A stretch of 32,914 nucleotides of DNA from Candidatus Methanoperedens nitratireducens (lineage in GTDB: Archaea > Halobacteriota > Methanosarcinia > Methanosarcinales > Methanoperedenaceae), in assembly GCF_900196725.1 (NCBI RefSeq), contig NZ_FZMP01000223.1, positions 1 through 32,914 on the forward strand, written 5' to 3'. The notes beneath the pieces were generated by a model. It made no database searches, had not been told where the DNA came from, and saw only the letters and a program-made list of their open reading frames with translations. The stretch's first letter is position 1. Every line of letters starts with the position of its first letter. A program made the translations under genes and the position numbers. Below, one piece after another: positions 1-32,914 of this stretch.

Positions 1-32
1 GGGGGTGACTTGTGGCGCAAACGTAAAAATAT

Positions 33-70
33 GGGATATACTGCTGTATAATGGCAAAAGCAGTTATCCC
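33..70 (-). terminator. Intrinsic-type terminator after the RiPP precursor gene
   Basis: An imperfect inverted repeat lies at 33-45 and 59-70 (GGGATATACTGCT and AGCAGTTATCCC, 12 pairs with one bulged base, 13-nt loop). Read on the minus strand it begins 21 nt after the precursor stop and is followed directly by a T-rich tract (ATATTTTTACG). Hairpin plus U-tract is a plausible transcript end, so the operon probably holds only the maturase and the precursor. Confidence 0.6.
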
Positions 71-91
71 AATTGTGCTCCATTATTCTTA

Positions 92-268
92 CTATTCAAT
101 TGCCTTTGTTCCACAGCCCTTAACAGTATTGACTGTACACGTGCCAGAATTAATCGGACAATTGTTGCCTGGTTGCGGCTCCGGCTTTGGCTTTGGCTTT
201 GCCATTAAAATCTCTTCTGCACTCCCCTTTTCAATAACCTCTAATACAAGCCTTTCTCCAACTTCCAT
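92..268 (-). CDS. Cys-rich RiPP precursor peptide, radical SAM substrate (58 aa)
   Basis: This short gene encodes 58 residues. Residues 1-22 are a charged helical leader (MEVGERLVLEVIEKG, then SAEEILM). Residues 23-34 are a Lys-Pro/Glu-Pro linker (AKPKPKPEPQPG). The C-terminal core contains Cys37, Cys44 and Cys52 in CPINSGTC and TVNTVKGCG, where CPIN and the CTVN starting at Cys44 look like a repeated Cys-X-Ile/Val-Asn unit. A near-perfect Shine-Dalgarno (GGAGGTGAT, 273-281) sits 4 nt before the ATG, much stronger than the maturase site, which suits excess substrate. It lies 63 nt downstream of a radical SAM/SPASM maturase on the same strand, between a stem-loop and a terminator. Established: SPASM maturases often install thioethers on Cys residues of leader-bearing peptides encoded next door. 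Inference: this is such a substrate, of sactipeptide or ranthipeptide type. The crosslink chemistry, leader cleavage site and activity cannot be read from sequence. Confidence 0.82.
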   Translation of the reverse strand: MEVGERLVLEVIEKGSAEEILMAKPKPKPEPQPGNNCPINSGTCTVNTVKGCGTKAIE

Positions 269-293
269 TTATATCACCTCCTTTTCGATTATC

Positions 294-323
294 ATTGGAA
301 GATCGTCTCTACTATCTTCCAAT
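294..323 (-). promoter_or_regulatory. Intercistronic stem-loop between maturase and precursor
   Basis: A perfect 10-bp inverted repeat (ATTGGAAGAT at 294-303, ATCTTCCAAT at 314-323) with a 10-nt loop fills much of the 63-nt gap between the maturase stop and the precursor start. It has no following T-run, so it is more likely an RNA processing or stabilising hairpin, or a leaky attenuator, than a terminator. Such an element would allow unequal amounts of maturase and precursor message. Confidence 0.55.
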
Positions 324-331
324 AACAGTCA

Positions 332-1771
332 TTAAGCCATAGCCGCCGGGATTAGCCTTTCTTCTACTAAACTTCTGACGAACAAGTCTAACGATTTCTT
401 TTCTTCTATACAGCTTCGTCCTCCCTCCATTCTAGCTTTGCGGCATCCTCCGCAGCAAATAGGCAACAATTGACAAATCACACATTCAGCATCGTTAAAT
501 GGATTCACTGTGTACCATCTTGTGATTTTGCCAATAGTATTGGATCGTGTGACATTCCTTCCTTCCAATAAGTATCCGATAGACTCAGAATTTTCATACG
601 TGTGAGTACATAAAAACACGTTGCCATCAGGACCGATCGCGTAATGGTCTAAAAAATCAACCTCGCAGTATCCGACATTATAATTATATGAGTTATAAAT
701 ATGCCAACCAAGAGCCTTTGCGGCTACTTCCAGTTTAGTTAGACCTTGGAAGGACTCAGTCCCGGTCCCTTGTCGGCGAGCAGAGAATTCACGATAACCG
801 CTCGCTTTGTTCGCCCAGATCCAGCGAAAGAAAACGGAAGCACGTGCCTTAACGATAGGCGGAAATCTTTCTAATAGTCTCTCAATCCCATTATAATTGT
901 CGTCGCCACAATTGATTCGTAGCAGAAGATTGCAATCAGAGACACTTTCACAGAGTGTGACTATGTTTTGAAAAACGCGATCAAAGCTTCCCTCACCATT
1001 TCTTTTCCTTTTCAAAGCATCATGATCCGCTTTATCGCCGTCCATAGTCACTTGAACCTGTTTAATGCTTAATGAGGGTATGGCTTCTATGAACTTCTGA
1101 TCTAGAAAATAACCATTAGTCGTTAAAGAAGCTCCATAATTTGCACCGATACTGTTGCAGAACTCCTGCAATCGTTTTGTTAAGCGAAAGATGACTTTCT
1201 TTGCAAGTAGTGGTTCGCCTCCAAACCATGCAATATGAACATATCTCTTATTTTTGAAACTCTTTTCAATCCAATTAATCAATGCATCCTCAACCTCTGA
1301 TTTCATAAAAATAGGTTTCTTGAATTCGAAGCAGTAAGGACATGCTAAATTACACCACAAAGTAGGCAGCACTATCAAACTCAGAGAATTGTTCGCGTAC
1401 AGACTTCGAAAATAATGGAACTTTATTAAACTTAATTCATCAATGCTTTTATCAATTACAAAATGAACCTCTTTGAGAGCCTCCAGCCATTGAGGCGGCA
1501 ACCTGAGAGGATTAGAATTTACCTCCCCTAAGCCTTCTGATTTAGAGGATAGTCCACGAAGAAACTGATCTACAAATGGAAAAGCATCGGCTGGAATCCG
1601 AAGGATTGACCTATATAGGAAATTGTAGCCAAAGAAATTAGTATCATTATACCTAATGAAATAGTTGTAACTTGAGGTCTTTAAATTATTCGTGGTACTT
1701 GCTGCCTCGCTTTCCTGCTTCGCCCTCATTTCACTATTTAACTCAACGTTTTGAAGACTGACTAATCCCAT
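332..1771 (-). CDS. Radical SAM/SPASM peptide maturase
   Basis: The 479-residue protein has the radical SAM cluster motif CNLACPYC (Cys140, Cys144, Cys147), the GGEP motif (184-187), a TMDGDKADHD segment near 242-251 and a complete seven-Cys SPASM pattern: Cys369, Cys388 in GNVFLC, then Cys430, 433, 439 and 443 (CX2CX5CX3C) and Cys454. Residues about 35-125 precede the barrel and resemble the leader-binding N-terminal region of peptide maturases; this is weak by eye. Family knowledge: such enzymes bind one SAM-cleaving and two auxiliary Fe-S clusters and modify short peptides, often forming Cys thioethers. The adjacent 58-residue Cys-containing peptide is the evident substrate. The start at 1771 has only a weak GGAG upstream; a TATA-like ATATATATAT (1811-1820) lies about 40 nt away. 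Met15 is an alternative start. Specific subfamily not recognised. Confidence 0.92.
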   Translation of the reverse strand: MGLVSLQNVELNSEMRAKQESEAASTTNNLKTSSYNYFIRYNDTNFFGYNFLYRSILRIPADAFPFVDQFLRGLSSKSEGLGEVNSNPLRLPPQWLEALKEVHFVIDKSIDELSLIKFHYFRSLYANNSLSLIVLPTLWCNLACPYCFEFKKPIFMKSEVEDALINWIEKSFKNKRYVHIAWFGGEPLLAKKVIFRLTKRLQEFCNSIGANYGASLTTNGYFLDQKFIEAIPSLSIKQVQVTMDGDKADHDALKRKRNGEGSFDRVFQNIVTLCESVSDCNLLLRINCGDDNYNGIERLLERFPPIVKARASVFFRWIWANKASGYREFSARRQGTGTESFQGLTKLEVAAKALGWHIYNSYNYNVGYCEVDFLDHYAIGPDGNVFLCTHTYENSESIGYLLEGRNVTRSNTIGKITRWYTVNPFNDAECVICQLLPICCGGCRKARMEGGRSCIEEKKSLDLFVRSLVEERLIPAAMA

Positions 1772-1810
1772 AGTAATTATCCCTACTCCAAAATAGAATG
1801 AGCGCTTTGG

Positions 1811-1820
1811 ATATATATAT
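1811..1820 (-). promoter_or_regulatory. TATA box of the RiPP operon
   Basis: ATATATATAT flanked by A/T-rich sequence lies 40-49 nt upstream of the maturase ATG on the minus strand, a spacing that leaves a short leader. The CCGTNACGG boxes at 1846 and 1873 lie just upstream of it, so they could act as an operator for this promoter. Confidence 0.5.
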
Positions 1821-1841
1821 TTTTGCTTTCTTACTTAGTGT

Positions 1842-1881
1842 AATCCCGTGACGGGATTGGCTCCAGCAAATACCGTAACGG
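1842..1881. repeat. CCGTNACGG box array 1 (two boxes, 27-bp pitch)
   Basis: AATCCCGT-G-ACGGGATT (1842-1858) is a perfect 17-bp palindrome around one central base. Its core CCGTGACGG starts at 1846. A second core, CCGTAACGG, starts at 1873, exactly 27 bp on. The array lies between the divergent maturase and xerA genes. The same 9-bp core on the same pitch recurs downstream of xerA. Confidence 0.75.
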
Positions 1882-2034
1882 AGATGAGCTTTATTATTTT
1901 TATTCAAACCTCTTATTTTAATTTATAGCGAATCTTCTATACCAGACCCTACATTTAATACCCAGGTAAAAGAGCGAGGATAATTCCTGAATAGAAACTA
2001 TTCTTGTTTCATTCAAAGGAAGACGCCCTAAGAA

Positions 2035-2062
2035 ATGTCATATAAGGTAGATTATACGACAT
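2035..2062 (+). other. Candidate archaeal dif recombination site
   Basis: The 28-bp site has an 11-bp left arm ATGTCATATAA, a 6-bp spacer GGTAGA and an 11-bp right arm TTATACGACAT. The arms are inverted repeats with one mismatch and the symmetry extends one base further on each side. Arm-6-arm geometry with ATAA ending the left arm and TTAT starting the right arm is the general form of Xer/dif sites, and the TATAA-6-TTATA core matches archaeal dif sites as I remember them. It lies 25 bp before the xerA start and overlaps its TATA region, so it could instead be an autoregulatory operator. Confidence 0.6.
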
Positions 2063-2071
2063 TTTTATATA
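2062..2071 (+). promoter_or_regulatory. TATA box of xerA
   Basis: TTTTTATATATA, immediately overlapping the dif-like palindrome, lies about 20-27 nt before the xerA ATG. That is the distance from an archaeal TATA box to the transcript start, so the message is probably leaderless or has a very short leader. Confidence 0.5.
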
Positions 2072-2087
2072 TACAGAAGGACAATTA

Positions 2088-2933
2088 ATGACTGGTATGC
2101 AAAACGATGCGCCGCTGACATTAAAAAAGCTCGAGACTGAAATGAAGCTGAGGGGTTTCTCAAAACAGACCTCCAAAATGTACCTTTTCTATAATACCAA
2201 ATTCCTTGAGTATATTAAAAAGCCTCCGGAGGCTGTTGATGAAGATGATATGAAGGAATACCTGGCTCACAAGATGTCAGATCATTCTTTGTCCAATGCT
2301 TCGATCTCGCTAATAAAAGCCTCGCTGAAATTCTTCTATGCCGAAATACTTGGTAAGAACCTGACACTTATTAAAACCCCGAAAGCCTCAAAAAAATTAC
2401 CCGTCGTACTGACCCGGCAGGAGATAAGAGATCTGCTTGATAATACGGAGAATTCAAAGCACAGGCTTTTGATCGAGCTTCTTTACTCCACAGGCTTGCG
2501 GCTTTCCGAATGTGTAAACTTGAAATACTCAGACCTCGACTTAAACGATGGCATAGGCTGGGTGCGTATGGGGAAGGGCGCGAAGGACAGGATTTTCATC
2601 ATCTCCGGGATGTTCAAAAAAGACCTGCTGGAGTATAAAGATAAAAGCGGCGCCGACGGGAAAGGATACATATTCTCGATGAACGGCAAAAAAATGTCGC
2701 CGCGCGGAATCCAGCATGCGATCAAGAAAGCAGCAAAGCGCGCGGGCATCGAAAAAGACGTGCATGTGCACACGCTGCGCCATTCGTTCGCCACGCACCT
2801 GCTTGAAGATGGCGTGGATATCAGGAAAATACAGACTCTTCTGGGACATGCGAATCTGCAGACGACGCAGATATACACGCAGGTTTCGAGCGAGGAAATT
2901 AAGAAGATTAAAAGCCCTCTGGATATGCTGTAG
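2088..2933 (+). CDS. xerA: XerA-type tyrosine recombinase
   Basis: The 281-residue protein has an N-terminal SAM-like DNA-binding domain (about 10-95) and a C-terminal catalytic domain with the full active-site set: Arg138 (TGLRLSE), Lys166 (GKGAKDR), His228 and Arg231 (HTLRHSFATHLL), His254 (LGHANLQTT) and nucleophile Tyr263 (IYTQV). The length matches archaeal XerA, the recombinase that resolves chromosome dimers at dif. It appears intact. A dif-like 28-bp palindrome lies 25 bp upstream, which supports a resident Xer system over a phage integrase; no tRNA or attachment duplication is visible nearby. CCGTNACGG box arrays lie on both sides. A TATA box about 20 nt upstream suggests a leaderless message, although AAGGA (2078-2082) could serve as a weak ribosome binding site. 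Confidence 0.9.
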   Translation: MTGMQNDAPLTLKKLETEMKLRGFSKQTSKMYLFYNTKFLEYIKKPPEAVDEDDMKEYLAHKMSDHSLSNASISLIKASLKFFYAEILGKNLTLIKTPKASKKLPVVLTRQEIRDLLDNTENSKHRLLIELLYSTGLRLSECVNLKYSDLDLNDGIGWVRMGKGAKDRIFIISGMFKKDLLEYKDKSGADGKGYIFSMNGKKMSPRGIQHAIKKAAKRAGIEKDVHVHTLRHSFATHLLEDGVDIRKIQTLLGHANLQTTQIYTQVSSEEIKKIKSPLDML

Positions 2934-2987
2934 ATTTTTGAAAAATCTTATAACACCCGATTGCATAAATGAATATTTAAAGATGTT

Positions 2988-3052
2988 TTCCGTCACGGAA
3001 TTTTGCTGCAAACTTCCCGTAACGGTATTATAACAGTAAAATACCGTAACGG
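2988..3052. repeat. CCGTNACGG box array 2 (three boxes, 27-bp pitch)
   Basis: TTCCGT-C-ACGGAA (2988-3000) is a perfect palindrome. Cores begin at 2990 (CCGTCACGG), 3017 (CCGTAACGG) and 3044 (CCGTAACGG), each exactly 27 bp apart. The 18-bp spacers are not conserved, so the pitch looks selected and not just inherited from a simple tandem duplication. The array starts about 55 bp after the xerA stop. Confidence 0.75.
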
Positions 3053-3106
3053 AATGAACCTTACACAAGTTAGTTTCTTTTCCTGTCACCTCAATGATCA
3101 GGAGGT

Positions 3107-3214
3107 AGTGGGCAGAGGAGGGAAGTATGGTGGAAATGGAAAAAAGTGTTTTTCTGCCCACTATAGTTCGTATATAAACGAACATTGTATTTAAAGTTTA
3201 CGCCAGGTGTAAAG
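3107..3214 (+). repeat. Promoter-like direct repeat, copy 1
   Basis: This 108-bp segment is roughly 80 percent identical to 3341-3450. It starts with AGTGGGCAGA (3107-3116) and has the exact inverse TCTGCCCACT at 3153-3162, with 36 nt between. A TATA-like TATATAAA (3171-3178) and a second imperfect palindrome TTTACGCC-A-GGTGTAAA (3197-3213) follow. The layout resembles an operator plus promoter. It would start transcripts near 3200, just before the structured segment at 3241-3301. Confidence 0.65.
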
Positions 3215-3240
3215 ACAGTCTGACCAAGCGCTTGTCTGTA

Positions 3241-3301
3241 CTCGTCTATAATTCAGGAAAGTGTAAGCAGGGGCTGGTTTCCAGCATCCTGAAAAGACGA
3301 G
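3241..3301 (+). ncRNA. Candidate structured RNA
   Basis: Three nested stems can form: CTCGTCT/AGACGAG (3241-3247 with 3295-3301), TTCAGGA/TCCTGAA (3252-3258 with 3287-3293) and GCTGG/CCAGC (3273-3277 with 3281-3285, TTT loop). Nineteen perfect pairs in 61 nt with no convincing ORF suggests a folded RNA, possibly transcribed from the TATA at 3171-3178. The fold is symmetric, so the opposite strand cannot be excluded. No known RNA family is recognised. Confidence 0.4.
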
Positions 3302-3340
3302 ATATCAGCGGGAAGTATCGCATTCCCAGGATAAAATCTT

Positions 3341-3450
3341 AGTGGGCAGAGGTGGATTATGGTGGTGGTATGAAAAAAAAGTGTTCTTCTGCCCACTGTA
3401 GTTCGCATATATACTAACGAATGTATTTAAAGTTTACGCCTGGTGTAAAG
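3341..3450 (+). repeat. Promoter-like direct repeat, copy 2
   Basis: This is the second copy of the element at 3107-3214. AGTGGGCAGA (3341-3350) and TCTGCCCACT (3388-3397) form a perfect 10-bp inverted repeat with a 37-nt gap. CATATATACT (3406-3415) is the TATA-like element and TTTACGCC-T-GGTGTAAA closes the unit. It sits upstream of the 83-residue zinc-ribbon-like gene and box array 3. Confidence 0.65.
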
Positions 3451-3482
3451 CCAAGCGGTTCCAATGCCTGCTTATGTATTTT

Positions 3483-3531
3483 CCGTGACGCAATATATAA
3501 ATATTCCCGTAACGCAATAAGATACCGTATG
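3483..3531. repeat. CCGTNACG box array 3, degenerate, at a promoter
   Basis: CCGTGACGC (3483-3491), CCGTAACGC (3507-3515) and a partial ACCGTATGAC (3524-3533) repeat the flanking pattern of array 2, but at shorter spacings of 24 and 18 bp. A TATA element ATATATAAAT (3493-3502) lies between the first two boxes and the third touches the ATG of the next gene. This suggests an operator for that promoter. Confidence 0.55.
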
Positions 3532-3780
3532 ACCACCAGAAAATATCTCCGCTGGAAAAAATGCCTTATATGCAACGATTTTGTGAAATTGATGTTCCCT
3601 GAGGATGCGGAAAACATGCTCCTCATTTACGAGCCCCAGGAAGGCATGAGCAACGAGTCCAAGAACTGGAAGAAAAAACAGCTCGGATACGTGCACAGAA
3701 ACTGCCTTAAAAAAGCAAACTCAATGCTAAAGATCAAATCTATCGAGTCCGATGACAGCGGCGTTGCAGAGGTAGTATAG
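3529..3780 (+). CDS. Small zinc-ribbon-like protein (83 aa)
   Basis: The frame is open further upstream (to 3421), but that part covers promoter repeats. ATG 3529 is preferred: it follows a TATA box by about 27 nt and gives a compact 83-residue protein. CLIC (Cys12, Cys15) and HRNC (His56, Cys59) make a CX2C...HX2C set typical of a treble-clef or zinc-ribbon metal site. The N-terminus is basic (TTRKYLRWKK), so nucleic-acid binding is plausible. The TAG stop overlaps the GTG start of the UbiD gene, implying co-translation. I do not recognise a named family. The CCGTNACG boxes at its promoter suggest specific regulation. Confidence 0.7.
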   Translation: MTTRKYLRWKKCLICNDFVKLMFPEDAENMLLIYEPQEGMSNESKNWKKKQLGYVHRNCLKKANSMLKIKSIESDDSGVAEVV

Positions 3781-5225
3781 TGGCTTACAAAGACTTGCGC
3801 GAGTTCATAGAAGTTCTTGAAAAAAAACACCTTCTGCTGCGCATAAAAAACGAAGTAAGCGCCGAGCTTGAGATTACAGAGATAATTGACAGGGTTGTAA
3901 AAAGCAACGGTCCTGCGCTGTTATTCGAGAACGTTAAAGGTTATAAAATACCGGTATTTGCCAATGCTTTCGGCACAATGGAGCGTATGTTCCTTGCGCT
4001 GGGTGTGGATAAACTCGATGAGATCGGCGAGCGGATACAGAAGCTCCTGGAATTCGAAGCGCCGTCAGGCATCTGGGAAGGCATAAAAATGCTGCCGCAG
4101 GCAGCAGAACTTACATCCTTTGCTCCCAGATATGTAAAATCCGGTCCTTGTAAGGAGGTTATCCTTAAAGATGGCTTTTCACTTGATGACTTCCCGGTAC
4201 TGAAATGCTGGCCGCAGGATGGCGGCAGGTTCATCACTCTCCCTCTTGTATTCACTAAAAACCCAAAAACCGGGAAGCAGAACGTGGGTATGTACAGGAT
4301 GCAGGTTTACGACGGCAAGACGACAGGAATGCACTGGCACATCCATAAACACGGCGCGAGGGATTATGCCGATGCAAGCGGAAAGAGCGATAGGATCGAG
4401 GTCGCTGTCGCTATCGGCGCCGACCCGGCTGTAGTGTATTCAGCCACCGCGCCGCTGCCAGATAATATCGACGAGATGATGTTCGCCGGGTTCCTTCGCA
4501 AAAAGAACGTGGAGCTTGTCAAATGCGAAACAGTCGACATGTTTGTGCCTGCTCATGCCGAGATAATACTCGAAGGATGCGTTGATTCAAAAGAGCGGCG
4601 TATCGAGGGACCTTTCGGGGACCATACAGGGTATTATTCGCTTGCAGATGAGTTTCCTGTATTCCATATAACCTGCATCACCCACCGGAAGAACCCGGTG
4701 TACCATGCAACTGTTGTGGGAATTCCGCCAATGGAAGATGCGTATCTCGGTAAAGCCACTGAGAGGATATTCCTGCCTCTCATGAAAACCCAGCTTCCTG
4801 AGATCGTAGATATCAACCTGCCTGTTGAAGCTGTTTTCCATAATCTCTGCATTGTATCCATAAAAAAGCGCTATCCAGGGCATGCTAAGAAAGTAATGTT
4901 CGCCCTCTGGGGCATGGGGCAGATGATGTTCGCAAAGACGATAATCGTACTTGACGATGATGTGAACGTTCAGGATATGAGGGAAGTGCTCTGGGCAACC
5001 ACCACGCGCATGGACCCTGCCAGGGATGTAATAATTATCGACAGGGCGCCGACAGATACGCTTGACCACGCTTCGTTCTTACCCAATCTCGGCTCCAAAA
5101 TGGGGATTGACGCCACTCGAAAAGGAAAAGACGAGGGCTTCAACCGTGAATGGCCTGATGCCTTAAAGATGGATGAAGCAGTAAAGGCACGGGTAGATAT
5201 GATATGGAAGGAGCTTGGATTGTAA
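3780..5225 (+). CDS. UbiD-family prenyl-FMN decarboxylase
   Basis: The 481-residue protein begins at a GTG overlapping the preceding stop, with GAGG a few bases upstream. UbiD hallmarks include GPALLFENVKG (about 44-54), GMYRMQVYDGKTTGMHWHIHKHGARD in the middle (metal and prenyl-FMN contacts) and EGPFGDHTGYYS with the Glu-rich active-site region before it (AEIILEG). It is full length for the family, so a reversible decarboxylase using prenylated FMN is expected. Two roles fit an archaeon: decarboxylation of trans-anhydromevalonate 5-phosphate in the archaeal mevalonate pathway, or the MqnL-type step of futalosine menaquinone synthesis. The UbiA-like prenyltransferase 0.8 kb away favours the second, but not decisively. 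It converges with the GPN GTPase gene 6 bp downstream. Confidence 0.9.
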   Translation: MAYKDLREFIEVLEKKHLLLRIKNEVSAELEITEIIDRVVKSNGPALLFENVKGYKIPVFANAFGTMERMFLALGVDKLDEIGERIQKLLEFEAPSGIWEGIKMLPQAAELTSFAPRYVKSGPCKEVILKDGFSLDDFPVLKCWPQDGGRFITLPLVFTKNPKTGKQNVGMYRMQVYDGKTTGMHWHIHKHGARDYADASGKSDRIEVAVAIGADPAVVYSATAPLPDNIDEMMFAGFLRKKNVELVKCETVDMFVPAHAEIILEGCVDSKERRIEGPFGDHTGYYSLADEFPVFHITCITHRKNPVYHATVVGIPPMEDAYLGKATERIFLPLMKTQLPEIVDINLPVEAVFHNLCIVSIKKRYPGHAKKVMFALWGMGQMMFAKTIIVLDDDVNVQDMREVLWATTTRMDPARDVIIIDRAPTDTLDHASFLPNLGSKMGIDATRKGKDEGFNREWPDALKMDEAVKARVDMIWKELGL

Positions 5226-5231
5226 CTTTGA

Positions 5232-5996
5232 TCAACCCTTGCTCAGGTCTTCACCGCCGTAGAATAGCTGCTGGGCGGCATTGTATATATCTTCCATGCC
5301 TGAGCCGTACGTGGATGAGACCGGGATTATTGTTTGACCTGTGCCGAATGATCTTATGGCGGATAAAAACTCGATGCTCAACTGGCTGCGCATGGTGGGT
5401 TGTTCGCTGTGTATCGCATCATCAAGCTCCAGCGGGTTCCTGCTCCAGTTCAGTATTTTTTCACGCTCTTCATCAGCAAGTAAATCCGATTTGGTAAGAA
5501 CGCTGATAAAAGGGACATTGAACCTGACCTCTACGGAAGCCGCATGCAGCATCAATGTGATAAACCCTGAGGGGGTTTTTGAAATAAGCGGGTCGTAAAG
5601 AAAAGATATCATTGACTTATCAGCGCCCAGGGAATCGATTATGTACTTCCCGGACTGCCTCAGGATAAACAGTTCCATCTGGCCCGGCGTATCGATGATA
5701 ACGTAATCCGTATCGTAGCTTTCGATAATCTCTTTCATTTCATCCATGCTCAGCGCCAGCATATCCGCGGCAATTATCTGCGCACCGTTCGGTCCTACGC
5801 CGTACTCTTTCATGATATCACGCAGCTTGACCCAGTCCCGGATATCGATATCCGGAACATACGGCGCGTTTTCGATACCCGGGTCAAGGTTCACTGTTAT
5901 TGCATCATACCCCTGCCCCTGCATCCAGCCTGCAAAGGCATTCGTGAGCGTGGATTTGCCGCTTCCTGCCGAGCCGATAAAATAAAGGTTAATCAT
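5232..5996 (-). CDS. GPN-loop GTPase
   Basis: The 254-residue protein starts with a P-loop GSAGSGKST (8-16). It has the diagnostic Gly-Pro-Asn insertion in GVGPNGAQ (68-70), the switch motif DTPGQMELF (from Asp102) and an LTKSD base-recognition motif. This is the archaeal homologue of eukaryotic GPN1-3, dimeric GTPases tied to RNA polymerase assembly in eukaryotes; the archaeal role is less defined. Length and motifs are complete. It is transcribed divergently from the UbiA gene (44-bp gap) and converges with the UbiD gene. No sign of degeneration. Confidence 0.95.
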   Translation of the reverse strand: MINLYFIGSAGSGKSTLTNAFAGWMQGQGYDAITVNLDPGIENAPYVPDIDIRDWVKLRDIMKEYGVGPNGAQIIAADMLALSMDEMKEIIESYDTDYVIIDTPGQMELFILRQSGKYIIDSLGADKSMISFLYDPLISKTPSGFITLMLHAASVEVRFNVPFISVLTKSDLLADEEREKILNWSRNPLELDDAIHSEQPTMRSQLSIEFLSAIRSFGTGQTIIPVSSTYGSGMEDIYNAAQQLFYGGEDLSKG

Positions 5997-6040
5997 TGCT
6001 ATCAGGGGAATAATATCTGTAATGAGAGAAAAGAGTTGTG

Positions 6041-6913
6041 ATGTTAGCCAGATTAAAATTATACTCGGATTTCGTGGTTATCAAGCATAGCCTGTTCGCC
6101 ATCCCTTTTGCATACCTTGGCGCATTCCTTGCCAGCAGGGGAATCCCTGAGCCTCGCATCCTGTTCTGGGTCGGGCTTGCGTTCCTGGGCGCACGGAGCG
6201 CTGCGATGGCGCTGAATAACCTTATCGATAAGGATATAGATGCAACGAACCCCCGTACTGCTAACCGTGAACTCCCTGCCGGGAAGATCACGTTACGCGA
6301 GGTATGGGGGATTATACTTGTATCCTACCTGCTGCTGTTCTATTCTGCCTACAAATTAAACCCGCTGTGCCTGATGTTAGCACCCATTATCCCGGTTACG
6401 TCAATTATCTATCCGTATCTTAAGCGGCTCTTCCCCGTGTCGCATTATGTGCTGGGGCTCAACCTTGCGTACGCGCCCGTGGGAGGCTGGCTGGCTGTGA
6501 CCGGTGTTTTTAATTATCCTTTCGGCACTCCTGAAATCGCTATGCTGCTGCTGCTTTTCGCGGTCACTTTATGGGTTGGGGGATTTGATTTGATTTACTC
6601 GCTCCAGGACATTGATTTTGATAAGAAGGAAGGGCTTTATTCCATACCCTCGGTTTATGGGGTGAAGAGTACGCTTTTGCTGTCGTTCGCGTCGCATATT
6701 TTGATGCTTGGGCTGCTGGTCGGGTTGATGTTCGTATTGAAACTTGGGATTATTTTCAAGGCGGGACTGGTGATCATTGCGATTTTGATATGGTACGAGC
6801 ATACACTGGTTAAGGCGGATAATTTTACCAATGTTCCTGTGGCGTTCTTTAATGTGAATGCGGCTGTGAGTCTGAGCCTGCTGGTTTTTACGGTGGTGGA
6901 TGTGCTGATATAA
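6041..6913 (+). CDS. UbiA-family prenyltransferase, MqnP-like
   Basis: This integral membrane protein of about 290 residues has many hydrophobic helices and the two UbiA Asp motifs: NNLIDKDIDATNPRT (about 59-73) and YSLQDIDFDKKEG near residue 190. The stretch IKHSLFAIPFAYLGAFLA followed by GARSAAMALNN and RTANRELPAG resembles the 4-hydroxybenzoate/futalosine-pathway prenyltransferases (MqnP type) more than the archaeal digeranylgeranylglyceryl-phosphate synthase. That fits a menaquinone-using archaeon. A GTG three bases upstream (6038) could also start it. The nearby UbiD-like gene could supply the decarboxylation in the same pathway. Substrate assignment is inference. Confidence 0.85.
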   Translation: MLARLKLYSDFVVIKHSLFAIPFAYLGAFLASRGIPEPRILFWVGLAFLGARSAAMALNNLIDKDIDATNPRTANRELPAGKITLREVWGIILVSYLLLFYSAYKLNPLCLMLAPIIPVTSIIYPYLKRLFPVSHYVLGLNLAYAPVGGWLAVTGVFNYPFGTPEIAMLLLLFAVTLWVGGFDLIYSLQDIDFDKKEGLYSIPSVYGVKSTLLLSFASHILMLGLLVGLMFVLKLGIIFKAGLVIIAILIWYEHTLVKADNFTNVPVAFFNVNAAVSLSLLVFTVVDVLI

Positions 6914-6994
6914 AACATTTAAGAAAAATGTGACATCCTATGTATTATTATAAAAGGCCTTATACGGATGATTTGACTTTTTATGCTGATTCAG

Positions 6995-7567
6995 CTACAA
7001 ATTTTTGTATATTTCCATGAAAAGGCTATTATCCGATATCTTGCTTTGGGTTTTTACACCATATACTTCAAATAAAGTTTCATAAAATATTCTAAATGAA
7101 TTGGAATATTTTATGTTTCCAACGCTGTGGGTTGCTATTAACGTATAATGGTCGCTGTTATCAGTATAATTTATTGTATCGAGCCAATTTGCAGCCCTGG
7201 CGGTAATAACTATTCCATCCATAACTTCTTTCAAACTGCATTCTCTAATAGGCTTCTGATAATGGAAGACAATCATATACTCCGCCAATCCATACGTAGC
7301 CAGTATTTTATCGACTTTCTCATAATCCGCCGTCTTGACCATTTCCAGAAAAATATCTTTGTGTATATGAATGAGTACCTTAAGTTCCCTCATCTGGAGC
7401 CAGAATCGATCTTCCTGAGATATAGCTGGATTTTGTTTCGAGTCACTTTCGAGATTTTCCAGAGCTGCTTCCAGGGCTTTTTGCTGTGTCTCGAATTTTG
7501 TTGTGTATTTTTTTAGCAGTTCCCAATGTTTTGAAGAAATAGTAGTGCAGACGCGATGCTTACTCAT
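6995..7567 (-). CDS. RHH-like regulator, paralogue 1 (190 aa)
   Basis: ATG 7567 is chosen because GGTGG lies just upstream and the paralogue at 12875-13447 then has exactly the same length. The N-terminus RVCTTISSKHWELLKKY followed by FETQQKALEAALENLE reads as a beta strand plus two helices, like a ribbon-helix-helix DNA-binding domain. Residues about 65-190 form a separate domain of unknown type with conserved segments (YQKP, CSLKEV.DG, SLFM..YKNL at the end). Upstream, ATGCGCAT-type sites (7618, 7647 and degenerate 7678) recur before the paralogue, which suggests autoregulation. It is divergent from the 39-aa/991-aa genes and may control them. Ligand unknown. Confidence 0.8.
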   Translation of the reverse strand: MSKHRVCTTISSKHWELLKKYTTKFETQQKALEAALENLESDSKQNPAISQEDRFWLQMRELKVLIHIHKDIFLEMVKTADYEKVDKILATYGLAEYMIVFHYQKPIRECSLKEVMDGIVITARAANWLDTINYTDNSDHYTLIATHSVGNIKYSNSFRIFYETLFEVYGVKTQSKISDNSLFMEIYKNL

Positions 7568-7617
7568 TTTTCCCACCTTGTATCTGAGATTATAGTTTAC
7601 TCTCATAAAGTTATCCG

Positions 7618-7685
7618 TGCGCATCGTGCGGTTATCAAGTGGAACCATGCGCATGCTATCAAGACAACGTTTTTATTAATGCGGC
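7618..7685. promoter_or_regulatory. GCGCAT operator-like sites, bidirectional promoter A
   Basis: TGCGCAT (7618-7624), ATGCGCAT (7647-7654) and AATGCGGC (7678-7685) lie between the RHH-like gene and the 39-aa gene. The surrounding sequence is homologous to 13487-13552 upstream of the second RHH-like gene. The spacing of the last two sites (32 bp) is identical in both copies, which favours a bound operator. Confidence 0.55.
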
Positions 7686-7729
7686 TGAATGTTACCGTAA
7701 TTATTAATGGAGTAAGGAGGAAAAAAGTA

Positions 7730-7849
7730 ATGATGAAAACTGAAGTGAGAAAACAACCAACTAAGGATGAGGTAATTGCGTTAATTGCAGGATCACATCG
7801 CGCAGTTTACATTCTCCTTTCAGCGAAGGAGGAACTGTATCATGAGTGA
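7730..7849 (+). CDS. Small protein, 39 aa, coupled to the 991-aa gene
   Basis: ATG 7730 follows a good GGAGG (7716-7720). The product is MMKTEVRKQPTKDEV followed by a hydrophobic-leaning helix (IALIAGSHRAVYILLSAKEE). Its TGA lies inside the start of the 991-residue gene (8-nt overlap), and the AAGGAGG for that gene is within this ORF, a clear translational coupling arrangement. No family is recognised. It could be a small regulator or chaperone for the large protein, or a leader ORF. Confidence 0.6.
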   Translation: MMKTEVRKQPTKDEVIALIAGSHRAVYILLSAKEELYHE

Positions 7850-10817
7850 CGTTTTCCGATTCACCTCTCTGCGGCCAGTTCAGCGCGCCGCAGATAAAGA
7901 TGTTGAAGGCAAGATTATCAAAGCTTATGGACCTCCTGGTGAGGAGAGTCCTTTTCACCAAGCATTGCTGGCAGCTGTTGCCGGAGGGGGTGATGTTGCG
8001 CAAAAGATAGTGAATATAGCATTGAGCTTCATAAATCCACCTTATTTGTTTATCTGGGACGACATAGTAAGAGGAGAGCATACTGATACGGGGAGACTCC
8101 TAGAATTTCTAGCACGGAAATTTGGTATTGGGGTAACTGATGTATCTATTGAAATCGATGGTGATGTTATCAGCCTAAATACTGAAACAAATAAGCTTTC
8201 ATTAGAACTTAATGATAAAAAAACTGAAGTAAGCTTAAAAATCGATGATGGTAGGACTGATAAATTTGTAGCGAAGATGGAAAATGGTAAGCTAAACATA
8301 AACGAATCACCGGAATTCATATCTAATTTCAATACTCTTGAGATTCCGCTGGTAGCTCTGGATAAATGGTTGATCAATCAGGGTGATCTACCTGATCCAA
8401 ATCTTCTGATCGAACAGATCAAGAGCCTCACAGGCATGAGACCTGAGGAATTAGTTGATTCGGTAGTTTATAAGCGTGAGCGCCGACGGGTGGCTGATAG
8501 TCTTCTGGCTCTCATCATTGCACCGAAAGGCATGTATCGACTTCGAGCAGAGCTACTCCGTATGATGTACCTGTTCGGCCTGTTAGAGAGGCTCGCTATC
8601 CACTCTGATAACCTTAAAAGAAATATTATCAGTACTGCAGATGATATTTACCAATTGCTTTCCAATGGGATTGTTCTACTACCCCAGGATATCTTCCCCC
8701 TACCTGCTGCAGCACCGCCCTCAGACTGGCTCACTACAAAGGCGAGTCAAGAAAATACCTCCCTCTTACCTGCCGCAGCACTTGCCCGAAGTCCAGGTTT
8801 TGCAGACCTCATGGTGGTACGCCAGGAATTGAAGCGCTACGAGATGGGTGAGGTGGCCCACATAGAGAGTGTATTGAAGGGTGAATCAAAGGAGCGAGTG
8901 CACAAGCGGGCTACCACGACGGAGGAAATCATAACCATCGAGACCGAAAGGAGTGAAGAGATAGAGCAGGACGTGCAAAGCACAAATCGGTTTGAATTGC
9001 AAAAAGAGGCAAGCCAAACGATTCATGAAGACAGCAGCCTTGAAGTTGGCGTCACGGTCAATGCCAGCTATGGCCCTTCGGTTTCGGTGACAGCCAACAT
9101 GGGCTATGCTACCAATCATTCCAAAGATGAATCTGCCCAGGTATCAAGCAGCTACGCTCAGGATGTGACTGAGCGGTCGGCAAGTAGAATCCAAGAGCGA
9201 GTTCGTGAAGAACGGATTACCCGGACAAAAACAGAGGTTGAAGAGACCAATAAGCATGGTGTAGATAACTCTGGCGGCTCAGAACATGTGGTCGGGATAT
9301 ACCGCTGGGTCGATAAGGTTTATAAGGCTCAGGTCTTCAATTACGGCCGCCGCCTTCTTCTTGAGTTTAATGTCCCAGAGCCAGCAGCTTTTTTTAAGCA
9401 TGTGCTTGATGGAAAAACCGCCAAAGGGGTCACGATGATTGAACCTGAGCTCCCTGTTGTGCCCGGAACTAACCCACCTCGACCACTATCACCGAAGGAT
9501 ATAACAGAAAATAACTATCTGGAGTGGGTGGGAAAGTACTACGTCTCTAACGTAAGCCCACCACCAGAAGAAATACAGATAGCCAGCTTCGCATATGAAG
9601 ATCCTGCCAAGCCGGATACCGGTATTACTCCTGCAACGCCAGCTCGCAAAATCTATAAGGCAATAAAAGAAATTAAAATCCCCGATGGTTATTACGCTAA
9701 TAATGCCAAAGGAACGGTCTACTTAAGCGACTGGCTTGATAACAGATATTTAACTATTGGCAAAAAGGACATAGTTTTCACTCAGGTGGCCAATGGCTAT
9801 GCTTACCAATTTTCTACTGATCTTGACAAGGAGACTAAAGAGCTTGCAGTCGTCTTAATGATAGAGAACACTTGGGGATATGCCCTGAACATCGAAGTGA
9901 CATGCAAAGTTCTAAATGAAGTGCTCATCAAATGGCAACTAGCTACTTACGAAGCAATAATGCGCGCATATTTCGAGCTGAAAGCGCAGTACGATGAACA
10001 GGTAGCTGCAGCAGCAACACGTCAAGGAATTACAATTCAAGGGCAAAACCCGCTTGAGAACCGCAACACCGAAAGGAACGAGCTTAAGAAGGCTGCCATT
10101 ACAATGCTTACGGGTGAACACTTTGAGTCATACGGGGCGATACAGAATATCCCTCCCCAGAATTACCCCGAAATCGATGTTCTCAAGGCGCAGGCAGATG
10201 GGGAATATATTCAGTTTTTTGAGCAGGCGTTTGAGTGGCACCAGATGACCTACATCTTCTATCCCTACTTCTGGGGACGGAAGGATGAATGGATTAATGC
10301 ATCACAGAGAGATGATCCCGATCCAATTTTCACTTCATTCCTGAGAGCAGGTACGGCCCGCGTAATAGTTCCGGTGCGCCCTGGTTTTGAACAGGGGATT
10401 ACACTTTACCTAGCGACAGGGATGATCTGGAATGGAGGAAAGGTGCCGCAGGTCGATGATTCGCTGTATGTATCCATCGTTCAGGAGCTGCAGGAGCAAC
10501 AGGGCGCTGAGTTTACTAAGGGTGAGGGTGTGATTTCCATTAGCAAAGGTAACCGGACAGTGACCGGCACCGATACTAACTTTAAGGAAGACGATATTAA
10601 TAGAGAGATTCTCATCGGGAGCGTAAAGTACCGCATCGCTGATGTAGCTTCACCAACCGAATTGACATTGATGGAAGACTTCCGTGGACAAAATGGATCT
10701 AACGTTCCATATTCAATTAGTGAGTATAAACTTGTTGGCGAACCATGGGAAGTACGGCTTCCGACCACGCTTGTAATTCTGCAGGAGGATGCTACGCTTC
10801 CAGACTTCATGCCGTAA
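7842..10817 (+). CDS. Large hypothetical protein with phage-structure-like C-terminal domain (991 aa)
   Basis: ATG 7842 is chosen over an upstream in-frame ATG because GGAGG lies 8-12 nt before it. Visible architecture: an N-terminal region (1-100), a polar beta-rich insertion (about 100-160, VSIEIDGDVISL), helices (170-300), a long charged segment rich in Glu, Arg, Ser and Thr (335-475, TTTEEIITIETERSEEIEQD), a mixed middle region (480-890) and a small beta domain at about 895-960 (GVISISKGNRTVTGTDTNF...). That last domain resembles short beta modules in phage tail and virion proteins. No signal peptide or membrane helix is evident. A structural, filament-forming or injected role is possible, but no function is assigned. 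It is followed by the frameshifted 10852 gene and an S8 protease remnant. Confidence 0.8.
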   Translation: MSDVFRFTSLRPVQRAADKDVEGKIIKAYGPPGEESPFHQALLAAVAGGGDVAQKIVNIALSFINPPYLFIWDDIVRGEHTDTGRLLEFLARKFGIGVTDVSIEIDGDVISLNTETNKLSLELNDKKTEVSLKIDDGRTDKFVAKMENGKLNINESPEFISNFNTLEIPLVALDKWLINQGDLPDPNLLIEQIKSLTGMRPEELVDSVVYKRERRRVADSLLALIIAPKGMYRLRAELLRMMYLFGLLERLAIHSDNLKRNIISTADDIYQLLSNGIVLLPQDIFPLPAAAPPSDWLTTKASQENTSLLPAAALARSPGFADLMVVRQELKRYEMGEVAHIESVLKGESKERVHKRATTTEEIITIETERSEEIEQDVQSTNRFELQKEASQTIHEDSSLEVGVTVNASYGPSVSVTANMGYATNHSKDESAQVSSSYAQDVTERSASRIQERVREERITRTKTEVEETNKHGVDNSGGSEHVVGIYRWVDKVYKAQVFNYGRRLLLEFNVPEPAAFFKHVLDGKTAKGVTMIEPELPVVPGTNPPRPLSPKDITENNYLEWVGKYYVSNVSPPPEEIQIASFAYEDPAKPDTGITPATPARKIYKAIKEIKIPDGYYANNAKGTVYLSDWLDNRYLTIGKKDIVFTQVANGYAYQFSTDLDKETKELAVVLMIENTWGYALNIEVTCKVLNEVLIKWQLATYEAIMRAYFELKAQYDEQVAAAATRQGITIQGQNPLENRNTERNELKKAAITMLTGEHFESYGAIQNIPPQNYPEIDVLKAQADGEYIQFFEQAFEWHQMTYIFYPYFWGRKDEWINASQRDDPDPIFTSFLRAGTARVIVPVRPGFEQGITLYLATGMIWNGGKVPQVDDSLYVSIVQELQEQQGAEFTKGEGVISISKGNRTVTGTDTNFKEDDINREILIGSVKYRIADVASPTELTLMEDFRGQNGSNVPYSISEYKLVGEPWEVRLPTTLVILQEDATLPDFMP

Positions 10818-10851
10818 ATGACAAAGACATTTTCAATTGAGAGGAATTATA

Positions 10852-12032
10852 ATGACTAGTATCCAAACCCTTGCAAATCAAGAAGCAAGAGGCGCCACCC
10901 AGAAAGTTATTTTTTTTCGGGTACCAAAGAACTCGACCCAGCTGAAATTGAGTTAGCAGTGCATCTGATACACCAGTCGGCACACATCCAAATTGAGAGG
11001 CTACAGGCATTCATAGATGGGATTACGCTTGCTGCCGAGCAAGTCCAAGATACGCGACTTGAACTTCTTGAAGAGGGGCCAGAAGTAGATACAGTATCTG
11101 CTTGGGCGGATGTACTTCTTGTGTTTGTCTTGGAGTCCACGATTCCAGGAATGATTCTGACGACAGTCGCCAAAAAAATGATACGGCCTATGCTAAAAAC
11201 AAGAACGGCCTTATCTTATCTACCAAAGAGATCCGACTTTAAGGACCTAAAGCTCTACATTAAACAGATGAAAACGACCTATGGTAGCCAAAAAGCTGGA
11301 CAATACTTAAAAACTAAACTTGACGGTAAACAATATAACCTCTACGCTTCTGGTATCAGAGCTTTAGCTGAAATGTCTCCAAATGCACAGCTAAATTTCA
11401 CCGCTCTTGCCAAAGCCGGACGAGAGGCATACTACAAAGACTTCAAACAGCTTAGCCCACTTGATGCAACAGATACACCAGGCGTATCAATTCTAAATGC
11501 TGCGCTTACCTTTGCGAGTATTAATCGCAATGCCATCTTTTATCACCACTCTCTATTAGAAGGGATTGTACGATTGGGATTTATGACAGGAGAAGATGCT
11601 AATCAGTTCATTAAAATTGTGGAGTGGGAAGCGCTTGATGAAGGCTTAAAAAGCATCCGGGACAGATTCAAATTACTCTTTGAAGCCGTAATTTGGGCAA
11701 GACTGTGCGGTTTCTCGAAGACAACACGAAAACTCGTTGTCAAAACCTATAGAGGAACGGTATTCGAAGGTGTTGATAATCGACTTGTTGATTACTGGTT
11801 AAAGCGATTTGGCAAACAGATTGAAGAGTGGGTTAAGTCACTTAGCGGACCTCAGCTAGCTTCAAAGGGACTTCTGCCAATGAGGGGCAATTTTAAGGAG
11901 GAAAGTTTCTTACAACAACGATCTTACCTTCAAAATTACTTTATTGCAATAGTTGACGAACTGCCGACAATGCCGGATATATTGGAAGATCCTTTCGTGG
12001 TAAAGAATCCTTTGATTAAGTTTACATTTTAG
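10852..12032 (+). pseudogene. Hypothetical protein gene with -1 frameshift in a T8 run
   Basis: A clear start (GAGAGG then ATG 10852) encodes about 22 residues (MTSIQTLANQEARGATQK, then VIFF) and then runs into a stop at 10951 in that frame. After the eight T bases at 10910-10917, the reading continues in the -1 frame (SGTKELDPAEIELAVHLIHQ) for about 370 residues to 12032. One extra T would restore a single protein of about 393 residues. This may be a real mutation, a programmed -1 slip at the T-run, or a homopolymer sequencing error. The product has a helical N-terminal half with one hydrophobic stretch (WADVLLVFVLESTIPGMI) and no recognised family. It lies 34 bp after the 991-aa gene, with which it probably forms an operon. 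Confidence 0.65.
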
Positions 12033-12111
12033 GTAAAAATAAGGTTCGGTATAGGAATATGGGAGAGAAACTAGATGGTTCTATCTTGAGGATGCCTATA
12101 ATGGCAAATAA

Positions 12112-12831
12112 TATCGGCAAAAAGCTTGGTATTCAAATAACATAGCCTGCATATACGGAACTTTTGATGCCAGCATATTTTCAGCAAAGAGGGATTCAAA
12201 AGCCTTCGATATCTGCTCTAACTGTACCCTTCTGGTGCGCCCTATTTTTGCAGAGATAGCGCAGGGGCAGATGCCAAGCGCTAAACCTGAAGAACTTGCC
12301 GTTGCAATCATAGAGTGCGTTGACGCCGGTGCACGCGTGGTTAACCTAAGCGTAGCCCTTGCACAGCCATCATCAAGAGGCGAGCGTGAATTGGAAGAAG
12401 CCTTGAATTACGCTGCAAGGAGCGGCGTTATCATTGTTGCGGCTTCAGGTAACCAGGGAGCCATCGGAAGTTCTCCCATCACCCGTCACCCGTGGGTAAT
12501 TCCTGTTGTTGCCTGTGATCTCCAAGGAAGACCTATTAGTCTCTCTAATCTGGGAAGCTCTATAGGCAGGCAGGGTCTGTGCGCGCCAGGTGATGCAATC
12601 ACAAGTCTCGGAGCCGAGGGGAAACCGCTCACTCTGGGAGGAACGAGTATTGCAGCACCTTTTGTAACAGGTGCAATCGCGCTGTTATGGTCAGTATTTC
12701 CATCGGCGACAGCAGTTGAGATAAAACTCGCTGTAACTCAAGCCAGCACACCGAGGCGGATCACTATTGTCCCCCCATTATTGGATGCATGGTCGGCGTA
12801 CCAGGTGATGGTGAAGATACATCCTGAATAA
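12112..12831 (+). pseudogene. Subtilisin-like (S8) peptidase remnant
   Basis: The open frame begins without a start codon and covers only the C-terminal two thirds of an S8 domain. Present are the oxyanion-loop AASGNQG and the nucleophile segment GGTSIAAPFVTG. The catalytic Asp region is absent. Where the family has His-Gly-Thr, the sequence reads IACIYGTFDASIFSAKR, with Tyr in place of His. CSNCTLLVRPIF follows. A GTG at 12235 or an ATG could start a shorter product, but it would lack two triad residues. This is best read as a decayed gene. Its position after the 991-aa and frameshifted genes suggests that a protease once belonged to the cassette. Confidence 0.75.
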
Positions 12832-12874
12832 GAATGCGATGATAGTTCCGCTTAACTAAAATAGTAGATTTCAC

Positions 12875-13447
12875 CTACAAATTTTTATATACCTTCATAA
12901 AAAGGCTTTTATCAGAAATCTCGCTCTCAGTTTTGAGCCCATATGCTTCGAACAGGCTTCCAATAAATATAATGAACATTTTAGAAGTCCCGATATCAAG
13001 GCCGTGGATCATTTTCAAGGTATAATAATTACCACTTTCCACATAATTCACAGTATCGGCTACTTTTGCCGCCTTAAGGAAAAAGACAACTCCATCCAGG
13101 ACTTCTTTCAAACTGCATTTCTTAAGAGGCTTCTGATAGTACCATGATATCATGTGCTCAGCGATTTTTTGGTTTGTCACTATCTTTATGATGCGCTTAA
13201 CATCTGCGCCCTCCAGTAATGTTTTAAATGCATCTCTATGTAGGATACATGCCGACTCTGTTCCCTTGCCTGTGAGTAACCAAACTTGCTCATCTGCTAA
13301 TTGTTCTGAGCTTCGTTTCGTATCGTTCTCCAGGCTTTCCAGAGCAAATTCCAGGGCTTTTTGCTGAGTCTCAAATTTTGCTGTGTATTTTTTCAGGAGT
13401 TCCCAATGTTTTGCAGAAATTGTAGTACAGACGCGACGCTTGTTCAT
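12875..13447 (-). CDS. RHH-like regulator, paralogue 2 (190 aa)
   Basis: This is the paralogue of 6995-7567, with the same length (190 residues) and near-identical N-terminus (RVCTTISAKHWELLKKY, FETQQKALE) and C-terminus (SLFMKVYKNL). The middle has diverged (residues about 55-90). ATG 13447 is preferred to GTG 13456 because GGTGG sits just before it, as in paralogue 1. The N-terminal strand-helix-helix pattern suggests a ribbon-helix-helix repressor fold. Three GCGCAT sites lie upstream. The two paralogues, both on the minus strand, bracket the 5-kb cassette, so duplication of the regulator with its promoter is likely. Confidence 0.8.
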   Translation of the reverse strand: MNKRRVCTTISAKHWELLKKYTAKFETQQKALEFALESLENDTKRSSEQLADEQVWLLTGKGTESACILHRDAFKTLLEGADVKRIIKIVTNQKIAEHMISWYYQKPLKKCSLKEVLDGVVFFLKAAKVADTVNYVESGNYYTLKMIHGLDIGTSKMFIIFIGSLFEAYGLKTESEISDKSLFMKVYKNL

Positions 13448-13502
13448 TTTTTCCACCCAATATTTTGCGTTTATTATTTGTTCGAATTCATAAAGCTATC
13501 CC

Positions 13503-13552
13503 TGCGCATATGATGCGCATGATGTCATGATAACATTTTTATCAATGCGCAT
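13503..13552. promoter_or_regulatory. GCGCAT operator-like sites, promoter B
   Basis: TGCGCAT (13503-13509), ATGCGCAT (13513-13520) and ATGCGCAT (13545-13552) lie upstream of the second RHH-like gene. The block is homologous to 7601-7685, but the first two sites are closer here (11 versus 30 bp), while the last interval is 32 bp in both. Confidence 0.55.
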
Positions 13553-13740
13553 TCCTGTCTGGATAATGCCGCTGTAACGGAGAGTTACAGAGGGAAGAAT
13601 TGCTCGATATATGTCAGTCCGGGATTGTTTAACATCAATGACAATACGTGGTGGTTAGTTTGGTCAACGGGGTGGGATTCTTCACCGGGAGAAATCGATA
13701 TTTCTCCCCCTTCAAATACTATAGGATTATGAAGGTAAAA

Positions 13741-13763
13741 ATGGTTTAAGAGCCTTAAACCAT
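13741..13763 (+). promoter_or_regulatory. Palindrome over the start codon of the DUF3147-like gene
   Basis: ATGGTTTAAG (13741-13750) and CTTAAACCAT (13754-13763) form a perfect 10-bp hairpin with a 3-nt loop, and the ATG of the next gene begins inside the second arm. The only AAGG-type ribosome site (GAAGGT, 13731-13736) precedes an ATG-GTT-TAA mini-ORF formed by the first arm. This could be an operator or a start-occluding hairpin with reinitiation. Confidence 0.45.
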
Positions 13764-14616
13764 GTACCTGTATCTAAAATATTTAATTTATTTTATATCC
13801 GGCAGCGCTTTGATCACTTCCATCACTATAATCGCCGAGAAAAAGTCCCCGAAAATAGCCGGCATTATGATGTCCCTGCCCATCATCACGTTCCTCTCGC
13901 TGCTGTTCATGGCTATTTCGCAGGGAGCGGACTTTTCAAGCAAAGCTGCTATCTGGAACCCTATCGGGGCTATTGCAGACCTGGTGTATATGGGTTTATT
14001 CGCTGTCGGGATCGGGCTGCCCGGATATATTCAAAAGAATACAGGTAGAAGAGAAGGTAAAAATGGCAATATTGAAAAAATCATAGAGATATTAGCCGGG
14101 CTATTATTCGGGTTTGCAGGATATTTCCTCTTCATTCTGATTTTCAGCAAATTCCAGATTGCAAGCGGCTGGATATCCCTCGCATATCTCTGGATTTCTG
14201 CTATTGTTTTTTATGTGCTCTTTAAAAGACTGAAAGAAATAAAATTGGAAAAACCGAAACTGGTATCCGCAAAAGAAATCATTTTCAGGGGCTTGTTCGG
14301 AGGCGGTGTCGTGGCTGCTGTCGTTATTCTCGGTGATTCGGCAGGACATATGTGGGGCGGGCTGTTCTCATCATTTCCAGGGACAATTACCCCGGTGCTT
14401 GTTCTCCTTCACCTGAAGAACGGGAAGGATATGAGTTGCTGCGTTATTAAAAGCGCTCCCATAGGATTGAGCGGTACGGGGCTTTATTCTTGCATGGTGT
14501 GGCTCTTATATCCCGTTTACGGCATCGTTATGGGAACGCTTGCATCGTATCTGGTGGTTTTTGTTTTCCTGTTTGCATTGTTTTTTGGATTAAAAGGGAA
14601 AGTTGAGGAGATGTAG
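13762..14616 (+). CDS. Polytopic membrane protein, DUF3147-like
   Basis: The 284-residue protein consists mostly of hydrophobic helices (about eight) with short polar loops. Landmarks are IAGIMMSLPIITFLSLLFMA in the first third, GGGVVAAVVILGDSAGHMWGGLFSSFPGT near 195-223 and a C-terminal pair of helices ending in GLKGKVEEM. The Gly-rich helix followed by GLFSSFP resembles DUF3147-type membrane proteins of unknown function. The start codon lies within a palindrome. It is unrelated to the neighbouring cassette and precedes mutL by about 120 bp on the same strand. Confidence 0.7.
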   Translation: MYLYLKYLIYFISGSALITSITIIAEKKSPKIAGIMMSLPIITFLSLLFMAISQGADFSSKAAIWNPIGAIADLVYMGLFAVGIGLPGYIQKNTGRREGKNGNIEKIIEILAGLLFGFAGYFLFILIFSKFQIASGWISLAYLWISAIVFYVLFKRLKEIKLEKPKLVSAKEIIFRGLFGGGVVAAVVILGDSAGHMWGGLFSSFPGTITPVLVLLHLKNGKDMSCCVIKSAPIGLSGTGLYSCMVWLLYPVYGIVMGTLASYLVVFVFLFALFFGLKGKVEEM

Positions 14617-14710
14617 GGTCTGAATGCAGAATACTATAATTGAATCTCATACAAACCTTTCCAGCCGGAAAATCATATTTGCAGCATGCGAAAGAATAAT
14701 TAGCAATAAC

Positions 14711-14720
14711 AGCATATAAA
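14711..14720 (+). promoter_or_regulatory. TATA box of mutL
   Basis: GCATATAAAA lies about 15-24 nt before the mutL ATG and no ribosome binding site follows, which suggests a leaderless transcript starting at or near the ATG. Confidence 0.45.
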
Positions 14721-14734
14721 ATCCAACCTCTACA

Positions 14735-16468
14735 ATGCAAAAAATACACATCCTCGACGAAGCCACCATCAACAAGATAGCAGCAGGCGAAGTGATAGAA
14801 CGCCCCGCCTCTGTGGTCAAGGAACTGATTGAAAATTCTATAGACGCAGAAGCCTCAGACATCCGTATCGAAGTGATCCAGGGCGGAAAGAAACTGATAC
14901 GTATCATCGATAACGGTTGCGGCATGAGCAAAGAAGACGCTGCCCTTTCGTTCGTGAAGCACTCGACAAGCAAGATAAGCAGGAGCGAGGACATCGAAAA
15001 TGTAGTGACAATGGGATTCCGGGGAGAGGCGCTGTCCTCCATTACAGCCGTGGCAAAAGTGGAAATCATTACTAAGACAAAGGATGACATGGCTGGCACA
15101 AAAATCACGGTTCACGGCGGAAAACTTGAGAGCATAAGCGAAACAGGAGCGGCGGACGGGACAATGATCATGGTCGAAGACCTGTTTTATAATACCCCTG
15201 CAAGGAAAAAGTACCTGAAATCCGATACTACGGAACTGGCACATATCACCGACGTCGTGACAAAGAACGCTCTGGGTCACAACGACGTCTCTTTTACCCT
15301 GCTCCATAACGGGAATGAGATACTGCGTTCGCCTGCCTCGGAGCTTCGGGATACCATAATACACATCTACGGGCAGGAGGTTGCAAGAGCTATGGTAGCT
15401 GTTGATTTTGACTCCAGGTTCGCAAAGGTTACAGGGTTCGTATCAAAACCTGCTGTCACAAGAGGCGGCATCGATTCCCAGTCCTTTTACATAAACAACA
15501 GGAGCGTCGGTTCAAGGGCGCTAAGCTTCGCGCTGCGGGACGGGTATGGTACACTTATCCCGAAAGGGCGTTTTCCGGTTGCAGTTTTAAAGATCTTTAT
15601 AGCTACAGGAGAAGTCGATGTCAACGTACATCCGACAAAGAACCAGGTCAGGCTTAGCCATGAACGGGAGGTCTCAAATGCGATGTCTGAGGCTGTGAAG
15701 AGAGCATTTTCAGATGAGAACCTTGCACCTGCTGTAAAAATTCCGGTCAAGCAATCTTTGCTTTATGAACAAACTCCGCAGAGCCCGGCGATCATACGTG
15801 AGGAGCCTGTTTTCAAATATCCCGTAAAAGATACGGAGCGAAGGTTAAGGCAGACAGAACGATACGTTATAGACGAACTAAAAATAAAATCGGACGAAGC
15901 GCCGCAGGTAAAGATACTCGGGCAGGTGGGCAGCCTGTATGTCGTTGCAAAGACCACTGATGGGCTGGTAATAATAGACCAGCATGCTGCGCATGAGCGC
16001 GTCCTCTTTGAACAGGTGAGGGAATCAAAGCGCTCAGATTCTCAGGAGCTTATCGTCCCCATCAACATCGAGCTGGAGCCAAGAGAGAAGGCGCTGATGA
16101 AAGAGAGTATCCCGTATCTTGAGGAGTTCGGTTTCAGGATATCCGGGTTCGGACAAGATACCTTCGCGGTCACAGCAGTCCCGAACATACTGGGAAAGCT
16201 TGAAGATCCCGGGCTGGTGCATGATATAATGGCTGATATACTCTCGGAAGGAAAAATAAAAGACGACACAGGCATCTTTGAGCGCATAACGAGAAGCATC
16301 GCATGCAGGGGGGCAATAAAGGCAGGGGCTGACTGTTCCTCCGACCAGATGGAAAGCCTGATAAAGCAGCTTTTCAAGACTGAAAACCCGTATACCTGTC
16401 CCCATGGCAGACCCACGATGATATCCTTTAACAGGCAGGAACTGGATAAACTTTTCAAGAGAAGTTAG
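14735..16468 (+). CDS. mutL: DNA mismatch repair protein MutL
   Basis: The 577-residue protein has the GHKL ATPase motifs ELIENSIDA (30-38), DNGCGMSKEDA and GFRGEALSSI, followed by a transducer domain and a C-terminal dimerisation/endonuclease domain. The endonuclease metal motif is present as DQHAAHERVLFE (from about residue 415), with CPHGRPT near 555, so this is a nicking-type MutL. Length is normal for the family. MutL is patchily distributed in archaea and usually travels with MutS, which is not in this window. It follows the DUF3147-like gene and ends before a hairpin at 16544-16590. Confidence 0.96.
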   Translation: MQKIHILDEATINKIAAGEVIERPASVVKELIENSIDAEASDIRIEVIQGGKKLIRIIDNGCGMSKEDAALSFVKHSTSKISRSEDIENVVTMGFRGEALSSITAVAKVEIITKTKDDMAGTKITVHGGKLESISETGAADGTMIMVEDLFYNTPARKKYLKSDTTELAHITDVVTKNALGHNDVSFTLLHNGNEILRSPASELRDTIIHIYGQEVARAMVAVDFDSRFAKVTGFVSKPAVTRGGIDSQSFYINNRSVGSRALSFALRDGYGTLIPKGRFPVAVLKIFIATGEVDVNVHPTKNQVRLSHEREVSNAMSEAVKRAFSDENLAPAVKIPVKQSLLYEQTPQSPAIIREEPVFKYPVKDTERRLRQTERYVIDELKIKSDEAPQVKILGQVGSLYVVAKTTDGLVIIDQHAAHERVLFEQVRESKRSDSQELIVPINIELEPREKALMKESIPYLEEFGFRISGFGQDTFAVTAVPNILGKLEDPGLVHDIMADILSEGKIKDDTGIFERITRSIACRGAIKAGADCSSDQMESLIKQLFKTENPYTCPHGRPTMISFNRQELDKLFKRS

Positions 16469-16543
16469 TTATATATTTATAAGCCGCTTCTGTCGTCAGG
16501 ATGCAGCATCTATCCTCCCCATATCAAAGGATTGCCTTGAATA

Positions 16544-16590
16544 TAGGGTAGGTAGATAGCTTTTTTTACGCTACTTATCCGCCTACCCTA
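16544..16590. terminator. Hairpin between mutL and the zinc-finger gene
   Basis: TAGGGTAGG (16544-16552) and CCTACCCTA (16582-16590) pair perfectly over 9 bp. Weaker inner pairing (AGATAGC/GCTACTT) extends the stem and a T7 run (16561-16567) lies in the loop. It is placed between convergent genes, so it is probably a bidirectional transcript-end structure. Confidence 0.45.
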
Positions 16591-16641
16591 CATTTTATAC
16601 TATTTTATACCCTCGCTTATCCTTCTTGATCATTTTGAATT

Positions 16642-16782
16642 TTACGTACTTTCCTGAGTAAAGGAGTGAGCCGCACGCATATGATCAAATACAGAATCTA
16701 TCGATTCAAATTCTTGTTTGCAGAACGTGCAGATATAGGCTCTTGGATAACAACATTCCTCAGTCTTTCCACCGTTTCTCAT
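16642..16782 (-). CDS. Single C2H2 zinc-finger protein (46 aa)
   Basis: A longer open frame starts at 16836, but GGTGG 7 nt before the ATG at 16782 favours the shorter form of 46 residues. The classical zinc-finger spacing is complete: Cys18, Cys21, His34 and His39 (CX2CX12HX4H) in YICTFCKQEFESIDSVFDHM. Such one-finger proteins occur in many archaea and probably bind nucleic acid or protein partners. There is no obvious operon partner. Confidence 0.75.
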   Translation of the reverse strand: MRNGGKTEECCYPRAYICTFCKQEFESIDSVFDHMRAAHSFTQEST

Positions 16783-16991
16783 TTTAAACCACCTCAAGAT
16801 TGTTCCATCATAATCATAATGTACATAATAGACCACTAGTAGGTTTTGTTATTTATAAAGCTGACGGTTGGATTTGAAAATGTATAAAGAATCCCAATAC
16901 TTCAACACCGGATCCATGGTTTTTCATATTTAACCTGAAACTCAAAGCAAAACACTAAGGTTATCATCAGATTGTGTACAAGCTTCTATAA

Positions 16992-17765
16992 TTATTGAAT
17001 CAACCTCGTGATTTTGTCCATATCTCCCTTTTTCAGCCTGAATTCCTGGTTCCAACCGCCGGACCATGAACCCTCCGCATGGAAATCATTCGCGTCCTGC
17101 GGCGTATCAAAGATATATATCGCTGCATTATAGAACTCGGCAGAAGTATAGGACTGGTCATTTATAATGAACTTCCTGTTATCATCAGCCACAAGACTCG
17201 GTATCGTGGCCTCAAGATAATAATAATCGGTGCCCCTTATATTCCAGCGCATGTAATCTGACGAGTTCCCGACATCGCTTACCTTAAGCGCCAGCCAGGC
17301 GTGCTGCCTCTGGTAAGAAACAATTATTTTCGGCGCCACATGATAATTTGTCCTTATGTAATCCCAGAGATATACGGACATCCTGGAGCAATCAAGCTCA
17401 TCAGCCTGGTACAGGCTGTTCCATTTTTTCTCATAATAAGAACTCAGGTCAAGGGCTATCCTGTCGATAAGCAACTCGCTCTTATTTGCTTCCACAGGAG
17501 CTTGCGGTAAAGTACCGTTCGTTTTGCCGGATAACTGGAAGCTACTGCTATTTCCAGTATCGTGTAAAGTTTCGCCGGTTTTTTCTGACACGAGAGATGT
17601 GCCGTTATCTCCGGCTCCGGCAGATGTGTTTGTACCGGCTGCTGGTACGGAATGTCCTTCAGGTGTGATATCTTTGTTCCCTCCAGCCAGGTAATCAGCC
17701 CCGGGCTCGATACATCCGCTGATGACTACAGTGAGTAGCACAAGGATAAGTGTTTCTTTATTCAT
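16992..17765 (-). CDS. Lipoprotein with transglutaminase-like domain
   Basis: The 257-residue protein has a signal peptide ending in the lipobox VISGC (Cys18), a Ser/Thr/Gly-rich linker (25-95) and a C-terminal domain. DCSRM (Cys126), HAWLAL (His155) and YYYLEAT (Glu185) give a Cys-His-acid triad in the order of transglutaminase-like papain-fold domains. It is probably anchored outside the membrane and acts on, or binds, peptide substrates; catalytic activity is unproven. It lies 31 bp downstream of the DUF4349-like lipoprotein gene on the same strand. Confidence 0.75.
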   Translation of the reverse strand: MNKETLILVLLTVVISGCIEPGADYLAGGNKDITPEGHSVPAAGTNTSAGAGDNGTSLVSEKTGETLHDTGNSSSFQLSGKTNGTLPQAPVEANKSELLIDRIALDLSSYYEKKWNSLYQADELDCSRMSVYLWDYIRTNYHVAPKIIVSYQRQHAWLALKVSDVGNSSDYMRWNIRGTDYYYLEATIPSLVADDNRKFIINDQSYTSAEFYNAAIYIFDTPQDANDFHAEGSWSGGWNQEFRLKKGDMDKITRLIQ

Positions 17766-17796
17766 TTTTCTTTTTTACATCGTTATTTTGTTATTT

Positions 17797-18639
17797 TTAT
17801 GTTCTAAATCTTGGTACGATTTTCCTTTTAATTCCCAGGGAAGCAATAAGTATCAATGCTATAAATAACAGAATTGGAAGGATATATCCTGTGAAGATGA
17901 CTATGCTCCTCAGGCTCTCGATAAACCCTCCTGCAGCCTGCCTTAACGTATCTACCACACCCGATCCACCGCTAACGAAAGATGTCGGCTCCACGGCGCT
18001 GACCATAATTGTTGACATTTCAACACTTTGATTCAGAAAATTCAGCCTGCCTGTAAGGCGCTCTATCTCGCCCCGCACACGCTCAAGCTCATGCTCCACT
18101 TCAAGGACATCTTTCACAGTAACTGCAGTCTTCAGGATCTCTTGAAGCCGCAACTCCTGCTTTTTCAGGTTACCGAGCCTGGCATCCAGGTCAATGAACT
18201 CCCCGGTGACGTCCTGTCCTGAAACCTGTTTTGATCCGACTGTTCCCAGGGCTTCTATCTCTTCTATCGCCGGATAGAAATCCGCCTGGGGTACCCTGAG
18301 GGTCACCTGGCCGTTGTTGCGTCCTCCGATACTGGATTGTGATGAGCTTGAGATGAAACCGCCGTGTGCCTGTGTAATATTCGTTATCTTATTGACAGCG
18401 CTTTCTGCACTGTCCACTTCCATATGAAGATATGCACTCGAGATGATCTTCCTTTCAACGGGAATGGTGTTTTTATTGTTAGCAGTTCCCTCGTCCTGTA
18501 AAGAATAATCCATCCCGGTAAGAGGGATACCGGCAGTTAAGGAGTCCTGATAAGAAAATTTTTGATTGGATATACATCCTGCTGTTACTATCAGCAGCAG
18601 AAAAGCAAATATTACTACATATTTATTATTCATATACAT
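17797..18639 (-). CDS. DUF4349-type lipoprotein
   Basis: The 280-residue protein has a signal peptide with lipobox VTAGC (Cys22). A beta-rich domain (about 60-140, ISSAYLHMEVDSAESAVNKI and VTLRVPQADFYPAIEEI) and a coiled coil (about 150-205, LGNLKKQELRLQEIL and VLEVEHELERVRGEIERL) follow. A C-terminal membrane helix (IVIFTGYILPILLFIALILI) precedes a basic tail. This is the DUF4349 layout, a cell-surface family of unknown function. It is transcribed first in a two-gene set with the transglutaminase-like lipoprotein. Confidence 0.85.
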   Translation of the reverse strand: MYMNNKYVVIFAFLLLIVTAGCISNQKFSYQDSLTAGIPLTGMDYSLQDEGTANNKNTIPVERKIISSAYLHMEVDSAESAVNKITNITQAHGGFISSSSQSSIGGRNNGQVTLRVPQADFYPAIEEIEALGTVGSKQVSGQDVTGEFIDLDARLGNLKKQELRLQEILKTAVTVKDVLEVEHELERVRGEIERLTGRLNFLNQSVEMSTIMVSAVEPTSFVSGGSGVVDTLRQAAGGFIESLRSIVIFTGYILPILLFIALILIASLGIKRKIVPRFRT

Positions 18640-18749
18640 AACTAATAATCGTAAGAATATATAACGCTTGCTTTAACTTCAATCTGATTCGAAGCGACCG
18701 CTACATTTTTTAAGTATATAGATTATTAAGAGACAAAGTGAGGTACTAT

Positions 18750-19250
18750 ATGTCAAATAAATTAATATTGCTGTCAGTTTTTCTAATTACGGCAGTTTTT
18801 ATATCAGGATGTATCGATGGAACTAAATCCCCGGAAACCTCAGGACAAGCTTTGATCCCAACAACAGGTCTGCCTGCGGGTTTCACATATATGGGTACGC
18901 ATTATGCGGATGTGGAGATCGGCGGCAAATCGGTCAATGCCACAGAGGGCGTTTACAGGATCGGCGAGGATGATATTTATATCCAGGTAATCGAAAATGA
19001 AAAACCCGACGCACTCATGGAACAATACAAATCGGATTTTAAGAAACAGTTCAAATCCGAATATAACCCTTTCGAGGAGGTTTCCTTTAACGGACATACA
19101 GCGACAAAAACCACGGATTTTATAACAATGAAAGGAGAGCAAAAAACACGCTACAGTATAATATGGGTAACCGGGAAGTCCATGGTAATAGTCGGCTCAT
19201 CATCCGACTTCCAGGCTGTGAAAGATCTTGCGACCGCGACAGGTCATTAG
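18750..19250 (+). CDS. Hypothetical lipoprotein (166 aa)
   Basis: ATG 18750 follows GAGGT by a few bases and is preferred to the GTG at 18738. The signal peptide ends in the lipobox FISGC (Cys21). The mature part of about 145 residues contains GLPAGFTYMGTHYADVEIGG and ends in a beta-alpha segment (SMVIVGSSSDFQAVKDLA). No family is recognised, though similar small lipoproteins are common in Methanosarcinales-like archaea. It is divergent from the DUF4349 gene and its 3' end overlaps queE by 4 bp. Confidence 0.75.
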   Translation: MSNKLILLSVFLITAVFISGCIDGTKSPETSGQALIPTTGLPAGFTYMGTHYADVEIGGKSVNATEGVYRIGEDDIYIQVIENEKPDALMEQYKSDFKKQFKSEYNPFEEVSFNGHTATKTTDFITMKGEQKTRYSIIWVTGKSMVIVGSSSDFQAVKDLATATGH

Positions 19251-19978
19251 AGCAGACCCATCATTTTGTGCGTCTGCGGTATAGCACGCACATCCTTTAA
19301 TTTTTTTCCGGCAAAATCCATCAGTTCAAACAGCAGCCTCGATGGCACCGCTTCATTCGAAGTCACAGGCTGGAGGATGAGCGGGATGTTCTCGTCGATG
19401 GACGCGATACCGTCCACAGCAGGAGATATCGACCTGATGGTGGTTTCAGGAAGTATCACGAGTTTCACGAATGTCTCGGAGGTCTCGTTCAGTATGGAGA
19501 TTGTCTCAAGCTCGTTTTCCAGAAGTTTACTGTAATTATCAGCAGCATGGTGTTCAGGCAATTTTATGTCGCATGAAGAGATCGAAATTACATCTTTTAA
19601 TTCACGGGCTTTCTCAGGAAATCCTGAGTTCGTCTCAAGGTACAGCGGATAACCGGGATCAAGAGTTTTAATAAAATCCGCATGGATCAACGGTTCCCCG
19701 CCTGTCAGGGATATGTGCTTTGTTGAAGGCGTCCATAATTTCCTGATCATCTCTGTAGCATCTTCCCTGGTGAGAGGGTTAACAACGTGATAGAAATCGC
19801 CTTTTCCCGGTGTTTTCTCGACCCGGCACTTTTCTGAAACGTCCCTTGTTTGCGGTGTGTCGCAATATTCACAGTGAAGCTGGCACCTTGAAAATCTCAC
19901 GAATACCTGGCGCACGCCAGCGTAAGGTCCTTCGCCCTGAATCGAATTGAATATCTCGCTTATATATGCATGCATCAA
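19247..19978 (-). CDS. queE: 7-carboxy-7-deazaguanine synthase
   Basis: The 243-residue protein has FNSIQGEGPYAG near the N-terminus, the radical SAM triad CQLHCEYC (Cys32, Cys36, Cys39) and LTGGEPL. It is the QueE enzyme that contracts 6-carboxytetrahydropterin to 7-carboxy-7-deazaguanine, on the route to preQ0 and archaeosine in archaeal tRNA. It is last in the cdc48-to-queE run, 15 bp after ftsZ. RaSEA at 30419 acts later in the same modification pathway, so this genome probably makes archaeosine. Confidence 0.93.
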   Translation of the reverse strand: MMHAYISEIFNSIQGEGPYAGVRQVFVRFSRCQLHCEYCDTPQTRDVSEKCRVEKTPGKGDFYHVVNPLTREDATEMIRKLWTPSTKHISLTGGEPLIHADFIKTLDPGYPLYLETNSGFPEKARELKDVISISSCDIKLPEHHAADNYSKLLENELETISILNETSETFVKLVILPETTIRSISPAVDGIASIDENIPLILQPVTSNEAVPSRLLFELMDFAGKKLKDVRAIPQTHKMMGLL

Positions 19979-19993
19979 ATACTACGTTTGATC

Positions 19994-21094
19994 CTATCTG
20001 ACCAGGTCAATCCCGTACCTCGCCGTGGTTATATTCCCTGTAGTATTCTTTCCCATTATCTGCGGGGATTTAACGCCTGTGACAACTATCATCGTCCTTA
20101 TGACATGCTCAAGATCGGGCTCGACAGTTGCGCCCCATATCAGCCTTGCCTTGGGGTCAACGCGCGTGTAGAGTTCGTTCACCACGCTTTCGGCTTCGGA
20201 TATTGTCATATCAGGTCCGCCAACGACATTGACAAGCGCACCTGTCGCACCCGATACATCAACATCAAGCAGCGGGCTCCTGAGCGCCTTCTGTACGGAT
20301 TCTATGGCTTTATTCTCGCCTTCAGCCTCGCCAAGACCTATCATGGCTACGCCGCTTTTCTGCATTATGACCCGTACATCAGCGAAATCAAGATTAACAA
20401 GACCCGGCTTTGTGATAAGTTCGGTGATCCCCTTGACCGCCCTCATAAGCACTTCGTCGCACACCTTGAACGCCGCCTGGAGAGGAAGATGGGGTACGAC
20501 CTCAAGCAGCTTATCGTTCGGGACAACGATCACGGTATCAACGACATCGCGCAGCCGCTCAAGACCTGCCTCTGCGTTTTCCATACGGATAGATCCTTCG
20601 ACCGAGAACGGCAGCGTTACTACGGCGATAGTCAGGGCTCCTGAATCCCGTGCCACTTCAGCGACTACCGGAGCAGCCCCTGTACCCGTCCCGCCGCCAA
20701 GACCGCATGTCACAAAGACCATATCCGCATTCCCGACAGCTTTCTCTATCTGTGCTTTTGATTCCTGCGCAGCGTCCATTCCTATCTGGGGAATGCTTCC
20801 TGCACCAAGTCCTCTTGTCCTGCTCCTGCCGATCAGGACTTTCTTCCTGACCTTGAGATTGAGGAGATGCTGGGCATCGGTATTGAGCGCATAAAGCTCA
20901 GCTCCGATTATACCTTCCTCAGACATCCGCTGGATAGTATTCGAGCCAGACCCTCCACATCCTATTACAGAAATATTCGTTTTCAGTTCCTGAAGAATCG
21001 CCAGAAGTTCCTCGTCCGTATCCCCTATTACCGGCATTTTTGATTCTCCAGCCCTTGCAATTGCCTCGCTTATTATCGATTCCATTTTCTTCAT
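19994..21094 (-). CDS. ftsZ: Cell division GTPase FtsZ
   Basis: The 366-residue protein has GCGGSGSNT (45-53), the tubulin signature GGGTGTGAA (133-141) and the synergy loop NLDFADV (234-240), so it can bind and hydrolyse GTP and polymerise. The C-terminal part ends in [11 protein letters not shown] and a short Thr/Asn-rich tail. It is FtsZ, not a CetZ-type paralogue. It sits 3 bp after dtdA in a compact operon that also carries a PRC-barrel protein, the fold used by CdpB-type partners of SepF/FtsZ in haloarchaea. Confidence 0.97.
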
Positions 21095-21097
21095 CCC

Positions 21098-22477
21098 TCA
21101 ATCGTAATTTAATTTAATGATTCTTTTGTTGGTTTTATATACCATTTCTGGATTTATAGTTTTTCCATTTATCATCACGGATTTACCCTGGGCGAGTTCA
21201 CCGAACATCGGACCTTCGGATATTCCAAGAGATTTTGCACTTTCAGGGCTGAATTTTCTCTCTGTGATTTGGAGTAATCCTTTATTCACATCGACTTTAC
21301 AATGTTTTTTAAGGATAGATACACACTCGTTAGCCAGTTCTTCAGCAGCCAGTCTTGCACAATTACTATCAAGAGCTATTATTACATGGGCGAATCTGCC
21401 GTCCTCATATTCAACGTATGCGATATTATGGTCGTAAAGGAATTTCGTAAGTCGCTTTTTATCAAGCTTTTCAGCTTCCGATAAAAGAGCCGGGCTGATC
21501 CGCGCCACCTTCACCTTCGGGCATATGCAGTCCTGGCAAGACAATATCTCGCATTTTATCTTATCCGTTATCCTGGGGCGGCCGTTCGGGCATAATTCTT
21601 TTATTTTGTTCCGAAGCTGCAGGCAGAACTCCCAGGGTACCCCGTCCATATCCCTTATATCGCTCTCCTTGAGCATCTCAAACCCGATGCTCTCTATCAA
21701 TGCACCCAGCTTTTCGCGCTGTTCCGCTTTCATTGACTTCCTGTCCAGGTAAGCAAAATCGGCGTTTGACTTCTTGAAAGCCTGCCGTATCAGCTCCTCA
21801 TCAAGTACCTCAAGCGCATGCGTCGGGAATATGTGCCCGAACGTGATACCAGTCTCAAAGATGAGCGAAGTCTGCCTCGGTGCATAGTGCGTGCCTCCGA
21901 AACCCACCGCGACCGGCGAGTCGGTGTCTTTCAACATCATTATGGCATTCGCAACTATCCTCCCGGCTGCCTCATCAAGCCACTGCTTCTCATCGCTTCC
22001 GATCTCAATGAAAACCGAAGGTACCTCTATATCGCTCGGTCCGTGATGAGTGCATTCGAGGGTTACCTCGTATTCTTCGTTCTCGCTCAGCATTTTAAGG
22101 GAGCGGAGAAGCGAACGCACCGCCTGGGGCGCAGCAACTGCCAGCTGCTTCTGCTTTCCCCCGAATTTTGCATCACTCGCATTTCCTGTTGAGTGGACTG
22201 TCAGGATAGCCCTGCCGTCTTTGCTCCTGTGCTTGGATGCGAAGATAATGAGACCCGCCGGAAGCCCGCATTCCATCAATTTTTTATCAAGCCCTTCCTG
22301 GAATATAAGAGGCTCTTTTATCTCCACTATCCTGTAACCTTTGAATTCAAAAACAGAATAACCGGAGCCTGAACCTGCAGGCTCCCATTTTTTAAGAGCC
22401 AGAAGGTTATTTTTAATATTCTGGCTGGCCCTGTCCTGGGTTGAACAAACTATTGTGATCTTTGTTTCACCGCTCAA
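21098..22477 (-). CDS. dtdA: D-aminoacyl-tRNA deacylase DtdA
   Basis: The 459-residue protein has the DtdA signatures ECTHHGPSDIEVPSVFIEIG (about 150-169) and FGGTHYAPRQTSL, the His-rich segments of the zinc-dependent archaeal/plant deacylase (GEK1 family) that removes D-amino acids from tRNA. The C-terminal half (about 280-459) is an extra domain with several Cys (CEILSCQDCICPKV), as in the longer members of the family. It lies 27 bp after the PRC-barrel gene and 3 bp before ftsZ, consistent with one transcript. Confidence 0.9.
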   Translation of the reverse strand: MSGETKITIVCSTQDRASQNIKNNLLALKKWEPAGSGSGYSVFEFKGYRIVEIKEPLIFQEGLDKKLMECGLPAGLIIFASKHRSKDGRAILTVHSTGNASDAKFGGKQKQLAVAAPQAVRSLLRSLKMLSENEEYEVTLECTHHGPSDIEVPSVFIEIGSDEKQWLDEAAGRIVANAIMMLKDTDSPVAVGFGGTHYAPRQTSLIFETGITFGHIFPTHALEVLDEELIRQAFKKSNADFAYLDRKSMKAEQREKLGALIESIGFEMLKESDIRDMDGVPWEFCLQLRNKIKELCPNGRPRITDKIKCEILSCQDCICPKVKVARISPALLSEAEKLDKKRLTKFLYDHNIAYVEYEDGRFAHVIIALDSNCARLAAEELANECVSILKKHCKVDVNKGLLQITERKFSPESAKSLGISEGPMFGELAQGKSVMINGKTINPEMVYKTNKRIIKLNYD

Positions 22478-22504
22478 AACACTGCCTTCCGGACAATATT
22501 AAAA

Positions 22505-22768
22505 TCAATCAAAATCGCTGCCGGTTATGAGCTTCTTATCGACTATGGCATAGTCCTTTGCAGCTCTTACTGCCTCAAACGGGATAAGAAGATAACCATC
22601 CTGCGTCTTGTATTTTGAAGTATCGACTACTGTAGATGGTTTAACCAGCAGGTATAACAATTCTCCTGTATGGGTTTCCATAATTACATTGTTGGCTGTT
22701 CCCAGCTCTGATCCGTCTGTAAGCATTACCCTCTTGTTTGCCAAATTTTTTGCAAGTATCTTCGCCAT
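22505..22768 (-). CDS. PRC-barrel domain protein, CdpB-like candidate
   Basis: The 87-residue protein is essentially a single PRC-barrel: AKNLANKRVMLTDGSELGT, then GELLYLLVKPS and DGYLLIPFEAVRAAKDYAIV. PRC-barrel proteins of this size include CdpB1/CdpB2, which bridge SepF and other divisome parts in Haloferax. Its location between cdc48 (17-bp gap) and dtdA-ftsZ makes a division role attractive. The fold is clear; the division role is inference. The gene ends 27 bp before dtdA starts. Confidence 0.85.
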   Translation of the reverse strand: MAKILAKNLANKRVMLTDGSELGTANNVIMETHTGELLYLLVKPSTVVDTSKYKTQDGYLLIPFEAVRAAKDYAIVDKKLITGSDFD

Positions 22769-22785
22769 AGAAATCCCATCTTTTG

Positions 22786-24999
22786 TTATCTATATCCTAT
22801 ATAAGACTTCTGTTCCGGTTTTGCCCCGCCCTGGAACTGCACTTTCAACTTTTCGTAATATTCAACCATACCTTCCACAAGGGCAGGTCTTACCTTCTTC
22901 AGTGAATCGCGGAAATGTCTCATCTCGACTTTATCGGTATCGAAATTTTCCCGCAATGCCAGCATCACCGCTTCCCTGCACAAAGCTTCGATATCTGCGC
23001 CCACATAATTATCGGTAAGGTCGGCTAATTCCTCTACGCTCACGTCATCTGCAAGCGGGACATTTTTCAAATGTATCTTGAATATCTCAACTCTTCCCGC
23101 CCTTCCTGAAGGCCCTACGAATACAAGCCTGTCAAACCTGCCTGAACGGATAAGCGCCGGGTCGATTATCTCAGGTCTGTTCGTTGCGGCTATCACTACG
23201 ACGTTCTTTAGTGTCTCGATGCCGTCTAGCTCGGTCAATAGCTGGTTGACCACGCGCTCCGAGGCTTTTGAGCCAGTGTCCATTCCTCGTATCGGGGCTA
23301 TCGCATCAAGTTCGTCAAGGAACAGCACGCATGGCGCCACCTGGCGGGATTTTTTGAAAACTTCCCGAACGGCTTTTTCAGATTCTCCCACCCATTTGGA
23401 TAAAAGCTGCGGACCCCGGACACTTATGAAATTTGCAGAACTTTCGTTCGCAACGGCTTTCGCAAGAAGTGTCTTGCCTGTACCCGGCGGGCCGTAAAGG
23501 AGAATGCCTTTCGGGGGCTGGATACCCATTTTTTCAAACCTTTCAGGGCTTTTAAGAGGCCATTCGACTGCTTCTACTATCTCCTGTTTTGCTTCATCAA
23601 GCCCGCCTACATCATCCCAGGTCACCCTGGGTACCTCAACAAGAACTTCCCTCATCGCAGACGGCTCAACATCCTTATGCGCTGCATCAAAATCGCCGGC
23701 TGTGACCTGCATGCTGTTAAGTACCTCCCGCGGGACGGCTTCATCGAGTTTTATCTGCGGCAGGTATCTGCGCAGGGCTTTCATTGCTGCTTCCCTTACG
23801 AGAGCGGATATATCAGCCCCAACGAATCCATGGGTCCTGTCTCCAATATCTTCAAGCTTGACATCTTCGGCAAGCGGCATGCCCCGCGTATGGATCTGGA
23901 GTATCTCAATCCTCTCATTCCTATCGGGCACCCCGATCTCGATCTCGCGATCAAACCTGCCCGGGCGGCGAAGCGCAGGGTCAATTGCATCTATGCGGTT
24001 GGTCGCTCCTATGACAACGACCTGGCCCCGCTCTTCCAGACCGTCCATCATTGTAAGAAGCTGAGCCACTACTCTTCGCTCGACTTCACCTGTCACTTCT
24101 TCCCTCTTCGGGGCAATGGAGTCAAGCTCGTCTATGAATATAATGGAGGGGGCTTCCTTGTTCGCCTGTTCGAACAGCTCCCGCAATCTCTGTTCGCTTT
24201 CCCCGTAATATTTGCTCATTATCTCAGGACCCGCGATAGAGAAGAAATTGGCGCCAGATTCATTTGCAACAGCCCTTGCTATGAGCGTTTTCCCGGTACC
24301 CGGAGGACCATACATCAGCACGCCTTTCGGGGATTCGATGCCCAGTTTCTCAAATATCTCCGGATGCTTCATCGGAAGCTCAATCATCTCGCGCAGGCGC
24401 TGTATCTCGTCGCTTAAGCCGCCGATATCCTCGTAGGTTATACCCGTACCTGTTACCTCCAGCACTACGGGTTTCTCCCTGAGCTTGATATCCGTGCTTT
24501 CCGTGACCAGAATTATACCCTCCGGTTCCGCCTCGATAGCGACGAGGGGTATCGTCTGGCCTGTAACCACGCGACCCAGGAAGGGATGTGCCATTGTGCT
24601 CATTACAGGAATTATATCTCCCTTGACTACCGAACGTTTCATTATCTGGCGTTTTACCATCTCTTCCGCTTCGCCCCCGAACTGGATAGATGTGCCCTCA
24701 GGCGGTGCCAGGACGACTTTGTTCGCTATCTTGACCTCTGTTTTCTTTACCCTTACATTATCGCCGATGCCCGCTCCCGCGTTCTGCCTGATAAAACCGT
24801 CGATGCGTATGATATCCTGGTCCCAGTCTATGCGGTCTGCGCGCCAGACTTTTGCGGATGTGCGCTTTTTCCCTTCGATCTCTATGATATCTCCGGGAGT
24901 AAGCTGCAAGATCATCATCGTGTGCGGATCAAGTCGCGCTATACCTCTTCCGGAGTCGTTCGGGTAGGCTTTGGCTACCGAGAGCATTATTTCATCCAT
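22786..24999 (-). CDS. cdc48: Cdc48/VAT-type AAA ATPase
   Basis: The 737-residue protein has the N-terminal double-psi-barrel substrate domain (1-180), then D1 with GPPGTGKT (231-238) and IIFIDELD (286-293), and D2 with GPPGTGKT (503-510) and VLFLDELD (558-565). All Walker and sensor elements look intact. It is the archaeal homologue of p97/VCP, an unfoldase that feeds the 20S proteasome. The tail ends in IGYR, near but not exactly a hydrophobic-Tyr-X docking motif. A GAGGGG ribosome site precedes the ATG. It is the first gene of the cdc48-PRC-dtdA-ftsZ-queE run. Confidence 0.97.
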
Positions 25000-25148
25000 T
25001 ATTATTTCCCCTCAGATATTTTCGATAGTTTATTCAAGGTATCTATTAAAATATAGTATGGCTATTTAATTGTTTCGCAGGAATTCGGGATGTTTGCCTG
25101 ATTTTTGAGGTAACGGGGAGAAAATTGGCTGATTTTATACTAATTTTT

Positions 25149-25343
25149 TCAATACATAGACATACCTAAAGTAGTTGCTATAGAATGAATAAACGAATAT
25201 GCAGCGACCTTTTCCGAATCTTGCATAATTTTAGCAAGGAACGGCATTGAGCTTGTTTCTCTTGTATAATTGCTTAATTTATCATTGATTTTTTCTCTTA
25301 ATAATCCCTTAATCGCTTGAATTTGATAAACCTGTAGCACCAT
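25149..25343 (-). pseudogene. N-terminal remnant of a TdeIII-like restriction endonuclease (possible)
   Basis: A 64-residue frame reads IKGLLREKINDKLSNYTRE followed by MPFLAKIMQDSEKVAAYSF and IHSIATTLGMSMY, then stops. From memory, the pattern of a helix, Pro-Phe, then (A)(Y/F)SFI-S--TT-G-S-(Y/F) is that of the N-terminus of TdeIII-family type II restriction enzymes, which are several times longer. Following bases on the minus strand carry more stops and no continuation. No methyltransferase gene is in the window. It may be a leftover of a restriction-modification unit in this AT-rich strip. The family match is unverified. Confidence 0.4.
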
Positions 25344-25455
25344 CAGGATATTTTCATGAAGTGCATATGCTTTTAAAGTGTGTTGTCTAAAAAATGAATT
25401 TGTCTAAAATCTATTGTACTTATATTTAATTATGTGAACATTTATTTATTAGAAT

Positions 25456-25752
25456 ATGGATGATAGTCAAAAAATCCAAATGACTGCGTTTAACTTGAAA
25501 AACCCAACAAAATTATTCATCATAAAGTATCTATCTAATAAAGAGGCATCCAATCAGGAAATATATGATGCATTAAAAAACACACTAACTATCAAATATA
25601 GATCCGCAATACATGGAGCACTTAAAGATTTGCAAGAAATTGGATTAATTGAAAAATATTATGACAACCTTGATAGCAAAATAAAATATCGATTAATCGT
25701 AAAGAAGGTAAATATTGATTTGGGAAAAATGAAAATTTCTTTCACTAATTAA
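25456..25752 (+). CDS. Small winged-helix regulator (98 aa)
   Basis: NPTKLFIIKYLSNKEASNQEIYDAL, then YRSAIHGALKDLQEIGLIEKYYD and a beta wing (SKIKYRLIVKK) give a compact winged helix-turn-helix of ArsR/PadR size. No ligand residues are evident. The gene is AT-rich compared with its neighbours, as is the adjacent restriction-enzyme-like remnant, so both may be acquired DNA. A control-protein role for a lost restriction system is possible but speculative. Confidence 0.7.
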   Translation: MDDSQKIQMTAFNLKNPTKLFIIKYLSNKEASNQEIYDALKNTLTIKYRSAIHGALKDLQEIGLIEKYYDNLDSKIKYRLIVKKVNIDLGKMKISFTN

Positions 25753-25823
25753 ATTTACATTTGATATCTCACAGAAAAAAATCCTTTCCTCTAAAGCTTT
25801 CAGTATCTGTAAACTTATTACCA

Positions 25824-27302
25824 ATGACCCCCGAAATCCTCTCCCTCGCCAAATACCTCGCCTCCTCCCGCGCCGAGTTTACGCTCTCCGAGATGAACCT
25901 GTACCTCAGCAGGAAATACGAAGAAAAAGAACTCTACAAGATTCTAAAACCCCATTTTTACGACCTCGACCTAGTCTGCGATGCACACTTTAAGTGTATA
26001 AAACTCGTTAAACAGCCGCTCCCTGCGGACGAATCGGTTCTCAGGGAACTTGAAGGGCTGTTTAAAACACCGCGCCTGCCCGCGCGCATCGAGAAATTGG
26101 TTGAATCGTACATCGAGCACTCATGCGGGAAGGACTGGCACACGGGCGAGACAGCGCGGGAGATACGTGAAAATATCGTGAAGCAGAAAGAGGAATACTG
26201 GGGAGGTAAATCACAATATCCGAAAATAAGAATAATATCCTATCTGCTGTACCATTTCCCTGTTTACTTCTGCCAGTACCAGTATCTTCTTCTTGACCTG
26301 TTCAGGAGCGGATTGCTCACGACAAAAATGAGCATCCTCGATGTCGGTTCTGGTCCCGGGACAATAACACTGAGCACCGTTGATTTCCTGCAAAAATTGC
26401 TCGGCATCTATTCAAAGAAAAACATTGATGTGAAATTGAACATCAAAATCGATACAATTGAGCAGGCGCAGGAGAACATCAATTGCTATAACGAGCTTAC
26501 GTCCTCTTACCTTTCAAACGAGACTGATAACGCCAGCATCACCATAACCGAACCTTTTCATGCGCCTGCCGGGGCTGCAAAACCTCAAGAGGATGCCGAC
26601 CTTATAGTGTTCTCAAATGTACTTGCTGAGATGAGCATCCCGCCGGTTGAACGCGCTGACGCAGTTGAGAGGATCGCTTCGGGAAGCAAAAACCTTACGA
26701 TTGTCATCATAGAGCCCGCAGACCTTGTTAATTCAACTGCTCTCCGCGTAACCCAGCGTGCCCTTGTCAAAAAGGGGTTCAACATCTTCAGCCCATGCAC
26801 ACTCATCTGGGGAATCGGATGCAGCGGCGGGAACTGCTGGAGCTTTGAAGAGCCGGGGAATATCCAGGTGCCGGACTTCATGAAAAAGATAGCAAGAACA
26901 GAGGAGTCTTACAGGTATATAAACACGGATATGAAGTTCACATCCGTAATCCTTAGAAAAGACAGCCAGGTAAAACATGCGTACAGGGCGAAAGGAAAGT
27001 TCGTGCGGCTTGCGAACCTGAAGAAGCACGTCGGAAAAAGAGTCAACATCGTAGCATCCGTGATGTCGGGCAACCTTGGCGACGAGAAAACTTTCGTATT
27101 TAAGGTATGCGATGCTACCACATCTCTCCCCTGCTATGCGGTACTTCCTTCGTACCATATGAACGATGCCAATAGATCGCTTCTTGAGGCAGGGTACGGT
27201 GATATTGTTGAGATTTTCGGTACGCTGATCAGGGAGAATAAAGCTTTTTCCTCGTACAATCTCCTGATTACACGAAATACGGCTGCCAGGCATGCAAACT
27301 AA
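25824..27302 (+). CDS. Rsm22-family methyltransferase-like protein with OB-fold tail
   Basis: ATG 25824 (MTPEILSLAKYL) is preferred to an upstream ATG at 25761, giving 492 residues. A helical N-terminal region is followed by a Rossmann methyltransferase core with SILDVGSGPGTITLS (about 171-185), as in Rsm22/METTL17. A Cys cluster CTLIWGIGCSGGNC occupies the place where the family binds an Fe-S or zinc site. Residues about 395-492 look like an OB fold (GKRVNIVASVMSGNL, YGDIVEIFGTLIREN). Established: METTL17/Rsm22 act in mitochondrial small-subunit assembly. A ribosome-assembly role here is inferred. Confidence 0.8.
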   Translation: MTPEILSLAKYLASSRAEFTLSEMNLYLSRKYEEKELYKILKPHFYDLDLVCDAHFKCIKLVKQPLPADESVLRELEGLFKTPRLPARIEKLVESYIEHSCGKDWHTGETAREIRENIVKQKEEYWGGKSQYPKIRIISYLLYHFPVYFCQYQYLLLDLFRSGLLTTKMSILDVGSGPGTITLSTVDFLQKLLGIYSKKNIDVKLNIKIDTIEQAQENINCYNELTSSYLSNETDNASITITEPFHAPAGAAKPQEDADLIVFSNVLAEMSIPPVERADAVERIASGSKNLTIVIIEPADLVNSTALRVTQRALVKKGFNIFSPCTLIWGIGCSGGNCWSFEEPGNIQVPDFMKKIARTEESYRYINTDMKFTSVILRKDSQVKHAYRAKGKFVRLANLKKHVGKRVNIVASVMSGNLGDEKTFVFKVCDATTSLPCYAVLPSYHMNDANRSLLEAGYGDIVEIFGTLIRENKAFSSYNLLITRNTAARHAN

Positions 27303-27581
27303 TTTCGCAGTGTTATTTACTCCATATAATTCTGTATCTAATGTTGTCAAAATCATACACCGTTTTTGCCTATTGACAGAAAAGTTTATATGTTTGACAT
27401 AACATAGAAAATAGTGGGGGTAAAGGGGCGGAGTTTAAGTTTCCTATCCTATCCATTAAATATAACTTTTTTTTGCTCCTTTATCCTTCTCTTAATTAGT
27501 TCCTGCGATGTGTTAGCTTTATATAAACAAAGAGAAAAGTACTACTGAGGTGTTGTTATTAACCCTGACCGTTATAAGTAC
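27303..27581 (+). other. 279-bp intergenic region with two TATA boxes and a T8 tract
   Basis: GTTTATAT (27384-27391) is a TATA candidate followed about 75 nt later by T8 (27467-27474). A short transcript of roughly 60 nt containing GGGGGTAAAGGGGCGG could lie between them, but no stable fold was found. TTTATATAAA (27518-27527) is a better TATA for the 63-residue gene. No protein-coding signal is seen in the rest. Confidence 0.4.
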
Positions 27582-27773
27582 ATGTCCATAAGGCAGTTGC
27601 AGGATATTACGGATGAACTGAGGGAAGAAGCAAAACGCGACCAATCACGCGATGCTGAGTACCATATGGCTTATAAAGCACTGCAGGACAAGATACGGGA
27701 GAGGGATAGGAGAAGACCAAGATGTATTCCCACCAGATTCGAGCATTCTCTTGATTTGATGGAGGAGTTTTAG
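27582..27773 (+). CDS. Small charged protein (63 aa)
   Basis: The product is strongly charged and helical (LQDITDELREEAKRDQSRDA, then ALQDKIRERDRRRPR), ending in FEHSLDLMEEF. A TATA box lies 55-64 nt upstream. GAGGTG lies about 30 nt before ATG 27582 but only 6 nt before an in-frame ATT at 27558, so translation might begin earlier at a non-standard codon. No family is recognised. It precedes the ICMT-like gene by 38 bp and may share its transcript. Confidence 0.55.
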   Translation: MSIRQLQDITDELREEAKRDQSRDAEYHMAYKALQDKIRERDRRRPRCIPTRFEHSLDLMEEF

Positions 27774-27811
27774 CAGAGCCAACCGGATAACTGTCTGTTG
27801 ATATCCTTGAT

Positions 27812-28420
27812 ATGAATATTTTAATAACCTTCGTCCTCTATTTCCTTATTTTTGCAGCTATTCACAGTCTTCTCGCTACGGCTTATATTAAGAACAAAGC
27901 CGAGCGGCTTCTTAGAGAAAAATTCCGGTTCTACAGGCTGCTATATACGATCATTAGTTTTCCAACATTTGCGCCCGCTTTTCTTGTATGGCTGAAATAT
28001 TCGGCTTTTACTCCCCTGGTCTATACAATCCCGGATTGGTTATATCCTGTATTCCTGCTCATACGCCTTCTCGGTATAGGATTATTTATGTACGCTGTAT
28101 TCCAGACAGATATCCTTGAATTCATTGGGATAAAACCGACACGCAAGGAGGCGGAAACTAAACTAATAACAGGAGGCGCTTATGGCATCGTCCGCCATCC
28201 CATGTATACCGGCGGCATAGCTGCGTTATTCACCGAAATGAAGATGAGCCAGCTTGATTTAACGGCATCATCGCTTGTTTCTATTTACCTCGTGATCGGG
28301 GCATTCATAGAAGAGAAGCGGCTGGTCTCAACTTTCGGTGATGGGTATAGGAGATACCGGCAGCAGGTGTCAATGTTCGTACCGATAAAGTGGATTATGG
28401 GGTTGAAATTACACCCCTGA
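27812..28420 (+). CDS. Isoprenylcysteine carboxyl methyltransferase-like membrane protein
   Basis: The 202-residue protein has about five membrane helices and, in the C-terminal third, GAYGIVRHPMYTGG followed by EEKRLVSTFGDGYRRYRQQV. RHPxY plus the EE-L---G--Y--Y pattern is the SAM-binding signature of ICMT/PEMT-like membrane methyltransferases (also NnrU/MddA relatives). The substrate cannot be read from sequence; lipids or small thiols are possible. It converges with the HtrA gene 13 bp downstream. Confidence 0.8.
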   Translation: MNILITFVLYFLIFAAIHSLLATAYIKNKAERLLREKFRFYRLLYTIISFPTFAPAFLVWLKYSAFTPLVYTIPDWLYPVFLLIRLLGIGLFMYAVFQTDILEFIGIKPTRKEAETKLITGGAYGIVRHPMYTGGIAALFTEMKMSQLDLTASSLVSIYLVIGAFIEEKRLVSTFGDGYRRYRQQVSMFVPIKWIMGLKLHP

Positions 28421-28433
28421 AATATCCACCGGA

Positions 28434-29390
28434 TTACACCGGAACCTGAGGTCTCATTGAAGGCGCCTTCTCAAGTACAGTCTTTAACCTCACTCTTTCG
28501 CGTCCCTTGTAAACTTCCATGACAATACTATCGCCCGCTTCATGTTTATTGATCACTTTAATGAGGTCTCTTACGTTGTTGATGTCGGTATCATCTATGC
28601 CCACCAGGATGTCTCCTGCCTCGACCCCCGACCTCTCTGCTTCGCTGCCTGGCACAACGTTGGTTATCGCCACGCCTTTATCAACGGGCAGGTTATAATA
28701 TGCCACCAGCTTGGGATTGACATCCACGGCATTGATGGCTATCCACGGTCTTACGACCTCGCCGTGCTCGATTAATTGCTTTGCTATCCACATAGCCGGT
28801 TGTATCGGTATCGCGAACCCGATGCCCTGGGCAAATGGTATGATGGCGCTGTTGATACCCATCACTACGCCTTTGCTGTTTATCAATGGACCGCCGCTGT
28901 TCCCCGGATTGATCGCTGCATCTGTTTGTATCAGTCCCTCCATGAAAGTTACCTCAGTCTGTATGGAGCGGTTCAGTGCGCTTATGACCCCTGCGGTAAC
29001 GGTCGGACCGCCAACAAGACCTAACGGGCTGCCTATCGCAATTGCCATCTGACCGATCTTCAGGTTATTCCCCTCTGCCATCTCAGGGACAGGCAGGTCA
29101 CTGGCGTCTATCTGTATCACAGCCAGGTCCATGATAGTATCAAGTCCCCTGACCGTGCCCTCGAATGACCTGCCATCTTCCAGTGTCACTGTGATCTTCC
29201 GGGAGCCCATTATCACATGGGCATTGGTGAGTATGCCGCCATCACCATCGATCACGAAGCCTGAGCCCACGCCAGGAACCGGATGGACTCGCAGGTACGC
29301 ATCTCTTATAAGCTTTACTTCACTTATGTTCACTACACTTGGTATTACTCTCTCTACTGCTGATGTTACTGTTTCATCAAAATCGCTCAT
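28434..29390 (-). CDS. HtrA/DegP-like serine protease with one PDZ domain
   Basis: About 318 residues from ATG 29390 (or 323 from 29405). The trypsin-like S1C triad is complete: His in LTNAHV, Asp in DLAVIQID and Ser in NPGNSGGPL (His63, Asp93 and Ser170 in the longer form). One PDZ domain follows (about 225-312, GVAITNVVPGSEAERSGVEA, then GDILVGIDDTDI). No signal peptide or membrane anchor is present, so unlike bacterial DegP it is probably cytoplasmic and acts in protein quality control. It is divergent from guaAb. Confidence 0.92.
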   Translation of the reverse strand: MSDFDETVTSAVERVIPSVVNISEVKLIRDAYLRVHPVPGVGSGFVIDGDGGILTNAHVIMGSRKITVTLEDGRSFEGTVRGLDTIMDLAVIQIDASDLPVPEMAEGNNLKIGQMAIAIGSPLGLVGGPTVTAGVISALNRSIQTEVTFMEGLIQTDAAINPGNSGGPLINSKGVVMGINSAIIPFAQGIGFAIPIQPAMWIAKQLIEHGEVVRPWIAINAVDVNPKLVAYYNLPVDKGVAITNVVPGSEAERSGVEAGDILVGIDDTDINNVRDLIKVINKHEAGDSIVMEVYKGRERVRLKTVLEKAPSMRPQVPV

Positions 29391-29500
29391 ATTAACTGCC
29401 CCCATAACTATGATTGCTTCTAATGATATTTGAAACTATTTGTCTATCCATAAAATCCATGTAAAACCATTTAAAGCAGGAGAAATATTGTAAGAGGCTG

Positions 29501-30415
29501 ATGGTAAAGGCAGAGAAATTCATTCACGAAAGCATCGAGAAAATTAAAAAGGACGTAAAAGGCAGGGCTATAATAGCTCTCTCCGGTGGCGTTGATAGCT
29601 CGGTATGCGCCGTGCTCGCGCACAGAGCCATAGGCGAACTGCTTACGCCTATCTATATTGATACGGGGCTCATGAGAAAAGGGGAGACAGAAAGAATAAA
29701 GAAAACTTTTACTGATATGAACCTGCAGATTATAGATGCAAAGGATAATTTCTTAAGAGCATTGAAAGGCTTAACCGACCCTGAGATAAAAAGAAAGGCT
29801 GTAGGTGAGGCTTTTATCAGAGAATTTGAAAAAGAAGCTCGCAAGCTGGGCGCGCACTGCCTTATCCAGGGAACGATATACCCTGACAGGATAGAATCGG
29901 AAGGCGGGATAAAGAGCCACCACAATGTTGGCGGTCTTCCTTCTGTAGTGGATTTTGAATGCATAGTTGAGCCTATCGCAGACCTGTATAAGGACGAAGT
30001 GCGGGAAGTGGCAAGGGCTCTCGGACTGCCAAAAGAGATATCGGAGAGAATGCCGTTCCCCGGTCCGGGTCTGTCGGTCAGGATAATAGGCGAGGTAACA
30101 GAGGAAAAGCTGGAAGTTGTACGGGCTGCAAATGCCATCGTAGAGGAAGAGCTGGTAGAGCAATTCGCTCCATGGCAGACGTTCGCTGCACTGCTTGAAA
30201 AAGGGACAGGAGTGAAGGGTGACAACAGGGTGCATGGATGGATCATCGGAGTGCGCGCGGTGCAATCAAGGGACGGCATGACGGCTGAAGCTGTGGAACT
30301 GCCCTGGGAAGTGCTGCGGAAGATCGAATCGCGCATTACGGGTGAGATACCGAATGTCTCGCGGGTGCTTTACGATATTACGCCGAAACCGCCGGCGACG
30401 ATCGAGTTTGAATAA
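29501..30415 (+). CDS. guaAb: GMP synthase ATP-pyrophosphatase subunit B
   Basis: The 304-residue protein has the PP-loop [13 protein letters not shown] (about 26-38), SHHNVGGLP and the C-terminal dimerisation region with [12 protein letters not shown], typical of the synthetase half of GMP synthase. In many archaea the glutaminase half (GuaAa) is a separate protein, which is not in this window. It catalyses ATP-dependent amination of XMP to GMP. It ends 3 bp before the RaSEA gene, so the two are probably co-transcribed. Confidence 0.95.
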
Positions 30416-30418
30416 AAT

Positions 30419-31444
30419 ATGTCTCTTACCAAAGTTGTTCGCGATATTCGCAGCAGGCAAAAAGTCAAATTCAATCCGCCTGACAAGCCAACAGCAGTCT
30501 GGACAGGAAAAGATCTGCTTGACGGGAAACCCATTTCAACGCTGACCGTGATTTTCCAGACATCCGGATGCCGATGGAATAACTGCACCATGTGCGGATA
30601 TGTCTATGACAGCGCCAGGAAGCCTCCGTCACATGATGAGCTGATGAAGCAGTTCGAGTCTGCCATGTCGCGCTGTAAAGATGAGGAGTTCATCGTGAAG
30701 ATTTTCACATCGGGCAGCTTTCTGGACGATGGCGAGATTGGCGCAGAGACCAGAAAAGAGATGCTCTCGCGGCTTGGTGCTGATAACAGGGTTAAAAAAG
30801 TCATTGCTGAGACAAGACCCGAATATGTAACGCATGAAAAATTATCTGAAGCCATATCAGCATTGGGTAAGAGGTTTGAGGTCGCTATCGGGCTTGAAAC
30901 GAGCAACGATATGATACGAAAGGACTGCATCAATAAAGGCTTCTCGTTTTCGGATTTCGTGAGGGCAAGCGAGGTTGCGGGGCAAGAAGGGGTAACAGTC
31001 AAGGCGTACCTGCTCCTTAAACCGGTTTTCATCTCAGAAGGCGTTGCCATAAGCGACATGATAAAATCAATAAACGACGCTGTGCCCTATGCCGGAACAA
31101 TCTCGATAAATCTCTGCAATGTCCAGAAAGGAACTCTTGTGGAGGAGATGTTCGAGCGCGGGGATTACCGCCCACCGTGGTTATGGAGCGCGGTGGAAGT
31201 CCTGAAAAGCGGCAAAGAACTGGCTCCCAATACAGTAATAATGTCAGACCCCGTGGGCGCGGGTTCGGCGCGCGGTCCGCATAATTCTGATAAATGCGAT
31301 ACTGCTGTGGCTGAAGCGATACGGATGTTCTCTCTGACGCAGGATGCCGGGATTTTTGATAAACTTGATTGCGAATGCAGGGAGCTGTGGAAAAAGGTTG
31401 TTGAGCTTGAAGAACTCACGTTCGGGGCGCCGATCGTGAGGTAA
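30419..31444 (+). CDS. raSEA: Archaeosine biosynthesis radical SAM enzyme RaSEA
   Basis: The 341-residue protein has FQTSGCRWNNCTMCGYVYDS, giving the radical SAM Cys set Cys51, Cys56 and Cys59 (CX4CX2C), and AETRPEYVTHEKL in the barrel, as in the Elp3-like archaeal family. RaSEA works with ArcS to turn the lysine adduct of preQ0 in tRNA position 15 into archaeosine. It is full length. The final 29 bp overlap the 3' end of the convergent trm1 gene. The link with queE in this window supports an archaeosine-making host. ArcS is not in the window. Confidence 0.88.
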   Translation: MSLTKVVRDIRSRQKVKFNPPDKPTAVWTGKDLLDGKPISTLTVIFQTSGCRWNNCTMCGYVYDSARKPPSHDELMKQFESAMSRCKDEEFIVKIFTSGSFLDDGEIGAETRKEMLSRLGADNRVKKVIAETRPEYVTHEKLSEAISALGKRFEVAIGLETSNDMIRKDCINKGFSFSDFVRASEVAGQEGVTVKAYLLLKPVFISEGVAISDMIKSINDAVPYAGTISINLCNVQKGTLVEEMFERGDYRPPWLWSAVEVLKSGKELAPNTVIMSDPVGAGSARGPHNSDKCDTAVAEAIRMFSLTQDAGIFDKLDCECRELWKKVVELEELTFGAPIVR

Positions 31445-32575
31445 CCTGAAGTCTCAAATCCATTACAACTCTCTTTATATCCTCCACCCCGGCATCGGTT
31501 TTAAACGAAATTCCCGAAAAATGCGTTCGTGATGCCTGAAAACCCTTTTCCCTCAAAGCCGTGATAAGCTCATCGGTCGGCATCGCAGTAATCCCGAGCG
31601 ATTTGCAAAGCTTGTGATAATCATAGTGCATTGGGATATCAAGCTCATCCCTGCATGTTGCCACGAGTTTCAGAGCCTCCTTGAACCCGCGCTTTTCAAC
31701 TTCACCGAGAAGCTCCCCGCAAAACTCCCTGTCATGCAGCCTGCCAAGCCACAGAGGTCCTGCCAGTGATGTTGCGCGCCCGCATACAGGGCATGTCTCA
31801 GGCAGGTGAACGGCAAGCCCGTACTTCCATTCCCTTGAGCCGCAGTTGAAGCAGTGGGAAACGAAGCCCATGTTCCCCAGGCACTCATCAGCAGCCTTAA
31901 TATCTTTTTTTACTGCCGCAAAAAGCCTGACGTAATGCGCCGAGGCGTATGATAAGAGAGGCATCATGGCTTTATCATATTTTGCAAGTGTTCTTGCTAC
32001 GGCGCCCTGAAGAACTCTTACGCCCATTTCAGGATAATAATCCGTTTTGAGGGGCACAGCCGCGTAGTTCCTGATGCCGGCTTTCTTGTGTGCTCCGCAC
32101 AGGGGCGCGGTATCCGTGGCTGTGATGCATAACAACTTTCTGGTTGAAAAGGATGCAGCATCCAGGAACGGTGCCGGGGTTCCGAAAGGGTCAAGGTCTA
32201 TTATATCGAAACTGTTGTCCAGCATCACCACATTGGCGTTCCTTTTTACTGCGGTGCAGTTTGAGAGGTTGTTGAGGGCTATGTTTTTCTTTATCAATTC
32301 AAAAGAAGTATCGTCCCAGTCACTCATAGTAGTGCCAAGACCTGTCTCGTTCGCTATGCGAAGCCCCCGGATTCCAGAGGCGGAGAGGGCATCAAGATAC
32401 GTGTACTCAGGATTATTTTTCGAAAACATGCGATCGCAGCTACAGCGATATCCCTGTTAATTCTCATGGCGGGATTATAGAAAACGGCGGCGGCTGACGG
32501 GGGAAAACTTGAAGTCACATCGGGTACCGGTACTTCTACTTTCGTTGCGCCTTCTGTGATTATTCGGGTAAGCAT
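31416..32575 (-). pseudogene. trm1: tRNA guanine-26 dimethyltransferase Trm1, split by a frameshift
   Basis: The first part, from ATG 32575, reads LTRIITEGATKVEVPVPDV, then AVFYNPAMRINRDIAVAAIA, the Trm1 N-terminus. In the -1 frame, starting near 32429, the protein resumes with MFSKNNPEYTYLDALSASG (SAM-binding start) and runs through DLDPFGTPAPFLDA to a Cys set (CFNCGS, CPVCG) and the end at 31416. One base inserted at about 32430 would give a full protein of 386 residues, the family norm. Trm1 makes dimethylguanosine at tRNA position 26. The rest of the gene shows no decay, so a recent mutation or sequencing error is likely. Its 3' end overlaps RaSEA by 29 bp. Confidence 0.88.
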
Positions 32576-32675
32576 TTTCAGGGTCAGAATTAACGCGGAT
32601 TGTTTTTAAGGTATCTGTCCGGACGAACTCCTTTATAAATAACCGGTAGGGTCGCTAGTCTCTCAAAAAGAGGTT

Positions 32676-32730
32676 CTTCTGGAATCAATAGGGGATAAAC
32701 AGCACTTTAAGTCCATCCTCATTCCAGAAG
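32676..32730. repeat. 10-bp inverted repeat with 35-nt gap
   Basis: CTTCTGGAAT (32676-32685) and ATTCCAGAAG (32721-32730) are perfect inverses separated by 35 nt. The arm length and gap closely match the AGTGGGCAGA inverted repeats at 3107 and 3341 (gaps of 36 and 37), though the sequences differ. Confidence 0.55.
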
Positions 32731-32741
32731 CAATGCAAAAA

Positions 32742-32817
32742 TAACAACGAACTGGTACGAACTGGTACTAACTCTTGCCATCGGAGTTCGTACCAGTTCG
32801 TACTGAGTTCGTTGTTA
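32742..32817. repeat. Long hairpin with tandem 10-bp units
   Basis: Outer arms TAACAACGAAC/GTTCGTTGTTA (32742-32752 with 32807-32817) and inner arms GTACGAACTGGTAC/GTACCAGTTCGTAC (32755-32768 with 32790-32803) pair perfectly, 25 bp in all, with a TG/TGA internal loop and a 21-nt apical loop. The left arm contains GAACTGGTAC twice in tandem (32749-32768). It could be an operator cluster on helical phase, a transcript-end hairpin or a mobile-element terminus. Confidence 0.65.
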
Positions 32818-32914
32818 ATTTAAATGTCTACCGCTGTATTGTTTTTTAATTTCCCCGATTGATCAGATAAGAATCTGAATACTAAAGCTAAGGATTGATG
32901 ATTAAATAACATTC

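Follow-up and report, generated by a model that had tools for sequence, protein, structure and literature searches.

A candidate two-gene radical SAM peptide operon, probably thioether-forming, in an ANME-2d archaeon

We describe a radical SAM maturase gene and a 58-codon cysteine peptide gene at one end of a 32,914-nucleotide stretch of Candidatus Methanoperedens nitratireducens DNA (the window), which opens contig 15 of a 3.5-Mb genome in 250 contigs. The pair is best read as an archaeal radical SAM thioether-peptide system resembling those of ranthipeptides or sactipeptides, with the thioethers predicted. In our judgement the two genes probably constitute a RiPP operon, in which the peptide would be thioether-linked by the maturase and which was probably acquired horizontally. 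The archaeal host proposed in a preliminary description of this DNA holds: the McrA of the genome best matches 9QQT and 9QR1, the MCRs from two Ca. Methanoperedens (ANME-2d) enrichments (PMC12413448), and the host is therefore an ANME-2d archaeon. Such organisms are central to methane cycling, and the two-gene unit offers a compact, testable candidate for an archaeal thioether RiPP.

Anatomy of the two-gene unit

The first gene encodes a complete 479-aa radical SAM/SPASM peptide maturase, found in the ORF list and matched by PF04055. The complete radical SAM motif and seven SPASM cysteines previously assigned to it are all present, the latter as C369, C388, C430, C433, C439, C443 and C454; the CxxxCxxC motif and all seven SPASM positions are invariant in an alignment of 18 maturases from archaea and bacteria. 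On the same strand, 63 bases past the maturase stop, begins the ORF for the peptide MEVGERLVLEVIEKGSAEEILMAKPKPKPEPQPG-NNCPINSGTCTVNTVKGCGTKAIE. Its linker reads KPKPKPEPQP, and its core contains the cysteine units CPIN and CTVN, so that the recurring CX(I/V)N unit noted before describes the first two cysteines but not the third. The strong Shine-Dalgarno sequence ascribed to this 58-codon ORF is borne out, as AAGGAGGTGAT occurs once in the 32.9-kb window and shuffled sequences would yield 0.01 copies. The codon-usage score of the ORF (0.07, against −0.12 for an overlapping opposite-strand ORF at 51–335(+)) lends weak support, since spurious ORFs of the same size reach similar values.

Pfam and NCBIfam searches with the peptide gave no family match, in line with the earlier view that its core fits no named class; among the NCBIfam models, neither the Clo7bot precursors nor the TIGR03793 NHLP leader matched. 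The peptide is single-copy, and no credible homolog was found in its own genome, the genus, plasmids or IMG/VR. One match, in genome G007 (E 0.0025), was rejected as an unrelated cysteine protein. The window peptide is an orphan.

Table 1 Features of the maturase–peptide locus and its surroundings (window coordinates)
Feature	Position	Strand	Basis
Contig-end repeat, common to three other contigs; likely insertion-sequence end	1..26		Putative IS identity
Terminator-like hairpin and U tract 3′ of the peptide gene	24..71	-	Fold
Candidate precursor peptide, 58 aa	92..268	-	ORF; single copy in genome; no family
Core GNNCPINSGTCTVNTVKGCGTKAIE with C37, C44 and C52, stop codon included	92..169	-	Sequence; putative boundary
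Leader and Lys-Pro/Glu-Pro linker, residues 1–33	170..268	-	Sequence; putative boundary
Shine-Dalgarno AAGGAGGTGAT of the peptide gene	273..283	-	Sole copy in window
Intercistronic hairpin, maturase stop to peptide ribosome-binding site	287..330	-	Inverted repeat, fold
Radical SAM/SPASM peptide maturase, 479 aa	332..1771	-	ORF; NCBIfam matches under cut-off; PF04055
SPASM domain, seven cluster cysteines C369 to C454	410..667	-	Invariant alignment columns
CNLACPYC radical SAM [4Fe-4S] motif, C140, C144, C147	1331..1354	-	Invariant alignment columns
N-terminal beta3-alpha region, residues about 33–125, RRE-like layout	1397..1675	-	AlphaFold model; putative RRE
TATA-like element of archaeal type, AAAAATATATATATCC, some 45 nt 5′ of maturase start	1809..1824	-	Consensus only
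Boundary of species-specific segment, cutting an array of CCGTNACGG palindromes	1841..1881		Comparison with relatives
XerA-like tyrosine recombinase, outside the RiPP unit	2088..2933	+	PF00589

Two hairpins frame the peptide gene. The intercistronic hairpin folds, with its flanks, at −20.7 kcal/mol (z −4.3), and the downstream hairpin, which leads into UAUUUUUA, at −17.1 kcal/mol (z −3.1); a terminator pattern search missed the second hairpin because its 13-base loop exceeds the pattern limit of 8. Since this terminator-like structure closes the unit, the maturase and peptide genes resemble a complete two-gene operon, and a co-operonic cysteine peptide is supported. A single transcript, maturase then peptide, is likely from this layout, and the first hairpin may stabilise or insulate its peptide part. 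No protease or exporter adjoins the pair; a subtilase-like ORF (12235–12831) and an HtrA-like ORF (28434–29405) lie in the window too far away for assignment.

Origin and surroundings

Among 19 window genes, the maturase has the least host-like codon usage (0.008, compared with 0.08–0.26 for the others). In four related genomes, homology to the window DNA starts near position 1841 and runs rightwards only, and to the left of this point genes for a 124-aa protein and CDC48-type ATPases, common to the two nearest relatives, take the place of the maturase pair. The repeat at the contig end, which is likely the end of an insertion sequence, is placed at the extreme end of at least one of the three other contigs that carry it. 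From the low codon score, the boundary and this repeat we therefore take the pair to be the product of a species-specific insertion or rearrangement, and it is probably foreign and horizontally acquired.

The low codon score, the species-specific segment and the likely insertion-sequence end also suit a decaying or foreign remnant cassette that was inserted without its source's transporter and protease and whose product is no longer made, but both reading frames are intact and the catalytic motifs complete. We regard such a remnant as unlikely, and it is compatible with a thioether-peptide operon as the ancestral function.

The xerA gene to the right of the boundary was considered as a mobile-element integrase and ruled out in that role, being found in 27 of 31 genomes of the genus; it is a housekeeping gene there. 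In related Methanoperedens, both sides of xerA carry arrays of the 9-bp palindrome CCGTNACGG with an exact spacing of 26–27 bases (window 1846–1881 and 2990–3052; L165 6608–6697; L166 7230–7319; L167 5055–5143), and the insertion boundary interrupts the left array of the window. These arrays look like iterons or Xer/dif-type sites. A repeat of ~110 bases with the inverted pair TAGTGGGCAGA...TCTGCCCACTA (window 3106–3217 and 3339–3459; also in L165, L166 and L168) recurs several times on the 3′ side of xerA in the relatives. An Rfam search of window positions 1–4000, which include this repeat, matched nothing.

Peptides beside homologous maturases

Across several hundred genomes from the archaeal phylum of the host, relatives of the maturase are 25–33% identical over the matched part, and within the genus homologs occur elsewhere only in two genomes (G024 and G008), both very different. 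In G024, the closest same-genus relative and best archaeal match, the maturase gene is followed after 56 bases by a gene for a 63-aa cysteine peptide that ends in CVDHLCGCGYDRPGSQN and has an 8-nt Shine-Dalgarno match, which repeats the gene order of the window with a similar gap. Homology between its leader and that of the window peptide was rejected: the score of 39 was not significant, and unrelated ORFs ranked as high. In G008, a 42-aa peptide with the C terminus CTCTGNCPKY is encoded upstream of the maturase.

The association extends further. In a Methanosarcina-like genus, a precursor with an NHLP leader and the core GCxGCDGVGGCGFCEC lies just upstream of the homologous maturase in all seven loci counted (L027, L028, L030, L034, L048, L049 and L050); the first cysteine is lost in one copy, and the L028 peptide matches the TIGR03793 leader at 67.8 bits. 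Three of these precursors share the same 23-residue leader deletion. The Clo7bot, Rhizosphaericola mali plasmid and several IMG/VR homologs are each accompanied by one to eight cysteine peptides. An automated count placed such peptides beside 6 of 22 maturases and 8 of the 92 genes that served as controls (p 0.03), a mild enrichment obtained with two true cases wrongly placed among these controls. In one archaeal genome, about seven tandem SPASM maturase ORFs stand behind one 58-aa cysteine-rich ORF ending WCWESGSGCC (L036 4751–14369), and an in-frame TAG lies within a maturase reading frame of genome G489 (L045/L048), possibly pyrrolysine or a broken gene.

For the window itself, the enzyme has a candidate substrate with a strong Shine-Dalgarno beside it but without found homologs, and no orthologous maturase–peptide pair was found. 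The preliminary description had staked the pairing on conservation of the 58-aa ORF beside homologous maturases. Cysteine-rich ORFs do accompany many of these enzymes, but this peptide was not found conserved among them, and the pairing therefore rests on architecture. Could the short ORF be a chance or unrelated small gene, its enzyme's true precursor lying elsewhere or lost at the contig break? This reading, which we hold to be less likely still than a remnant, agrees with the absence of found homologs of the ORF in its genome, the genus, plasmids and IMG/VR, with a contig that ends 91 bases beyond the peptide stop and with a codon score that spurious ORFs attain. Against it stand the exceptional Shine-Dalgarno, a cysteine-rich core with small residues, and a unit that ends in a hairpin and whose layout recurs in G024.

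In the maturase tree, the window enzyme groups with those of G024, R. mali, IMG/VR locus L073 and G008 at a support of 96/93 (loci L037, L041, L073 and L038), and with G024 and R. mali at 90/81, on long branches (1.3–2.2). By eye, CPINSGTC resembles the C-[TI]-N-S-x-x-C-type units common to the cores of R. mali, L073 and L077. An NSG-core regular expression, drawn partly from those same peptides, is commoner near maturases (12 of 112) than elsewhere (3 of 389). A core HMM built without the window peptide scores it at 5.2 bits (E 6.9), a value equalled by 89 of 1,999 shuffles with fixed cysteines (p about 0.045). Because this HMM result is marginal, we do not claim homology to the R. mali and IMG/VR NSG cores; the window core resembles bacterial NSG-type cores only suggestively, and we take this as a lead. 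The precursors with CTN(S/T)xDCTxTTN-type cores in L073 (4054–4888), L077 (2803–4304) and L041 (757–2279) had no credible NCBIfam match, and these bacterial and IMG/VR peptides appear to form an undescribed group.

Maturase chemistry and relation to known systems

The maturase passes the general SPASM model TIGR04085 (44.9 bits, cut-off 27). Its top NCBIfam model is Clo7bot TIGR04334 (210 bits, cut-off 600), followed by TIGR04463 (193.5, cut-off 525), CefB (167.5, cut-off 600) and the geopeptide maturase model (146.4, cut-off 400), each reached to less than half of its cut-off. SCIFF/CteB TIGR03974 gives 73.2 bits (cut-off 425). Models of cyclophane makers such as YhhB, AmcB and GrrM also score, though more weakly than the top models. 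The enzyme belongs to a Clo7bot/TIGR04463/CefB/geopeptide-like superfamily, far under every curated cut-off. An AlphaFold model from a 15-sequence alignment (pLDDT 76.6, pTM 0.74) best matches CteB (5why/5wgg) over nearly its full length, with 431–464 aligned columns at ~18% identity, followed by anSME and TigE; a PDB sequence search also places CteB on top. Together, the NCBIfam scores, the invariant cysteines and the CteB fold match support the SPASM peptide-maturase type first assigned. In the model, N-terminal strands (residues 36–40, 45–50 and 55–60) precede helices (64–75, 93–101 and 112–125), a region that may be a leader-binding RRE domain.

In CteB-like logic, the leader docks on the RRE, AdoMet is cleaved, hydrogen is abstracted and a Cys thioether closes with SPASM assistance. 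We think it likely that the window maturase acts on this peptide in the same way. The peptide would be translated downstream of the maturase from its own strong ribosome-binding site, and its first ~33 residues would bind the RRE-like N-terminal part of the enzyme. The radical SAM cluster would cleave AdoMet to a 5′-deoxyadenosyl radical, which would take hydrogen from core acceptors, likely Asn, Ser or Thr, and the SPASM auxiliary clusters would help to link between one and three of the cysteines C37, C44 and C52 to these acceptors as thioethers. Leader removal and export would rely on proteins encoded elsewhere. That the maturase acts on this peptide but installs linkages other than Cys thioethers, such as carbon–carbon or ether bonds, while the cysteines bind metal or form disulfides, is the least likely alternative: the cyclophane makers also score in the superfamily, and the CteB-topped fold also occurs in further SPASM enzymes, anSME and TigE among them, and cannot by itself reveal chemistry, but the highest-scoring models and the top structural match are maturases of thioether or Cys-rich peptides, cysteine is a common feature of the partner peptides, and the residues that cyclophanes usually involve (Trp, Tyr, Phe and His) are missing from the core.

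Ranthipeptide and sactipeptide clusters were already listed when 11,644 archaeal genomes were surveyed with antiSMASH, and the same paper counts only lanthipeptides as validated archaeal RiPP products (PMC12144867). The statement that radical SAM peptides are poorly described in archaea was thus overstated, and on the same grounds the pair with its probable thioether chemistry looks like a known kind of peptide-tailoring system with an orphan core, not a new kind. New here are the intergenic hairpin, the terminator-like hairpin and the insertion boundary near 1841. In the literature searched we found no paper on a Methanoperedens RiPP. It is a doubtful, though bolder, proposition that this is the first RiPP of an anaerobic methanotroph and that the three-cysteine, Asn/Ser/Thr-rich core with its Lys-Pro linker represents a new thioether class, shared by horizontal transfer with bacterial NSG-core peptides.

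Compared with known systems, Clo7bot likewise sets a SPASM maturase beside short Cys-rich peptides, some of which have NSG between cysteines as in the window peptide, but its precursors have MKFIKKPxKKFEEG leaders and many paralogs, whereas the window peptide has another leader and a single copy. CteB, the maturase of SCIFF (thermocellin, a ranthipeptide), is the top structural and PDB sequence match at about 18% structural identity, and SCIFF peptides carry six cysteines where the window peptide has three. The TIGR04463, CefB and geopeptide maturases share superfamily and architecture with the window enzyme; CefA, however, is a long protein with a cysteine at every fifth position of its tail, unlike the 58-aa window peptide. 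The plasmid locus of R. mali (L041) has a maturase that groups with that of the window and cores of the form CTNSGDCT against CPINSGTCT, and it differs in its GG-type leaders, five paralogs and peptidase-domain ABC exporter. The Methanosarcina-like maturase is an archaeal homolog from the same order, 27% identical and likewise adjacent to a Cys-core precursor, which lies upstream with an NHLP leader and the core GCDGVGGCGFCEC, whereas the window peptide lies downstream. These NHLP pairs are even stronger candidates and, as a first target, preferable to the window pair.
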